Shown here: positions 1 through 64,000 of the stretch, in pieces | Layout of the letters: every line of letters begins with the position of its first letter | Numbering within the stretch: position 1 is the first letter of the stretch | Source: Desulfobulbaceae bacterium | GTDB lineage: Bacteria > Desulfobacterota > Desulfobulbia > Desulfobulbales > Desulfocapsaceae | Assembly (NCBI GenBank): GCA_024640625.1 | Contig: JAHEER010000006.1 | Span: forward strand, 1 to 64,000 | Length of the DNA: 64,000 nt | Reading direction: 5' to 3' | Translations under genes and position numbers: made by a program | Notes under the pieces: generated by a model | What the model saw: only the letters and a program-made list of their open reading frames with translations | Databases searched by the model: none | What the model was told of the DNA's origin: nothing

Positions 1-684
1 GGTCACCAGCCGGGCATTGCCCTCGTTGGTGACGATGCCGATGGACCCGGTCTCGGCCACGCCGAAGTTGGCTCCGGTTATGCCCATCTCGCCTTCGACA
101 AATTTTCGCCGCATCTGGTGCCTGGCCACCTTGACCAGCTTTTCGATTTCTTCATCTTCCTGTTGACCGGTCACTTCGGAAAAGAGGTCCCTGACATGGT
201 AGCGGGACAGATGAATGGCCGGCATAACCATGTGGGACGGCGGTTCGTCGCGAAGCTGAATGATCCACTCGCCCAGATCGGTTTCAGTCACCTCGAAGCC
301 CTCAGCGATCATGGCATGGGACAGGTGGGTCTCTTCCGCGGTCATTGATTTGGTTTTGATTACCTTACGGCAGCCTGCGTTCTTGCCGATCTCGTTGATA
401 ATCTTGTTGGCCTCGTCGGCATCCTTGGCATAGTGGACCACCACTCCTGCTTCCTCTGCTTTGCGGGTGAACTGCTCGAGATAGCGATCCAGGCTTTTGA
501 GGGTTTCATCCTTCATCTCGGCCACTTCGGAAACCAGCTGGTCCACATCGATCTCCGAGAAGGCTTTATCCCTTCCTACCCGATAGGCTACCGCGAATTT
601 GTCGAGCGCCGACCGCAGGTATTCGTTGTCAAGAGATTCCTGGCATTCTTTCCGATATGTTTTCAGGCTCTTTGTTTCCGGCAT
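1..684 (-). CDS. lutB: LutB-type lactate utilisation iron-sulfur protein (3' part cut by window edge)
   Basis: Only the first 228 codons are in the window; the frame is open to base 1. It begins at an ATG (684) preceded by a good GGAGG. The visible part is the LUD-domain half of LutB: a long charged N-terminal helix region, then a stretch with the KTKSMTAEE motif and an FGVAETGSI motif typical of the family. In known LutABC systems the protein oxidises L-lactate to pyruvate with LutA and LutC, and its two 4Fe-4S motifs lie in the C-terminal half, which is out of view. It follows lutC by two bases, and ackA and pta lie upstream on the same strand. This matches the organic-acid oxidation region described in Desulfovibrio. 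Product identity is firm; whether the substrate is L- or D-lactate is inference. Confidence 0.85.
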   Translation of the reverse strand, partial: MPETKSLKTYRKECQESLDNEYLRSALDKFAVAYRVGRDKAFSEIDVDQLVSEVAEMKDETLKSLDRYLEQFTRKAEEAGVVVHYAKDADEANKIINEIGKNAGCRKVIKTKSMTAEETHLSHAMIAEGFEVTETDLGEWIIQLRDEPPSHMVMPAIHLSRYHVRDLFSEVTGQQEDEEIEKLVKVARHQMRRKFVEGEMGITGANFGVAETGSIGIVTNEGNARLVT

Positions 685-686
685 GA

Positions 687-1307
687 TCAATCCTCCAATA
701 GCAAAATATGAAGCTCGAGCGGTCCATGTACACCAATGGAGAGCACTCGCTCGATATCCGCCGTCCGGCTCGGGCCGGTAATAAAGGCGGTATAGGTCGG
801 AGCGTCCTGCATGAACACACGCAGCTGCTCCGTGGCATCGTATCCGTCCGCATAGATTTTTGATTTAGGCAGCACGCAGACATGGTATTCACACACCATG
901 GTTGCCAGCCGCAGTTCCTCATCCGGACAGTTGAGCACCAGGGTTCCGGTTTCGGCGAGCCCGAGATCGCCGTAGCTTAATCCGACATCGACGCCGTTGA
1001 GATGATCGCGCATTCCCGACTCTATGCAGTCGATTAAATGGGCCTTGCACTTTTCTCTGAGCAGCCCGTATTCAGCCTCCGACAGAGAGGGGGCAGCGAT
1101 AATTTTGCGCAGCCCCCCGGTATCCACAGGCTCATCGCTGATTGCGTAGCGGTTGAGCGGCCGTTCCTGACACAGGTTTATGGCGTAGGTCACGGCCTCG
1201 TCAAAACTGCCTACGGCGGAGACAATTGCGGCAGCGCTCTCTGCCCGTTCGATGAATCTCCGGTAATGTGCTGCCTGGGTAGTGGCGGGTTCCTTGGTTT
1301 CGGTCAT
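687..1307 (-). CDS. lutC: LutC-type LUD-domain protein
   Basis: A protein of about 206 residues of the LUD (formerly DUF162) family, close to the usual LutC length. A YGLAETGTL-like motif lies in the C-terminal half (GDLGLAETGT), followed by the GPSRTADIE motif common to LutC. LutC acts with LutA and LutB in lactate oxidation to pyruvate. I chose the ATG at 1307 because AGGA lies eight bases upstream; an in-frame ATG at 1316 would sit directly on that AGG. The gene lies between ackA (stop at 1321) and lutB (two-base gap), so all are probably cotranscribed. No metal-binding cysteines are seen, as expected for LutC. Confidence 0.85.
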   Translation of the reverse strand: MTETKEPATTQAAHYRRFIERAESAAAIVSAVGSFDEAVTYAINLCQERPLNRYAISDEPVDTGGLRKIIAAPSLSEAEYGLLREKCKAHLIDCIESGMRDHLNGVDVGLSYGDLGLAETGTLVLNCPDEELRLATMVCEYHVCVLPKSKIYADGYDATEQLRVFMQDAPTYTAFITGPSRTADIERVLSIGVHGPLELHILLLED

Positions 1308-1320
1308 ATCGTACATCCTG

Positions 1321-2538
1321 TCAATGATTTGTCTCTTCGAGTACGCTCATGCTCTCGCGGGCAATCGCCAGCTCCTCGTTGGTCGGGATGACCCAGATCT
1401 GCACACGGCTGCTGCCACTGTGGAGTGCACCCGGTTCTTTATAACGCCGATTGTTTTTGTCGACATCAAGCTCAATGCCCAGGTGTTCGAGTCCGGCCAG
1501 CGATCTTTCCCTGACGATGGGATCATTTTCACCGATTCCGGCGGTGAATACCAGGGCGTCCACCCGGCCGAGCACCGCCATATAGGCGCCGATGTATTTT
1601 TTGTTTCTATAGGTTTGCACTTCGAGGGCAAGACGAGCCCGCTCATCCCCTTTGCCGGCCGCCTCATGGATGTCTCTCATGTCGTTGAAACCACAGATGC
1701 CTTTTAAACCCGATTCATTGTTGAGCATGCCATCGATGAGCGCCAGATTCATACCCGCGGCGCGCTCCAGAAATGAATGAAGGGCGGGATCCACATCCCC
1801 GCTCCTGGTGCCCATGACAAGTCCTTCAAGGGGAGTCATACCAAGGGACGTGTCGATGCTGCAGCCGCCTTCGACGGCGCTCATGGAACAGCCATTACCC
1901 AGGTGAATGGTTATCAGATTGGTCGTGGACAACTCTCGACCCATCAGCCTCGCGCATTCACCAGCGACGAATTTATGGGATGTACCGTGGAACCCGTACC
2001 GTCGCACCCGGTGGCGCTCATACAATTCATAGGGCAGCGCGTAGATATGGGCCCGCTGGGGTATGGTCTGGTGAAAGGCGGTGTCGAAAACCGCCACTTG
2101 CGGTGTCGACGGGAACAACTCTCTGGCCACCCTTATGCCGTCTAAATTGGCGGGGTTGTGCAGCGGAGCCAGCGGGATATTTGCCTGGATGGCCGCCACC
2201 ACCTCCTCGTCAATGACCGTGGGCTGGTGAAATGCTTCCCCCCCATGGACGACGCGATGACCGACCGCGCCGATTTCCTCGCTGGAACGAACCACGCCGT
2301 CTTGTCCACCACAGAGCACCTCGCCGACTTTTAGCATCCCGCTCTGGTGATCGGCTATTTTTTCCACTTTCTCAACCCTGCTCTGAGCCGAAGAACCAGG
2401 GTGCATCCAGCAGCTGATTTTGCCCAGATCCTCGCCAATTCGTTCGACCACCCCCGAGGCCAAAACCTGCTCACCCCGCATATCGAGAAGCTGAAACTTT
2501 ATCGAGGAGCTTCCTGAATTGATAACCAGTACTTTCAT
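1321..2538 (-). CDS. ackA: Acetate kinase
   Basis: The 405-residue length is normal for acetate kinase, which converts acetyl phosphate and ADP to acetate and ATP. Visible family signatures are the N-terminal NSGSSSIKFQL motif, the HRVVHGG motif with the substrate-binding arginine region, the GFHGTSH motif, and the HLGNGCSM phosphate-binding loop with GMTPLEG behind it. The adenine-side motif FTAGIGEN lies near residue 325. It starts two bases after the pta stop and is followed directly by lutC. Lactate oxidised by the Lut proteins would therefore give acetyl-CoA (through a pyruvate oxidoreductase outside the window) and be cashed in as ATP here. No oddity is seen. Confidence 0.97.
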   Translation of the reverse strand: MKVLVINSGSSSIKFQLLDMRGEQVLASGVVERIGEDLGKISCWMHPGSSAQSRVEKVEKIADHQSGMLKVGEVLCGGQDGVVRSSEEIGAVGHRVVHGGEAFHQPTVIDEEVVAAIQANIPLAPLHNPANLDGIRVARELFPSTPQVAVFDTAFHQTIPQRAHIYALPYELYERHRVRRYGFHGTSHKFVAGECARLMGRELSTTNLITIHLGNGCSMSAVEGGCSIDTSLGMTPLEGLVMGTRSGDVDPALHSFLERAAGMNLALIDGMLNNESGLKGICGFNDMRDIHEAAGKGDERARLALEVQTYRNKKYIGAYMAVLGRVDALVFTAGIGENDPIVRERSLAGLEHLGIELDVDKNNRRYKEPGALHSGSSRVQIWVIPTNEELAIARESMSVLEETNH

Positions 2539-2540
2539 CG

Positions 2541-4655
2541 TTAGCCGTCTTCGGCCTGAGCCTGAACTGCCGTGATGGCGACCGTGTTGACAATGTCGTC
2601 GATGGTGCAGCCGCGGGACAGGTCATTGACCGGTTTATTGAGGCCCTGCAGGATGGGCCCGATGGCCACCGCATTGGCCGCCCGCTGCACGGCCTTGTAC
2701 GTATTGTTGCCGGTGTTCAGATCGGGAAAAATAAACACCGTCGCCCTACCGGCGACCGCAGACCCCGGCATTTTGGTGTTGGCCACCTCGGGATCGATGG
2801 CGGCATCGTACTGGAGCGGACCTTCGAGAATAAAGTCGAGATTTCTTTCGCGTATGAGATTCTGGGCAATGTGGGTGGCTTCCGCCACTTTTTCGACGTC
2901 CTCTCCTTTACCCGAGGTTCCGGTTGAGTAGCTGAGCATGGCCACCCGGGGCTCGATGCCGAAGGTGCGGGCCGTTTCAGCCGAACTCAAAGCGATCTCA
3001 GCCAGCTGAGAGGCATCGGGGTTGGTATTTACGGCACAGTCGCCGTAGACCAGGATACGATCGCGCAGACACATGAGAAAAACGGAACTGACGATGGTGA
3101 AGCCGGGTTTTGCCTTGATGAACTCAAAGGCTGGACGTACCGTGTGGGCAGTGGTATTCAAAGCTCCGGATACCATGCCGTCGGCAAACCCCTTATAGAC
3201 CATCATGGTGCCGAAATAGGTGGTGTCTGACATCCGGTCTCTGGCCATATCCTCGATGACGCCTTTGTGCTGGCGCAGTGACAGATACGTCTGGACGAAA
3301 TCCTCGAGCAGGGGGCTGGTTTGGGGATCGATCACCTCAACCCAGGTGAGGTCCAGTCCATTGGCCGCCGCCAAGGCCCGCACCTGATCCTGCCGGCCGA
3401 GGATGGTGAGGTCGGCGACGCCTCGCCTGAGCAGAATATCGGCCGCCCTGAGGATGCGCTCGCAATTTCCTTCCGGCAGCACGATGCGCTGGCGATTCTC
3501 GGCAGCCCGCTCAGTCAGAGAATATTCGAACATCTTCGGGGTAATTCGTGTCGGTCGGTCGGAAATCACATTGTCCCGCAGTTCGGCCACGTTTACATAT
3601 TTTGAAAAATCACCAAGTGCCGTGGCGATCCTGGGCTGATCGTCCGCCTCGATGTGCCCGTAAAGTTCGTAGAGCTGCTTGGCCACCAGGTAAGTATGTC
3701 CCTTCACACAGATGATCGGCACGGGCTTGCCCGACCAGCCTTCAATCAGCCGACGCACATTGTCGGACGGCACCAGACCGCCGGTGAGCACAATGCCCGA
3801 GACCTCGGGGTAGGAGGTGGAGGAACGGGCGGAAAGGCTGGCCAGAATGATGTCATGCCGATCGCCGGGAGTGATCACCAGACAACCGGGCGTCAAATAT
3901 TCGAGAAAGTTCTCGACCCGCATGGCGGCCACCACATAATCACCCACCACCATATTCAAGCCTGCCGCACCGTACATCACGCTGCCGTTGAGCCAGCGTT
4001 TGACATCACCCACCGTGGGATTGGCAAGGGCCGGATTCTCCGGGATTACATAGAAGGGCAGCCCCTCATCGGGATGATATCGTCGTCTGATATCGGAGAG
4101 GATCTGCGACGTCAGCCCTTCCGGGGCACGATTGATGATCGAGGAAACGAGGATAAGTCCTTTCTCCTTGTGACTGTCAATCGACACCTGAACCTGCCGA
4201 ATCATCTCATCCACCGATTTCTTCCTGCCGGAAGAAATCAACAGAACCGGGGCGCCCAGATTGGCCGCGATATCTCCGTTTATCTCCGCTTCGAAAGTGG
4301 TATCCTGGCCTCTGAAGTCTGTTCCCTCGATGAGCACGAAGTCGTAGCTGTCGGCTACCTCACGGTATTTGTGCAGAATCAGGTCGTGCAGATCGTCGTC
4401 GCGACCGGAATTAATCAGTTCATACGCCGTTTTCAGGGTGCAGCCATAGCAGGTATCATACTCCTGCTCCAGTTTGAAATAGTCGAGTATGAGGGTAATG
4501 TCGTGATCCGGCTTTTCTTCGACCTGGTCACTGATTATCGGCCTGAAGAAAGCCACCCGGTGCAGCTGATTCATCAGCATCTGCATGATGCCAAGCACGA
4601 TCACCGACTTGCCGCTGCGTTCTTCGGTGGCGGTCACATAAAGATTGTTGGGCAT
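2541..4655 (-). CDS. pta: Phosphate acetyltransferase, long form
   Basis: A 704-residue long-type Pta that converts acetyl-CoA and phosphate to acetyl phosphate. Residues 1 to about 220 form a P-loop-like domain (TEERSGKS near residue 10) related to dethiobiotin synthetase. A DRTGG regulatory domain covers about 225-335, and the catalytic PTA/PTB domain covers about 375-700, with VLPEGNCERILRA at its start and the SYSTGTSGKG and GPLQYDAAIDP motifs. The ATG at 4655 is the only sensible start. It appears to be the first gene of pta-ackA-lutC-lutB, because the gene upstream (PA14 protein) is 112 bases away. That gap shows no promoter I would defend. Confidence 0.96.
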   Translation of the reverse strand: MPNNLYVTATEERSGKSVIVLGIMQMLMNQLHRVAFFRPIISDQVEEKPDHDITLILDYFKLEQEYDTCYGCTLKTAYELINSGRDDDLHDLILHKYREVADSYDFVLIEGTDFRGQDTTFEAEINGDIAANLGAPVLLISSGRKKSVDEMIRQVQVSIDSHKEKGLILVSSIINRAPEGLTSQILSDIRRRYHPDEGLPFYVIPENPALANPTVGDVKRWLNGSVMYGAAGLNMVVGDYVVAAMRVENFLEYLTPGCLVITPGDRHDIILASLSARSSTSYPEVSGIVLTGGLVPSDNVRRLIEGWSGKPVPIICVKGHTYLVAKQLYELYGHIEADDQPRIATALGDFSKYVNVAELRDNVISDRPTRITPKMFEYSLTERAAENRQRIVLPEGNCERILRAADILLRRGVADLTILGRQDQVRALAAANGLDLTWVEVIDPQTSPLLEDFVQTYLSLRQHKGVIEDMARDRMSDTTYFGTMMVYKGFADGMVSGALNTTAHTVRPAFEFIKAKPGFTIVSSVFLMCLRDRILVYGDCAVNTNPDASQLAEIALSSAETARTFGIEPRVAMLSYSTGTSGKGEDVEKVAEATHIAQNLIRERNLDFILEGPLQYDAAIDPEVANTKMPGSAVAGRATVFIFPDLNTGNNTYKAVQRAANAVAIGPILQGLNKPVNDLSRGCTIDDIVNTVAITAVQAQAEDG

Positions 4656-4767
4656 CTACTCAGTGAAATATAATTGAGGTTTTAGCACTGCTTTTACTGC
4701 ACAACGCCGGTCGAAGGCCGCTTAGATCTTGATCGAGCCTGACCGCGGATAGGGAGATTAGCACAAT

Positions 4768-5400
4768 TCAGGGTAAATGAACATACGCGTTTGCGGGTAT
4801 GGGTATGAATTTATCAGTTCCGGGAGTCTTCCAGTACAATTTGAGCGCCGCCGTCCCCTTTCTCTGAAAATATTCTACCTGCAGCGGATAATGGCCCGTT
4901 TTAGAGATGGTCACATGACCCACATTGGAGAGCCGGTCCGAGTGTTGTTCCGGGTCGCTGATCACCGTCTTGCCCCCCAGCATGACCCTGACGCCGTCAT
5001 TGGAGAGGGCTTGAAACTCGTACTCCCCCTTGTCCTTGACAACGAGATATCCCTGCATGCGCATGGCCACGCCGCGGTTGGTGCCGGTATTAAAAACTTC
5101 CTCCTGGCCAAACTGATGATTGAGCTCGAAGACTGGTGTTCCCGTTTTCTTGATGAATGAGTGATCGCCCTCCTGGGGAAAGTCGTCCAGGTGCCTCTCA
5201 AAAAATTCCAGATAATAGACAACGCTCAATCCTCTGGCAAGACGCTCCAGCGAAACTATCTCGGGATCAATATTGTCCACATAAAGAGGCGCATATTCCA
5301 CCGGATCGCTGAAATCTTTGGCAGCATCAGCATACGGTACAACAATCAGAAAGAACGCTCCTGCCAGTAACAGCCATTTGTATCCCAATTTTGCTCGCAT
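4768..5400 (-). CDS. Secreted PA14-domain protein
   Basis: A 210-residue protein with a clear signal peptide (KLGYKWLLLAGAFFLIVV, cleavage likely after YADA near residue 26). The rest is a single PA14 domain from about residue 55 to the end. The fold is suggested by EFFERHLDDFP, the glycine-rich GYLVVKDKGEYEFQALSNDGVRV segment (shown as motif blocks GYLVV and SNDGVRV), and the ending LQVEYFQRKG-ALKLYW. PA14 domains bind sugars or form beta-barrel modules in secreted proteins; here it stands alone with no catalytic partner. It diverges from the TRAP binding protein and is codirectional with pta 112 bases downstream. The export is firm; the ligand is unknown. Confidence 0.75.
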   Translation of the reverse strand: MRAKLGYKWLLLAGAFFLIVVPYADAAKDFSDPVEYAPLYVDNIDPEIVSLERLARGLSVVYYLEFFERHLDDFPQEGDHSFIKKTGTPVFELNHQFGQEEVFNTGTNRGVAMRMQGYLVVKDKGEYEFQALSNDGVRVMLGGKTVISDPEQHSDRLSNVGHVTISKTGHYPLQVEYFQRKGTAALKLYWKTPGTDKFIPIPANAYVHLP

Positions 5401-5686
5401 GTTCTGTCCCCTTTGCTGATCTGCTTTGTTTCCTATTAACTGCTTGCAAATCTATTCATTTCCTACGAAAATACAAATTCATATACTTTCAATTCCGGTA
5501 GATCGTGATTATCAACACTAGGACATTGTTAGAGATAGGATTGCAATTTCTGACAATCTTCTTTAACTCTTAGTCAGAGTGCGTTTTCATTACTGACGGC
5601 AGGGCCTCCCGTGTCGTTATTCTACCATCCCAAAGTGCCGGAGCTGCCCAGGTTCGGTCCGGAAATCTCAGCAAAAGGAGTGAAAA

Positions 5687-6709
5687 ATGAAATGTAAATC
5701 CCTAACTTTCCACCTTGTCATTGCCGCGGTTGCCATTGCTTTTTTTACCTCACATCCAGTCCGAGCTGCAGAGGAGCGTAATTATCTCCTTGCCACTGCA
5801 ACCACCGGAGGTACATATTATCCTGTTGGTGTGGCTATTTCGACTCTGACCAAAGTCAAGCTGCAGCCGAAACATAAAATCGGTATGTCAGCCATCAACT
5901 CGGCCGGCTCCGGAGAAAACATCAAGCTTTTGAGGGACAACGAAGTCCAGTTTGCCATTCTGCAAGGCCTTTTCGGCTATTATGCCTGGAACGGTAAAGG
6001 CCCTCTGGAAAATGACGGCCCTCAAAAAGAGCTGCGTTCCGTGACCATGCTCTGGCAGAACGTCGAACATTTCACCATACTTGCAGATAAGGCCAAGACC
6101 GGAACCATCGCTGACCTGGAAAATCTTAAAGGTGAACGTATGGCTCTCGGTGCGAGAAATTCCGGAACCATTGGCTCCAACAAGTTCCTTCTTGGCAACC
6201 TCGGAATAGATGCGGAAAAATCATTCGAACTTGTATATGGCGGCTACGGTCCCAGTGCAGATGCTCTTCAGAACGGGCAAATCGCCGGCTTAGGCATTCC
6301 CGGAGGCGCGCCGACCGGTGCGATTACCCGTGTTATGGCAGCCATGGGTGATAAAATCACGATTCTTGATTTCACCGACGAACAGGCCAAGAAGGCTGAT
6401 GGTGGATTTGACCTCTACACCCGTTATGTGATTAAAGCTGGAACCTATCCGGGGCAGTCAAAAGACATCAACACAATTGCCCAGCCAAACTTCCTTGCCG
6501 TCCGGGCAGATGTTGACGAAGAGGCTGTCTACATGATTACCAAAACCATCTACGAGAACCTGCCGTTTCTGAATGCCATTCATAAGGCTACTTCAGTCAT
6601 GGCCCTCGAGAAGGCCCTTGCAGGACTGCCGATGCCGCTGCACCCTGGCGCCGCCAAATATTTTAAAGAAGCCGGGTTGGATATTCCGGATCGATTGATG
6701 CCCCAATAA
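5687..6709 (+). CDS. TAXI-family TRAP transporter solute-binding protein
   Basis: A 340-residue periplasmic binding protein. Residues 1-27 are a signal peptide ending near VRAAEE, and the mature part opens with the family signature TATTGGTYYPVG. The segment NSAGSGENIKLL and a later GGYGPSADALQNGQIAG are typical of TAXI (TRAP-associated extracytoplasmic immunogenic) proteins. The start has an excellent AAAGGAG six bases upstream of ATG. A perfect 12-bp hairpin separates it from the fused permease gene, with which it forms one transport system. TAXI proteins in other bacteria bind glutamate, alpha-ketoglutarate or other small acids; the substrate here cannot be read from sequence. Confidence 0.93.
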   Translation: MKCKSLTFHLVIAAVAIAFFTSHPVRAAEERNYLLATATTGGTYYPVGVAISTLTKVKLQPKHKIGMSAINSAGSGENIKLLRDNEVQFAILQGLFGYYAWNGKGPLENDGPQKELRSVTMLWQNVEHFTILADKAKTGTIADLENLKGERMALGARNSGTIGSNKFLLGNLGIDAEKSFELVYGGYGPSADALQNGQIAGLGIPGGAPTGAITRVMAAMGDKITILDFTDEQAKKADGGFDLYTRYVIKAGTYPGQSKDINTIAQPNFLAVRADVDEEAVYMITKTIYENLPFLNAIHKATSVMALEKALAGLPMPLHPGAAKYFKEAGLDIPDRLMPQ

Positions 6710-6720
6710 ACTCCCACTGA

Positions 6721-6750
6721 GTTCACTCCCGCGATGAGGCGGGAGTGAAC
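6721..6750 (+). promoter_or_regulatory. Perfect 12-bp intercistronic hairpin between TRAP genes
   Basis: Arms at 6721-6732 and 6739-6750 are exact reverse complements with a six-base loop. No T-run follows, so it is a poor intrinsic terminator. Its place right after the binding-protein stop and before the permease fits a 3' mRNA stabiliser or partial terminator, a common way to make more binding protein than permease. The function is inference; the structure is seen directly. Confidence 0.7.
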
Positions 6751-6777
6751 ATGCTGAATTTTCCTCAGGAGTAATGT

Positions 6778-8856
6778 GTGAAATCTGAAACCACAGAGAC
6801 TGATTCACAGCTGCTTCTAGAAAAAGCCATATTTACTCTTGGGGTTATCGTTTCTTTACTGCACATCTACTTCAATATATTTGCGATACTTCCCAACCTT
6901 CTGCAAAACTCGCTTCATTTCTCCGGATTTGCGCTTCTCTGCGCTCTTGTCTACCCGCTAAGAAAAGGACAGTCTTCCAGAAGTGGTGTTTCTCTCTTTA
7001 TTGATCTTTCCATTGGGGTAATTGCGGCAGTCTGCGCAATTTACATGATCAGTATGGAGGATGCGATTTACGCCCGTGGTGTTCATTTGAGCAGAAGTGA
7101 GTGGATAGCGGGGACCCTGCTCATTTTCACAGCCATTGAATTTACCAGGCGCACGACCGGCTGGATTATTCCTGTACTCATAATTCTGGCTCTGACTTAT
7201 GTGGGCTGGTGGGGCAGTTTAATCGGGGGCGTTTTTAAATTCAGCGGACTGACCGCCGAAACCATACTTTTCAGATCAATATATGGCGACGATGGTATTT
7301 TTGGGAACATAGCGAGAATATCCTCGACTTTTGTTTTCATGTTTATCCTGTTCGGCGCGTTTCTCCTGAAATCAGGAGCCGGAGAATTTGTCATTAACCT
7401 TGCCAGAGCAGTAGCCGGACGATTTATTGGAGGCCCGGGGCTGGTCGCAGTCTTTGCCTCCGGTCTTACCGGAACAATTTCCGGTTCTGCCGTCGCCAAT
7501 ACCGCCTCGACCGGAGTGATTACCATTCCGTTGATGAAACGCGCTGGCTTTGAAGCCAAATTTGCGGCGGGAGTAGAAGCATCAGCCTCGACCGGTGGGC
7601 AACTTATGCCGCCAATAATGGGGGCTGGCGCCTTTGTGATGGCCAGCTATACTCAAATTCCCTACACGACAATTGTTCTTTACTCAGTCTTGCCGGCAAT
7701 TCTTTATTTTGCCACGGTAGGTTTTTTCGTTCGAGTGGAAGCCAAACGTTCTCACATTCAGGCAGTGGAGGATGAGAATCTCAAGGTATTCGAGGTAATA
7801 AAAACTGGGGGACTCCCTTTTCTCCTACCGATTTCAGTTCTAATCGGCTTATTGATTTATGGTTTCACGCCAACCTATGCCGCAGGCATATCCATTGTCG
7901 CCGTGGTGGTCTCCTCCTGGTTGACACCGAAAAGAATGGGAATCAAAGCTGTTTTCGAGGCATTCGCGCTGGGCGCCAGAAATATGGTCATGACCGCTAT
8001 CCTGCTCTGCAGCGTTGGTTTGGTAGTCAACGTAATTGCCACGGCAGGCATCGGCAATACCTTCTCGCTGATGATTACCAACTGGTCAGGCAACAGCTTG
8101 CTTATCGCCATCACCCTGATCGGCCTGGCCTCCCTGGTACTTGGTATGGGATTGCCGGTTACTGCAGCCTATATCGTGCTTGGCACTTTATCTGCCCCCG
8201 CCTTGTACAATCTCATTGTCGATGGGCAGATTGCCCAGATTATTGCCTCGGGCAGTCTTAATGAAGATGCCCGAGCCATAATGATGCTGGCCGCTCCTGA
8301 CAAACTCGAGCTCTTGACTAAGCCCATGGAACTGGCGCAGGCACGGGCACTCCTGGATTCGATTCCGCCTGACTTAACGGGAACCTTGAGAGACATGGTT
8401 CTTTCTCCCGAATCAGCTATGTTTGCGCTATTGTCCGCCCACATGATCATCTTCTGGCTCAGCCAGGACTCCAACGTGACACCACCGGTCTGTCTGGCTG
8501 CATTTACTGCAGCAGCAATCGCTGAGACTCCGCCGATGGCAACCGGTCTGAGGTCCTGGAAAATCGCCAAAGGGCTCTATATCATACCGCTGCTCTTTGC
8601 CTATACTCCGCTGCTTGGCGGCAGCTGGCCCCAAATTTTAACTGTATTCATATTCGCCCTGGCCGGACTCTATGCCTTCACCTGCGCGCTGCAGGGCCAT
8701 ATGGAAAACCGGATCAGTCTGGCCGTCCGAGGACTACTCCTGCTCCTCGCTGTGGCTCTGTTGAAGCCGTCGACCCTAATCTTCCAGGCTGCGGCCCTCG
8801 GGTGTTTAGTGCTTCTGCTGGTAGTTAACCTGAGGAAAAAAAGCGGCGCTGGCTAG
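6778..8856 (+). CDS. TRAP transporter fused 4TM/12TM permease (DctQM fusion, TAXI type)
   Basis: A 692-residue membrane protein in which a small DctQ-like part (residues 1 to about 110, four hydrophobic segments) is fused to a DctM-like large permease. The conserved DctM block GSAVANTASTGV-ITIPLMKR and the following ASTGGQLMPPIMGAGAF are intact, and a second copy of the pattern (MGLPVTAAYIVLGT, then VTPPVCLAAF) lies in the C-terminal half. The start is a GTG with CAGGAG seven bases upstream; the ATG four bases before it is out of frame. It works with the TAXI binding protein upstream as a secondary uptake system. The end overlaps the convergent hydrolase gene by four bases. Confidence 0.93.
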   Translation: MKSETTETDSQLLLEKAIFTLGVIVSLLHIYFNIFAILPNLLQNSLHFSGFALLCALVYPLRKGQSSRSGVSLFIDLSIGVIAAVCAIYMISMEDAIYARGVHLSRSEWIAGTLLIFTAIEFTRRTTGWIIPVLIILALTYVGWWGSLIGGVFKFSGLTAETILFRSIYGDDGIFGNIARISSTFVFMFILFGAFLLKSGAGEFVINLARAVAGRFIGGPGLVAVFASGLTGTISGSAVANTASTGVITIPLMKRAGFEAKFAAGVEASASTGGQLMPPIMGAGAFVMASYTQIPYTTIVLYSVLPAILYFATVGFFVRVEAKRSHIQAVEDENLKVFEVIKTGGLPFLLPISVLIGLLIYGFTPTYAAGISIVAVVVSSWLTPKRMGIKAVFEAFALGARNMVMTAILLCSVGLVVNVIATAGIGNTFSLMITNWSGNSLLIAITLIGLASLVLGMGLPVTAAYIVLGTLSAPALYNLIVDGQIAQIIASGSLNEDARAIMMLAAPDKLELLTKPMELAQARALLDSIPPDLTGTLRDMVLSPESAMFALLSAHMIIFWLSQDSNVTPPVCLAAFTAAAIAETPPMATGLRSWKIAKGLYIIPLLFAYTPLLGGSWPQILTVFIFALAGLYAFTCALQGHMENRISLAVRGLLLLLAVALLKPSTLIFQAAALGCLVLLLVVNLRKKSGAG

Positions 8857-9806
8857 CCGTCTGGAAGTAAAAATTGTGCGATCCGGGCAAGTATGTCTTC
8901 CCGTACCCCGTCGCCTTCCATGAACAGCTCGTGACGGGCATCTTCGTATTGCTTGTGGAGACAGTTGCCTGATAAGGTGCAGAACGTGCGTGCCACTGCG
9001 GTTTTGATCACCTGGTCCCGGGCTGCGGTGAGGGTTAGCAGGGGGCCACGCAGGCGAGCCGCGCCGTCGTTCATTTCTCCCATCGCTTTGTAGGCCTCGT
9101 GCAGCCAGCGCATGGTTGGTCCGCCCAAAGGCGCAAAATCAAGCGAGTTGGTGAGAAATCGATTGTAGCCAAAACGTGTTTCGTCCGAAGTGAAGAGGTT
9201 GTCACTAAACTTAAGATCCGGCTCGTAGGGACCGGTAGTCGGCACATAGCGTTCTCCGTATCCCGCCCGGCAGGCTGCCGCGACCAGAGGCCTGATGAGG
9301 AACTGGGGCACAGTTGTGCCGGTTCTGATCGCACACATCGGCGAGCCAAGTACCATCTTGCTGATCAGTTCAGGGTGACGCAACGCCAAAAGCGTGGCCA
9401 CGGTGCCGCCCATCGAATGGCTGATTATCGGCACCGATGTAAGTTCAGTAAATTCGTTCAGCTCTTCAATGACTCTTTTGAGGTCTTCCACATAGGTCAG
9501 GAAGCTATCGATATAGCCCTTCTGGCGATCGTCCAGAAGCCTGTCGGAATTACCCTGCCCGCAGTGGTCATAGAGAACGGTGGAGATGCCTCTGGCCAGC
9601 AGATCCCTGGAGAATTCCAGGTATTTCTCTATGAATTCGGTCCTGCCGCTGACCACGATGGCAAATACCGAATCAGACGGCGCACTGGGCAGGCCCACAC
9701 GCAGCGTGGTGCCGCCTGAGGATCTTATCCTTTTCTCGGTGTAGTGCACCCGATACCAGTCCTGCAACTCCCGGTAACGTTGCCGATACTCTTGCGATCT
9801 AATCAT
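8853..9806 (-). CDS. Alpha/beta hydrolase, lysophospholipase/monoacylglycerol lipase-like
   Basis: A 317-residue serine hydrolase of the Hydrolase_4 type. The oxyanion region is VVSGRTEF near residue 52, and DHCGQGNSDR matches the usual D-x-R/H-G-x-G-x-S block. The nucleophile elbow is SHSMGG (Ser near residue 131). Likely Asp and His of the triad lie in AARDQV and DARHELF near the C-terminus. There is no signal peptide, so it is cytosolic or loosely membrane-bound. It resembles PldB-like lysophospholipases, but the substrate cannot be told. Its stop overlaps the stop region of the convergent TRAP permease, and it diverges from the FBPase gene. Confidence 0.85.
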   Translation of the reverse strand: MIRSQEYRQRYRELQDWYRVHYTEKRIRSSGGTTLRVGLPSAPSDSVFAIVVSGRTEFIEKYLEFSRDLLARGISTVLYDHCGQGNSDRLLDDRQKGYIDSFLTYVEDLKRVIEELNEFTELTSVPIISHSMGGTVATLLALRHPELISKMVLGSPMCAIRTGTTVPQFLIRPLVAAACRAGYGERYVPTTGPYEPDLKFSDNLFTSDETRFGYNRFLTNSLDFAPLGGPTMRWLHEAYKAMGEMNDGAARLRGPLLTLTAARDQVIKTAVARTFCTLSGNCLHKQYEDARHELFMEGDGVREDILARIAQFLLPDG

Positions 9807-9888
9807 TCCATCTGTTATCCCTTCCGCAGTTTTCCTCAGCGCTGTATGCTGCTCTTGACCGCCGTCTCAGATACAGCCATCAAATAAG

Positions 9889-9917
9889 TTGCCACGCCAC
9901 CACCCACTTGCTACAAT
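9889..9917 (+). promoter_or_regulatory. Sigma-70-type promoter for the FBPase gene cluster
   Basis: TTGCCA (9889-9894) and TACAAT (9912-9917) are 17 bases apart, each one base off consensus. The predicted start near 9924 gives a leader of about 115 nt before the ATG at 10039. It sits in the divergent gap and points at the FBPase gene. Confidence 0.65.
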
Positions 9918-10038
9918 CCAACTAAGTTGAGAGATTAACTGGAGATCGTGCAAAGTCAGCACAATTGATTCGTTTTTTCCAACTGCAAGGCGTCCCATAG
10001 TGCAGTTTCATCATCTCGTTCCCTTGAGGGAGGGAATC

Positions 10039-11889
10039 ATGGCTCAAAATCGTTCCGGCAGAACTACAGGTACAGACAAAAAACCACCGAGCACGCTGGT
10101 CAGAGCCAGGGGTATCGATGAACTTGCTCAGCGGCTGCTGCAGGTTGAAACCGAGCTCAATTCCAACATCCCGACCACCCTGTGGATCAGTGATCTGCAC
10201 GGTGAAGGCGATCGCTTCAAATCGATTCTGCGGGGTCGTTTCGGCGTATTATACCAGACCTGCCGGGAAGCGCTGCCCAACACTTTTACCGCCGACAAGG
10301 TGCAATACCTGGTGAAAATCATCAGACAGCAGCACTACATTACCGATATTTCGATCCGTATGGGTACCCAGGATGTGATACTCTGCCTGGTCCAGATCCT
10401 CAAATATAAACTCACCAACGCCCGCTATGATATCGACGAAATACTCATGCCGGAGTTTCGCGACACCATCTCCAGGCTCCTCTCCGGTCTAGGGGTTCCT
10501 AATCCAATTTTCGAGGAGGAGATCATTTCTTCAAGGCTGATCACCCACCTCTGTCACGGCATCCGCAACGTACTGCTGGACCGGATCCAGGTTCTTGGCG
10601 ATGTCTTTGACCGGGGGCCGCAGCCGGACAAGATTATACGCTTTCTCTCCTCCTCCCCCTATCGCCGCATTGTTGATTACGTCTTTGGCAATCATGACAT
10701 CCTGTGGATGGGGGCGGCATCGGGAAATAGATCGCTGATAGCCGAAGCGCTGCGTATTACCTTCCGCTATGACCATTTCGAATTCTTGGAACGCCTTGAT
10801 TTCGATATCTCGGTGCTCGAGTCATTTGCCACCGCCACCTACCCTGCGGAGAGGGTTACCGGCAATTTCAAGGCCAGGACCGAGAAGGGCAGATCCATGG
10901 AAAAGGCGCTGGCCGTAATCCAGTTCAAGCTTGAAGAAAAGACCATTAACGAATATGCCGATTACCAGATGAATTCGAGGCTCTGGCTCGACAAGCTTGC
11001 TCAGATGCTGAAAAATAACCAGACAGAGGGTCTCAACGACACCTACTTCCCGACCATCGACTTTGCCGATCCCAGAGAGCTAAGCAAAGAAGAGCGGGAA
11101 GTTATCGATGACCTGGTCAGCCAGTTTATCACCAACCGCAAACTCAAGCGGCTGCTCGGCTACCTCTTCAGTACCGGCAAAACCTATTCGATCTACAACG
11201 ATATTTTGAATATTCACGCCCTGGTACCCTCCACCAGCGAAGGCGAATTCGATGAATTCCTCGGCCGCAGTGGAAAACATCTGCTCAATTTCATCCAGAC
11301 CACCATTGAACGGGTCGGCAACAATTATCTGGAAGGCAAACCCCAGGATCCCCGTGATCAGGCCCTCTTCTTTTATCTCTGGTGCGGCCCGAAATCACCC
11401 TTTTTCGGCAAGCATGCGATGAAGACTTTCGAACGCTATTTTCTGGTCGACAAAGCGACCCATGTGGAACGCTCACTTTACTGGCTGCAGAACCTTGAGA
11501 AACCCCAATTCAAGGCTACGCTGCTGAATGAGTTTGGGGTCCAGAGGGTCGTCTACGGACATACGCCGATTGATTATCTCAAGGGCAAACACATGGCCAG
11601 TGACGATGGAGTGGCCATAAATGTCGACGGCGGATTCGCGGCGGCCTACTACAACCGCGGCCACTCATTGGTCCAGACACCCTACCAGTTGTACGGCATC
11701 ATTCTGCCGACCCCCGATGAAATCAAAGAAGCGGAACAAAAGCTTGAGTCGGCGCCGCTCGATATCGAACTCATCGATGAGTTTCTGCATCCCAAAAAAG
11801 TCAAAGACTCCCAGGAGGGCAAGAAACTTAAAGCCGAGCGAGACCAGCTCATGAAAAAGATAACCAAGTTCGAAGCAGAGATGGCTTAG
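10039..11889 (+). CDS. fbp: Fructose-1,6-bisphosphatase, class III
   Basis: A 616-residue calcineurin-like phosphatase, slightly shorter than the Firmicutes class III enzymes. Metal-site motifs are intact: SDLHGE (51-56), GDVFDRG (187-193) and GNHD (217-220), with a late VYGHTP block. The enzyme hydrolyses fructose 1,6-bisphosphate in gluconeogenesis. I start at the ATG with GAGGGAGG just upstream; a longer reading from 10000 adds 13 residues with no ribosome site. A good promoter lies about 150 bases before the gene. Directly downstream is a degenerate class II (GlpX-like) relative, so two unrelated FBPase folds are encoded side by side. Class III is common in Firmicutes and patchy elsewhere, which hints at old transfer. 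Confidence 0.93.
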
Positions 11890-11955
11890 CCGGATTGGTA
11901 ACGGTTCCTCCGGCACCGTGCATGATCGGACCTGCTCAATCGGATCAGGAATAAA

Positions 11956-12903
11956 ATGGATACCAACTACGGAATGGAAATTGTCAGGGCAACCGAGATC
12001 GCTGCCCTCACCGCGGCCAGGAACCAGGGACTGGGTGACTATATCGATATCCTCAACACCGCCCGGGAGGCAATCGCCAAGACCCTGAACCGATTAAAGA
12101 TCGACGGCAGCCTCATCAACGACCGCTTTGTGAACCGTGAAGACATAATTGATATGCCAATGAAAATCGGTCAGGGCGGCCCCACCATGGATGTCATGGC
12201 CATTGCCCTGGAGGCCCATCATTCAGCAGCAACCGGCGGCAACAACGCCACCTCCTACGCGGTGATTGCCCCCAAGGGGGTGGTGCAGACGGTTCCCAAT
12301 CTGTCCATGTACAAAATTGTCGTCGGCCCCGAGGTCGGCAACGTCATCAATATCGACCAGCCGCCGGCCATCAATGTCAAACGAACGGCACGGGCTTTGG
12401 GCAAATACACCGAAAACGTGACCGTCTGCATACTCAATCAGGCCAGGCACACGCAGCTCATTAAGGAAGTCCGACAAACCGGTGCCCGGATCAAGCTCAT
12501 CGAAGAGGGTGAAATCTCCGGCTGCCTGTCCGCCATAATCGGGGAAAAAACAGATATCTACATGGGCTATGGCTATGCCCCTGAAAGTACCCTGGTGGCT
12601 GCCGCCATCAATTGCCTTGGGGGATATTTTGAAGGCAAGATATTTTACGAGAACAATCGCGACAAGGAGATGGCCGAAGCCCACAACATTAAAGATTTCG
12701 ATAAGATATTCAGGACCCACGACCTGATCCGCTCAAAAGAGGTAGCCGTGGCCGCCACCGGCGTTACCGACGGAGAATTTTTGGAAGGCGTGCGGTTCAC
12801 CTCCAGTGGTGCGGTGACCAACTCTTTTGTGGCCAGGGCCGAGACCAAAACCTATCGCAAACTTGAAACCTGGCACTTCTTCGACTATAAACCTGTATTT
12901 TAG
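11956..12903 (+). CDS. GlpX-like (class II FBPase fold) protein with degraded metal site
   Basis: A 315-residue protein that aligns with E. coli GlpX over its length: VRATEIAALTAARNQGLGD at the start (VTESAALAGYKWLGRGD in GlpX), KIVVGPEVGN, then GYGYAPES and TGVTDGEFLEGV. By hand alignment to the E. coli metal ligands, Asp33 is Leu33, Glu57 is Arg57 and Asp85 is Ile83. Glu88 and Glu213 remain as Glu86 and Glu210. The GEGEIDEAP motif is gone entirely. The protein is therefore unlikely to be a normal FBPase. It follows the class III fbp by 66 bases with AGGA before its ATG. A regulatory or sugar-phosphate-sensing role is one inference; a changed chemistry is another. Confidence 0.8.
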   Translation: MDTNYGMEIVRATEIAALTAARNQGLGDYIDILNTAREAIAKTLNRLKIDGSLINDRFVNREDIIDMPMKIGQGGPTMDVMAIALEAHHSAATGGNNATSYAVIAPKGVVQTVPNLSMYKIVVGPEVGNVINIDQPPAINVKRTARALGKYTENVTVCILNQARHTQLIKEVRQTGARIKLIEEGEISGCLSAIIGEKTDIYMGYGYAPESTLVAAAINCLGGYFEGKIFYENNRDKEMAEAHNIKDFDKIFRTHDLIRSKEVAVAATGVTDGEFLEGVRFTSSGAVTNSFVARAETKTYRKLETWHFFDYKPVF

Positions 12904-12946
12904 AGAGTTCCATTCCTTTCATATCTCAAAAAACCTTGGGAGTCCC

Positions 12947-14278
12947 ATGTCCATGAAAAAAACATTACTCAGTTCTGTCCTCGCAGTCCTGGCGATCTGT
13001 ATTATGCTGCCGCCGGTGGCAGGCGCCCGGCCATCCGCTTCGGCAAAATTCTCGACCACCCGTGAGGAAAATCCTAACCTGGCTGAGAATAGACTGATTT
13101 TACCTTACGCCTTTCCTTCAGAATCTATGGGAACCACGCTGGGCGTTGGCGGTTTCACCAAAGGGTATTTTCAAGATCAATTACTTTTCGCAGGATCCGT
13201 GTTCGGCAGCTTCGATGATGCCAAAGGAATAGTCGGCGGCATGTGGGATTACCTCCTGCCCTTTTCCAAGAGACTCTATTTCACTGCCTTCGGTGCCATC
13301 TCTTATTTCCCACGCAACCGTGCCTATACCGAGGTTCCGCGGCTATCCTCCAATTTTGCTCCTACCGTTGCCGGATCAAACGGTTCAGATAAGGACGATT
13401 ATATTGAGGATGACGGCAACGATAACTGGTATGAGCTTAAACTCGAATATGTCCTGCCCATCGGCAGCATGAAAAATGATCACAAAGGACGCTACAAACT
13501 GAAAAAAGGAATACTGCAGTCGGGTGCCACCGGCGGCGATAAATGGAATCCGCTTGAGACAGGTATATCGGTACTATTGCTTGGCCAGTCCGGCAGATAT
13601 CAGAACTTCCAAACCGATACAGTCACCTACTCGGGCGATACTTATCCCTGGGAAATAGGCTACCTCTACAACAACACCGATTTTCCTACCAACCCGACCT
13701 ATGGCAGTCTTCAATACATTGCCTATACGAAGGATTTCCACGATGGCAATTACGGTTCATGGGATTTTCTCGAGTTCGAGGCCAGCAAGTTTTTCAACCT
13801 GGGTGACTCGAGATTCTCACGGCAGCGGGTGGTGGCCCTGAACTTCTGGACCGGCAGTTCCCTGTCCTGGAGCGAGACCGTCAATGAAAATGGCGATATC
13901 GTTGTCGAAAACAAACCTCCGTATCTCGACGGTGCCAATCTAGGCGGTTGGTATCGAATGAAAGGATACCCCAACAACCGTTTCAACGATCGGGCGGTCG
14001 TCTACGGTACGGCAGAGTATCGCTACACCCTGGACTGGAATCCGGTGGCCGGGGTCAACTGGCTGCGCTGGCTTCATCTTGACTGGTTTCAGCTCGTGCC
14101 CTTTGTTGAAGCAGGAAGGGTGGCGCCCGATTATGATCTTGGCGAGTTGTTTTCAGATCTGAAATTTGATGCCGGACTCGGAATTCGTGCCTTGACGGCG
14201 GGTGCAGTCGTACGGTTCGATATGGCGGTATCAGAGGAAGGAACCAATTTCTGGGTAATGTTTCAACAGCCATTCTAA
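12947..14278 (+). CDS. Outer-membrane Omp85-like beta-barrel protein without POTRA domains
   Basis: About 443 residues. A signal peptide runs to roughly residue 29 (KKTLLSSVLAVLAICIMLPP, then AGA). No POTRA repeats follow; the mature protein goes quickly into alternating beta strands. The late segment GWYRMKGYPNNRFNDRAVV-YGTAEYRY resembles the conserved R-G-Y/F barrel motif of BamA/TamA and D15-like surface antigens, and the chain ends in Phe (FQQPF) as outer-membrane barrels do. Two ATGs, at 12947 and 12953, fit a GGGAG; I use the first. It lies 43 bases after the GlpX-like gene and could share its transcript. Its role (transport, lipid handling or plain porin) is unknown. Confidence 0.78.
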   Translation: MSMKKTLLSSVLAVLAICIMLPPVAGARPSASAKFSTTREENPNLAENRLILPYAFPSESMGTTLGVGGFTKGYFQDQLLFAGSVFGSFDDAKGIVGGMWDYLLPFSKRLYFTAFGAISYFPRNRAYTEVPRLSSNFAPTVAGSNGSDKDDYIEDDGNDNWYELKLEYVLPIGSMKNDHKGRYKLKKGILQSGATGGDKWNPLETGISVLLLGQSGRYQNFQTDTVTYSGDTYPWEIGYLYNNTDFPTNPTYGSLQYIAYTKDFHDGNYGSWDFLEFEASKFFNLGDSRFSRQRVVALNFWTGSSLSWSETVNENGDIVVENKPPYLDGANLGGWYRMKGYPNNRFNDRAVVYGTAEYRYTLDWNPVAGVNWLRWLHLDWFQLVPFVEAGRVAPDYDLGELFSDLKFDAGLGIRALTAGAVVRFDMAVSEEGTNFWVMFQQPF

Positions 14279-14371
14279 CAATTACCCATTATCGCGTAAC
14301 TGCTGGTATACCTGATGGCATAGTCCAGTCCATCGAGGCTCGCGCTACTGCTCGCCGGGGCGATTGCCCAC

Positions 14372-14402
14372 AACCGGCCTCGCCTTGCGGTTCATCTTTT
14401 TT
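14372..14402 (+). terminator. Weak possible terminator after the Omp85-like gene
   Basis: A five-base stem (14372-14376 with 14388-14392) and an 11-base loop are followed, after four bases, by six T. The stem is short, so this is a weak call. The rest of 14279-14537 shows no gene or clear promoter. Confidence 0.3.
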
Positions 14403-14537
14403 ACCTGATTGGCTGATTCACCTTCAGGCAGCATGGCATAAATCGAAATCCGGCCTGGATCTTGCGGGACTGAGTTCTTACAATCTCTGAACATCGATCG
14501 GCCGAACCTTTTGCAATTTCTCACTACAGATCACCAT

Positions 14538-15377
14538 ATGGTACTGGCTATGCGCCTAGCAATGTTGTTCGCAGTCTGTTTTTTCGCCCTTACCTGGCAA
14601 TTAAGCGAAACCGTTTGTGCCGGCCAGGTAATTGACCGCATCAAGAACAACGGCGAGCTGGTGCTTGGCACCCCCGGAGACTTTCCCCCGTTCAGCGTGA
14701 CCTCAGACCAGGGTGATCTGATCGGCTTCGATATATCCCTGGCCAGGGAACTATCAAAGTCAATGAATGTAAATTTGCGTATCGTCCGGCTGCCCTTCCA
14801 TGAGCTTATTCCAAATCTGGAAGCGGGCAAGGTGGATATGATCATGTCTGGCCTCAGCATCACCCCGAGGCGAAATATGGAAATTGCCTTTGTAGGTCCC
14901 TACGGCAATTCAGGGCAGGCCTTCGTTGGTCGCAACGAGATTGTCGAATCCCTCGATGAACCCCTGGATCTCAACAGGGAAGGATTGACGATCGCCGTAC
15001 TCCAGGACACCACTGCTGAAATGACGGTTCGGGCAGTGCTCCCCAAAACTGAGGCAATCTTTACCCGCAGCCTGGATCAGGCGCTCATCATGCTGCTCAA
15101 CAATGAAATAGACGGGATTATCTCCGATTATCCCTTCTGCAAGGTTGCCGAGTTTCGCTATAAAGAGCGCGGTTTCAGCGTCTATGACAAAATTCTCAGC
15201 TATGAACAGCTGGGGATCGGCGTACCGGCAGGCGACCCGCTGTTCATCAACCTGCTGAGCAACTATTTGAATCTGCTTATCGGTTCCGGCGCCCTCAAAG
15301 CAATGCAGGAGTTCTGGTTCAAAAGCAGCGACTGGATCCTCGACCTGCCTGATTTAACTGTTCTCAAAGATTTCTGA
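14538..15377 (+). CDS. Amino-acid-type periplasmic solute-binding protein (SBP_bac_3), orphan
   Basis: About 279 residues: a signal peptide ending near VCAG, then a family 3 binding-protein domain. The opening GELVLGTPGDFPPFSV, the GFDISLARELSK block and the MIMSGLSITPRR block are typical. Such proteins bind polar amino acids or related acids for ABC importers, or serve as sensor domains. No permease or ATPase gene is near. The next gene, nhaA, begins five bases after the stop, so the two are probably cotranscribed. The start is uncertain: ATG at 14538 is chosen, while ATG 14550 or TTG 14511 are possible, and none has a good ribosome site. Confidence 0.85.
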   Translation: MVLAMRLAMLFAVCFFALTWQLSETVCAGQVIDRIKNNGELVLGTPGDFPPFSVTSDQGDLIGFDISLARELSKSMNVNLRIVRLPFHELIPNLEAGKVDMIMSGLSITPRRNMEIAFVGPYGNSGQAFVGRNEIVESLDEPLDLNREGLTIAVLQDTTAEMTVRAVLPKTEAIFTRSLDQALIMLLNNEIDGIISDYPFCKVAEFRYKERGFSVYDKILSYEQLGIGVPAGDPLFINLLSNYLNLLIGSGALKAMQEFWFKSSDWILDLPDLTVLKDF

Positions 15378-15382
15378 TTACA

Positions 15383-16759
15383 ATGGCCGAACGGCAGACA
15401 CAAACCACTGGTTCCTCTTCCAGCTCTTCAATTGAAAAGACTTTTAAACAGGTGGTTACCCCCATAGAGGAATTTCTCCACCAGGAAACCTCGTCGGGGA
15501 TTTTGCTGATGATCTGCGTGGCTGCTGCGCTGGTCATCGCCAACAGCCCGTTCTATCCGGTCTACGACACCATTCTACACACTAAGTTCACTATCGGTAC
15601 CGAGAAGTATTATATCTCCCAATCCATCCAGCACTGGATCAATGATGGACTGATGGCCCTGTTCTTTTTTGTAATTGGCCTCGAGGTAAAAAGAGAAATA
15701 CTGATCGGTGAGTTGTCCAACCTGAAACAAGCTATTCTGCCCATAGGGGCGGCTGTCGGCGGTATGGTCGTGCCTGCCGGGTTTTATCTGGTTGTAAACC
15801 CGTCGGGACCGGCGGCTAATGGCTGGGGCATACCGATGGCCACCGATATAGCTTTTGCGGTCGGTATCGTTGCTCTGCTCGGTTCCCGGGTTCCCAAGCC
15901 GCTGGTGGCGATGCTGCTTGCTCTGGCGATTGTCGACGATATCGGAGCGATCCTTGTAATCGCGCTGTTCTATACCGACACCGTCCATCTGGGCGCCCTT
16001 CTTTTTTCGGGGTTTTGTTTTCTGCTCCTGGTTGGTACCAACCTGGCGGGAGTGAGAAGCCCACTCCCCTATGGCGTGATCGGTTTTATTTTCTGGCTGG
16101 CGATGTTGAAATCGGGAATCCATGCGACACTTGTCGGTGTGCTGACCGCCTTTACCGTACCGGCGCGCTCCACTGTCAGCGGCCACATGTTCAGCGAGGC
16201 AATGACTGATCTGCTTAAAAAATTCCAGGATCAGATTGAGGAGTCTTCAGATTCCAGAATGCTCAATGTGTTGCGAAACAGCAAGAAACAGGCCCTGCTG
16301 CAATCCATAGAGAACGGGGTGCACAGGATGGAGAGCCCGCTCCAGCGCATGGAACATGTACTGCATGGCTGGGTATCGTTCACCATCGTCCCCTTATTTG
16401 CTCTCGCCAATGCCGGGATCCCCATAGACTTCGGCAGGCTTGGAGAAATCCTTCTGCAGCCGGTCACCATCGGCGTGATCGCCGGGCTGCTGCTGGGCAA
16501 AGTCGTCGGTATTTACTCCTTTTCCTGGGTGATTGTAAAATTAAAACTCGGCAATCTCCCTCTGGGGGTTACCCTGTCGCAGATTTTCGGCATCGGCCTG
16601 CTGGCGGGCATAGGTTTTACCATGTCGATCTTCATCGGGACTCTCGCCTTCGAGTCTCAGCCCGAGGCCCTGCTCAACGCCAAAATAGGTATTCTGTTCG
16701 CCTCTCTGAGCGCCGGAATTTTGGGTTATATCTGGCTCTACAAAGCCACTTCCAGGTAA
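15383..16759 (+). CDS. nhaA: Na+/H+ antiporter NhaA
   Basis: A 458-residue integral membrane antiporter that exports Na+ for H+ and helps pH and salt balance. The paired aspartates of the ion site are D185 and D186 in AIVDDIGA. The motif DGLMALFFFVIGLEVKRE near residue 88 and PMATDIAFAVG near 151 are family signatures. A hydrophilic insert of about 60 residues (roughly 265-325) makes it longer than the E. coli protein, as in many long NhaA forms. It follows an orphan binding protein by only five bases. Presence of NhaA fits a marine or saline habitat, which is inference. Confidence 0.95.
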   Translation: MAERQTQTTGSSSSSSIEKTFKQVVTPIEEFLHQETSSGILLMICVAAALVIANSPFYPVYDTILHTKFTIGTEKYYISQSIQHWINDGLMALFFFVIGLEVKREILIGELSNLKQAILPIGAAVGGMVVPAGFYLVVNPSGPAANGWGIPMATDIAFAVGIVALLGSRVPKPLVAMLLALAIVDDIGAILVIALFYTDTVHLGALLFSGFCFLLLVGTNLAGVRSPLPYGVIGFIFWLAMLKSGIHATLVGVLTAFTVPARSTVSGHMFSEAMTDLLKKFQDQIEESSDSRMLNVLRNSKKQALLQSIENGVHRMESPLQRMEHVLHGWVSFTIVPLFALANAGIPIDFGRLGEILLQPVTIGVIAGLLLGKVVGIYSFSWVIVKLKLGNLPLGVTLSQIFGIGLLAGIGFTMSIFIGTLAFESQPEALLNAKIGILFASLSAGILGYIWLYKATSR

Positions 16760-16827
16760 CCTAAACACTCTTATGAGATTACTTTTCCAGGGCAGCGGAC
16801 AATCGGTATATAACGGTGTCTGTCAGC

Positions 16828-16846
16828 GGACCCTTTTTCAGGGTCC
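16828..16846 (+). terminator. GC-rich hairpin downstream of nhaA
   Basis: GGACCC (16828-16833) pairs with GGGTCC (16841-16846) over a seven-base loop, with possible extension by CAG/CTG. An AT-rich but not T-rich stretch follows. It may end nhaA transcription weakly. The rest of 16760-17012 is AT-rich with no gene and no promoter I would defend. Confidence 0.35.
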
Positions 16847-17012
16847 CTGCAAGTGATCGAATTATCATTATATATTTTTACAAACAATCTAATTTCAATT
16901 AATTAGCCCTCCACTTTTTTATGCACAATCGGGGTTGATCGTGGTATTTTCAGGCATCGTTCTGGAAATTCCTTCCCCCGAATTTTTCAAAGCACTCTGG
17001 GAGTCAAATTTC

Positions 17013-17927
17013 ATGAAAAGCGTTGTCCATTTTCTACTGTGCTCCACGCTTGTGCTTATTTCAGGTTGTGGGCCCCTCACTTCCAAGCAGGCAAGCAAAC
17101 AGGAAAGCACCCAGCTCAAGGCCGAGCAGATTTTCCAAATAGTTTCTGACAACTCACTGATCATGGCGGCCTATGACTTCAGCGGGACGGTCTATTTCGA
17201 CCAAAGCGGACTGCTGTCAGCAGTCGACAACGAAAAAATGCGCGACGTGGGCAGGTGGGATTTAAACGAAAACAACCAGCTCTGTTTGAAATTCAGAGTC
17301 TGGTACTACGGTGATATCAAGTGTTATACAGTTTTCGACAATCAGCAGGCGGACAAGCTCACTTTCTTCACCACCAATGGGGCTGCCTACTATACGGCGA
17401 AAATGGTGGAGGGCGATCCGCAGTCTCTGGCGGCCCAGATCAAAAAGACCAGTCCTCCCCGCTCGGTACGCGGCCAAATTGCCTCAGAGCAAGGCGAATC
17501 TTCTGCGCCTCGCGCCGACAGTGCTTCATCCCGGGCCAGGGAGGTTGAAATAAAAGCCTCGTCGGCTGATGACACCGGCCTCACTGCCAAGCGCCTCGCC
17601 GGAGACTGCCCCGGGTGCAACATGGCAGGGATGGATCTCAAAGAAGCCTCGCTTATCAAAGCCAATCTAGGAGACGCTGATTTAAGCGGTGCCGACCTGC
17701 GCTACGCCAACCTCAGAAGAGCGAACCTGAATGGCGCAAATCTAAAGGACGCACGCCTCAATCATGCGAATCTGCCGGGAGCCGATCTGAGCAATGCCGA
17801 CTTGAGAGGAGCCGATTTCAGCGGGGCGAACCTGCTGCTGGCCAACTTCACCGATGCCGATGTGAGTGGGGCAATTTTCACCAATGCAAATCTCGAAAAA
17901 ACCATAGGACTCGCAGACCAACCATGA
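17013..17927 (+). CDS. Pentapeptide-repeat lipoprotein
   Basis: A 304-residue protein with a lipoprotein signal: hydrophobic residues 5-16, then LISGC, so Cys near residue 19 would be lipidated. Residues about 30-125 form a small globular part with a GRWDLNENNQLC pattern and a later Cys, which loosely recalls DUF995-type domains. A Ser/Ala-rich linker leads to about 15 pentapeptide repeats (A-D/N-L-x-x) from roughly 215 to 298, enough for nearly four turns of a right-handed helix. The ATG at 17013 is chosen because the signal peptide starts there and GGGAG precedes it; an upstream in-frame start lacks both. Its end overlaps dnaE by four bases, so dnaE is translationally coupled to it. Function unknown. 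Confidence 0.8.
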   Translation: MKSVVHFLLCSTLVLISGCGPLTSKQASKQESTQLKAEQIFQIVSDNSLIMAAYDFSGTVYFDQSGLLSAVDNEKMRDVGRWDLNENNQLCLKFRVWYYGDIKCYTVFDNQQADKLTFFTTNGAAYYTAKMVEGDPQSLAAQIKKTSPPRSVRGQIASEQGESSAPRADSASSRAREVEIKASSADDTGLTAKRLAGDCPGCNMAGMDLKEASLIKANLGDADLSGADLRYANLRRANLNGANLKDARLNHANLPGADLSNADLRGADFSGANLLLANFTDADVSGAIFTNANLEKTIGLADQP

Positions 17928-20900
17928 GTGCAGGATTTGTTCATCTACACGTCCATACCCAGCACAGTCTGCTGGATGGGGCCATACAACTCCCCAGATT
18001 ACTAAATAAATGTACAGAATACGAGATGGAGGCCGTGGCCGTGACCGATCACGGTGCCATGTACGGCGCTCTCGAATTCTATGACAAGGCCAAAAAAGCA
18101 GGCATCAAGCCCATCGTAGGCTGCGAATTTTACGTAGCCCCAGGCAGTCGGGCAGAAAAGGTGTCGGGAGAGGCGGGCCCCGCCTTTCACCTTATCTTGC
18201 TGGCCATGAACTACCAGGGCTACAGAAACCTGCTGAAGCTGTCGTCGATTGCCCAGTTTGAAGGATTCTACTATCGTCCGCGCATCGACAAGGAACTCCT
18301 GAAGCAATACAGCAATGACCTCATCGCCACGAGCGCCTGCCTCCACGGCGAAGTTCCCTGGCTCATCTCTCACAATCGCTTTGCCGAGGCCCGGGAAAAA
18401 GCCATCGAAATGAAAGAGCTGTTCGGCGATCGGTACTACTTCGAACTTCAGGAAAACGGCATCGAGGAACAACAGACGGTCAACCAGGGACTTATTCGCT
18501 TGAGCCGTGAACTGGGGATAAAACTGCTGGCCACCAACGATTGCCATTACCTGAACAAGGAGGAGGCCCAAGCCCACGATGTACTGCTCTGTATTCAGAC
18601 CGGCAAGACGGTAAACGATCCGAAACGGTTCAAATTCGCCTCCGACGACTTCTATTTCAAGTCACCCGAGGAGATGAAAAAAACCTTCGATTATTGTCCG
18701 GAAGCCCTGGCCAACACCCTTGAGGTAGCGGAGCGCTGCAATCTCGAAATCGAACTGGGCCAATTCCATTTTCCCAACTTCCCCCTGCCCGAGGGAGAGA
18801 CGCTTGAAACGATGTTTGCCAAGGCCTGTCGCCATGGTCTCCAACAGCGCTTTAGTGCAATGAGGAAAAAATCTCCACTGAGTCCGGAGACGGAAACATT
18901 GTACCGGGATCGTCTCAAAAAGGAGATCGATGTCATCATCGAAATGGGATTCCCGGGGTACTTCCTGATCGTTGCGGACTTTATCAACTGGGCCAAGGAC
19001 CAGAAGATTCCGGTCGGCCCAGGACGCGGCTCTGGAGCCGGGAGCCTGGCGGCCTACGCGATGGGTATCACCGATATCGACCCCATTCCCTACGGCCTGA
19101 TTTTCGAACGTTTTCTCAATATAGAGCGTAAATCCATGCCCGATTTCGATATCGATTTCTGCCAGGAACGGCGGGGCGAGGTGCTGGATTACGTGCGCGA
19201 CAAATACGGCGGTAGTGAACATGTGGCCCAGATCATCACTTACGGCTCGATGAAGGCGAGAGGCGTAATCAGAGACGTGGGACGGGCCCTGGATATAGCC
19301 TTCGGCGATGTCGATAAGATAGCCAAGCTGATTCCGGAGGAACTCGGCATTTCCATCGAAAAAGCCATCGCCCAGGAACCCAAACTCACCGAAGCCGCCG
19401 ACCTCGACCCCAGAGTGGCAGAGCTGCTGCGGGTTTCCCGCACCCTCGAGGGACTGGCCAGGCACACTTCCACCCATGCCGCCGGAGTGGTGGTTTCCCC
19501 CCGCCCCATCACCGAATATCTGCCTGTCTGCAAGGGCAAGGATGGGGAAACGATCACCCAGTACGACATGAAATACACCGAAATGACCGGACTCATCAAG
19601 TTCGATTTTCTCGGTCTGAAGACCTTGACGGTGATCAAGAAGGCGCTTGATCACATCAAGAGTGACTGCGGCAAGGAGCTCGACATTTCGACCATTGACA
19701 TGGACGATCTGAAAACCTTCAAGCTGCTCTGCAGTGGTAATTCGCTCGGCATTTTCCAGCTTGAGAGCAGCGGCATGAGAGAATTGCTGGTTGACATGGC
19801 GCCGGAACAGTTCACCGATCTCATCGCCCTGGTCGCCCTCTATCGCCCAGGACCGCTGGAATCGGGCATGGTCAAGGATTTCGTCAACACCAAGCACGGC
19901 CGCCAGGAAGCCAATTACTCGTTGCCCCAGCTCAAACCGATCCTGGAAGAAACCTATGGCGTCATCGTCTACCAGGAACAGGTGATGAAGATCGCCAACG
20001 TGCTGGCCAATTACAGTCTTGGTGATGCGGACATCCTCAGAAGGGCCATGGGTAAAAAAATACCGGAGGTGATGAACCAGGAGAAAGAAAAGTTTATGGC
20101 CGGGGCCCGCGACAACCACATAGATGAAAAAAAGGCCGAGGACATTTTCGAACTGATGGCCAAATTCGCAGGCTACGGATTCAATAAATCACACTCCGCC
20201 GCCTATGCCCTCATCGCCTACCAGACTGCCTATCTCAAAGCCCACTACCCGGCCCAGTTCATGACTGCCCTGCTGTCCTGCGACATGAACAACACCGATA
20301 AGGTTGTCGTCTACATCAATGAATGTCGGGAGCACCACATTGAGGTGCTGCCCCCCGACATCAATGAGAGCGTCCAGGACTTCAGCGTTCACGATGATAA
20401 AATCCGCTTTGGCCTGGCGGCTGTCAAAAACGTCGGCGAGGCGGCTCTCATCAACATCATCAAGGAACGCGAGGAGAACGGCTCCTTCACCTCATTGGTC
20501 GATTTCTGCAACCGCGTCCATTCCAGCAGCGTCAACAACCGGGTTATCGAAAGCCTGATCAAATCTGGCTCGTTCGACTCGCTCGGCTGTAAACGATCCC
20601 AACTGCTTACCATCCTGCCCCAGGCGATGGATCAGGCCAAAGCCCACCAGCGTGATCAGATGAGCGGCCAGATGTCAATATTTAACGTGGCACCGGCCAC
20701 GGCCGACACCCAGGTTGCCGAGATAATTCTTCCTGATATCGATGAATGGGATGAGCTCGAGAAGCTCAAATACGAAAAAGAGACCGTCGGTTTCTATATC
20801 ACCGGCCATCCACTCGATGAACCGCTCGAAGAACTAAGAACTATTACCGATTCGGACATCACCAACCTCCAATTGTTCAACGACGGCCAGCCGGTGAGGA

Positions 20901-21439
20901 TCGGCGGACTCATCCGCACCGTCAAGCAACATAAGAATAAACAGGGAAAACCGATGGCCTTCGTCACCCTGGAAGACGTGCTCGAGTCGGTAGAGATTCT
21001 CGTCTTTCCGGAAACCTACGCCAACTGCTATAAACTGCTCGACAGTACGGAACCGGTGGTCGTCCGCGGAACGGTGCAGAAGAGTGATCAGGGTATAAAG
21101 GTAGTAGCTGAAGAAATAGATTCGCTGCCGGAGGCAAGGCAGAAATACACCCAGGCTGTGCACGCCAGGCTCGAAGCGGACACGGTCAGCAGGATCAGGC
21201 TGGAGGAGCTAAAAGAGCTGCTTTTCAATTATCACGGTTCCTGTCCGTTCTCCTTAACCCTGCACTTTGCCGGTGAGGGAGAAGTCGACGTGGAAATCGA
21301 CAGAAACTTCACGGTTCAACCCTCCAAGGATTTAAGCGTGAGTATCACCGAGCTATTCGGCTACGATCCTCTCAAATTCGAGAAGAAAATAATAGAGCCT
21401 ATACGGCGCAAAAGGAGCTTCAAGCAGCAAACCCATTGA
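17924..21439 (+). CDS. dnaE: DNA polymerase III alpha subunit
   Basis: The 1171-residue replicative polymerase. The N-terminal PHP domain starts at HLHVHTQHSLLDG with its metal-type histidines kept (H9, H11 region and TDHG near 43). The palm aspartates are in PDFDIDF (D407 and D409). The GPGRGSGAGS motif near 365 and the FQLESSGMR motif near 610 are standard. A beta-clamp binding motif QMSIF lies near 916, followed by an OB-fold region with GGLIRTVKQHKNKQGKPM. It begins inside the last codons of a lipoprotein gene (ATGA overlap), an unusual partner. It converges on hslU with an 84-base gap that has no convincing terminator. Confidence 0.97.
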   Translation: MSAGFVHLHVHTQHSLLDGAIQLPRLLNKCTEYEMEAVAVTDHGAMYGALEFYDKAKKAGIKPIVGCEFYVAPGSRAEKVSGEAGPAFHLILLAMNYQGYRNLLKLSSIAQFEGFYYRPRIDKELLKQYSNDLIATSACLHGEVPWLISHNRFAEAREKAIEMKELFGDRYYFELQENGIEEQQTVNQGLIRLSRELGIKLLATNDCHYLNKEEAQAHDVLLCIQTGKTVNDPKRFKFASDDFYFKSPEEMKKTFDYCPEALANTLEVAERCNLEIELGQFHFPNFPLPEGETLETMFAKACRHGLQQRFSAMRKKSPLSPETETLYRDRLKKEIDVIIEMGFPGYFLIVADFINWAKDQKIPVGPGRGSGAGSLAAYAMGITDIDPIPYGLIFERFLNIERKSMPDFDIDFCQERRGEVLDYVRDKYGGSEHVAQIITYGSMKARGVIRDVGRALDIAFGDVDKIAKLIPEELGISIEKAIAQEPKLTEAADLDPRVAELLRVSRTLEGLARHTSTHAAGVVVSPRPITEYLPVCKGKDGETITQYDMKYTEMTGLIKFDFLGLKTLTVIKKALDHIKSDCGKELDISTIDMDDLKTFKLLCSGNSLGIFQLESSGMRELLVDMAPEQFTDLIALVALYRPGPLESGMVKDFVNTKHGRQEANYSLPQLKPILEETYGVIVYQEQVMKIANVLANYSLGDADILRRAMGKKIPEVMNQEKEKFMAGARDNHIDEKKAEDIFELMAKFAGYGFNKSHSAAYALIAYQTAYLKAHYPAQFMTALLSCDMNNTDKVVVYINECREHHIEVLPPDINESVQDFSVHDDKIRFGLAAVKNVGEAALINIIKEREENGSFTSLVDFCNRVHSSSVNNRVIESLIKSGSFDSLGCKRSQLLTILPQAMDQAKAHQRDQMSGQMSIFNVAPATADTQVAEIILPDIDEWDELEKLKYEKETVGFYITGHPLDEPLEELRTITDSDITNLQLFNDGQPVRIGGLIRTVKQHKNKQGKPMAFVTLEDVLESVEILVFPETYANCYKLLDSTEPVVVRGTVQKSDQGIKVVAEEIDSLPEARQKYTQAVHARLEADTVSRIRLEELKELLFNYHGSCPFSLTLHFAGEGEVDVEIDRNFTVQPSKDLSVSITELFGYDPLKFEKKIIEPIRRKRSFKQQTH

Positions 21440-21523
21440 GCTCTGTCGTTGCAGAGGTGGTCTCTCTGTCGGGACCTGACTGCCGCTCGCTCGGCATTAC
21501 AAGCCCACTACAAGCCACCTTCT

Positions 21524-22936
21524 CTAGAGAATAAATCTGCTCAGATCCTGATCCTCTGCTATATTCTTGAGCTGAGCACGCACATAGTCTGCTGTGATCT
21601 CTATTGCCTGCTCCGCTTTTTCAGAGGCGTCGAAAGACAAGTCGTCAAGCACCCGTTCCATAATGGTGTGCAGCCGGCGAGCGCCAATTTCCTCTGTATT
21701 TTCATTCACTTCGACGGCAATCCTGGCCATTTCCTCAATGGCACCCTCAGAAAAAGAGAGTTCAATTCCCTCGGTTTCCATCAAGGCAGTGTACTGTTTG
21801 GTGAGCGCATTTTCGGGTTCGGTGAGAATTCTGACAAATTCGTCCTTGCCCAGTGATTCGAGTTCTACCCGGATGGGGAAGCGGCCCTGAAGTTCAGGCA
21901 CCAGATCCGAAGGTTTACTCACATAAAAAGCACCCGAGGCGATGAACAGGATATGATCGGTTTTCACCATGCCGTGCTTGGTATTGACGGTTGCCCCCTC
22001 GACGATGGGAAGCAGGTCTCGCTGTACTCCTTCACGGGAGACATCCGGCCCGAGGGTGCCCTGGCGGCTGGCAATTTTATCGATTTCATCAAGAAAAATA
22101 ATGCCCGATTCCTCGGTACGCCGCAGGGCCTCCTTGAGTACTTTGTCCCGGTCGACCAAGCGTTCCATTTCCTGCTGTTTGAGTGCCTCCATTGCCTCAG
22201 GAACTTTGAGTTTTCGCTCCTTTTTCTTGCGCGGAAACATCTTGCTGAAGGCATCCTGGAGGTTGGACTGCATGTCTTCCAGCCCCGAGGTCGTCATGAT
22301 CTCAACCATGGGCGCAGACTTGGCCTCATCGAGCACTACATCCAGCTCCCTGGAATCAAACTTTCCTTGTCTGAGCATGGTGCGAATCTTCTCCCTGGTG
22401 GATGATTCATGCTCCTGGGTAGCCGGGGTAGAGGTTTCATCGCTGGTAACCAGGGTAAAGGATTTATCTCCTCCAGGACCATTATCGGACAGCGGGCCTG
22501 GCCGATCCGGTGATGGCGGCAGCAGAAGATCGAGTATTTTATCCTCGGCATGGGCTTCGGCCATGCCTTCCACCCGTTTCTTTTCCTCTTCTTTGACCAT
22601 GTTGATGGCAATTTCAACCAGGTCTCGTATCATCGACTCGACATCCCTGCCCACGTACCCCACTTCGGTGAACTTGGATGCTTCAACCTTGAGAAACGGC
22701 GATTCGGCAAGTATCGCCAGACGTCTGGCAATCTCGGTTTTACCCACTCCGGTGGGCCCGATCATGATGATGTTTTTGGGAGCAATTTCCTCCCTCAACG
22801 GAGGTTGAACCTGACGCCTGCGCCAGCGGTTTCTCAAGGCAATGGCAACGGAGCGCTTGGCATCGCCCTGGCCGACGATATACTTATCCAGCGCGGCGAC
22901 AGTCTCGCGCGGGGTCAATGACTGAATTTTTTTCAT
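21524..22936 (-). CDS. hslU: HslU (ClpY) ATPase subunit of the HslUV protease
   Basis: About 470 residues, standard for HslU, the AAA+ unfoldase that feeds proteins to HslV. The Walker A motif GPTGVGKTE is near residue 60 and Walker [12 protein letters not shown] near 275. The N-terminal [11 protein letters not shown] and the C-terminal [12 protein letters not shown] (sensor region) are clear. The I domain (about 110-240) carries an acidic, proline-rich linker. The C-terminus ends LSRFIL, the tail that docks into HslV. The start at ATG 22936 overlaps the hslV stop by four bases; the longer reading frame upstream lies within hslV. Part of xerC-hslV-hslU, the same order as codV-clpQ-clpY in Bacillus. 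Confidence 0.97.
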
Positions 22937-23463
22937 AGTGTTTCCAGAATAATTTCCTGATTGCTGTAAATGCAGATCGATCCTGCTATTTCCATGGCGG
23001 TGCGGCATATTTCTTCGGCATCAAGTTGGCTTTTCTGGACCAGGGCTAGAGCCGCGGCCTGGGCGAAAGGCCCGCCAGAACCAATGGCCAGGACACCCGT
23101 ATCGGGTTCAATGACGTCACCGGTTCCCGAAATAAGCAGGCTGTGATCTTTATCCACGGCTATAAGCATGGCCTCGAGCCTCCTGAGCATGCGATCCGTT
23201 CGCCACTCCTTGGCAAGTTCCACCGCTGAGCGCATGAGATTGCCGTTATACTGCTCAAGTTTAGCCTCGAATTTATCAAACAGCGTGAAGGCATCGGCGG
23301 TGGCGCCGGCAAAGCCGCAGACAACCTGATCATGGTAAAGTCTGCGCACCTTTCTGGCATTGTGCTTGATAACAGTATTGCCCAGCGAAACCTGCCCGTC
23401 TCCGGCGACAACAACCTGGCCCTGGTGTCGTACAGAGAGAATTGTGGTTGATTTTATGGTCAT
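22933..23463 (-). CDS. hslV: HslV (ClpQ) peptidase subunit
   Basis: A 176-residue threonine peptidase. E. coli HslV begins MTTIVSV; here five residues (MTIKS) precede the matching TTILSV, so Thr6 should become the N-terminal nucleophile after removal of a short propeptide. [24 protein letters not shown] and [11 protein letters not shown] are conserved family blocks. AGGAG lies eight bases before the ATG. It overlaps hslU by four bases and follows xerC by 27 bases. Confidence 0.97.
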
Positions 23464-23490
23464 TCGTAAAACTCCTGGTAATTAGCATTA

Positions 23491-24417
23491 TCAGCTTTTG
23501 CGCCTGGCATCACCAAGCGGGTGCGACGTATCATAGATGCGACTGATATGATCCAGAGTCAGGTGGGTATATTTCTGGGTAGTGGATAAGCTGGCGTGTC
23601 CCAGCAATTCCTGCACCGAGCGCAGGTCTGCACCCATTTCCAGGAGATGGGTGGCAAACGAATGCCGCAGGGCATGGGGAGTCACGGGAGTCTGAATGCC
23701 CGCTCTCTGGCCATAATTATCAACAAACCTTTCAACGCTTCTGGTGGTCAACCGACCACCACGGTTATTCAAGAACAGCGCCTGGTCATCAACCTCTTTT
23801 CCAGCTGCCAAGCGGGCGCCGAGGACCGCCACGCGCTCGCCCCGCTGATAGGCGGAAATAGCCTCCACGGCAGGCCGTCCCACAGGGACCAGTCGCTCCT
23901 TGTTTCCTTTGCCCCTCACCCTAAGCATTTCACCTTTCAAATCAAGATCGTCGAGGTCTGCAGCCACCAGTTCAGCAACACGTATTCCGGTTGAGTAGAG
24001 CAATTCCAGAATGGCACTGTCCCGGTGTTTGAATCGATCCGATTCATCTGGGGCATCGAGAAGCGCAAAAACCTGATCCACAGTGAGAAAATTGGGTATG
24101 GATCTGCCGACTTTAGGACCGGAAATATTGTCGATTGGATTAGCGGTGATGAGGGATTGACGCTGCAGAAATCTGAAAAAAGAGCGCAGGGAAGACAATT
24201 TTCTCGCCACAGTGGAACCACTGTTGCGACCATGCAGTCCAATAATGAATTTTCTGATATCAGCTGGGGAAAGCGATTCGATTTGCACCGCTTCATCAAG
24301 CTGGGCGCTGAACTCCTGAAGGTCTCGTCGATATCCGGTGAGGGTATGGGGGGAGTAGCCTTTTTCGTTTTCCAGCCAGCGGCAGAACAGAGAGATAGCA
24401 TCTGCTAGCTTCATCAT
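23491..24417 (-). CDS. xerC: Tyrosine recombinase XerC
   Basis: About 308 residues, normal for XerC/XerD, which resolve chromosome dimers at dif. An N-terminal SAM-like core-binding domain (residues 1 to about 85) precedes the catalytic domain. Catalytic residues can be seen: the first Arg in STGIRVAEL, the Lys region in GKGNKERLVP, HALRHSFATHLL with His and Arg, the GHASLSTTQKYTH block, and the Tyr in TQKYTH. The ORF could be read from 24519, but the doublet ATG at 24417/24414 has AGGA just upstream and gives the usual N-terminus. It heads xerC-hslV-hslU. The position next to hslVU favours XerC over XerD; dif is not seen here. Confidence 0.9.
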   Translation of the reverse strand: MMKLADAISLFCRWLENEKGYSPHTLTGYRRDLQEFSAQLDEAVQIESLSPADIRKFIIGLHGRNSGSTVARKLSSLRSFFRFLQRQSLITANPIDNISGPKVGRSIPNFLTVDQVFALLDAPDESDRFKHRDSAILELLYSTGIRVAELVAADLDDLDLKGEMLRVRGKGNKERLVPVGRPAVEAISAYQRGERVAVLGARLAAGKEVDDQALFLNNRGGRLTTRSVERFVDNYGQRAGIQTPVTPHALRHSFATHLLEMGADLRSVQELLGHASLSTTQKYTHLTLDHISRIYDTSHPLGDARRKS

Positions 24418-24467
24418 TAATCCTGATCTTCCTGGTTGGCTCGTATTGTAGAGGCTGGAATCAGATC

Positions 24468-24497
24468 TTGCACTACTGTCAAATGGTGTACTATATT
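24468..24497 (+). promoter_or_regulatory. Promoter for xseB-ispA-dxs
   Basis: TTGCAC (24468-24473) and TATATT (24492-24497) lie 18 bases apart on the plus strand. The predicted start is near 24504, about 70 bases before xseB. It overlaps the opposing xerC promoter. Confidence 0.5.
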
Positions 24498-24505
24498 CAG
24501 CGACC

Positions 24506-24533
24506 AGTATAACCAGCAATGGTTGTTTTTCAA
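24506..24533 (-). promoter_or_regulatory. Promoter for xerC-hslV-hslU
   Basis: On the minus strand, TTGAAA (24533-24528) and TATACT (24511-24506) lie 16 bases apart, each one base off consensus. The predicted start, near 24499, falls on the -10 box of the plus-strand promoter, so the two probably cannot be occupied together. Confidence 0.5.
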
Positions 24534-24573
24534 TCCATGGAGATAATTAAGGAAGGGTTGTCTACCCTGAATT

Positions 24574-24807
24574 ATGGCTAAGAAAACATTCGAATCTGCT
24601 CTCGCGCGGCTGGAACAGATTACCCAAGAGCTGGAGAGCGGTGATCTGAGTCTGGAGGCCAGTCTAAAAAAATTCGACGAAGGCATTAAGCTGACGGAAT
24701 TTTGCAACGCCAGATTGAGCGAAGCGCGCACCAAAGTGGAAATCCTGCTTGAAAAAAACGGCCGCCTCAAGGCCGAACCCTTCGATCAGTCCGAGAATGG
24801 AGATTAA
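24574..24807 (+). CDS. xseB: Exodeoxyribonuclease VII small subunit
   Basis: A 77-residue protein with the typical two-helix XseB pattern: [28 protein letters not shown], read as FE-x-ALxRLExI (residues 4-15) and [15 protein letters not shown] (28 onward), then CxxxLxEAxxKVE. It pairs with XseA (not in the window) to degrade single-stranded DNA. The ribosome site GGAAGG is 16 bases from the ATG, but a small hairpin (24554-24568) between them shortens the effective distance or masks the site. Its end overlaps ispA by 11 bases. The order xseB-ispA-dxs is common in proteobacteria. Confidence 0.93.
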
Positions 24808-25690
24808 AGAGTACCTGAGCGACAAGAAGCGACTGGTAGAAGACAAGCTCGATTCGCTTATGCTCGCTGCAGAAGGACCGTTCAGCGGCCATATTGAGGC
24901 TATGCGCTATAGTCTCTTTGCAGGCGGAAAAAGGGTTAGACCGATTCTCTGCCTGGCTTCAGCCGAGGCTGTCACCAATGACCCGGCGCTGCGTGACGAG
25001 GCACTGATCATTGGCTGCGCACTTGAGTGCATCCACACCTATTCATTGATCCATGACGATCTTCCGGCCATGGACGATGACCAACTGAGGCGGGGTAAAC
25101 CAACCAATCACATGCTCCACGGCGAAGCCGGTGCGATTCTCGCCGGAGACGGTCTGCTGACTTTTGCCTTCGAGCTGCTTGCCAGGCCGGCCACGGCCAT
25201 CAGTACAACCACTCAGGTCAAAATCATTCGACTGGTCGCCGAGGCTGCCGGCCCCTTGGGCATGGTCGGCGGACAGGCACTCGATATTGCCGGAGAGAAC
25301 TCCAGCTATCCATTCGAACACCTGCAGACCATCCATCGCTCCAAAACCGGAGCATTAATTCGCTGTGCCGTACAAACCGGAGCGCTTGCCGGGGGTGCAA
25401 ACTCTGAACAGATGCAACAACTTACCAGCTACGGAGAAGCGATCGGCCTGGCCTTTCAGATTGTCGATGACTTGCTCGACGCAACCTCAACAACTGAAGT
25501 GCTGGGTAAATCCGCAGGGTCCGATCAGATCAGGGGAAAAGCCACCTATCCAGCCTTTTTCGGTATTGAAAAGACAAGAAATCTGGCCCGAAACGCGGTC
25601 GAGCAGGCAACCCAGGCGCTCGCCGGCTTCGATGCGCCAGCAGCCCCGCTCGTGCAGCTTGCCGAGTACATCTATGCCAGAACCTACTAA
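24797..25690 (+). CDS. ispA: Polyprenyl synthetase (farnesyl/geranyl diphosphate synthase)
   Basis: A 297-residue trans-isoprenyl diphosphate synthase that joins IPP to allylic diphosphates. The first aspartate-rich motif is DDLPAMDDD (about residue 86) and the second is DDLLD (about 225). GGKRVRPIL near 39 and GGQALDIAG near 157 are family blocks. The start at ATG 24797 gives the usual N-terminus; an in-frame ATG at 24749 would lie deep within xseB. Product chain length is most likely C15, judged from the two small residues allowed before the first motif and the gene order, but C20 cannot be excluded. Confidence 0.93.
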
Positions 25691-25804
25691 GACAACCACC
25701 CGAGATCATTAATTTCCCGCACTTCCTGCACATTTTGATTTGCTGATTTTTTTTACTGATTATTGTATAGCAGTTCGATCAACTACTTCGTGGACAATGA
25801 TTAG

Positions 25805-27709
25805 ATGCTGTTACCTTCGACAACAACAAGCAGACAGGCACATATTCTCGAGAAAATTGACAGTCCCAGGGATATTCGCCTCCTGCACAAATCCGATCTG
25901 GATCTGCTGGCCGAGGAGATTCGTGATTTTCTGATAGGCTCGGTGGCCAACACCGGCGGCCACCTGGGTCCCAGTCTTGGGGTTGTGGAGCTTACCCTGG
26001 CGCTGCATTATGTGTTCAACACCCCGGTCGACAAATTAATCTGGGATGTGGGCCACCAGAGCTATGCCCACAAACTGATCACCGGTCGCCGGGACAGATT
26101 CCACACCCTGCGCCAATACCAGGGGATCAGCGGTTTTCCCAAAGTGAGCGAGAGTGAGTACGATACCTTCGAAACGGGTCATTCATCCACTTCGATTTCG
26201 GCGGCTCTGGGGATGGCCTTGGCCAAGGATCTCAGAGATGATCCTGCCAAGACCATTGCCGTGATTGGCGATGGTTCCATGACCGCCGGAATGGCCTTTG
26301 AGGCCCTCAACCAGGCCGGCGACATCAACAAAGATCTTATCGTCGTCCTCAATGACAACGAGATGTCCATATCGCCAAACGTTGGCGCTTTGAGCAGTTT
26401 TCTGAGTCGTAAACTGACCGGCCGGACAATGCGCCGTCTCAAGGACCATCTTGTGGAGCGGCTGGGCCAGCTCTCCAATGTCGGCGAAAATATCCTCACC
26501 GTTCTGAAAAAAAGTGAAGACAGTTTCAAAAGTTTTTTCACTCCGGGAATGCTTTTCGAAGCCCTAAAATTTGATTACGTGGGCCCTCTCAACGGCCATA
26601 ATCTGGAAGAACTGATCGAAACCTTTGAAACGGTAAGGGATACCCAGCAGGGCCCCGTCTTGATCCATGTCCTCACCACCAAAGGCAAAGGCTATGCACC
26701 GGCCGAGAAGGACCCCGGCCTGTTCCACGGAATTGGACCCTTCGAATCGGAAACCGGCAAATCAAAAGGAAGCGGTGGATCGATATCCTACACCAAGGTG
26801 TTTGGTGATACGCTTACGGAAATCGCCAAAACCGACGATACCATAGTTGCCATTTCAGCCGCCATGGTGGCCGGAACCGGATTAAGCAAATTTGCGCACA
26901 CCTACCCGGATCGATTCTTCGACGTCGGTATCGCCGAGCAGCATGCGGTCACCTTCGCCGCCGGCCTGGCCAGTGAAGGGTTTCATCCGGTGGTGGCGAT
27001 CTACTCAACCTTTTTCCAACGGGCCTACGATCAGATCATTCATGATGTCTGTATACCCAATCTGCCGGTAACCCTGGCAATTGACCGAGCTGGCGTCGTC
27101 GGCGCCGATGGACCGACGCACCACGGTGTATTCGATCTGAGCTTTCTGAGAATCATCCCCAATCTGATAATGATGGCTCCCAAAGACGAGGAGGAACTCA
27201 GGCATATGCTCTACACCTCCATCAATCATGGAGGGCCTTCTGCCTTGCGTTACCCAAGGGGCTGCGGAGAAAATGTCGAGCTCGGGTCAGAGCTGGTAAA
27301 GCTGCCCATAGGGCGGGGTGAATTGCTGCGCGATGGAGCAGATATTCTTTTATTGCCCATCGGCAACCGGGTGCATCCAGCCCTGCGCGCGGCCCGGGGA
27401 CTAGAAAAACTGGGAATCGATGCGGCGGTCATCAACCCCCGCTTTATCAAACCTCTGGACATGGAACTGATCTGTGACCTGGCGGCATCTACCGGCAGGG
27501 TCATCACCATTGAGGACAACGTCAGGCAGGGCGGGTTTGGCACCAGTGTGCTGGAATTATTCAGCCGCTGCGGGCTTTCGGTGAAGACCAGCCTGCTCGC
27601 TCACCCGGACCGCTTTATCGAACAAGGTCCCCAGAAGACCCTGTGGCGCAACAGCTCGATCAATTCGGTGGCCATCACCGAGGCGGCGCTGCAGCTCATG
27701 AACCGCTGA
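25805..27709 (+). CDS. dxs: 1-deoxy-D-xylulose-5-phosphate synthase
   Basis: A 634-residue thiamine-diphosphate enzyme that makes DXP from pyruvate and glyceraldehyde 3-phosphate, the entry step of the MEP isoprenoid pathway. The thiamine-binding motif GDGSMTAGMAFEALNQAG starts near residue 153; DVGHQSYAHK near 80, the GLASEGFHPVVAIYSTF block (as GLASEG), and the DRAGVVGADGPTHHG motif near 425 are present. It follows ispA after 114 bases, a gap with a run of eight T but no stem, so cotranscription with xseB-ispA is likely. No good ribosome site is seen. It converges on the epimerase gene. Confidence 0.96.
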   Translation: MLLPSTTTSRQAHILEKIDSPRDIRLLHKSDLDLLAEEIRDFLIGSVANTGGHLGPSLGVVELTLALHYVFNTPVDKLIWDVGHQSYAHKLITGRRDRFHTLRQYQGISGFPKVSESEYDTFETGHSSTSISAALGMALAKDLRDDPAKTIAVIGDGSMTAGMAFEALNQAGDINKDLIVVLNDNEMSISPNVGALSSFLSRKLTGRTMRRLKDHLVERLGQLSNVGENILTVLKKSEDSFKSFFTPGMLFEALKFDYVGPLNGHNLEELIETFETVRDTQQGPVLIHVLTTKGKGYAPAEKDPGLFHGIGPFESETGKSKGSGGSISYTKVFGDTLTEIAKTDDTIVAISAAMVAGTGLSKFAHTYPDRFFDVGIAEQHAVTFAAGLASEGFHPVVAIYSTFFQRAYDQIIHDVCIPNLPVTLAIDRAGVVGADGPTHHGVFDLSFLRIIPNLIMMAPKDEEELRHMLYTSINHGGPSALRYPRGCGENVELGSELVKLPIGRGELLRDGADILLLPIGNRVHPALRAARGLEKLGIDAAVINPRFIKPLDMELICDLAASTGRVITIEDNVRQGGFGTSVLELFSRCGLSVKTSLLAHPDRFIEQGPQKTLWRNSSINSVAITEAALQLMNR

Positions 27710-27762
27710 GCAGCCCGCTTCTGCACTATTCCCATTCGCTGATTATCACGCTGCGCTCTCAG

Positions 27763-28773
27763 TTATAGAGCATAATACTTCTTGTACCACTCGACGAAGC
27801 GGCCAATGCCATACTCCAGGCTGGTGTTGGGCCGATAGTCCAAATCAGTCACCAGATCGTCGACATCGGCATAGGTTGCCGGCACATCCCCGGGCTGCAT
27901 GTCCAACATTATCTTTTCTGCCCTGATCCCCAGGCAGCCCTCCAGTACTTCGATGTAGCGCAGCAGTTTCTCCTTGTTGTTGTTGCCTATATTGTATACC
28001 CGGTAGGGACAATAAGAAGTGGCTGGGTCGGGAGTGTCTCCGGACCATTTCGAATCGCCCTCCGGGACTTTGAACACAACTCTACACACGCCTTCAACTA
28101 TATCGTCGATATAGGTAAAATCTCGTTCCATTCTGCCATGGTTAAAGACCTTTATCGGCTCGCCTGCGAGCATCGCTTTGGTGAACAGGAACAAGGCCAT
28201 ATCGGGTCTGCCCCAGGGCCCGTAAACGGTGAAAAATCTCAGACCGGTGGTCGGCAGACTGTAGAGATGACTGTAGGTATGGGCCATTAATTCATTGGCC
28301 TTTTTCGAGGCTGCGTAAAGCGATACCGGATGATCGACGTTATCATGAACGGAAAAGGGCATATTGGTGTTGGCCCCATACACGGAACTGGAGGAGGCAT
28401 AGACCAGATGCTTCACGCCGCTGTGGCGGCAGCCCTCCAGAACGTTGACGAATCCCACCAGGTTGGTATCCACGTAGGAATGGGGATTGATGAGTGAATA
28501 CCTCACTCCGGCCTGGGCTGCAAGGTTCACCACCGCATCGAATGAATAGTTTCGAAACAGCGCCTCCATATCTGCGCGGCTGCTCAGATCCATATTTTCA
28601 TGGATAAAATTGTCGCCTGCCACAAGGGCTGCCAAGCGATCGATCTTGAGCTGCGGATCATAGTAATCGTTAAGATTGTCCAACCCGATGACCGTGATCC
28701 CCTGGGCGGTGAGACGCTGGCTCAGGTGCGCGCCGATGAACCCGGCAGCACCGGTAACAAGAATAGTTTTCAT
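27763..28773 (-). CDS. NAD-dependent epimerase, UDP-glucuronate 4-epimerase type
   Basis: A 336-residue extended short-chain dehydrogenase. The Rossmann motif is GAAGFIGAHL (residues 8-17), the catalytic Ser region is YASSSSVYG, and the Tyr/Lys pair is in YAASKKANE. The early LDNLNDYYDPQLKIDRL block is typical of UDP-glucuronate 4-epimerases (CapI/GAE type), which make UDP-galacturonate for surface polysaccharides. Plain UDP-glucose 4-epimerase is the main alternative. It follows the aldolase gene by 83 bases on the same strand; no other polysaccharide genes are near. Confidence 0.88.
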   Translation of the reverse strand: MKTILVTGAAGFIGAHLSQRLTAQGITVIGLDNLNDYYDPQLKIDRLAALVAGDNFIHENMDLSSRADMEALFRNYSFDAVVNLAAQAGVRYSLINPHSYVDTNLVGFVNVLEGCRHSGVKHLVYASSSSVYGANTNMPFSVHDNVDHPVSLYAASKKANELMAHTYSHLYSLPTTGLRFFTVYGPWGRPDMALFLFTKAMLAGEPIKVFNHGRMERDFTYIDDIVEGVCRVVFKVPEGDSKWSGDTPDPATSYCPYRVYNIGNNNKEKLLRYIEVLEGCLGIRAEKIMLDMQPGDVPATYADVDDLVTDLDYRPNTSLEYGIGRFVEWYKKYYAL

Positions 28774-28856
28774 AGTCGATCCCGGTGTGGAATAAATAGA
28801 CGTTCCCCAGATCTCAGCAGATCAGCGGAACAGCTCACTGCAATACCAGAGGGCAA

Positions 28857-30128
28857 TCAATCGTCGAAGTCGCCTTCCGGTCCCTTGTCAACGTCCAATG
28901 TCTGAGCCCGCGCGCTAATTTCCTCTCTGGTCCAAGCGGACGGATCCTCGATGCGGGAGGCCTCGGCGCCAATATCATGCGAACCAGCCTGGACCAGCAG
29001 TTCCATGGCAAGCGGGGCGGTATCCGAGGCGTTGAAGACATTGACCAGCATCTGATAAGCGAACTCTTCCACCCTCTTGATCATCCGTTCACGAACTTCA
29101 CGAGGTTGCCCCATCAGCCAATTATCGACCGGCAGGTTGAGGTTTTTGTAATTACCGCCGCTCCAGCCTTTCTCGCTGGCAAGCGACACCATCCTCTGCC
29201 AGGTTTCTTCGCTGACGCCCTCACCTTCGACCTTGTTGAAATTACCTTCGCGGTCGGTGATGGCGTTGCCATAGTCATTGACCTCAACTCCCCAGGAAAC
29301 CATCTGCAGGGCAGTGGCCACATTGGCTTTGGTGGTATTGGTTCCGGAGGCAATCTGGCGGAGCTTGTCGGAATTGTTGCCTGAAGTGCCATGCTGGGCA
29401 CCGGAAACCTTATAGGGAGCCAGATGTTCGTGGATTCGGGCGGTCAGTTCCACCTGTATCCCCTCTCCGTTTGCCTCTATTCCGTGGGCTGAACCGTTAT
29501 TGAGGGCAATCCAGTCGGGAAAGATGTCATGCGCGTTAAGTCCGGCAATCAGGAACCCCGCATCATCGACGGTGGACAGTCCCTGGCTGCCTTTGATTTC
29601 TCCAACTTCGGTCTCCAGCCCGGCCCAGTCGGGAATATACTGGTTGAGTTCAATATTGGCCAGCAGATTCAGATCATCGGCCATATGCGAGGCATCGACG
29701 GCGATGGAGGTTATTCCCGCATCGAACAGGGTCGGTATCTCTATCTTGGCGGCCGCCACATCCGACTCCGACTTCAGTCCGTAGTGATCGGCATGAACAG
29801 CGACCGGAATGGTGATACCCAGCGAGTTGCAGGCTGAATCCACCAGTCTGGCGATATTCCAGAAATTGACAGGACAGTAATTTGATTCTGATTTGGCGAT
29901 TTCCACGATCAGTGCTGCATTGGCACGCTGGGCAGCAAGCAAGGCGCCCTGGATAACAAAATAATTCCTGCCGTTGGCCGCCATGGTCATGGCCTGCCCT
30001 TTCCTGGCAAGTGCCCTGTTGACCACTTTGCCGCTGACCAGCAGCGCCCTCGAGTTGGGAAACAATTTCCTCACCGTCGGCGGCCTGCCGACCTCCAGTG
30101 CCTTTGTAAAAAGAGTCTTTGAGCCCAT
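28857..30128 (-). CDS. Class II fructose-bisphosphate aldolase (long form)
   Basis: About 423 residues, longer than the E. coli class II enzyme (about 360). The zinc-site histidine block is VAVHADHYG near residue 115, a second His is in NGSAHGIE near 220, and GAQHGTSGNN near 255 gives the third and the phosphate loop. It cleaves fructose 1,6-bisphosphate, or joins the trioses in gluconeogenesis with the FBPase encoded elsewhere in this window. ATG 30128 has GGGAGGAAG upstream; the frame continues to 30167 without a ribosome site. The C-terminal 60 residues, with an acidic end (GPEGDFDD), are an extra part I cannot assign. Confidence 0.9.
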   Translation of the reverse strand: MGSKTLFTKALEVGRPPTVRKLFPNSRALLVSGKVVNRALARKGQAMTMAANGRNYFVIQGALLAAQRANAALIVEIAKSESNYCPVNFWNIARLVDSACNSLGITIPVAVHADHYGLKSESDVAAAKIEIPTLFDAGITSIAVDASHMADDLNLLANIELNQYIPDWAGLETEVGEIKGSQGLSTVDDAGFLIAGLNAHDIFPDWIALNNGSAHGIEANGEGIQVELTARIHEHLAPYKVSGAQHGTSGNNSDKLRQIASGTNTTKANVATALQMVSWGVEVNDYGNAITDREGNFNKVEGEGVSEETWQRMVSLASEKGWSGGNYKNLNLPVDNWLMGQPREVRERMIKRVEEFAYQMLVNVFNASDTAPLAMELLVQAGSHDIGAEASRIEDPSAWTREEISARAQTLDVDKGPEGDFDD

Positions 30129-30259
30129 TATTGTCTTCCTCCCTGATTGTCTATACAACGAACACAAACACCGCTTTGCATCATTGTTCTGTGAGGGGCA
30201 CAGGATGGTGCCGCAGATTGGTTATAGTGCTGGTTAGACAAACGCGCAAACAGTTGCTC

Positions 30260-30288
30260 ATTATAAATGCAGATTGAGGAAAAATCCA
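30260..30288 (-). promoter_or_regulatory. Possible promoter for the aldolase gene
   Basis: A perfect TATAAT on the minus strand (30265-30260) has a poor -35 (TGGATT, 30288-30283) 17 bases upstream. The leader would be about 125 nt. The gap between tatC and the aldolase gene (176 bases) shows no gene. Confidence 0.35.
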
Positions 30289-30304
30289 GTTCCCCCCCAT
30301 TGAT

Positions 30305-31146
30305 TCAGATCTTCTTTACAAAACCGGAAAACGGTTTCCTGCCGAACAGCCAGACAGCCAGAACACTGAGCTCATAGAGTACCAGCAGCGGTATGCCCAT
30401 CATCATCTGATTGACAATGTCGGGAGTTGGTGTCAGCACCGCGGCAATGATGAAATTGACCAGAATGGCATATTTTCTGTGTTTGTTGAGAAAGGCAACC
30501 GAGACCAGGCCTGCCTTGGCCAGAAAGACCATCATGACTGGCATCTCGAAAATAATGCCAAAGGCGATGAGAAGACGCAGTGCCAGGGAAAAATACTCGC
30601 TTACCGCCGGCAGGGAGGTGAGAAACTCATTATTGTACCCGACCAGAAATTTGAAGGCCGGCGGAAAGACGATGAAATATCCAAACGCGGTTCCGGACAC
30701 GAAAAAGACAGTGGAGATTACGGTAAATGGCACGATAACACGCCGTTCATGGCGGTAGAGCCCCGGAGCGATGAACCGCCAGATCTGATAGAAGATCATC
30801 GGGCTCGCAAGGATGATGCCGCAGACCAGTGCGAGTTTTAGATAAAAAAAAACCCTTCTTGATAAGAGGTAAAGATGAGGCTGGTGCCTTCCGGCAACAC
30901 TTCGGTGAGCGGTTTGAAAAACCAGGTTCCAATCGGCCTGATAACCACGTAAGAGAGACAGAAGCCAATGAATATCGCCGCAAAAGAATAGATCAGACAA
31001 CTCCGCAATTCACGGAGATGCTCGGTAAGAGGTTGATCTTCAAAATTTTCTGGCGTGTCGTTCATCTGGTCCGCATCTTTGGGTGCACCTGGGTGCTGAA
31101 TCGGCAAAGCCCTGCTTACCATCTGCCACGTCTTTTTGCAATACAT
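30305..31146 (-). CDS. tatC: Twin-arginine translocase TatC, reading frame broken at a T9 run
   Basis: The N-terminal half (EHLRELRSCLIYSF, first membrane helices, then FTSYQEGFFF) lies in one frame, which stops at 30838. The C-terminal half (YLKLALVCGIILASPMIFYQIW and the last helices) continues in another frame to 30305. They meet at nine consecutive T on the coding strand (30852-30844). Ten T, or reading one base twice, would give the expected EGFFFYLKLAL. Joined from ATG 31065 it is 253 residues, a normal TatC. The start is uncertain: 31146 has GGGAGG twelve bases upstream, 31065 gives the usual N-terminus. No other tatC or tatA/B is in the window. Slippage, sequencing error or true mutation are all possible. 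Confidence 0.88.
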
Positions 31147-31245
31147 ACGATTTCCCGACCTCCCGGCGCCGATCTTTCCGGAGCTCCCCCCTTCTCCGCT
31201 GCTTCGTCAAGCATCGAGTAAATATTTCAAAAGTATTTAAGATAA

Positions 31246-31275
31246 TTGACTTCTTTTTTTTGTATGGGATAGAAT
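31246..31275 (+). promoter_or_regulatory. Promoter for the PilR/PilS-like pair
   Basis: TTGACT (31246-31251) and TAGAAT (31270-31275) are 18 bases apart, with a T-rich spacer and AT-rich upstream DNA. The start would be near 31282, about 50 bases before the regulator ATG. Confidence 0.55.
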
Positions 31276-31332
31276 AGCATAATCTTCATAGCGAATTCAG
31301 ACTATTCTCAAACCAGATCCGGAACAGAGCTC

Positions 31333-32703
31333 ATGACCACAATTCTGATTGTCGATGATGAAAAATCAATGCGGGATTTTCTCAAAATTCTGCTGGTCAA
31401 GGATGGCTACGAAGTCATCGTCGCCGGTGACGGTGAGCAGGCGCTGGCCGCCCTGGGTAAAAACCGTATAGACCTAGTCGTCAGCGACATCAGGATGCCT
31501 GGTATCAGTGGACTCGAGCTGCTTGCCAAGATCAAGGACGAGTCCGAGGATATCCCGGTTATCATGATAACCGCCTTCGCTTCCCCCAACGACGCCGTGC
31601 AGGCCATGAAGAACGGGGCTTATGACTACATCTCCAAACCCTTCAACGTCGACGAGATTAAATCGGTCATCCATTCAGCCACCAATCAGACGGAAGCCAC
31701 CCTGAAGATCCAGCAGGCCGAAGAGCTGTTTCCCGAGATCATCGGCAAGGGTAAGGAGATGCTGAAAATCTTCGACATGATCAACCGGATCGCGCCCACC
31801 CCGGCCAATGTTCTTATCTACGGAGAATCCGGGACCGGCAAGGAGCTGGTGGCCCAGGCCATTCATAAGAAAAGCAAGGTGCATGCCCGCCCCTTCGTGC
31901 CCATTACCTGCAGCGCCATCCCCGAGGAGTTGATGGAAAGCGAATTATTCGGCCACATCAAGGGGTCCTTCACCGGAGCCATCAGCGACAAGAACGGACT
32001 GTTCAAGGAAGCCGACGGCGGCACCGCCTTCCTCGATGAAATTGGTGAGTTGACCCCGATTATCCAGACCAAGCTGCTGCGCGTCCTTCAGGAACGAGAG
32101 ATCAAACCGGTCGGAGGCACCAAGCAATTCACCATCGACGTCAGAATAATTGCCGCGACCAACAGAATTCTCGAAGAAGAAATGCGGGCCGGCCGTTTTC
32201 GCGAGGACCTTTTTTACCGGCTTGCCGTGGTGCCCATACGCGTTCCCTCCCTGCGGGAAAGAAAAAGCGATATTCCGCTTCTGGTCGAACACTTCCTGGA
32301 AAAGTACTCGACTCTTCTCGGCAAGGAAATCCGTGAAATTTCTTCCTACGCACTCGAGGTTCTGATGGGATATGATTTCCCTGGAAATGTAAGGGAACTT
32401 GAAAATATCATAGAACGTGGGGTGGCCCTCGAGAGCACTAATATCATTTTGCCGGAAAATCTATCCCTGGGCGGACCGCTGCAGACCAGAAGAGAGGATA
32501 GCGCCGAGTCTTCCGCTTTTGTTGCCGCCCATGATGAAGAGGAGCTTTTCGAGCGTGGTCTCGAGACGGTGGTCGCCGATCTCGAGAAATCCCTCATCTC
32601 GCATGCCCTCCACAAGGCGGGCAACTCCAAGACCAGAGCAGCCGAATTGCTGAAGGTCAGTTTCAGGTCGCTGCGCTACAAAGCCAAGAAATATGATCTC
32701 TAG
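31333..32703 (+). CDS. Sigma-54-dependent response regulator, PilR/NtrC family
   Basis: A 456-residue regulator with three parts: a receiver (1-120; phospho-acceptor Asp52 in VVSDIRMPG, Lys in SKPFN near 102), an AAA+ sigma-54 activation domain (about 135-370; Walker A GESGTGKE, Walker B FLDEIGEL), and a Fis-type helix-turn-helix at the C-terminus (KTRAAELLKVSFRSLRYK, positions 435-453). The sigma-54 contact loop reads GSFTGA instead of the common GAFTGA, as in PilR proteins. It is followed after three bases by its kinase. Targets cannot be seen; no pil genes or good sigma-54 sites are near. Confidence 0.93.
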   Translation: MTTILIVDDEKSMRDFLKILLVKDGYEVIVAGDGEQALAALGKNRIDLVVSDIRMPGISGLELLAKIKDESEDIPVIMITAFASPNDAVQAMKNGAYDYISKPFNVDEIKSVIHSATNQTEATLKIQQAEELFPEIIGKGKEMLKIFDMINRIAPTPANVLIYGESGTGKELVAQAIHKKSKVHARPFVPITCSAIPEELMESELFGHIKGSFTGAISDKNGLFKEADGGTAFLDEIGELTPIIQTKLLRVLQEREIKPVGGTKQFTIDVRIIAATNRILEEEMRAGRFREDLFYRLAVVPIRVPSLRERKSDIPLLVEHFLEKYSTLLGKEIREISSYALEVLMGYDFPGNVRELENIIERGVALESTNIILPENLSLGGPLQTRREDSAESSAFVAAHDEEELFERGLETVVADLEKSLISHALHKAGNSKTRAAELLKVSFRSLRYKAKKYDL

Positions 32704-32706
32704 ATC

Positions 32707-34428
32707 ATGAAAATCAGCACCATTCCCGAAACGCAGCTCTACCCCACGTCCCTCGGCGACCTTTTGAAACGGCAGTTGTTCTGGCTGCTTCTGCTGCGTA
32801 TTGTACTCTACACGCTGATCACGGTAATCAGCCTCATCCTGCTGGATGAACGGTTCGAAGCTATTGTCATGCCTCCGAGCCTGCTGGTCCTCTTTACCCT
32901 GATCGTCTACCTGTCGACCATCGTATCCGCCTTCACCCTGCTCCACCTGGAAAGCGAGTTTCGCCGTTTTGGCTTCATCCAGACCCTCTTTGACGTGGTC
33001 TTTGCCTCAATGCTGATCTATCTGACCGGGGGCTCGCTTTCCATCTTCTCATCCGTGTATTTTTTCCCCATCATTTCAGGCGGCCTGTTGATTCCGGTCA
33101 AAGGCGGCCTCATTGGCGCCGCCGCCTCGACGATTCTGTTCGCTCTCATCCTGCTTCTCGAGTATTTCGGTTACCTGCCCGACTACGTGCTGCTCTCCAG
33201 ATTTTACGAGGAGGTCGCCCTGTTCGCCAATATCCGTCAATTCGGTACCATGGGGCTGACTTTCTTCCTCGGAGCCTTTATCAGTGCCATGTTCGGCACA
33301 ATGCTGCGTTCAACTACGCGGGAATTGTCAAGCACCAAATATGACTTCGACCGGCTCTCTCTTCTCTACAAGAAGATTTTCGATAATATCGCCACCGGCA
33401 TTCTGACCATCAACAGGGAAGGGGTAATTACCTCCGCCAACAATGCGACCACGGCCATTACCGGACAATCTCCGACCGATCTGCTGGGCAAAGAGCTGGT
33501 GACCATCTTTCCGGGCATCGATCTTGCCAGCAGTTCCCCCCGGAACGCATGTGATTTTGAACGCCATGACAGGCAGCCGCTGAGACTCGGCTATACGCTC
33601 ACCCAGCTCCATTCCTCCACCGATAGTACCGCTGCTGATGGGCACCCCCAGACAGAGGATGTAACCATCATAACCCTCAAAGATATTGGTGAATTAGAAC
33701 GGCTGGAAAATCAGATGCGACAGGCCGAAAAACTGGCGGCCATCGGGATGATGAGCGCCTCCATCGCCCATGATTTCCGTAATCCTCTGGCAGCCATCTC
33801 AGGTTCCGCCCAGGTACTTGCCGAAGAATTGGGCTCCTCCGGCAGTTCGCAGCCACAAAACTATGAACTTACGAAGATCATTCTGCGAGAGTCAGACCGG
33901 CTGGCCAACACCATTACAAACTTTTTGAAATTTGCCCGGCCGGAGAATATAAAGAAAGACTGGTTTCTGCTGCGCCCCTTAGTTGAAGAATTACTTCAGG
34001 TCTGCAGGGCGGATAAGAAATGGCCGGCCACCTGCAGTGTCGACCTGCTCGTCGATGATACATTCCGGGTCTGGGGTGACGAAAAACAACTTTTTGGAGT
34101 GCTCAGCCAACTTCTGCAGAACGCGCTGCCATTCTGCCCCAGAGGCAAAGAGAAGCTCGAACTGAGCAGCTCAACCATCTGCGTGGCCGACAACCAGGAA
34201 CTTTGCCTGATAAAAATCAGCGATAACGGCCGCGGTGTTGAGCAAGCGGAAATCAAGAACATCTTTGAACCCTTTTACACTACTCGATCAGACGGTACCG
34301 GACTGGGACTGGCCATCGCTAAACAGGTGATAGAAGGCCATAACGGCTCCATTGCGGTCGAGAAATCGGAGATGGGAGGTGCCTGTTTTACGCTGATTCT
34401 GCCGCTGGGATTGGACAACGACGATTGA
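32707..34428 (+). CDS. PilS-like membrane sensor histidine kinase
   Basis: A 573-residue kinase. Residues 1 to about 205 hold about six hydrophobic segments, including FFPIISGGLLIPVKGG, a pattern seen in PilS. A PAS domain follows (about 222-330; NREGVITSANNA). The H-box is SIAHDFRNPLAAISG (phospho-His near 354), and the ATPase domain has the DNGRGV and GTGLGLAIAKQV motifs. There is no periplasmic loop of size, so the signal is likely sensed in the membrane or cytosol. The gene comes after the regulator, the reverse of the usual pilS-pilR order. It ends five bases from the convergent murA stop. Confidence 0.92.
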   Translation: MKISTIPETQLYPTSLGDLLKRQLFWLLLLRIVLYTLITVISLILLDERFEAIVMPPSLLVLFTLIVYLSTIVSAFTLLHLESEFRRFGFIQTLFDVVFASMLIYLTGGSLSIFSSVYFFPIISGGLLIPVKGGLIGAAASTILFALILLLEYFGYLPDYVLLSRFYEEVALFANIRQFGTMGLTFFLGAFISAMFGTMLRSTTRELSSTKYDFDRLSLLYKKIFDNIATGILTINREGVITSANNATTAITGQSPTDLLGKELVTIFPGIDLASSSPRNACDFERHDRQPLRLGYTLTQLHSSTDSTAADGHPQTEDVTIITLKDIGELERLENQMRQAEKLAAIGMMSASIAHDFRNPLAAISGSAQVLAEELGSSGSSQPQNYELTKIILRESDRLANTITNFLKFARPENIKKDWFLLRPLVEELLQVCRADKKWPATCSVDLLVDDTFRVWGDEKQLFGVLSQLLQNALPFCPRGKEKLELSSSTICVADNQELCLIKISDNGRGVEQAEIKNIFEPFYTTRSDGTGLGLAIAKQVIEGHNGSIAVEKSEMGGACFTLILPLGLDNDD

Positions 34429-34433
34429 TCTGA

Positions 34434-35708
34434 CTATTCCTTCTCCTTCCACACCCGGGCCCCGAGCCCGCTCAACTTGTCAACCAGATTTTCATAGCCC
34501 CGTTCAAGATGGTAAATCCGTGATATTTCGGTCCGCCCCGAGGCAGCAAGCGCTGCAATCACCAGTGAGGAACTGGCCCTGAGGTCGGTGGCCATTACCC
34601 GGGCGCCGCTCAGGCCCTGTGGCCCCCGGCCGGTTACCACCGCCGAGTTGCCTTCGGTTTGAATCTGGGCGCCAAGACGTCTCAGTTCGGCCACATGCAT
34701 AAAACGATTTTCAAATATTGTCTCCTTGATGACACAGATTCCAGAACTGAGCGTCATCAAGGCCATGAACTGAGCCTGCAGATCGGTGGGATAGCCCGGA
34801 TAAACCATGGTTTTAATATCGACGCCTCGTAATCTCCTGCGCCTGCCGGGATCCATGCCTACCGAGATTGTTCCCGGGGCGCTGGAGATCTCCACCCCGG
34901 CTTCCATGAGCTTGTCGAGCAGGGCCGGAAGATGGGCAGGTTCGCAGCCAGTGATGGTTGCCTGGCCTCCTGCTGCCGCAACCGCAATGAGATAGGTACC
35001 GGTTTCGATCCGGTCAGGAATGATCGCAGTCCGGGCCGCGGTGAGGTTTGAAACGCCGCGGATGGTGATCTGGTCGGTACCTTTACCCTCAATGTCGGCC
35101 CCCATATTGGCCAGCATGTCGATCAGATTGCCGATTTCCGGCTCCCGGGCGGCGTTTTTGAGCACCGTGGTGCCGCGGGCAAGCACAGCGGCCATCAACA
35201 TGTTTTCAGTTGCGGTTACCGAGGGAATATCAAAGTGTATGGTACTGCCGCGCATATCGTCATCTCGGCGGGCGTCAACATAACCGTTCTCGAGGGTGCA
35301 GCGCACTCCGAGTCGCTCGAACCCACGGATGTGAAAATTTATTGGTCTCTCGCCAATTGCGCAGCCGCCCGGCAGTGACACTTTCGCCCTACCCAGTCGG
35401 GCCAGCAAAGGCCCCAGAACCAATACGGAGGCCCGCATGGTCTTGACCAGGTCGTACGAAACCTCTGAGAAGACCAGATCCGTACTATCTATATAGAGTG
35501 TCGAACCCTGGCGGCGCCATACACAGCCCAGTTCGGAGATGATCGCTAAAATGGTCCGGGTGTCGCGCAGATCAGGCACATTGGTGAGTTCGTGGGTACC
35601 TGGAGCCAGGAGGGTTGCGGCCAGCAGAGGAAGGGCAGCATTTTTCGCCCCGCTTACTCTCACCTCTCCAACCAGTTCCCGACCGCCTTCGATGAGTAAT
35701 TTTTCCAT
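34434..35708 (-). CDS. murA: UDP-N-acetylglucosamine 1-carboxyvinyltransferase
   Basis: A 424-residue MurA, the first committed enzyme of peptidoglycan synthesis, which transfers enolpyruvate from PEP to UDP-GlcNAc. The catalytic cysteine is kept as C116 in [11 protein letters not shown], so fosfomycin sensitivity would be expected (inference). [20 protein letters not shown], with K22 and N23, opens the protein. The C-terminal [10 protein letters not shown] block is standard. It is the last gene of rho-rpmE-prfA-prmC-murA and starts 23 bases after prmC. Confidence 0.97.
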
Positions 35709-35731
35709 GGAAACGCCGTCAATTGGTTTGA

Positions 35732-36619
35732 TTAGATATTTTTTCTTACCTGCACGAGACGATCCCGCCCACCATAATCTTTTATGATGTCAATGAATTG
35801 ATAGAGATCCGCGCAGGCTGATTCGCGTAAAAGCCTCATTACTGCAGCACCCTGGTCAGCCCCGATCTCCATGAACAGATCACCACCCGGAGCCAGCACA
35901 GCGGGCAGCGCTGCAACGATGGCCTTGATCAACTGGAGTCCATCATGTCCTCCGTCCAGAGCCAGGCAAGGTTCGAAGTCAATGACTTCAGGCTGCAGAC
36001 CAGACTCCATCTCTGTACGGCTTACATAGGGGGGATTGGCGGTTATCAGGGTGAATTGCGTATGTTCAGTGAAACAGCTGGTCAGATTGGCCTCGACGAG
36101 CTGCACTTTGTTTTCCACCCCGTGCCTGACACAGTTGCTGCGGCATACCTCCAGTGCCTCTCGGGAGATGTCCAGGGCAATCACCTCGAGGTCGAGCTCC
36201 AGGGCCAGCACAATGGCGATCACCCCGCTGCCGCAGCAGAGATCAAGACATTTTCCAGGCCCGTATCGGTTGCCATTTTGTCGAGCAACCCGTTCTATGA
36301 GTAGTTCTGTTTCCGGGCGGGGAATCAGGACTGCGGGATTTACCTCAAATGCGTAAGACCAGAATTCGCATTCCCCGGTGATGTATGCCAATGGTTCCCG
36401 CCCGCACCTTCTTTTCAGCATGGCGAGGCAGCGTCGCTCCTGGGCTGCTCCAACTGTATTTTCGGCTCTGAGATAGAGTTCGGTCCGGGACATCTCCAAA
36501 CAGTTTTCCAGGAGGCGTTCGGCGTCGGTGTGCGGTGTGTCTACACCGGCTTCACTGAGCATCGAGGCTGCATGCTCCAGAAGATCGGAGATTTTCCATG
36601 CGCCCTGGCTGCGCTGCAT
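35732..36619 (-). CDS. prmC: Peptide chain release factor glutamine methyltransferase PrmC
   Basis: About 295 residues. It methylates the Gln of the GGQ motif of release factors, and its substrate RF1 is encoded directly upstream. The N-terminal helical domain (to about residue 80) binds RF; the methyltransferase domain has the [16 protein letters not shown]-binding motif near 125 and the catalytic NPPY in TANPPYVS near 195. The frame continues to 36727 inside prfA; ATG 36619, 20 bases after the prfA stop, gives the usual length. Confidence 0.95.
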
Positions 36620-36638
36620 AATCAGCGGTCCAGTCGAC

Positions 36639-37709
36639 CTATTGAATGAGCTTGAGCTTTTCTTCCTGGTCGAACATGATGAGCGGAACGATGACTTCCT
36701 CGAGTTTTCCGTCCATAATCGCTTCAAGCTTGTATAGGGTGAGGTTTATGCGGTGGTCGGTGAGACGGCCCTGGGGAAAATTGTAGGTTCTGATCCGTTC
36801 ACTCCGGTCGCCGCTGCCCACCTGGCTTTTGCGGTCCTGGGATATCTGATCGTGCTGTTCCTGTTCAAGTTTGTCGAGCAGTCGGGCACGAAGTACAGTC
36901 AAGGCCTTGGCTTTATTTTTGTGCTGGGATTTCTCATCCTGGCAGGTGACCACCAAACCGGTAGGGAGATGGGTGATCCTCACTGCAGAATCAGTTGTGT
37001 TTACACTCTGCCCGCCGGGGCCGGACGAACGATACACGTCGATTTTCAACTCGTTCATATCGACGTCGATGTCGACCTCGTCGGCTTCGGGTAAAATGGC
37101 CACTGTCACAGCCGAGGTATGTACTCGTCCCTGGGCCTCTGTTTCAGGTACCCGCTGAACCCGATGCACTCCACTTTCAAATTTCAATTTGGAGTAAACC
37201 TTGTCACCGCTGATCATGGCAATGATTTCCTTGAAACCGCCAATTCCAAGGGGGCTGGAAGACATAATCTCCACCCGCCAGCCCATCGACTCGGCGTAGC
37301 GGCTGTACATTCTAAACAGGTCTCCGACAAAAAGAGCCGCCTCGTCACCCCCGGTACCAGCCCTGATCTCCAGGAAAATGTTTTTGTCGTCGTTGGGATC
37401 CTTGGGCAGCAGAAAAATCTGAATCTTGTTTTCCAGATCTTTCAAGCTGACGGTGAGTTCCTCGATTTCAAGCTCCGCCATTTCCCTGAGCTCGGGATCT
37501 TCTTTTTCATCCAGCGCCAGGGTACGATTACTGTCAATCTGCTGCTCCAATTCCCGGTAAGAACCGAGCAGTTCGGCGAGCCGTGAAAGATGGGCATGCT
37601 CCTTGACAACCTTCTGGTATTCTTGCTGATTGTTAATCAGGGAAGGGTCGGACAGTCGCCCTTCAAGATCGGCAAGCTTGTCATCGATATCCAGAAATCT
37701 ATCAAGCAT
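36639..37709 (-). CDS. prfA: Peptide chain release factor 1
   Basis: A 356-residue RF1 that reads UAA and UAG stops. The GGQ motif is in [16 protein letters not shown] near residue 237, and the [15 protein letters not shown] block precedes it. The anticodon-like region lies in residues about 185-200. [10 protein letters not shown] near 122 is a class I RF signature. It lies between the rpmE terminator and prmC, so it may depend on read-through or on a promoter I did not find. Confidence 0.97.
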
Positions 37710-37732
37710 TGGGAGTCACCCGCGACAAAGAG

Positions 37733-37775
37733 AATAAAAAGAAAAGTCCACAGTAATGAAACCATTACTGCGGAC
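37733..37775 (-). terminator. Intrinsic terminator after rpmE
   Basis: On the minus strand a 13-base stem with one mismatch (37775-37763 with 37758-37746) and a four-base loop is followed by a T-rich tail (TTTTCTTTTTATTC). This is the clearest rho-independent terminator in the window. It stands between rpmE and prfA. Confidence 0.8.
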
Positions 37776-37812
37776 CCTGTGGTGATGCCGCCGGGGCATC
37801 GTTCTGTTAAAG

Positions 37813-38034
37813 CTAAGCTTCTTCTTTGGACTCGTAATGCTTGGCGTAGCGTCTGCGGAATTTCTCGATGCGGCCGGCTGTGTCAATCAGCTTCTGCTTA
37901 CCGGTAAAGAACGGGTGGCAGGCGGAGCAAATTTCCACCTTCAGTTCGGGAAGCACCGAACCTATTTCGAAGGTGCTGCCGCAGGCGCATACCGCGGTAA
38001 TGGTCTTGTATTCAGGATGTATATCTTTTTTCAT
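37813..38034 (-). CDS. rpmE: 50S ribosomal protein L31, zinc-binding type
   Basis: A 73-residue L31. Cysteines at 16, 18, 36 and 39 (CAC and CSAC) show the zinc-ribbon form, not the zinc-free paralogue. HPFFTGKQK is the family signature. The frame can be read from 38058 but only with an ATT start; ATG 38034 is taken, with GGAGG 12 bases upstream, a long spacing. It has its own promoter at 38102-38130 and a strong terminator after it, so it can be a single-gene unit within the rho-murA run. Confidence 0.96.
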
Positions 38035-38101
38035 GGTACTGGTGATCCTCCAAATCAAGGCTAATCAGTTCACTCTATTTCTAAGATAAACAAAGACACG
38101 T

Positions 38102-38130
38102 AATATATCAATGAAGGATAGGTAAATCAA
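38102..38130 (-). promoter_or_regulatory. Promoter for rpmE
   Basis: TTGATT (38130-38125) and TATATT (38107-38102) are 17 bases apart on the minus strand, in the gap after rho. The predicted start near 38095 gives a 60-nt leader. Confidence 0.55.
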
Positions 38131-38177
38131 GGAAAATAATAATGTTATAGAGAAATCTTCTCCATGTTCTGGACAAT

Positions 38178-39428
38178 CTAGCCGTTCATGGAATCGAGAA
38201 AATCCTGGTTGGTCTTCTGCTGCTTGAGCTTATCCACGAGAAAGTCCATCCCGTCCGCTGGATTCATCGAGGCAAGCAGCTTGCGCAGAATCCAGATGCG
38301 GTTTAGGACATCATCCTTGAGCAGCAGATCTTCCTTGCGGGTTCCCGATCTCTTGATGTCGATGGCGGGAAAAATACGTTTGTCTGCCATCTTGCGATCG
38401 AGGATAAGCTCCATGTTGCCGGTACCCTTGAATTCCTCGAAAATTACTTCATCCATCTTGGAACCGGTTTCGATCAGTGCGGTGGCCAGGATGGAAAGGC
38501 TGCCCCCCTCTTCAATGTTTCTGGCCGCTCCGAAAAAGCGCTTGGGCCGATGCAGAGCGTTTGCCTCCACGCCCCCGGAGAGTATTTTGCCACTGGCCGG
38601 GGTTACCGTGTTATATGCCCTGGCCAGCCTGGTGATGCTGTCGAGAAGTATGACCACGTCTTTTTTATGTTCGACCAGGCGCTTGGCCTTCTCAATGACC
38701 ATTTCGGCCACCTGGATATGCCGCTGCGGCGGCTCGTCAAAGGTTGAACTGACCACCTCGGCTGCTTTGACGGTGCGCTGCATTTCGGTTACCTCCTCGG
38801 GCCTTTCGTCAATCAGCAGCACGATGAGATATACTTCCTTGTGATTGCGGACAATCGAGTTGGCGATTTTCTGCATCAGCACCGTTTTTCCTGTGCGGGG
38901 CGGGGACACCAGCAGTCCGCGCTGCCCCTTGCCAATGGGTGCGAACATGTCCATTATCCGCATGGAAAAATTATCAGGTTGCCATTCCAGATTAAATTTT
39001 TCGTCCGGGTGCAGAGGGGTGAGATTGCCAAACAGCGTTTTCTGCTTGGCCGCCTCGGGGGGATCAAAATTGACGCTTTCGACCTTGAGCAGAGCGAAAT
39101 AGCGCTCGCTCTCTTTGGGGGCACGAACCAATCCGTCGATGACATCTCCGGTCCGCAGATTGAGTCTCCTGATCTGGGAAGGAGAAACATAGATATCGTC
39201 AGGTCCGGGCAGATAGTTGTAATCGGGAGCCCTAAGAAACCCGAATCCGTCCGGCAGAATTTCAAGAACCCCGCTGCCCCGCAGCTTACCTTCCTCGTCG
39301 GCCTGGGCCTGAAGAATGGCAAAAATCAACTCCTGCTTACGCATTGAGCTGAACCCTTCGACCTTGAGGCCCCGGGCAAGCTTCACCAGTTCATCGATCT
39401 TCTTGAGCTTCAGCTCTGCCAGATTCAT
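38178..39428 (-). CDS. rho: Transcription termination factor Rho
   Basis: A 416-residue hexameric RNA helicase that ends transcription at C-rich unstructured RNA. The N-terminal helix bundle opens with [17 protein letters not shown], the cold-shock-like RNA-binding domain spans about 48-120 ([20 protein letters not shown]), Walker A is in [12 protein letters not shown] near 180, and the Q- and R-loop regions ([11 protein letters not shown], then [20 protein letters not shown] as blocks) are intact. ATG 39428 is preferred over the GTG just before it; AAGGAG lies upstream. Its 300-nt leader holds a terminator-like hairpin, so autoregulation is likely. Confidence 0.97.
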
Positions 39429-39496
39429 CACACCAATGTTCTCCTTCTAAAAAACGTTTGATTCCAGTAACTATGGTTACAGGCCGAATGACCCTG

Positions 39497-39531
39497 AAAA
39501 AAGACACCAGCAGGTGCTGCGGTGAGGTGTC
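39497..39531 (-). terminator. Terminator or attenuator hairpin in the rho leader
   Basis: On the minus strand GACACC (39531-39526) pairs with GGTGTC (39508-39503), enclosing a second stem (CAGCA/TGCTG region), and six T follow at once (39502-39497). It lies after the rho promoter, so it would act on rho transcripts as well as on read-through from coaE. Confidence 0.65.
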
Positions 39532-39735
39532 GATATGTTACGACAGACCTATATACGAGTCGCTTATAGCGCCTATAGATTATTTAATTTTTCAAACAGA
39601 GGCTGGGTAGGTTTGAGGTTCACGCCTGTTTGCTGCATTTGGTTATGATAGTGCCCTTAACGTATGTTAATTTGGAAATAGTCAGAAATTTGCAATGATC
39701 GTCTCAGGCGGGAGTCTTACAAAGGACTTGTCTTC

Positions 39736-39764
39736 CTTATACGTGCTCTGCCTGAAGGTGTCAA
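39736..39764 (-). promoter_or_regulatory. Near-consensus promoter for rho
   Basis: A perfect TTGACA (39764-39759) and TATAAG (39741-39736) are exactly 17 bases apart on the minus strand. It starts 13 bases after the coaE stop. This is the best sigma-70 promoter match in the window. Confidence 0.75.
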
Positions 39765-39777
39765 GGGATTTACCCAT

Positions 39778-40389
39778 TTAATTGGATTTATCCTCGGCCA
39801 GCAGCGCCCGCAGCTCGGCCGCCACTCGTCGCACCTGCACCTTGGTCTGGCTCAAGCTGCCGCTATTGTCTATGACCCAGTCGGACCGTTCCGCTTTGAG
39901 GAGAGGATCCATCTGCAGAGCAAATATCATCTTCACGTCTGCCGGGCTTACCATATCCCTGTCGACCACGCGCTGCACGGCAAGATCAGGGTCTGCGGTC
40001 ACACAGACGACGTAATCAAAATCAGCCGCCCAGCCGCACTCAAACAGCAGCGGTACTTCGGCAATCTGCAGGAACTGGGGAGCGCCCTTGTTTTTCGCTT
40101 CAAGGAGTTCGAGCCGGACCAGCGGGTGCAGGATCGCCTCCAGCGCACGGCGTACGCTCTGATCAGCGAATACTGTCGTTCTCAATAATGTTCTATCGAT
40201 GTCGCCCGCATCGGTGAGGAACCTCTCTCCCCAGGTATCTAGCACCTGCTGGTACCCCGCCTCGCCTCTCTGCAGAAGCCGTCTGCAGATATCGTCGCTG
40301 CTGTGCACTGGAGCCCGCAACATCTCCCCAAGCAGGGTGGCGACAAGGCTCTTACCGCTGCCGATACCGCCGGTGATGCCGATCATCAT
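39778..40389 (-). CDS. coaE: Dephospho-CoA kinase
   Basis: A 203-residue kinase for the last step of CoA synthesis. The P-loop GITGGIGSGKS spans residues 4-14; the HPLVRLEL block near 87 and VPLLFECGWAADFDYVVCVT (VPLLFE near 113) are typical. It overlaps the upstream pseudouridine synthase gene by four bases (ATGA), so translation is coupled. The two M codons at the start are both possible. It is followed by the rho promoter. Confidence 0.95.
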   Translation of the reverse strand: MMIGITGGIGSGKSLVATLLGEMLRAPVHSSDDICRRLLQRGEAGYQQVLDTWGERFLTDAGDIDRTLLRTTVFADQSVRRALEAILHPLVRLELLEAKNKGAPQFLQIAEVPLLFECGWAADFDYVVCVTADPDLAVQRVVDRDMVSPADVKMIFALQMDPLLKAERSDWVIDNSGSLSQTKVQVRRVAAELRALLAEDKSN

Positions 40390-41333
40390 TGATCCGCCTC
40401 CAGGTGGGCAAGCACCCTTGTAAAATCATCGGGCAGATCGGCCTGGGCATCAACCTTTTCCCCCGTATGCGGATGGCTGAAGCTCAGCTTCCAGGCATGA
40501 AGCATCTGGCGCGGAAACATGGCGTGCTCTCTTGACGGTCCGTACAGGTGATCTCCGGCAACAGGAAAGCCGACATGGGCCAGATGGACCCGGATCTGAT
40601 GGGTTCTGCCTGTTTCTATATGCACCTCTACCAGGGTATGGTGCGTAAAACTCCTCATGCACTTCCAGTTGCTCACCGCGTACCTGCCGCTGCTGTCGCG
40701 CACCGCCATTTTTTGTCGATGAACAGGATGCCGGCCAATGGGTGCGACGATGCGGCCTGTCTCTTCTTGCATCACCCCGATCACCAGCGCCAGGTAGGTC
40801 TTTTTAACCTGACGACTCTTGAATTGATTTACCAGGTTGGCGTGGGCACGGCTGGTGCGGGCAATGACCATCACACCGGAAGTATCTTTATCGAGACGAT
40901 GAACAATTCCAGGACGAGATGCGTCTCCTACCTCACCGAAATTGCCGAATCGAAACAGAAGACCGTTCACCAGCGTGCCATCGACATTACCGCTTCCTGG
41001 ATGCACCACCAGGCCTGGTGGTTTGGCAATTATCAGATAGTCAGAGTCCTCTTCGAGGATCTCGAAGGCAATATCCTGCGGCTGCAGTATAAGCGGTTCG
41101 GAGACGCTTTCGACGGTGCCGTCAATAACATCACCACCTTTCAATCGATAACCGGGTTTAACCTGGACGCCGTTGACCAGAATAAGTCCCGATTTAATCA
41201 ATTCACGAAGCTGCGATCTGGAATACTGGTCGAAGGAAAGCGCCAGGAATTGATCCAATCGAAGGTCATGATAGCGTTCTTCGACTGCATATGAAAACGG
41301 TCCTTCAGCAGAAGATACCAAGGAGTTTTTCAT
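40386..41333 (-). CDS. RluA/RluD-family ribosomal large subunit pseudouridine synthase
   Basis: A 315-residue enzyme with an N-terminal S4 RNA-binding domain (about 15-75; RLDQFLALSF, then SRSQLRELIKSGLILVNG as pieces) and a catalytic domain with HRLDKDTSGV, whose Asp is the nucleophile, near residue 145. The C-terminal GRTHQIRVHLAHVGFPV motif is strong. RluD is the likely target specificity (23S helix 69), but RluC or a related class cannot be ruled out, so I give no symbol. It heads the rluD-like/coaE pair and lies 45 bases after carD. Confidence 0.93.
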   Translation of the reverse strand: MKNSLVSSAEGPFSYAVEERYHDLRLDQFLALSFDQYSRSQLRELIKSGLILVNGVQVKPGYRLKGGDVIDGTVESVSEPLILQPQDIAFEILEEDSDYLIIAKPPGLVVHPGSGNVDGTLVNGLLFRFGNFGEVGDASRPGIVHRLDKDTSGVMVIARTSRAHANLVNQFKSRQVKKTYLALVIGVMQEETGRIVAPIGRHPVHRQKMAVRDSSGRYAVSNWKCMRSFTHHTLVEVHIETGRTHQIRVHLAHVGFPVAGDHLYGPSREHAMFPRQMLHAWKLSFSHPHTGEKVDAQADLPDDFTRVLAHLEADQ

Positions 41334-41378
41334 ACAGCCGCCCGCAGGTAAAGCGGTTGAATTGGGGTTGGGGAAATC

Positions 41379-41870
41379 TCAGGAAAAAATCTTTTCGATT
41401 TTCTGGCTTATTTTATCTTCCTCTACATCCTGGGCGATGGATAGTTCTTTGACCAGCAGACCTTTGGCAGTATCAAGCATTTTTCTTTCGCCATAGGAGA
41501 GATCTTTGTCGACGCTGAGCAGAAAAAGATCTCTCAGCACCGCTGCGACCTCGAAGATGGAACCGGTCTTTATTTTTTCCATATACTCCCGATAGCGCCT
41601 ATTCCAGGTCTGGGAATCGATCTCAATGGCCCGGTCTTTGAGGATATTCAGCACCTCAATGGCTTCTTTCTTGTTGACGATGGAGCGCAGCCCCACATTT
41701 TCGCTGCTGGAGGTGGGAATCATGATACGCATGGAATTCCCTAATATTTCCAGAACATAAAATTTCTGATCAACTCCGGCCACCTGCTGGGTTTCGATTG
41801 ATTTGATAACGCCTACCCCGTGGGCCGGATATACTGCCATGTCTCCTTTAGCAAACACTGCATTCTCCAT
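41379..41870 (-). CDS. carD: CarD/CdnL-family RNA polymerase-binding regulator
   Basis: A 163-residue protein. The N-terminal Tudor-like RNAP-binding domain covers about 1-65 (GDMAVYPAHGVGVIKSIE at the start), and a helical DNA-binding part follows, with the WNRRYREYMEKIKTG block near 110. In Myxococcus and mycobacteria, CdnL/CarD stabilises open complexes at rRNA and other promoters. An extended -10 element (minus strand TGCTATATT, 42026-42018) could drive it. The 278-base gap to pth is otherwise empty apart from a small palindrome around 42090-42102. Confidence 0.92.
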   Translation of the reverse strand: MENAVFAKGDMAVYPAHGVGVIKSIETQQVAGVDQKFYVLEILGNSMRIMIPTSSSENVGLRSIVNKKEAIEVLNILKDRAIEIDSQTWNRRYREYMEKIKTGSIFEVAAVLRDLFLLSVDKDLSYGERKMLDTAKGLLVKELSIAQDVEEDKISQKIEKIFS

Positions 41871-42148
41871 GAATCATTGATAAGTCACTTAGGTGCTTTC
41901 CTCTTTCCCGTCAACCTCACGCTGGAACACCTCAGCGCTGGACAGAGATCGAGGGACAAGCATTGATTTGGTGTACGTCTCTTGTTGATAAGCCTGATAA
42001 GGATCGAACAACTGCCCAATATAGCACAAATCGCACCAAATATCCCGATTTTTTAGTCACTCCCCTTCGGACGGTCGATTATCGGCCAGCTCAGCTGGTT
42101 TGCGTCCCACCGATCTGCCTGGATAATTTAAAGACTGGCTCGTTCGGA

Positions 42149-42742
42149 CTATTTAATGGCATTGAGTGTGGTCATTGCCCGGGCGGCGTCACCTTTAAAA
42201 AAAAAGTCGAGCCCGGGAGTAATTTCTTCGAAAAGAGACTGTATCTGATGGGCTTCAGCGGCCGAGAATTTTGCCAGGACATACTTGTCAACTTCCATGT
42301 CCGGATGGGCCTCGCCGAAGCCGGGCCTGCCGATCCCTATCTTGAGCCTGAAAAAGTCGTTGGTTCCAAGTTCGCCGACAATGGATCGAATGCCGTTGTG
42401 CCCTCCCGTACCTCCGCCCTCGACCAGTTTTATCCGACCGGGGTGCATATCGATATCGTCGTGCACGACCAGCAGTTTCGCAGGATGCAGGTTGAAATAA
42501 CGCATGAAGGAAGCGACTGAACGGCCGCTTCTGTTCATAAAGGTCTGGGGTTTTAACAGATATATCTTCTTATCGCCGATCCGGATGGCGGTGCTGACCC
42601 CCTGATGCTTATCGGCCGAAAAGACTGCCCCCTGTAACTCGGCAAGCCAGTCAGCCAGCATGAAGCCGACGTTATGCCTGGTCTTTTCATAGGCGGCGCC
42701 GGGGTTTCCCAGGCCGGTGACTAGAAATTGATCACTGCTCAT
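42149..42742 (-). CDS. pth: Peptidyl-tRNA hydrolase
   Basis: About 197 residues. It frees tRNA from dropped-off peptidyl-tRNA. The catalytic His is in TRHNVGFMLAD near residue 22, with GLGNPGAAYE before it. KPQTFMNRSGRSV near 70 and HDDIDMHPGRIKLVEGGGTGGHNGIRS (short blocks DDID and GGGTGGHNG) are conserved. I start at ATG 42742; a TTG at 42754 is in frame. Neither has a good ribosome site. A terminator lies 15 bases upstream of the ATG, so expression may rely on read-through. Confidence 0.95.
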   Translation of the reverse strand: MSSDQFLVTGLGNPGAAYEKTRHNVGFMLADWLAELQGAVFSADKHQGVSTAIRIGDKKIYLLKPQTFMNRSGRSVASFMRYFNLHPAKLLVVHDDIDMHPGRIKLVEGGGTGGHNGIRSIVGELGTNDFFRLKIGIGRPGFGEAHPDMEVDKYVLAKFSAAEAHQIQSLFEEITPGLDFFFKGDAARAMTTLNAIK

Positions 42743-42756
42743 AGTGGTGCCCAATG

Positions 42757-42789
42757 AAAAATCCGGAAAAGAGCTTCTCCTTTCCGGAT
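42757..42789 (-). terminator. Intrinsic terminator between rplY and pth
   Basis: On the minus strand a 13-position stem with one mismatch (42789-42777 with 42773-42761) and a three-base loop is followed by five T. It lies 47 bases after the rplY stop and just before pth. Confidence 0.72.
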
Positions 42790-42836
42790 CTCATCAACAC
42801 GTCTGCCGGGACCGTCTGTTCCCGATCAGCGCAAAA

Positions 42837-43391
42837 TTACGGGGCTATTACCGACACGCACACCATCCCGGGATCGCTTATCAGGCTGACGCCGTCGGGA
42901 AGAGTGATCTCACCTGCGGTTATTTTATCACCTATTGCCAGGCCGGACACGTCTATCTGGCAGTCATCGGGAATGTCGAGCGGCTTGCCTTCCAATACCA
43001 GCGTGGATTTCTCATACTGCGTAAGGCCACCGAGATCCTCACCCTTGGCTTTACCACGATAGGTCAGAGGCACATTGAAGCGGGCCGGTTTCTGCAGATC
43101 AATCTCCTGGAAGTCAGCATGAAAAAGACTATCTTTGAGCGGGTCGGTCTGGATCTCCTTGACCAGGACGCTCTTCTCGGAACCGTCACTAATTTTCAGG
43201 GTTATGACCGCGTTGCGCCCCTGGATATCGAGAAGTTCCTGAAACAAGACCTTGGTCTCGAACTCGAGCGCAAGGGCTTCTTTCCCGCCGCTGTAGACTA
43301 CTCCCGGGGTCTTTCCGCTGGCCCGCATTCTTCTTACCGGACCTTTGCCGAAATCTTCCCTCACCGATGTGGCTATTTCCTTGGTTATCAT
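42837..43391 (-). CDS. rplY: 50S ribosomal protein L25, Ctc form
   Basis: About 184 residues: an N-terminal 5S rRNA-binding L25 domain (1 to about 92; RRMRASGKTPGVVYSGG) and the C-terminal TL5/Ctc beta domain (about 100-184; FNVPLTYRGKAKGEDLGG). The ATG at 43391 has GGAGG upstream; an in-frame start at 43412 adds seven residues without one. It follows prs and precedes pth, a widely conserved trio. Confidence 0.94.
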   Translation of the reverse strand: MITKEIATSVREDFGKGPVRRMRASGKTPGVVYSGGKEALALEFETKVLFQELLDIQGRNAVITLKISDGSEKSVLVKEIQTDPLKDSLFHADFQEIDLQKPARFNVPLTYRGKAKGEDLGGLTQYEKSTLVLEGKPLDIPDDCQIDVSGLAIGDKITAGEITLPDGVSLISDPGMVCVSVIAP

Positions 43392-43460
43392 ACTTCCTCC
43401 TTCAACCGGCATCAGTTCTGATAGCGACCGGTCTCATTTATCCTCAATTTAGTGCCTGAA

Positions 43461-44399
43461 TCAGACGAATAAAGAGCTCACCGAATCTTCGTTGTGAATT
43501 CGCCGAATGGCTTCGGCAAGCAGCGATGAAACGGACAAAACTTTAATTTTTCCACAATCCCTGGCGTTGTCGCGCAGCGGTATCGTGTTGGTAACCACCA
43601 GCGACTTGATGGCCGAACTGCTCAGCCTGTCAACGGCAGGGCCCGACAAAACTGGATGGGAACAGCAGGCGTGCACCTCTTTGGCTCCGTTCTCCAGCAG
43701 AGTCTCGGCACCGTTGCAGAGGGTACCGGCGGTATCGACCATATCGTCCATCAGTATGGCAATCTTATCCTTGACATCGCCGATCACATGCATCGCCTCA
43801 CTGTGATTGGGGCGATCTCTTCTTTTATCGATGATGGCCAGACCACAATTCAGTCTCTTGGCGAACGCCCTCGTCCTCTCAACGCCACCGGCATCGGGCG
43901 AGACCATGATGAAATCCTCAAAGTTTGCTCTGATGTAATCAATCAGTACCGGAGCGGCATAAAGATGATCCACAGGAATATTGAAAAATCCCTGAATCTG
44001 TCCGGCATGAAGATCCATGCATAGTACCCTTCTAACCCCCACCACCATGAGCATCTCGGCCACCACCTTGGCTGAAATGGGCACCCTCGGGGCCACTTTC
44101 CTATCCTGCCTGGCATAGCCATAATAGGGAAGGACGGCGGTAATACGCCGCGCCGAAGCCCTCCTCATCGCATCGGCCATGATCACCAGCTCCATTAAAT
44201 GATCGTTGACCGGGGTGCAGGTTGGCTGGATTATGAACGAGTCGGTGCCGCGGACGTTTTCCCGGACTTCAACGAATATCTCGCCATCGCTGAATTTCCT
44301 GACATCTACTCTGGAAACTTCCAGTCCAAGGTGTTCCGCGATCTCTTCCGCCATTGCATAATTCGCATTGCCGGAAAATATTTTCATTACGTTGCCCAT
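43461..44399 (-). CDS. prs: Ribose-phosphate pyrophosphokinase
   Basis: About 312 residues. It makes PRPP from ribose 5-phosphate and ATP. The MKIFSGNAN start, the [18 protein letters not shown] block near 35, the [16 protein letters not shown] flexible loop near 97, the [11 protein letters not shown] motif near 130 and the PRPP-binding [12 protein letters not shown] motif near 220 are all present. Start choice between ATG 44399 and 44387 is open. The tRNA-Gln gene ends 29 bases upstream, so the prs message is likely released by tRNA processing. Confidence 0.95.
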
Positions 44400-44427
44400 A
44401 GTATCAAGTCTCTGCAATTAACAGATC

Positions 44428-44503
44428 TGGCTGGGGCGGTAGGACTCGAACCTACGAATGCCGGGATCAAAACCCGGTGCCTTTGCCACTTGGCTACGCC
44501 CCA
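44428..44503 (-). tRNA. tRNA-Gln (anticodon TTG)
   Basis: A full cloverleaf on the minus strand: 7-bp acceptor stem (TGGGGCG with CGCCCCA), D arm, a five-base anticodon stem CCGGG/CCCGG around the loop TTTTGAT with anticodon TTG, and a T arm with GGTTCGAACC. The CCA end is encoded (44430-44428). Its first ten bases overlap the end of ispE, whose TAG stop is formed by tRNA positions 8-10. It lies between ispE and prs in one probable transcript. It also matches the GlnRS gene found at 49 kb. Confidence 0.96.
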
Positions 44504-45369
44504 CCAAACGCTTTTGCCGTAATTACCCGGTATTCAGCCTTGTCGGCGAATTTTCTGGTCAACAAGAGGGCCGCGGCTTCTAACCTCCGCGTATCCTCGA
44601 AAAGACCAAACACAGTCGGTCCACTTCCCGACATCAGGGCCCCGGCAGCACCCGTTTCCATGAGCAGTTCCTTGACCCTGGCGATGATCGGATGGCGGGC
44701 TGTGGTGACTGCCTCAAGATCGTTGTGGAGAGCAGCGGGGGCAAACTCCTGTTGCTCAGTGTTCAGAGAACCGGCAAATATAAATTTATCCGACTTCTTT
44801 GTCAATCTATAATTGTCATACACCCATCTGGTCGCAACCCTTACTCCGGGGTTAACCAGTAGATAATGATACTGATCGACCGTAGCCACTTCCTGAAGAC
44901 AGTCGCCAATGCCCGTGGCGAGCACCGCCGGGTGATCTGACAGAAAGAAGGCGACATCGGCGCCCAGACCGCGTCCGCAGTCCATCAGTTCAGCTTCCGA
45001 GAAGGGAAAACCGAACAACTCATTCAACCCTTTGAGAACCGCAGCTCCGTCGCTGCTGCCCCCTCCGAGTCCGGCAGCAACTGGAATCTGTTTGTCCAGC
45101 TTTATCCTGAGCCCGTGAGGACCTGACTGTTCGTGGATCTGGAAGAAGCGGCGGGCAGCTCTCACTGCCAGATTGGACCGGTCAGGACCGACCTCTTGAC
45201 TGTCGCAGGAGAGCTCGATATCCCCGCTTTCGGTCAATTCGAGTTCCACGCGATCGCACAAGTCGAGCTTCTGCATCCTGGTAATCAGCTCGTGATAGCC
45301 GTCCTGCCGACGGCCGGTCACATGCAGATTCAAGTTTACCTTCGCCGGCGCCGGCAGTTCGATTTTCAT
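44494..45369 (-). CDS. ispE: 4-diphosphocytidyl-2-C-methyl-D-erythritol kinase
   Basis: A 291-residue GHMP kinase of the MEP isoprenoid pathway. The start APAKVNLNLHVTGRRQDGYHE, with catalytic Lys10, is typical; the ATP loop is PVAAGLGGGSSDGAAVL near residue 92; the third GHMP motif is MSGSGPTVFGLF near 250. Its last three codons and stop overlap the 5' end of tRNA-Gln by ten bases. RNase P cleavage of a joint transcript would therefore remove the stop codon. The ispE/tRNA/prs order is known from other Desulfobacterota and Geobacter-like genomes. Confidence 0.95.
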   Translation of the reverse strand: MKIELPAPAKVNLNLHVTGRRQDGYHELITRMQKLDLCDRVELELTESGDIELSCDSQEVGPDRSNLAVRAARRFFQIHEQSGPHGLRIKLDKQIPVAAGLGGGSSDGAAVLKGLNELFGFPFSEAELMDCGRGLGADVAFFLSDHPAVLATGIGDCLQEVATVDQYHYLLVNPGVRVATRWVYDNYRLTKKSDKFIFAGSLNTEQQEFAPAALHNDLEAVTTARHPIIARVKELLMETGAAGALMSGSGPTVFGLFEDTRRLEAAALLLTRKFADKAEYRVITAKAFGGA

Positions 45370-45411
45370 CTTGCCGCTTATCGACAGGTACTGGCGGGGA
45401 GTAAGCCGATT

Positions 45412-45732
45412 TTACTGTTTGGCTGTTTTGACGAAGCGCATCTTGACATCGTAGAGGATGTTGCGCATCAATTCGGCCTCTTCTTCCGTAAGATTGCCTT
45501 TGGTCTTTTGCTCGAGAACGACAAGCGTATCGATGGCATGTCTGGCCAGATCGAGGTTGATGAACCTCTCACCGCTTTCCGGGTCCGGCAACTCTCCCAA
45601 ATGGAAGAGAGCCGAGGTGTTGAGCGACATGACGAAGGTTGAAAATGTAACCTCCGGCATCACGCAATGTCCTTCTTTGTCCGGTACCTTTCCTTCGCCG
45701 CAGACGGTGCTGCCGGTGCTTTCTTCAGCCAT
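45412..45732 (-). CDS. DUF1844-domain protein
   Basis: A 106-residue acidic protein. The core VTFSTFVMSLNTSALFHLGE (residues 28-47) and ARHAIDTLVVLEQKTKGNLTEEE (seen as LARHAIDTL and KTKGNLT) are the DUF1844 pattern. Function is unknown in the family. The N-terminal part has two cysteines (C11 and C23) that could be free or metal-linked. AGAGGA precedes the ATG. It lies between serA and ispE on the same strand with short gaps, so it is probably cotranscribed. Confidence 0.85.
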   Translation of the reverse strand: MAEESTGSTVCGEGKVPDKEGHCVMPEVTFSTFVMSLNTSALFHLGELPDPESGERFINLDLARHAIDTLVVLEQKTKGNLTEEEAELMRNILYDVKMRFVKTAKQ

Positions 45733-45781
45733 GGTAATTCCTCTGCTGGCCGGATTCCCCCGACCGGTGCTGAAATTAATT

Positions 45782-47365
45782 TTAGAGATCGAAACTGTGG
45801 GCGCCGTTAATATTTTCTATTGCCCGAACCCGTTCCAGCACTTCGGCTGAAATCAACTGATCGGTACCCAGGAAAATTATATTCTGCTTGCTCTCTATCT
45901 CACGCCCCACGGTCATCCTGGATATATTGACGCCGCTCCTGCCCAACTCGGTACCCAAGGCCCCGATGACTCCTGGAACATCGTTGTTATAGACTAATAA
46001 CATCGGCCCGGAGGGCAAGGCTTCCAGCCTAAAATTATTCAATCTCACCAGGCGGGGCTCGTTTTTACCGAACACGGTACCGACCAGAACGTTTTTCTCC
46101 GTATCGGTCGACACCCCGATGGAAAGCGTATTGATAAAATCTGAGGTTTTGTCAGTTCGGGATTCGACTATTTTGATACCTCTGTCCCGGGCTATGATGG
46201 GGGCATTAACATAGTTTACCGCATCCTTTAAAATTGGCGTGAAGAGCCCCTTGAGAAAGGCCACGGTTATCGAATTTGTTTCCAGCTCGGCCAGGTTGCC
46301 GCCATATTCGATGGCTATTTCCTGTATACCGCCCTTGGCAAGCTGCATGTGCATGTTGCCGAGCATTTCCCCGAGGGTGATATAAGGACCAACCTTGGCT
46401 AAGACATCGTCGCTGACCGAGGGCACGTTGACGGCATTGGTCACCGTTCCTTTTTTCAGATAATCAGCAACCTGCTCGGCTATGGCGATCGCCACATTTT
46501 CCTGGGCTTCGCTGGTTGAGGCGCCCAGATGCGGAGTGCAGATAAAGTTATCCAGACCCAGCAGCGGACAATTTTCCATGGAGGTCGGTTCCTGGGCGAA
46601 CACGTCCAGGGCGGCACCACCGATCTTGTTGTCGTTGAGGGCCTCATAAAGAGCGTCCTCATCGCATACGCCGCCGCGGGCGCAGTCGACAAACATGGCA
46701 TCCGGCTTCATGTTGTCAAAGAACTCGGTGGAGACAAGGTGTTTTGTCTCCTTGGTCAAGGGCACGTGAACCGAAATCACGTCGCTTCTCCTTGCCAATT
46801 CCAGCAGATCCACCAGTTCGACCCCCAGCTTTTCAGCCACCTCTCTGGGCATATGGGGATCGAAGGCGATGGTTTTCATCTTCAATCCCTGGGCCCGGCT
46901 CGCCGCGATGCTGCCTATCCGGCCAATGCCGATGACACCAAAGGTTTTACCGGTGAGCTCATGGCCCATGAATTTTTTCTTTTCCCACCTGCCGGCTTTC
47001 ATCGAGGCGGTGGCCTGAGGAATATTGCGGGACAGAGACATCATCATCGAAATGGCAAGTTCTGCGGTGGTGGTGGCATTACCATCGGGCGCATTCATAA
47101 CAATGACACCTTTCTGGCTGGCTGCGGGCACATCCACATTGTCCAGACCTATACCGGCCCTGCCGACCACTCTGAGTCTGCCTGCCGACTCAAGCAAATC
47201 CTCGGTTACTTTGGTGGCGCTTCTGATAATCAGCCCTTCATACTCACCGATGGCCGCCTTTATTTCGTCGGGGCTCAAACCTGGTCTAAAATCAACCTCG
47301 ATACCCGCATTTTCAAGAATCTCAACCCCAATTGGAGCGAGATTATCGCTTATTAACACTCTCAT
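45782..47365 (-). CDS. serA: D-3-phosphoglycerate dehydrogenase, long form with ACT domain
   Basis: A 527-residue SerA that starts serine synthesis from 3-phosphoglycerate. The NAD-binding motif GIGRIGSIAASRA is near residue 145. The catalytic Arg (NCARG-type block, here VDCARGGV near 232), Glu (ALDVFAQEP) and His (TPHLGAST near 280) are all present. After the catalytic part come an intervening allosteric-substrate-binding domain (about 320-450) and a C-terminal ACT domain (from about 455; YNNDVPGVIGALG), which suggests serine feedback. A promoter lies about 120 bases upstream. Confidence 0.96.
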   Translation of the reverse strand: MRVLISDNLAPIGVEILENAGIEVDFRPGLSPDEIKAAIGEYEGLIIRSATKVTEDLLESAGRLRVVGRAGIGLDNVDVPAASQKGVIVMNAPDGNATTTAELAISMMMSLSRNIPQATASMKAGRWEKKKFMGHELTGKTFGVIGIGRIGSIAASRAQGLKMKTIAFDPHMPREVAEKLGVELVDLLELARRSDVISVHVPLTKETKHLVSTEFFDNMKPDAMFVDCARGGVCDEDALYEALNDNKIGGAALDVFAQEPTSMENCPLLGLDNFICTPHLGASTSEAQENVAIAIAEQVADYLKKGTVTNAVNVPSVSDDVLAKVGPYITLGEMLGNMHMQLAKGGIQEIAIEYGGNLAELETNSITVAFLKGLFTPILKDAVNYVNAPIIARDRGIKIVESRTDKTSDFINTLSIGVSTDTEKNVLVGTVFGKNEPRLVRLNNFRLEALPSGPMLLVYNNDVPGVIGALGTELGRSGVNISRMTVGREIESKQNIIFLGTDQLISAEVLERVRAIENINGAHSFDL

Positions 47366-47703
47366 CTGACTACTTTAAACCCTCTCTTCTTTTGGTTAAT
47401 CACGATATTGTCAGAACCCAAAACCTTGGAACCCAGACGTTTCCCGGACCATCGGCAGACAATTGATATAAAAAACAGCGAAGTATACTTATTAAAACCT
47501 ATGAGGACAAGCGCAAAGCGCTGCTCAACCTCAAATCTGATTGAATTATCCCGGTCAAAACATTATAAAACCAGCTTGTGTGCTTGCATTGGTTCGAGCG
47601 TGAACAAAAAGTTTTGCCAATTACACCCATCTTTCCCATTTATGCTTATTTATGTAACACCTCAGTTTCTATATTAAAACGCCCAACCCCAAAAGGTTAT
47701 ACT
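47366..47703 (+). other. Divergent intergenic region serA/gltX
   Basis: 338 bases, AT-rich, without a gene I can support; the gltX frame is open upstream to 47578 but lacks initiation signals there. It holds the serA promoter and, just upstream of it, a small palindrome AGCGCAAAGCGCT around 47510-47522. A TATATT near 47667 could be part of a gltX promoter, but no matching -35 is seen. Confidence 0.5.
47482..47510 (-). promoter_or_regulatory. Promoter for serA
   Basis: TTGTCC (47510-47505) and TATACT (47487-47482) lie 17 bases apart on the minus strand. The predicted start near 47475 gives a leader of about 110 nt. Confidence 0.5.
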
Positions 47704-49182
47704 ATGCCACACCCCAGATTACGTTTCCCTCCCAGCCCCACCGGCTATCTGCACATTGGCGGGGCCAGAACGGCTCTTTATAACTGGCTGTATGTGAAGA
47801 AAACCGGGGGCACACTCGTCCTGCGGATCGAAGATACCGACACGGACCGCTCCTCGGAAGAGTCCATAGCAGGAATTATCGAAGGCCTCGAGTGGTTGGG
47901 AATCGACTGGGACGAAGGCCCCTACTTTCAGACCGATTTCAGTGCTGACCATCGGCGTGCGGCAGATAAACTGCTGCAGGAAGGTAAAGCCTATCGCTGC
48001 TTCTGTACCAGAGAAGAACTCGAAAAGAAGCGGGAGGCGGCATTGGCAGCCAAGCAGAACGTCGGGTACGACGGTACCTGCCGGCATTTAAGTGAAGACC
48101 AGGTCGAAGGAAAACTAGAGGCAGGGCTGGACTCAGTGTTGCGCTTCAAGGTCCCGGAACGGCAGGGCAAAATCGGCTACCACGACGAAGTACTCGGCCG
48201 GATAGAGAGTAGCTACGCAGAGATAGACGATTTCGTCATTGTCAGGTCAAACGGCAGTCCACTTTACCTGCTCTGCAACGTCGTCGATGATATCAGGGAC
48301 CGCATCAGCCATGTGGTCAGGGGCCAGGATCACATGACCAACACGATCAAACAACTGCTGCTCTACGAGGCCCTGGGCGCTCCTGTGCCGATATTTGCCC
48401 ATATGCCCCTGACCCTGGATACCAAAAAAGCGAAAATATCGAAAAGAAGTCATGGTGAGATCGTCGCCGTGCAGTTTTATCGGGATAACGGTTTTCTACC
48501 CTGGGCTTTTAACAATTTTCTGGTCCTGCTGGGCTGGTCTCCCGGAGACGACCGGGAAATATTCTCCAGGGAAGAGCTGATCGAGGCGTTCAGCCTGGAC
48601 CGCATCAATAAATCGGCTTCGATATTCAACTATCGCAAAGGCGATCCGAAATTTTTCACGGATCCCAAGGCTATCGCCATCAACGAGCATTACTTACGCA
48701 CCATACCAGTCGAAGAACTCGCCCCGCAGGTTAGAGAGGTGCTCATCGACCACGGCCTCTGGCATGACGACTACGATGGGGCCAGGCACCGATGGTTTCT
48801 TGATACCATCGAGCTGATAAGAAGCAGGTTTCATGTGCTTACCGATTTTGCCACCATGGGCCGGGCATATTTCTCCGACGAGTATGAAATAGAAGAGAAA
48901 CCGCTCAACAAGAATGTGCTCAAACATCCCGGCCTCAAGCAGTGGCTGCCTGAGCTGGCGGACGACTATGAAAAGCTCTCTGATTTCTCTGTTGAGCACA
49001 CCGAAAAGCTGGCCAGAGTCTGTGCCGAGCAGGCCGGCGTGAAACCGGGCGTGATCATCAACGGCATGCGTACGGTGGTAACCGGCCAGTTGGCAGGGCC
49101 CTCGATGTTTGACATTCTGGTGACCATCGGCCAGGAGAAAGTCGTCTCCCGCTTGAAAAAAACTCCGCAACTCTATCCATGA
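47704..49182 (+). CDS. gltX: Glutamyl-tRNA synthetase
   Basis: A 492-residue class I synthetase. The HIGH-type motif is [10 protein letters not shown] (residues 14-23), the KMSKS-type motif is KISKRSHGE near residue 242, and RFPPSPTG opens the protein. The C-terminal anticodon-binding helical domain is complete. The start at ATG 47704 has AAGG seven bases upstream; the frame is open further back but has no signal. It overlaps glnS by four bases. Whether it also charges tRNA-Gln cannot be told, but a separate GlnRS makes that unnecessary. Confidence 0.95.
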
Positions 49183-50885
49183 AGGCCGCTACAATGAGCA
49201 CCATTTCCGACAACGGCAGCAGTGACCGACCGCTCGACTTCATCAGGCAGATCGTCGATCAGGACCAGAAAAGCGGTAAACATCCCGTGCCGGTAACCAG
49301 ATTCCCTCCCGAACCAAACGGCTTCCTGCACATCGGCCATGCCAAGTCGATCTGTCTCAATTTCGGCATCAGCCAAGAATTTGGAGGCCAGTGCCATCTC
49401 CGCTTCGATGATACCAACCCCAGCAAGGAAGAAGTCGAGTATGTCGAATCGATCAAACAGGATGTGCAATGGCTTGGGTTCGACTGGCAGGATCACCTCT
49501 ACTTCGCCTCCGACTATTTCGACAAGCTCTACGACTTTGCCGAACAGCTTATTAATAGAGGCAGAGCCTATGTCTGCGACCTGTCGGCCGAGGAAATTCG
49601 TCGCTTTCGGGGCACACTGACAGAACCGGGAACAGACAGCCCCTACCGAAACCGGTCAGCTGAGGAGAATCTCGAACTCTTCAGAGGGATGAGAGACGGC
49701 GCCTATCCAGAAGGCAGCAGGGTTCTCAGGGCTAAAATCGACATGGGTGCGGCTGCCATCGTCCTGCGCGATCCTGTACTTTACCGAATCGTCAACGCCT
49801 CCCATCATCGAACCGGCGACAAGTGGTGCATCTATCCTCTGTACGATTTTACCCACTGCCTTTCAGATATGCTGGAACAGATCACCCACTCGCTCTGTAC
49901 CCTTGAATTCCAGGATAACCGAGTGCTCTATGACTGGGTGCTCGACACCCTCGAAACCCCCTGCCATCCCCGTCAGATCGAATTTGCCAGGCTGAATTTG
50001 ACCTATACGGTAATGAGCAAGCGAAAACTTCTCCAGCTCGTAGACGAACATCACGTAGACGGCTGGGATGACCCACGCATGCTGACCATCTCCGGGCTTC
50101 GACGAAGAGGCTATACGCCCCGATCGATACGAAATTTCTGCGACCTGATCGGTATCGGTAAAAAGCAGAGCTGGATTGACATGGGAGTCCTGGAAAACGC
50201 GGTCCGGGAAGACCTTAACGCGACTGCCCCGCGAGTAATGGGAGTGCTCGAACCGCTCAAGGTGGTGATTGATAACTATCCGCCCGATCAAACCGAAGAA
50301 ATTACGGCTCAGAATCATCCTCAGAAGCCGGAACTGGGAACCCGTACCCTGCCGTTTAGCAAGGAACTCTATATCGAACGCAATGATTTCATGGAGGATC
50401 CGCCGAGGAAATTTTTCCGCTTGGGGCCGGGTCGTGAGGTTCGGCTGCGCTACGGCTACTACATAACCTGCGTTTCATACGAACAAGACGAACACGGTCA
50501 GGTAACCGTGCTGCACTGCACCTACGATCCTCAGACCAAAGGCGGTACGTCAGCCGACGGCAGGAAAGTCAAGGGCACCATTCATTGGGTGTCGGCCAAA
50601 GATGCGGTCGATGCCGAGGTCTACCTCTACGACCGGCTTTTCAGTGTCGAACATCCAGACGGCGTTAAAGAGGTCGACTTCAAGGACCACCTCAATCCCG
50701 ATTCCAGAACAATCCTTAGCGGTTGCAAGCTTGAGCCCGCGCTGGAAAGTATCGAAGCGGGCGTGCAGGTGCAGTTTGAACGTCAGGGATACTTTTGTCT
50801 CGATTCCGCCCTCAGCACACCCGGCAGACCGGTATTCAACAGGGTGGTGACGTTGCGCGATTCCTGGGCGAAAATGAAAAAATAA
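49179..50885 (+). CDS. glnS: Glutaminyl-tRNA synthetase
   Basis: A 568-residue class I synthetase close to E. coli GlnRS. The HIGH motif is FLHIGHAKS near residue 49 and the KMSKS motif is VMSKRKL near 279; RFPPEPNG precedes the first. The C-terminal half holds the double beta-barrel anticodon-binding domain, with [15 protein letters not shown] near the end (seen as short blocks). The start overlaps gltX (ATGA). Most bacteria lack GlnRS and use a transamidation route, so a glnS paired with gltX is notable. Confidence 0.95.
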
Positions 50886-51034
50886 CCAGACCGAGTTCCC
50901 CGCCGGAAAAGTGCAATTACTGCTCGAAGTTCAGGGTGTGCGAGAAATTTTACTGCAGGCGTATGTTCGACAGTGCAGGGCTACGGTATTAGCTCGCAAC
51001 ACTGAAAGCGAACGAAAGGCATTTTTCATCGGAC

Positions 51035-51361
51035 TCACAAGACGAAGAGCTTGGCAATAAAATAGATCAGCACCAGCGCCCCGATACCGGCAAACGCGGA
51101 TACCAGACGTAATATTGCGGTCGAGAAGCGCGGCTGCAGTGACGGATCATTGCTTAGATTCAAAGCAGCAAGTTTCTCGAGGTTCTCCTCCATGGTCTCC
51201 CTTTTGTCCTGCTCGGCTCGCCCACCGGAAATCTGCTCGTCACTGGCGACTTCAGACTTTTTTCCATTCACTTCTTCTTCGTTGCTTTCAGGAACCATCA
51301 CGGCCACCATAGCTTTTAATACAGGCATTGCTTCCCTACAATTCGTGCACCTGATGTGCAT
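51035..51361 (-). CDS. Small CxxC protein with a C-terminal membrane helix
   Basis: About 108 residues. It opens with a short CTNC motif (residues 5-8), has an acidic, charged middle (about 25-75), and ends in one hydrophobic helix (about 86-107; FAGIGALVLIYFIAKL), so it is probably tail-anchored with the CxxC in the cytosol. I do not recognise a family. Its ATG shares one base with the stop of the GGT gene (TGATG) and has GAGG four bases upstream, so it is translated with it. The convergent 149-base gap to glnS shows nothing. Confidence 0.65.
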   Translation of the reverse strand: MHIRCTNCREAMPVLKAMVAVMVPESNEEEVNGKKSEVASDEQISGGRAEQDKRETMEENLEKLAALNLSNDPSLQPRFSTAILRLVSAFAGIGALVLIYFIAKLFVL

Positions 51362-52887
51362 CAGACCTCTTCGACGCTGCCTCCCCGCCTTGAATCCCCT
51401 GCCCCGCACTGGCCGGGGATTACGCTGTGAACGCCTCCGAAAAAGACATCTCTGGTATCCCAGAGATTGATCTTCACATGGCGCTGAACCTCTTCCAGGG
51501 CCTCCTCCGAGAAACCGGGTTCGACCTGCAGGATTTCACCGTCCCAATACAGTCGCGGCGCTTCAACTGCTGTCGTGAGGGGGCGGTCGAAGTCGACAAT
51601 CTGACTCAGCACCTGGCTCACTGAGGTTCGAATCCGTTTGGAACCGCCGCTGCCGATGACCAGTTTGATCTGATCATCCTTGATGAGCAGTGAAGGCGAC
51701 ATCATGGAGCCCACCCGTTGACCGGGGGGACTGGAGTGAAACCCATCGGGATGGAGATCATCCTCGCCCATCATATTATTCAGCATGACACCTGTTTCCG
51801 GGGCAAAATAACCTGACCCCTCGCCGTTGGAAAAAGTCATGGCCGCACAATTTCCAAATTTGTCGGCAATACTAATATGGGTCGTGCCGCGACTGAACAT
51901 GCGAATCTGCTCAACCGAGCCGCTCACCACCGTGCCGTCTTCCATGAAGGCCTCGAGCTGAGCTGGTGTGGTTACCCCCCTGGCCCTGATTTTTTCAACC
52001 TCACGCATCAGGGTGACCGTGCGCATGATCTGCCTGCCTTCTCCCCACTCGCCACCATAGGGCCCAGCCTTCTGAAGCAGGCCGATGGACAGCCCCATCA
52101 TAGTGCCACCGACCGAAGGTTCCGAAGTGGTCAGCAGCTCATAATCCCGGTACGGTACTTTCAATGGCGGCCGCTCGTGCACCTGATAGCTGGCCAGATC
52201 ATCCCTGGTCAGCCAGCCTCCGCCTTCTTTCATTTCCTTGTCTATGCTGGCAGCAAGCTCACCGTGGTAGAAACTTTCTCCCTGATCGTCTGCGACAAGG
52301 TCGAGAAAGTCTGCGCACAGCCTGTTTTCCAATATGTCCCCAGGCCTCTTTAAAACGCCCCCCGGTTCGTAGAGATCCCGTCCCCGGTCAGTCTGGGTAA
52401 CGATCGGGTAAATCAAGGTGAGGAACATCCCCTGCTGTTCGTTGATGCGGTGCCCCAAGGCAAAGTTCCTGGCCGGCTGCACCACTTCACGAAGACTCAT
52501 CCGGCCAAGCTTCTTCTGAATGTGAATCAACCCTTTCAGGGTCCCGGGTACGGCAACAGAGCCAAGACCGATATTAAATACCTGGTCAGACCCAGAGAAG
52601 CTCACGGTGACTGGGAAGAAGTGGGTATCTTCAGGGTTGATCGTTCGACCGAGGCCAGGAGTGTCGACAAAGAAATCAAAAAACAGGTTCTGTCCTGAGG
52701 AGTGCTCATGACCGATCAGATAACCGCCGCCGCCCAGGCTGGTCAAACAGGGTTCGACTACCGCGGAGGCAAAACCGGCAGCGACTATGGCATCAAAGGC
52801 GTTGCCGCCCTGTTTGATTATTTCTACCGCTGTACGGCTGACCATCTGGTGCCCGGAGGCGACGATCGACTTCTCGTAGAGGCTCAT
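51361..52887 (-). CDS. Gamma-glutamyltransferase family protein without signal peptide
   Basis: A 508-residue Ntn hydrolase. The processing site and nucleophile are kept: T335 in TTHISIAD, with GNCAAMTF behind it, and the later MLNNMM block matches the LLNN-M motif of GGT. SLGGGGYLIGH near 50 is typical. The family hydrolyses or transfers the gamma-glutamyl group of glutathione and similar compounds. Known GGTs are usually periplasmic; no signal peptide is seen here, so this one is likely cytosolic. ATG 52887 has AAGGAG upstream; the longer frame to 53019 lies within the ligase gene. It overlaps the upstream ligase by four bases and the small CxxC gene by one. Confidence 0.88.
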   Translation of the reverse strand: MSLYEKSIVASGHQMVSRTAVEIIKQGGNAFDAIVAAGFASAVVEPCLTSLGGGGYLIGHEHSSGQNLFFDFFVDTPGLGRTINPEDTHFFPVTVSFSGSDQVFNIGLGSVAVPGTLKGLIHIQKKLGRMSLREVVQPARNFALGHRINEQQGMFLTLIYPIVTQTDRGRDLYEPGGVLKRPGDILENRLCADFLDLVADDQGESFYHGELAASIDKEMKEGGGWLTRDDLASYQVHERPPLKVPYRDYELLTTSEPSVGGTMMGLSIGLLQKAGPYGGEWGEGRQIMRTVTLMREVEKIRARGVTTPAQLEAFMEDGTVVSGSVEQIRMFSRGTTHISIADKFGNCAAMTFSNGEGSGYFAPETGVMLNNMMGEDDLHPDGFHSSPPGQRVGSMMSPSLLIKDDQIKLVIGSGGSKRIRTSVSQVLSQIVDFDRPLTTAVEAPRLYWDGEILQVEPGFSEEALEEVQRHVKINLWDTRDVFFGGVHSVIPGQCGAGDSRRGGSVEEV

Positions 52888-53990
52888 TGCCAGAACTCCT
52901 TCTGAATTTCCCTGACGACCTGGTGAAAATCCCTGGTGTTCTGGTAAATTCTGCGCATCTGATCGGCCCCGGTTCCACCTGAAATAATTGAATCGAGATT
53001 TTCCAGATATGACTCGCACCCCAATTTCGAGGCGTATGGAGATACCCTGCGTTTCAGTATCATGGCCGCCAGCCTGAACTGCATCGGGTGGTCGCCGAGG
53101 ATGTTCGTGGGATCGACGAACCTGCCTTCAAGGCCATGCCGCGCGGCCTGCCATTTGTTGGCCTTGAGCAGATAAGGATTCAAGTAACTGGCTGGTTGAA
53201 ATTCCTCGACGAGCCAGGCCACGCTACTCTGAATCAGCGCAGCCAGCGCCAGGATCGAGGTGAATTTTACCGGCAGGTCGCAGACCCGAACTTCAATGGT
53301 GCCTAATTCGGGATTTGGCCTTGCATCCCACCAAAGATCGCGAAATCCCTGGATCACGCCATATTTTTTCAAACTATCTATTTCGTCAACGAAATGCTGC
53401 CAGTTCTGCATATATTCGAAAAGTCCCGCCAGGGGAAGGGCCTCGAAAAGTTTGGTCCGATACGACATAAGACCGGTATCTTTGCCCTGATAAAATGGTG
53501 AGGAAGAGGAGAGGGTCAGAAATATCGGTAGAAAAGCCTGGATCAGGTTACAGACCTTGATCGCCGTCTCACCATCCGGCATGCCTATGTGAACGTGCAG
53601 TCCCTGGGAAATGAATCTTCTGCCGATGATCTGCAGTTCCTGCATGATTTTTTCATAACGCTCGTTTTCGCTCAATTCCTGGTCGGCCGCCAGGGCGAAT
53701 GGATGCAGGCTGGCGGCATAAAGAAGAAATTCGTTGTCGACGGCAAGTTCCTCGGCCAGCGCACAGGTCTGCAGTAAATCATTCTCCACATCGCGAAGAT
53801 CGTCGCAGACGCCGGTCTGAATCTCCAGAATCGACTTAATGAACTCCAGGCTTAACCGCGGCCGCAAAATTTTCGGGGCCTGATCGAGCAGCAGCGGCGC
53901 GAACGGAACGAGGTTGAGATCTTTATTGTCAAGAATCTGGAACTCTATCTCGACCCCAAGGGTATGGGAGCTGCTCGACGAAAATTCCAT
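52884..53990 (-). CDS. YbdK/GCS2-type carboxylate-amine ligase
   Basis: A 368-residue protein of the glutamate-cysteine ligase family 2. The opening TLGVEIEFQILD carries the metal-binding Glu residues, SQGLHVHIGMPDGE near 130 is the classic block, and GTIEVRVCDLPVKF near 230 is well kept. Members join the gamma-carboxyl of glutamate, or a related acid, to an amine with ATP; E. coli YbdK has only weak glutamate-cysteine ligase activity. The gene lies between an M20 amidohydrolase and a GGT, overlapping the latter, which suggests that the product is a gamma-glutamyl or N-acyl compound. No glutathione synthetase gene is in the window. Confidence 0.87.
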   Translation of the reverse strand: MEFSSSSSHTLGVEIEFQILDNKDLNLVPFAPLLLDQAPKILRPRLSLEFIKSILEIQTGVCDDLRDVENDLLQTCALAEELAVDNEFLLYAASLHPFALAADQELSENERYEKIMQELQIIGRRFISQGLHVHIGMPDGETAIKVCNLIQAFLPIFLTLSSSSPFYQGKDTGLMSYRTKLFEALPLAGLFEYMQNWQHFVDEIDSLKKYGVIQGFRDLWWDARPNPELGTIEVRVCDLPVKFTSILALAALIQSSVAWLVEEFQPASYLNPYLLKANKWQAARHGLEGRFVDPTNILGDHPMQFRLAAMILKRRVSPYASKLGCESYLENLDSIISGGTGADQMRRIYQNTRDFHQVVREIQKEFWQ

Positions 53991-53997
53991 CCTTGCT

Positions 53998-55233
53998 TCA
54001 ACTTTCCTCTATCCTGTTCTCTGACACCACCGTCCTGCCATTGGTGTTCAGCCAGCGCCAGCCGACCAGAGCCAGCCAGGATGCTCCGTACTTGAGGCAT
54101 CTTTCATCGAAATCAAAAGTAGGGCTGTGGGCGGGGCCCACCGGTTCAGGCAGCTGCGCTCCGATTCTCACCATACAGCCTTCAACATAGCGCTGATAAA
54201 AGGAAAAATCCTCGCCTCCAAGACTGGGGTAGCCCTGGGAAATAACTTTGTCGACAGTGGTCGTATCCCAGGCGGCCGAACGGGCGATCTCCGTTGCTCT
54301 GGCAGAATTGATCACCGCCGGCAGACCATACTCGAAAACAATATCGGCATGGACGTCATACATGGTTTCAATTGACTGGACAATGCGCTGCAGGCCAATG
54401 ATGGTCTTCTGCCGATAGATTTCATCGGTTGATCTCACCGTTCCCTTAAGCACGGCTTCACCGGCGATCACGTTGTTAATCGTGCCGGCCTGAAAACTGC
54501 CGATGGTGATAACCTGGGATTTATTAGGGTCAACCTCGCGGGAGACCAGCGTCTGAACGATCATCACCAGACTCGAAGCGGCAACCACTGCATCAGAGCC
54601 TTCATGGGGCCGTGCGGCATGCCCACCTCGTCCCTTGATAGATATCTGAAAGGGATCGGCGTAGGCACAGATAAGTCCCTCATCAACGGTAATCACACCG
54701 GTCTCGAAATGGGTGTCGATATGACCCCCGAATACCGCCTGAACACCGTCGAGCACCCCCTCGCTGACCAGCTGTTCAGCACCGTTGCCGTGTTCCTCGG
54801 CCGGTTGGAAAATAAGCTTCACCCGGCCGGGGCCGGAAAAACTCCGCTTGAGAAGCGAGGCGGCGCCCAGCAGCATCGCCACATGGCCATCGTGGCCGCA
54901 GGCATGCATGATTCCTTCGTGCACTGAGCTGAATTCCAGGCCCGTCTGTTCCCTGATCGGCAGCGCATCCATGTCGGCTCTCAAGGCAACGCAACCATCA
55001 CCGGCAGCCCCAGTACCTATGTAGGCCGTTACCCCGGTACCCCCCGCCCCGATGCCTGATTCAATTCCCAGTTCGCTGAGTTTTTCTTGTATGTATTCAG
55101 CGCTTTTAAACTCATCATAGGAGGTCTCGGGATATTTGTGCAGATGTCTGCGAATATCGATCATCCATGCTTCAAGTGAGCGATTGACGCTAAAATCCGG
55201 TGGTGCTGTGGGGACGTGGCTTGATCTACTCAA
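53998..55233 (-). CDS. M20D-family amidohydrolase
   Basis: A 411-residue zinc amidohydrolase. IRRHLHKYPE near residue 30, HACGHDGHVAML near 107, the PAEEHGNGA block with catalytic Glu near 145, GRGGHAARPHEG near 200 and GGEDFSFY near 345 are the family motifs. Relatives hydrolyse N-acyl amino acids, hippurate or IAA conjugates. The start is a TTG with GGAG nine bases upstream inside the end of the previous gene; the first ATG would cut the conserved N-terminal helix. It overlaps the DUF4177 gene by eight bases and precedes the ligase by seven. Confidence 0.88.
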   Translation of the reverse strand: MSRSSHVPTAPPDFSVNRSLEAWMIDIRRHLHKYPETSYDEFKSAEYIQEKLSELGIESGIGAGGTGVTAYIGTGAAGDGCVALRADMDALPIREQTGLEFSSVHEGIMHACGHDGHVAMLLGAASLLKRSFSGPGRVKLIFQPAEEHGNGAEQLVSEGVLDGVQAVFGGHIDTHFETGVITVDEGLICAYADPFQISIKGRGGHAARPHEGSDAVVAASSLVMIVQTLVSREVDPNKSQVITIGSFQAGTINNVIAGEAVLKGTVRSTDEIYRQKTIIGLQRIVQSIETMYDVHADIVFEYGLPAVINSARATEIARSAAWDTTTVDKVISQGYPSLGGEDFSFYQRYVEGCMVRIGAQLPEPVGPAHSPTFDFDERCLKYGASWLALVGWRWLNTNGRTVVSENRIEES

Positions 55234-55795
55234 TTCTTATTGCTCCGATTCCTCTCTGATCGGGAGACTCTTCCTGTTCAGACTCTTCCTGTTCATCATA
55301 CCTATCCCGATCTTCATTCTCCTGCCGATCGTCGTCAACGAACTCCGCATAGTCGTCTTCGCTTGCGACTGTATAGTCAGCCCCGTCCTCGCTATCGCTG
55401 ATCTTGTTCTCTTCGGGATAGCCGGCGTTGTGCTCATTCTCGTAGAGCTCGGGCTGCGTTTCTTCCTCGCCCAGATACTCATCGTCAGCCTCATATCCAT
55501 GATCAGCTTCTGCGGTATCAGCAGCTTCGGCCATTTTATAATAGTCTTCGACTTCTGCGCTGTTGTCCCTGCCTTCTTCAGTGTTGGTCGGAACCGAAGA
55601 ATAAAGACGCACATCGAGGGGCTGCTTGAAAAAGGCGATGACGCCGTCCTGAACTTCGATGATGGAAGTCAACTCCCATCCCGAACGGCCAAAATCGTTG
55701 AGCTGCTCCTCGATTTCAGCTTCATCGAGAAAACTGCCGCCAAGCAGCCCTTCTTTTTTCAACTCAAAATGGACTGTTTTATAGCTCCATTTCAT
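55226..55795 (-). CDS. DUF4177-like protein with long acidic tail
   Basis: A 189-residue protein in two parts. Residues 1 to about 62 fit the DUF4177 pattern: WSYKTVHFELKK, then GRSGWELTSIIEVQDGVIAFFK as short blocks. From about residue 75 the chain is a low-complexity tail rich in Glu, Asp, Tyr and Asn with almost no hydrophobic clusters, very acidic, and probably disordered. Function unknown. It has AGGAAAGG upstream, follows the MORN protein gene by 49 bases, and overlaps the M20 gene by eight. The tail could bind metal or basic proteins; this is inference. Confidence 0.7.
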   Translation of the reverse strand: MKWSYKTVHFELKKEGLLGGSFLDEAEIEEQLNDFGRSGWELTSIIEVQDGVIAFFKQPLDVRLYSSVPTNTEEGRDNSAEVEDYYKMAEAADTAEADHGYEADDEYLGEEETQPELYENEHNAGYPEENKISDSEDGADYTVASEDDYAEFVDDDRQENEDRDRYDEQEESEQEESPDQRGIGAIRIE

Positions 55796-55844
55796 CGCTA
55801 TTAACCTTTCCTGGTTCTCGATTCCAGAAGTTTTTCAGTGCTTG

Positions 55845-57686
55845 TCACTCATCCTTCAAAGAGTCATTCACAAAAGTACCCTTGTAGTGGGTGCCGTCGG
55901 GCTTGGTCAGTGTACCATAGCCATTTCTCCTGCCGTTGGCGAACTCCCCTTGATAGATTGTTCCGTCAACCGATTTCAGCACGCCTCGGCCGTGCGGCAG
56001 GTCGTCTTTGAAATCACCTTCGTAAACCGAACCGTCGGCATAATTCAGGGTACCTTCGCCGTTAAAGCTGCCGTACCTGAAGGCGCCCCGGTAGAGGCTG
56101 CCATCGGCGAATCGGTATTCTCCGATCCCGTGAAAATAATCATCTTTGAACTCTCCGACATAGCTGGTGCCGTCAGGATAGGAAAACGTACCTTCACCGT
56201 CTCGTTTGCCGAGCAGATACCAGCCCGTATACTGACGTCCGTCACTGTAACTGAAGGTCCCTTTGCCGTTGAACTGGTCGAGTTCAAACTCTCCTGAATA
56301 GCGGTCTCCGTTGGCATATTCCATGGTCCCACGGCCATGTTTGAGCCCATCCTTCACAATTCCCTGGTATCTCGCCTTATCCGGGTAAACAAAATCGACC
56401 TCACCGTTCACCGGCACACTGCCGCCGGTACCGGACCAGAGTTTACCTTCTGCATAGACTAGCTCTTCAGCTGAACCATCGGTCACGGCTGTTACTTTCT
56501 CAATGTCTTCCTGGGGTTGTTCGGGCACCTCACCAGCGGTTGTTTGCTGGTCGATCAGGTCCGGTTCTTGGACCACTTGCTTTCCCTGGGGAGGCTCCAC
56601 ATCCTGGGCCACGACCATCGCCGCGGCAGCCGCCGGGGCTGGTGGGGCGCCGTCAGCATCTGCAGTGGTGATCTGCTCATCTGGTGGCAGTACCGGATTG
56701 CCCTCAACGAACTCACCCTCGAACACCCAGCCGTCGCTATATTCCATCTTGCCCCTGCCGTGCAGCCGACCGTCTTCAAAAGCTCCCGAATAAACCGACC
56801 CGTCGGCATATTGATAGCGCCCCTTGCCGTGCATTTGTCCGGCCACAAACTGCCCCTCGTAGACGCTGCCGTCCTGAAAATTCATGGTCCCTTCGCCCTC
56901 GGCCAACCCGCCTATATACTCGCCAATGTAAAAGGAGCCATTGGCGTAATGCATTTCCCCGCTGCCGTGGAACATGTTGTTTTTGAAACCGCCGTTATAA
57001 TACCCACCGTCTTTGTACGTCAGGGTCCCGGTCCCGGAGTAAAGATCGTTCTTGAAATCACCCTCATACGTATCTCCTGAGGCCAACTCCAGGACCCCGT
57101 ACCCGTTCCGTTTATCCCCCTTCAGCTCTCCGCGGTACAGCGAACCGTCGGGATATGACCTGGTACCTTTTCCTTCGGGTCTGCCGTTGCTGAACATTCC
57201 CTCGTACCAGCTGCCGTCGGCATAAACGAGACGCCCCTGGCCGTCGATCACATTGTTGCGGAACTCTCCTTTGTACTCCCGTCCGTCGGGGTAGAACAGG
57301 ACCCCTCTGCCGTGGTATCTGCCTAAACGGAAATCACCCCGGTACTTCATTCCGTCCGGCGTGATCAGATATCCCTGGCCGTCAATAATCCCGTCTTTAA
57401 ACTCACCGGTATAGTGGCGACCGGCTTTGCTCTTCAGTTCGCCTGTCCCGGAAAGCGCCCCATTTTCAAACGTTCCGCGATACACCGTTCCGTCCGGATA
57501 GGTCATGGTTCCAGTACCATGGGCTTTGCCGCGCACGAACGGTCCCTCGTATTTTTTGCCGTCCTTGGCCACATACACACCGGTACCCTGCCAACAGTCC
57601 CCTTCTAGGCATGACGCCCATGCTGTCTGAGCCAGCAGCACAGCTGCCGCTACTGCTATCCCACCCGATCTGATCATTTTGAACAT
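55845..57686 (-). CDS. Secreted MORN-repeat protein
   Basis: A 613-residue protein with a signal peptide (residues 1-25, ending TAWAS) and almost only MORN repeats. There are 12 full 23-residue repeats from residue 44 to 319 plus a partial one, an 86-residue Pro/Ala/Gln-rich linker (331-416), a degenerate repeat, seven full repeats (438-598) and a final partial one. The pattern is Y-x-G-x-F-x-x-G-x-x-x-G-x-G. MORN sheets bind lipids or proteins in eukaryotes and are little studied in bacteria. A pair of cysteines (C26 and C31) follows the signal peptide. GGAG lies before the ATG. It comes 33 bases after avtA. A role as a rigid periplasmic or surface rod is inference. Confidence 0.88.
   Translation of the reverse strand: MFKMIRSGGIAVAAAVLLAQTAWASCLEGDCWQGTGVYVAKDGKKYEGPFVRGKAHGTGTMTYPDGTVYRGTFENGALSGTGELKSKAGRHYTGEFKDGIIDGQGYLITPDGMKYRGDFRLGRYHGRGVLFYPDGREYKGEFRNNVIDGQGRLVYADGSWYEGMFSNGRPEGKGTRSYPDGSLYRGELKGDKRNGYGVLELASGDTYEGDFKNDLYSGTGTLTYKDGGYYNGGFKNNMFHGSGEMHYANGSFYIGEYIGGLAEGEGTMNFQDGSVYEGQFVAGQMHGKGRYQYADGSVYSGAFEDGRLHGRGKMEYSDGWVFEGEFVEGNPVLPPDEQITTADADGAPPAPAAAAAMVVAQDVEPPQGKQVVQEPDLIDQQTTAGEVPEQPQEDIEKVTAVTDGSAEELVYAEGKLWSGTGGSVPVNGEVDFVYPDKARYQGIVKDGLKHGRGTMEYANGDRYSGEFELDQFNGKGTFSYSDGRQYTGWYLLGKRDGEGTFSYPDGTSYVGEFKDDYFHGIGEYRFADGSLYRGAFRYGSFNGEGTLNYADGSVYEGDFKDDLPHGRGVLKSVDGTIYQGEFANGRRNGYGTLTKPDGTHYKGTFVNDSLKDE
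55848..57557 (-). repeat. 69-bp coding repeats (MORN) in two blocks
   Basis: The two repeat blocks run at 57557-56697 and 56438-55848 with a 69-bp period, separated by the linker DNA. Neighbouring copies are well diverged at the DNA level, so recent tandem duplication is not evident. Confidence 0.75.
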
Positions 57687-57719
57687 ACAATCTCCTACAC
57701 TTTCATTGGCTGAACAACC

Positions 57720-58979
57720 CTACGAGTTTTCCTGATAAATCTTTTTAAGCACACGGCCAATGATTGCAATGCCTTTTCGTACGGCCTCATCATCCTGAGA
57801 ATAGGTCAACCTGACACATTCATTACTATGTTGCCAGTCCTGATTGAGTCCTGGGAAAAAATAGTGCCCTGAAACCACCAGAACCCCCTGCGATTTAAGT
57901 CGCTGGTAGAGTTCTCCGCTGCTAATCGGCAGATCTTCGAACCAGAGCCACAGGAACATCGAACCTTCGGGGGTGTGCACCCGGTAAGGAGTGCCTTCCA
58001 GCTCCGTGTGCACCCACTCCAGAGCTTTTTGGCATTTAGCAAAATAAAATGGTCTTATCATCTTCGCCCCGATGTCCAGAATCTCCCCGCTGCTCATCAG
58101 CTTTTCCAGCAGAACAGGTCCGAAACTGCCCGGCGCCAAGGAGATAATGGCATTCATGGCCGCTACCCCTCTGATGATATCCTCCCGGGCAATGATGATC
58201 CCGGTACGAACGGCTGGCAGGCCAAGCTTGGAGAGACTGAGGCACTTTATTACATTGTCGTCCCACATCGGCGTGGCCTCGGTAAAGATAATCGAGGGAA
58301 AGGGGACCCCATAGGCATTGTCGAGGATGAGCGGCACATTATGTTCACGGGAGAGTTCAAGAAGACCGTGTACTTCCCGATCGGTGATCACGTTGCCCGT
58401 CGGATTGGTGGGCCTGGAAACACAGATGGCACCGGTCTCTTCGCCAACATCCAGACTGTCAAAATCAACCCGGTATTTGAACATGCGGTCTTCAAGAAAA
58501 TCGATTTTCGGCCGGGTGGAGACGAACAGTTCTTCCTCCAGCCCCTGATCGGCATACCCTATATACTCTGGGGTGAGAGGCAGCCTGATGTGTTTTTTGC
58601 TGCCGTCCTCGAAGGTCCCGCCAAACATGTTGAAGAGGATGAAGAAACCGGTCTGGCTGCCGTTGGTCAGGCAGATATTTTCAGGTCCAACATCCCAGCC
58701 GTATTCATTTTTCAGCAGTGCAGCACAATGGTTAATAAATCTTAGATTACCTTGGGGAGGATCATAGACACCGGCCAGATCCCTGATGCTCAGGTCACAC
58801 TCGGCAAGCTCTTTGAGCCGCTGTTTGAGCAGGTTCTGAAATTCGGGCAGATGGCCAGGATTGCCTCCCCCCATCATTATCATCTCATCGTCGCCACCGA
58901 GCGCTCTGCCCAGATCATCCATCAGGGAGACAATACCCGCGCCGGAGATGAATTTCTGCCCAAATTTACTTAATTTCAT
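57720..58979 (-). CDS. avtA: Valine-pyruvate aminotransferase AvtA
   Basis: A 419-residue fold-type I PLP enzyme. It matches E. coli AvtA closely: the MMGGGNPGHLPE block near 36, LTNGSQTGFFILFN near 103, EYIGYADQGLEEELFVSARP-like block near 140, SRPTNPTGNVITD near 187, NAYGVPFPSIIF near 220 and the PLP-lysine motif SLSKLGLP near 250. It swaps amino groups between valine and pyruvate (or alanine). It lies within the argJ-to-GGT run, 15 bases after the Gate-domain gene. The identity is firm; the reason for its place there is not clear. Confidence 0.93.
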   Translation of the reverse strand: MKLSKFGQKFISGAGIVSLMDDLGRALGGDDEMIMMGGGNPGHLPEFQNLLKQRLKELAECDLSIRDLAGVYDPPQGNLRFINHCAALLKNEYGWDVGPENICLTNGSQTGFFILFNMFGGTFEDGSKKHIRLPLTPEYIGYADQGLEEELFVSTRPKIDFLEDRMFKYRVDFDSLDVGEETGAICVSRPTNPTGNVITDREVHGLLELSREHNVPLILDNAYGVPFPSIIFTEATPMWDDNVIKCLSLSKLGLPAVRTGIIIAREDIIRGVAAMNAIISLAPGSFGPVLLEKLMSSGEILDIGAKMIRPFYFAKCQKALEWVHTELEGTPYRVHTPEGSMFLWLWFEDLPISSGELYQRLKSQGVLVVSGHYFFPGLNQDWQHSNECVRLTYSQDDEAVRKGIAIIGRVLKKIYQENS

Positions 58980-58994
58980 GTTGTTATTCTCGAC

Positions 58995-59975
58995 TCATTG
59001 AGGCTTGACCTTACCCATAGCCAGCAGATAGTCAACCGTTTTGACCAGCAGATACACCACTATCAGAGAAAAAAGCAACCTTCCCCAGAAAATACCTCCA
59101 AGTTTGGCCCCCAGCGCCAGCATCACCAGGGTGTCTTCGACCAGCCCATGACTGAGCGACATCAGCGCCAGTGAATTGAATACCTCGCGGGAATCCATAT
59201 TTCCCGTCGTTGTCTCTTTGATAATTAGGGCGCCGCCGTAGACTATTCCCAGCAGCATACCTACCACCGTTACAGGAGCGGCCCGATGCGTCATGCCGAA
59301 CATCGGCAGGAGGGGTTTGAGCAGCCCCTCGACCAATCTGATGATACCAGCCGCTTGCAGCACCCGCATGACAAGCAGGACCAGAAAAATCACCCCGCAG
59401 ATGAGCACAATGTTGGCAGCCTGTCCAACGCACCATTGGAGCAGCGACTGTTCTCTGGAAATTGCCTGAAAGAGACTGATCGCCGGCTCCTGCCAGAGCT
59501 GAAGCCCGGTACATAAGCGATGGAGCAGAATTCCATAGATTAAAGCTCCACCCAGGCGCAGCACCCCCAGGGACAGCATCCCTGCCCCGGCCTTCCTGGC
59601 AATACTCAGTTCGATGGGCAGGGAATGGGCGATCAGCATTATCGAGCAGAGCACCGTTATTTCCGCACCACTGAGGCTCACCGATGGTCCCAGGGCGGCA
59701 TAGACGCCGATGCCGCCATAAGGCGTGGTGAAAATAGCGGTTGCCCACACCAGACCCAATTCTCCCGGCAGCCCCATGAGACCCATCAAAGGGTCAAGGA
59801 CTTTGCCGACATAGTAAACAAGACCGAGTTCCTCGAGAATCTTGGTGACGATTATAGCGGGAACGGTGACTTTTAAAAGTTCGCAACTGGTGTGCAGACT
59901 GTCTTTGCCCAGATCTTTGAAAAATCTCGAGATCCTGCCACCAGTTAGAAAAAATTTCAGGTCGGAAAAGGCCAT
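58995..59975 (-). CDS. Nucleoside-recognition (Gate) domain membrane protein
   Basis: About 326 residues with at least seven hydrophobic segments. Two Gate-like halves are seen: the first around residues 30-130 (TVPAIIVTKILEELG, then FTTPYGGIG), the second around 205-310 (GMLLGIVYGGALIIKE, then SHGLVEDTLVML). The paired halves recall SpmA/SpmB-type and nucleoside-permease-like Gate proteins, whose substrates are unknown. ATG 59975 follows the sixA stop by 14 bases; the frame upstream lies within sixA and is not used. It lies between sixA and avtA with short gaps. Confidence 0.82.
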   Translation of the reverse strand: MAFSDLKFFLTGGRISRFFKDLGKDSLHTSCELLKVTVPAIIVTKILEELGLVYYVGKVLDPLMGLMGLPGELGLVWATAIFTTPYGGIGVYAALGPSVSLSGAEITVLCSIMLIAHSLPIELSIARKAGAGMLSLGVLRLGGALIYGILLHRLCTGLQLWQEPAISLFQAISREQSLLQWCVGQAANIVLICGVIFLVLLVMRVLQAAGIIRLVEGLLKPLLPMFGMTHRAAPVTVVGMLLGIVYGGALIIKETTTGNMDSREVFNSLALMSLSHGLVEDTLVMLALGAKLGGIFWGRLLFSLIVVYLLVKTVDYLLAMGKVKPQ

Positions 59976-59989
59976 CGGGGCATATATTA

Positions 59990-60496
59990 TCAGCTGCTCT
60001 CGACGGACCGCCGTTTCGGGTAGTCGAACAGCAGCAGCCTCCCCCCTCCTTGCCCAACTGCACCCCATGACTGCTGGGTGAACGAAATCAGGACAATACC
60101 GCAGGTGGGAACATTTACCAGGGATTCGCCGCTAAGCATTTCGGCGCATTCGGTCAAACCATGGTTGTGGCCCACCAGCGCCAGGACCTCAACCATCTCG
60201 GGTGCCCTTTGTATAATTTTCAGAAACCCATCCGCAGAAAAGGAGTACAACTCTTCATCGAGAATGATCTCCTTTTTCGCAAAGCCCAGTGCGGCCCCGA
60301 TGCCCCGGGCGGTTCTTCGGGCCCGTTTGGCGGGACTGGATATGATCATTTCAGGCTTCGGATCGTAGGACAACATCCGCTCTGCCATGAGCGGAACATC
60401 GCGCTTTCCGCGCTTATTTAGGGGGCGGGAAAAATCGCTCAGGCTGGGGTCGGACCAGCTCGATTTCGCGTGCCTGATCAGGTAGAGGTACTTCAT
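59990..60496 (-). CDS. sixA: SixA-type phosphohistidine phosphatase
   Basis: A 168-residue histidine phosphatase. The RHG motif is LIRHAKSSW (His9 phospho-acceptor), SPAKRARRTA near 55 gives the second Arg, and the second catalytic His is in LVGHNHG near 109. E. coli SixA removes phosphate from phosphohistidine proteins such as NPr of the nitrogen PTS. Its start overlaps the ParA gene by four bases, and a Gate-domain gene follows. Association of SixA with CHAD proteins fits a phosphohistidine or polyphosphate theme. Confidence 0.92.
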   Translation of the reverse strand: MKYLYLIRHAKSSWSDPSLSDFSRPLNKRGKRDVPLMAERMLSYDPKPEMIISSPAKRARRTARGIGAALGFAKKEIILDEELYSFSADGFLKIIQRAPEMVEVLALVGHNHGLTECAEMLSGESLVNVPTCGIVLISFTQQSWGAVGQGGGRLLLFDYPKRRSVESS

Positions 60497-61239
60497 TGAC
60501 CAAGCCTTCTTGCTCTAATTTCCTGCCAGAGCAGCTCGTAAGCCTGGGCAGCCACCGATTTGCGTGGCGTCGAGCCCACTGGCCTTCGATACATGCCCAT
60601 TTTCTCTATTTCTGCCATGAAAGGGACATAGCTCTGCATGAAAATGGGGTAGGCTCGATATTTCTTCATGATCGAATTATGCATCAGTTTCCTTCGCTCA
60701 ACCATGGAAAAGAAAGCAAGTATCTTGTTCTTTTTGCAGCCAACCTTTTTACAGAGTTTCAAGAGCTGCTCCAGCGCCAGCAGCGACAGCGTGGTAGGTA
60801 CAACCGGCACCACCACGCAGTCGGCGGCGGTGATAATATTCTCCGAAAGCACCGTTACGTTGGGAGGGCAATCAAGGATCACACAATCGTATTGATCCGC
60901 AAGGGGGACCAGCAGGGACGCGAGGACCTCGCGCTTTTTATCTTTTTTCTCTTCGTTGATGGCGATATCGAGATTTCTAAAAGAGAAATGGGCCGGAAGC
61001 AGATCGAGATTGGGGAAATCCGTTCCCCTGATGAATTCATAAAATTCGCCCCTGAGCAGCCTCGCACGATTGAATTTTTTCTTCGGTTTGATCCGGTAGT
61101 AGAAAGAAGCCGCTCCCTGGGAATCCATATCGCAGAGCAGCACACGCTCACCCGCCATTGATGCGGTAAAGGCGAGATTCACCGAGGTTGCTGTTTTACC
61201 AACTCCGCCTTTGCTGCTGTATACTGCTATCGTTTTCAT
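60493..61239 (-). CDS. Orphan ParA/MinD-like ATPase
   Basis: A 248-residue ATPase with the deviant Walker A SSKGGVGKTATS (residues 8-19), switch I LLCDMDSQGAAS near 35, and Walker B VILDCPPN near 120. AGGAAACG precedes the ATG. No parB or centromere-like repeats are near, and this is not a chromosomal parAB locus. It lies between the CHAD gene (22-base gap) and sixA (four-base overlap). ParA relatives without ParB often position other cargo; positioning polyphosphate granules through the CHAD protein is an inference that fits the neighbours. Confidence 0.88.
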   Translation of the reverse strand: MKTIAVYSSKGGVGKTATSVNLAFTASMAGERVLLCDMDSQGAASFYYRIKPKKKFNRARLLRGEFYEFIRGTDFPNLDLLPAHFSFRNLDIAINEEKKDKKREVLASLLVPLADQYDCVILDCPPNVTVLSENIITAADCVVVPVVPTTLSLLALEQLLKLCKKVGCKKNKILAFFSMVERRKLMHNSIMKKYRAYPIFMQSYVPFMAEIEKMGMYRRPVGSTPRKSVAAQAYELLWQEIRARRLGQ

Positions 61240-61261
61240 CGTTTCCTGCTCATGTTCAAAT

Positions 61262-62797
61262 TTAACCTTTCACCATCGCCTGTAAGAGCTCCTGCACCTC
61301 GGGTCTGGTGAACTCTTGATAGGTTGATTCGAATTCACTCCTCACCACCTGGTTTTTATCTGAGAGAAGCGCAATAAGTCCTCCAAGGGCCGCGGCAAAG
61401 CGGATGGACTGCAGGTTTCTTGCGCGCAGTCCGCCAAGTTCGCCTCCGAGCATGTTCTGCTGCACAGACAAATCGTTAAAGGCGCCCAGGTTATCCTGAA
61501 GCTTCTTCATGTACTTTAAAAATAAAGACATCTGTTCTTCATCATAAAAGCTCTTGAAGAATTCCAGCAGGTATCTGAATTTTTTTCCGCTGATTCTCAA
61601 TCGGTGAAGCTCTTCGTCAGGGCTGGCAGCGGAAATGCGGTTACCGTCCCGAATGAATGAGCGAAATCTCTTGATGATCATCGTATCGGCATACACGCGG
61701 CAGCTTTGCCCCCTGCTGCCCTTGAAGAGTTCAGAATCGGGATCGCTGAGGAAGCTCTCCCAGTCGCTGAGCAGTGCGCCAAAACGCTTAGAGCCGAGGC
61801 GAGTCTGCAGTGTTTTGAGTTCGCCGGCCCGTCTGGTTTCGAGCTGCTCGAAAAAAGTGCTCAAGCCGTCCTGCAAAACGGGCGGCAGCAAATTGAGATA
61901 GTCTTCTTTTTCGAGCAGGTAAACGTCAATATCTCTTAGTGGACCAGTAACCGAGCCAAGCCAGCGAAACTCTCCCTGGAAATACCTGCACTGTTCCCTC
62001 GGCAGAATCTTTTTCATCAGGCTCAAAAGTGATCGGGTGCGGCGTACGGCAATCCTGAAATCATGCAGAAACTCGGAGTCGATGTCGGCGATCACTCCGG
62101 GCTGATTTTTCTGCATGTCCCCAAGCAGGTGCAGGCAGATTTTTGCAACGGCGGTGCCAATGCTCATATCCTCGTCCAGATTCACTTTGAACTTGGCACC
62201 GTAATCGCGCGGGGTGCGGCCGGAGTTTTTTAATAAACGCTCAAACAGCTTTTTCTTTTTCAACTCGGTGCAGCCCTTTTTCAGGCACAGCTCTACAATG
62301 GCGTCATACTCGCGTTCATAGCCGCGAATCTCGCAGACAACAATCTGCTCCACCACATCTGAGCCCATGCCCTGCAACTGATCATTGCCGATCACAAACC
62401 TGACGACTGTCTTGCGGTCCTTGTTCATCATCCGAAATTGGGTGGCCTCGCTTGTCACCTCGACAACGGGACAGAGCGCCCGCATGTCGATGCAGGATTT
62501 CAACCGCTCATTGAGCTTTCCGGCCTCGATGTCCCACCAGAAGAACTTTGGTTTTCTGCGCCCGGAGGCGACTGCCACCTGCTGACCGTTGAAGCGCTCC
62601 AGATGCAGAGTGGCGCCAGCGGAGAAAAAAACCTGACCCGTACGGTGCAGCCGCCAGTCAAAGGTATCATAATAGCAACGCTGTCTGACCTCATGGTCAC
62701 GCTGCTCGACGATGAACCTTTTTGACAATCCCCTGAGCAGCGAATCAACACCCAACTCCCCGGGTAAACTGAACATTTTTGTGCGGAGCCGTTTCAT
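61262..62797 (-). CDS. CYTH-like/CHAD-domain protein
   Basis: A 511-residue protein. The CHAD domain fills about 215-500, with the paired His/Arg helices LHDFRIAVRRTRSLL near 245 and LHRLRISGKKFRYLLEFF near 400 that bind phosphate-rich polymers. The N-terminal 200 residues resemble a CYTH domain (YYDTFDWRLHRTGQVFF, residues 42-58) but the ExExK motif needed for triphosphate catalysis is missing, so it is probably not an active triphosphatase. CHAD domains bind polyphosphate in other species. Its ATG lies one base after the argJ stop, with AGG nine bases upstream. Confidence 0.88.
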   Translation of the reverse strand: MKRLRTKMFSLPGELGVDSLLRGLSKRFIVEQRDHEVRQRCYYDTFDWRLHRTGQVFFSAGATLHLERFNGQQVAVASGRRKPKFFWWDIEAGKLNERLKSCIDMRALCPVVEVTSEATQFRMMNKDRKTVVRFVIGNDQLQGMGSDVVEQIVVCEIRGYEREYDAIVELCLKKGCTELKKKKLFERLLKNSGRTPRDYGAKFKVNLDEDMSIGTAVAKICLHLLGDMQKNQPGVIADIDSEFLHDFRIAVRRTRSLLSLMKKILPREQCRYFQGEFRWLGSVTGPLRDIDVYLLEKEDYLNLLPPVLQDGLSTFFEQLETRRAGELKTLQTRLGSKRFGALLSDWESFLSDPDSELFKGSRGQSCRVYADTMIIKRFRSFIRDGNRISAASPDEELHRLRISGKKFRYLLEFFKSFYDEEQMSLFLKYMKKLQDNLGAFNDLSVQQNMLGGELGGLRARNLQSIRFAAALGGLIALLSDKNQVVRSEFESTYQEFTRPEVQELLQAMVKG

Positions 62798-62798
62798 A

Positions 62799-63983
62799 TC
62801 AGGACCTGTAATCAGCGTTTATTTTTACATAATCTATGGACAGGTCGCAGGTGTAGACCTCTTCACAACCGGTTCCGTCCTGCAGGTCTATGCAAACCGT
62901 GAACTGATTTTTTTTCAGTACCTGCGTTGCTTTCTTTTCAGCTTCGCACCCCTGGGCGACACCGTTTTTTACGATCACCACATCGCCAAAGGCGATATCG
63001 ACCCGGTCCGGATTGAACCGTATGCCCGATCTGCCCATGGCTCCAAGAATACGACCCCAGTTGGCATCTTCTCCAAAAAAGGCCGTCTTGACCAGGCTGG
63101 AATTGGCCACGGTCCGAGCCATCTTCTCGGCAGCATGATCCTCCTTGGCACCACAAACACGTATGGTGATGAGTTTGGTCGCCCCTTCACCATCCTCGAC
63201 TATTTTCAGGGCCAACTCCTTGCAGATCTCTTCCAGGCAATCTCTAAACAGCGCATAGTCGGGGTGCTGATCATCCTCTATCCAGGGATTGTCGGCTGCG
63301 CCGTTGGCCAGCACCAGCACCATGTCATTGGTGCTGGTGTCGCCGTCGACGGTGATGCGGTTGAAGGTTGTCTCTACCGCAGCCTTGAGGGCGCTGCTGA
63401 GTTCGGGAAAACTAATCTGGGCATCGGTGAGAATAAAGGCAAGCATGGTGGCCATGTGAGGCATGATCATCCCGGATCCCTTGGCCATGCCCAGGAATTT
63501 AACCTCCCTGCCGCCGACCGCCAGTGTCCTGGCCACCGTCTTGGGTACCGTGTCGGTGGTCATAATCGCCTCAGCAACCTGAGCGAAATGATCTTCAGAG
63601 AGATTCACCACCAACGAATCCATGTTCTTTTCGAAGGCAGCCACATTGAGCGGCAAGCCAATCACACCAGTGGAGGACACCAGCACCATATCTTCCGGGA
63701 TGGCAAGAGCCTCGGCTACCAGACGGCTGGTATGCAGCGCCGCCTCCATTCCTTCTTTGCCGGTGCAGGCATTGGCGTTACCACTGTTCACCAGAAGTGC
63801 CTGACAGCGGCCCTGTTTCAACCTGTCGATGCTCAACAGCACCGGGGCAGCCTTGACCTGGTTGGTGGTGAAGACGCCGGCTGCCACTGCAGGCGTGCTG
63901 CTGTAGACCAGACCCAGATCGAGACGATCCTGGTATTTGATGCCGGCGGCAACGGCAGACAAAGAAAAACCTTTTATTATCAT
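62799..63983 (-). CDS. argJ: Bifunctional glutamate N-acetyltransferase/ornithine acetyltransferase
   Basis: A 394-residue ArgJ, which recycles the acetyl group from N-acetylornithine to glutamate in arginine synthesis. The self-cleavage site is A-T at T179 in PHMATMLAF, and T179 becomes the nucleophile. LLVNSGNANACTG near 64, KGSGMIMPHMA before the cleavage site and DGDTSTNDM near 218 are conserved. It is the first gene seen of the run down to the CxxC protein; its own upstream region is outside the window. Whether it also makes acetylglutamate from acetyl-CoA cannot be told. Confidence 0.96.
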   Translation of the reverse strand: MIIKGFSLSAVAAGIKYQDRLDLGLVYSSTPAVAAGVFTTNQVKAAPVLLSIDRLKQGRCQALLVNSGNANACTGKEGMEAALHTSRLVAEALAIPEDMVLVSSTGVIGLPLNVAAFEKNMDSLVVNLSEDHFAQVAEAIMTTDTVPKTVARTLAVGGREVKFLGMAKGSGMIMPHMATMLAFILTDAQISFPELSSALKAAVETTFNRITVDGDTSTNDMVLVLANGAADNPWIEDDQHPDYALFRDCLEEICKELALKIVEDGEGATKLITIRVCGAKEDHAAEKMARTVANSSLVKTAFFGEDANWGRILGAMGRSGIRFNPDRVDIAFGDVVIVKNGVAQGCEAEKKATQVLKKNQFTVCIDLQDGTGCEEVYTCDLSIDYVKINADYRS

Positions 63984-64000
63984 TGTAAAATCCAGTATAG

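Follow-up and report, generated by a model that had tools for sequence, protein, structure and literature searches.

The tatC gene in the window analysed here, a stretch of 64,000 nucleotides from a Desulfobulbaceae bacterium, is divided between two reading frames at a run of nine T, and comparison with its relatives makes it almost certain that the gene is functional and is read by recoding of some kind. The main route of the recoding is probably transcriptional slippage, by which the nine T of the gene would become ten U in the message. Three features speak for recoding: the shift, the run and the silent codons flanking it are conserved; both halves of the gene are under purifying selection; and the flanking codons change in concert in those lineages whose gene is intact. 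The slipping itself, its transcriptional nature and efficiency, and selection for a fixed output or for the short product are what we infer from these patterns. Among the options raised by an earlier, sequence-only reading of the window (a slippage-expressed gene, a pseudogene or a sequencing error), it is the slippage-expressed gene that the comparative data strongly support, with a conserved T9 shift and dN/dS below 1 in both halves.

The split tatC locus

The features of the locus are collected in Table 1. The ATG at 31077 is the likely start codon, and the frame-0 product ends in SYQEGFFFI, the frame running through CAA GAA GGG TTT TTT TTT ATC TAA on the minus strand. Past the join, the -1 frame continues with TAT CTA AAA CTC (Y L K L, the beginning of YLKLALVCGI...) and reaches its stop at 30305. 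The coordinates that the sequence-only reading gave for the split at the nine T were correct to within a few bases, and the -1 slippery heptamer T TTT TTT that it pointed out is present in the run and in phase. It had also taken the two halves to be consecutive parts of one TatC, which the family profiles bear out: the N-terminal part matches positions 1–58 of both PF00902 and TIGR00945, the C-terminal part matches positions 57–208 of PF00902 and 59–215 of TIGR00945, and jointly they cover the whole family profile. Fused in silico, the two parts align over their whole length with the solved structures 4hts and 4b4a, with no gap at the join, and 156/160 relatives have H..ELR, a conserved motif of the TatC N-terminus. 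Median dN/dS for pairs of moderate divergence is 0.23 in the N-terminal and 0.125 in the C-terminal part, values that indicate purifying selection on both halves.

Table 1. Features of the split tatC locus, in window coordinates
Feature	Position	Strand	Remarks
tatC frame-0 part	30838..31077	minus	79 codons + TAA; N-terminus, TM1, first periplasmic loop
Nine-T run (putative slippage site)	30844..30852	minus (A9 on plus)	holds in-frame heptamer T_TTT_TTT
Gly codon GGG	30853..30855	minus	directly 5' of T9; member of the conserved cassette
Frame-0 stop TAA	30838..30840	minus	one sense codon past the run; formed from Leu CTA + A of Lys (-1 frame)
tatC -1-frame part	30305..30841	minus	TM2 to C-terminus; 178 residues from LKLAL + stop
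Class II fructose-bisphosphate aldolase-like gene	28857..30167	minus	downstream; usual neighbour of split tatC in the order (context)

The split tatC lies apart from tatA/B, and the aldolase-like gene is beside it in 50 of 100 long loci, a count limited by contig ends. Within 30305–34428 of the window, the split tatC is divergent from a gene for an NtrC-type regulator and one for a PilS-like sensor kinase, a pair that adjoins split tatC in many related loci.

No second tatC had been seen in the window by the sequence-only reading, and the two further complete tatC genes of this genome do indeed lie elsewhere (C70, which adjoins a tatA-like gene, and C16). That reading regarded a complete second copy as grounds for giving up slippage; such copies exist, but the idea survives them because they are old paralogs found across the family, and it is the split copy that is nearest to the usual TatC of the phylum. 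By identity values rather than by a tree, the paralogs C70 and C16 are 36–41% identical to the split copy, and in most of the other genomes sampled from the phylum the best TatC match is 43–59% identical to it. Being closer to the phylum's usual TatC than the paralogs are, the split gene is apparently the ancestral copy, passed on vertically.

Conservation of the shift across the order

Orthologs were searched for with the C-terminal part of TatC alone, a query blind to the T-run that yields an unbiased set of 50, and they were found in nearly all relatives. In the sister genomes, where the sequence-only reading had suggested looking, T9 with the same shift is present in 29/29 of the nearest relatives; of a further 20, more remotely related, nearly every one has it too. 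An exact, in-phase TTTTTTTTT is found in 48 copies of the unbiased set; the other two are those of G041, whose T9 lies one base off, and G045, the sole intact copy. Across Desulfobulbales, the relaxed motif CARNNNGSN-T9-ANCTNAAR occurs in 210/258 genomes (132/149 of the good ones) and in 63/69 genera; with four variants recovered by protein search, the shift is present in at least 214 of the 258 genomes. In the phylum sample, the motif is found in 0/379 genomes outside the order, all 16 matches falling inside Desulfobulbales, and the outgroup TatC is in frame, typically with EAFFTYLK and in the closest outgroup with EAFFLYLK. The 38 genomes of the order with neither the motif nor its in-frame version comprise 33 with no ortholog, many of these assemblies being incomplete, the four shifted variants and one intact gene. 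In G048 and G069 of family f13, which are 93–99% complete, the split-tatC ortholog is apparently absent and a 40–42% identical TatC remains; some f13 genomes of this completeness may have lost the ortholog.

Conservation on this scale bears directly on the two trivial explanations of the shift. A sequencing or assembly error at the homopolymer would be suggested by the fact that runs of nine are error-prone in some sequencing chemistries. However, the same T9 length is found in five single-contig genomes (G009, G016, G018, G040, G047) and in the assemblies of Desulfofustis glycolicus DSM 9705, Desulforhopalus vacuolatus DSM 9700, D. singaporensis DSM 12130, Desulfogranum mediterraneum DSM 13871, Desulfopila aestuarii DSM 18488 and Desulfobulbus alkaliphilus DSM 24258, and an error cannot produce the bias in frame-0 stop codons described below. 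The strain names also assign the group to Desulfobulbales. The order-wide conservation of the T9 shift leads us to reject this option, whose probability we regard as negligible. The second explanation is a pseudogene, inactivated by a one-base deletion and decaying while the two paralogs took over its role. The presence of two complete paralogs and the few genomes devoid of a split tatC would suit such a scenario; against it stand an ancient shift common to most families of the order and free of decay, a dN/dS of 0.13 past the join, and silent positions at the join that are more conserved than the remaining gene. With the shift conserved order-wide, dN/dS well under 1 on both sides and no sign of relaxed selection or decay, the pseudogene is rejected as well and is exceedingly improbable.

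A silent-site cassette around the run

Silent positions near the run are far more constrained than the rest of tatC. Sets found by pattern presuppose T9, and one of them also the stop, so the counts are safest from the unbiased set, in which the three Phe codons are all TTT in 48/48 in-phase shifted copies (TTT makes up 67% elsewhere) and the Leu codon that follows the run is CTA in 30, CTG in 18 and CTC in 2 of the 50 copies. The base preceding the run is G or C in 155/160 copies; where a Gly stands there, it is encoded by GGG in 116/129 split copies, against 23% gene-wide, and by GGT, which would extend the T-run, in 2/129. CTA or CTG follows the run in 158/160 copies, placing a frame-0 TAA or TGA one codon past it. 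CTA alone accounts for 56% at this position, compared with 2.1% elsewhere; none of 38 other Leu columns exceeds 4.8%. At the next Leu, the rare TTA is used in 35/159 copies and creates a second frame-0 stop, TAG. Upstream of the run, the purine-rich CAGGAAGGG is conserved. One shifted copy, L312 of G103, has GGT before the run, which makes it T10, and TTT where the Leu codon would be; its frame-0 stop comes two codons later (ACT TTA AAC TAG), and the exact position of the stop can therefore move.

Could the conserved stop serve to separate two proteins instead? The N- and C-terminal parts would then be made as a two-piece TatC, the second by re-initiation past the frame-0 stop; a stop right at the join could allow such coupling, and an SD-like AGGAAGGG lies just upstream. 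However, an ATG, GTG or TTG of the -1 frame falls within five codons past the join in only 24/160 copies and then at varying positions, ATG is seldom met in the vicinity, and the T9 itself would be left unexplained. With no conserved internal start codon, a separate start of the C-terminal part is unlikely, and we consider a two-piece TatC very improbable.

Lineages with an intact gene

By pattern, tatC is in frame in only 10 genomes of the order, one of which, G134, has a shifted copy as well. Intact genes are found in family f1 (genus g7: G146, G150, G151, G153), family f12 (genus g49: G121, G124, G125), f14 (G249), f3 (G237) and f10 (G045), and as the second copy of G134. The cassette differs in these genes: GGG is used in 0/7 Gly-bearing intact orthologs (Fisher p 5e-7 against the split copies, relatedness ignored), CTA at the post-run Leu in 1/11 intact copies, and most intact copies have TTC within the former run, so that the run is usually broken. 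Strict co-occurrence of T9 and shift was considered and does not hold, as two in-frame copies of the f14 type keep T8 (L304) or T9 (L306, in G134); the association between run and shift is strong, not absolute. In G134, the shifted tatC is on C128 (L305) and the intact one on C205 (L306), the latter grouping with f14; this genome may be a mixed bin, or the intact tatC may have been transferred.

When the shifted, intact and outgroup states are placed on the tree, six changes are counted. The intact copies of g7 and g49 are nested among shifted ones and look like true returns to frame, some of the forks being moderately supported. G045 is sister to all split copies in an earlier tree and pairs with the split G046 once more intact copies are added. 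Several lineages thus have an intact tatC, which means that the recoding is dispensable.

Tracts of the T9 type mutate readily, and a single inserted T would restore the frame; nevertheless, an in-frame GGN followed by ten T was found in none of the intact versions listed. The absence of the in-frame T10 points to a shifted state that is actively kept. It also bears on phase variation, in which the run would vary in length at the DNA level within populations, T9 being off and T10 on. T9 is a possible tract for replication slippage, but phase-variable tracts show mixed lengths between isolates, and in a between-species comparison the in-frame T10 state is absent across the genomes of about 220 species; phase variation therefore has next to no likelihood.

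Proposed slipping by the polymerase or by the ribosome

In the reading that we favour, RNA polymerase would slip on the T9 (template A9) so that a fraction of the transcripts carries ten U instead of nine. The U10 transcripts would be translated into full-length TatC (...EGFFFYLKLAL...), and the unslipped ones into a 79-residue product consisting of the N-terminus, TM1 and the first periplasmic loop, which would end one codon past the run, at a stop that selection would have put there. Nine-T runs are known slippage sites, and a conserved T9 or A9 length among homologs is taken as a mark of purposeful slippage (PMC1088944); E. coli RNA polymerase prefers insertion on poly(T) (PMC6260861). By the measure of PMC1088944, an A/T run of about nine is conserved in length among the homologs (48/50 exact plus one displaced T9). 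The protein encoded downstream in the shifted frame is conserved as well (dN/dS 0.125). However, the T9 is fully explained by Phe-Phe-Phe together with the T_TTT_TTT heptamer, and run length alone cannot separate the polymerase from the ribosome. Coding T9 is also tolerated with no shift, as in the intact copy of G134 and in a gene that looks by sequence like pth (peptidyl-tRNA hydrolase; window 42149–42754, minus strand). The in-frame T9 of the latter, at 42197–42205, encodes GLDFFFKGD near the gene end, where slippage would change the C-terminus.

The main rival is programmed -1 ribosomal frameshifting on U_UUU_UUU at codons 2–3 of the run, by which an mRNA with no added U would yield the same protein in full length; the SD-like AGGAAGGG/AGGAGGGG directly upstream may assist. 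In nearly all copies, the heptamer has the frame-0 phase expected of an X_XXY_YYZ site, and even the displaced copy of G041 keeps one (T_TTT_TTT or T_TTT_TTA); the conserved purine-rich stretch upstream of the run points the same way. In known -1 sites, the SD-like stimulator stands 10–14 nt upstream; here the SD-like stretch abuts the run. RNAalifold, applied to five windows of 158 sequences, gave no consensus structure up- or downstream, so that no 3' stem-loop stimulator is seen among these folds, which are pseudoknot-free and do not speak to a pseudoknot. The mean minimum free energy of the -30..+30 segment, -15.6 kcal/mol, is unexceptional, the strongest windows elsewhere in tatC being close to it (-15.0 and -14.9). 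U_UU.U_UU.U is among the motifs that shift at more than 0.10% in E. coli with no stimulator, yet such unstimulated heptamers reach at most about ten times the background of 0.055%, well under 1% (PMC4066793). Ribosomal slipping would not lead one to expect so marked a preference for G before the run, or so few GGT codons (2/129). On balance, ribosomal frameshifting is an unlikely main route, and transcriptional slippage remains the reading we prefer.

What might be gained from slipping? Tentatively, the slip could be regulatory: a set share of tatC transcripts would meter out the ancestral TatC, and the rest would supply a 79-residue fragment with a role of its own; this N-terminal fragment might, for example, limit or tune Tat complexes. 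We hold this to be possible though rather doubtful. A regulatory slip would explain selection both against the easy one-base repair and for the frame-0 stop after the run.

Comparison with known systems

The split tatC is likely to be scored as a pseudogene or as missing in Desulfobulbales genomes. For Desulfotalea psychrophila and Desulfurivibrio alkaliphilus, a TatC survey gives no more than two loci apiece (PMC3827258); the relatives in our sample, which were not matched to those surveyed genomes, typically have three tatC matches, and the two-locus counts would fit an overlooked split gene. In the literature covered, no report of slippage or frameshifting was found for tatC or for Desulfobulbales, most subscription papers and the supplementary cluster tables of two studies, GeneTack and Sharma et al. 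2011, being outside its scope. The GeneTack text searched names no tatC cluster, and a prior listing of tatC in the supplementary clusters of either study is possible.

The kind of mechanism is already known: in bacteria, the most familiar cases of recoding are insertion sequences, prfB, dnaX and a few genes for secretion. In Shigella flexneri, transcriptional insertion of a nucleotide at a U run joins the two overlapping ORFs of mxiE (cited in PMC1088944 and PMC5009743), and slippage extends 25–30% of the spa13 product (PMC5009743). As proposed for tatC, the product of one gene is made by slippage at a homopolymer. However, mxiE and spa13 are plasmid-borne type III secretion genes, whereas tatC is a vertically inherited chromosomal Tat gene that is split order-wide and keeps a frame-0 stop one codon past the run. 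In dnaX of Thermus thermophilus, a core gene with a nine-base homopolymer, transcriptional slippage on A9 yields a long and a short product in set proportion (PMC1088944); there, the unslipped reading gives the long product, while in tatC the long product would need the slip. The conserved frameshift clusters of GeneTack, such as magnesium chelatase on A7–A11, with 40% frameshift product on nine A (PMC3711429), likewise comprise chromosomal genes in which a change of frame is conserved at a homopolymer; unlike tatC, they use poly-A and are scattered across genera.

Lineage-wide recoding of a housekeeping gene with an in-frame stop is shared by tatC and prfB. In prfB, the shift is ribosomal, autoregulated by RF2, free of any homopolymer and opposite in direction to that of tatC. 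Its +1 frameshift is described as such a lineage-wide case (PMC12421855). Set beside these systems, a tatC that is split throughout an order and intact in several of its lineages would be one of the slippage cassettes with the deepest conservation, and the contrast of intact with split lineages would offer a natural experiment on the reasons for retaining recoding.
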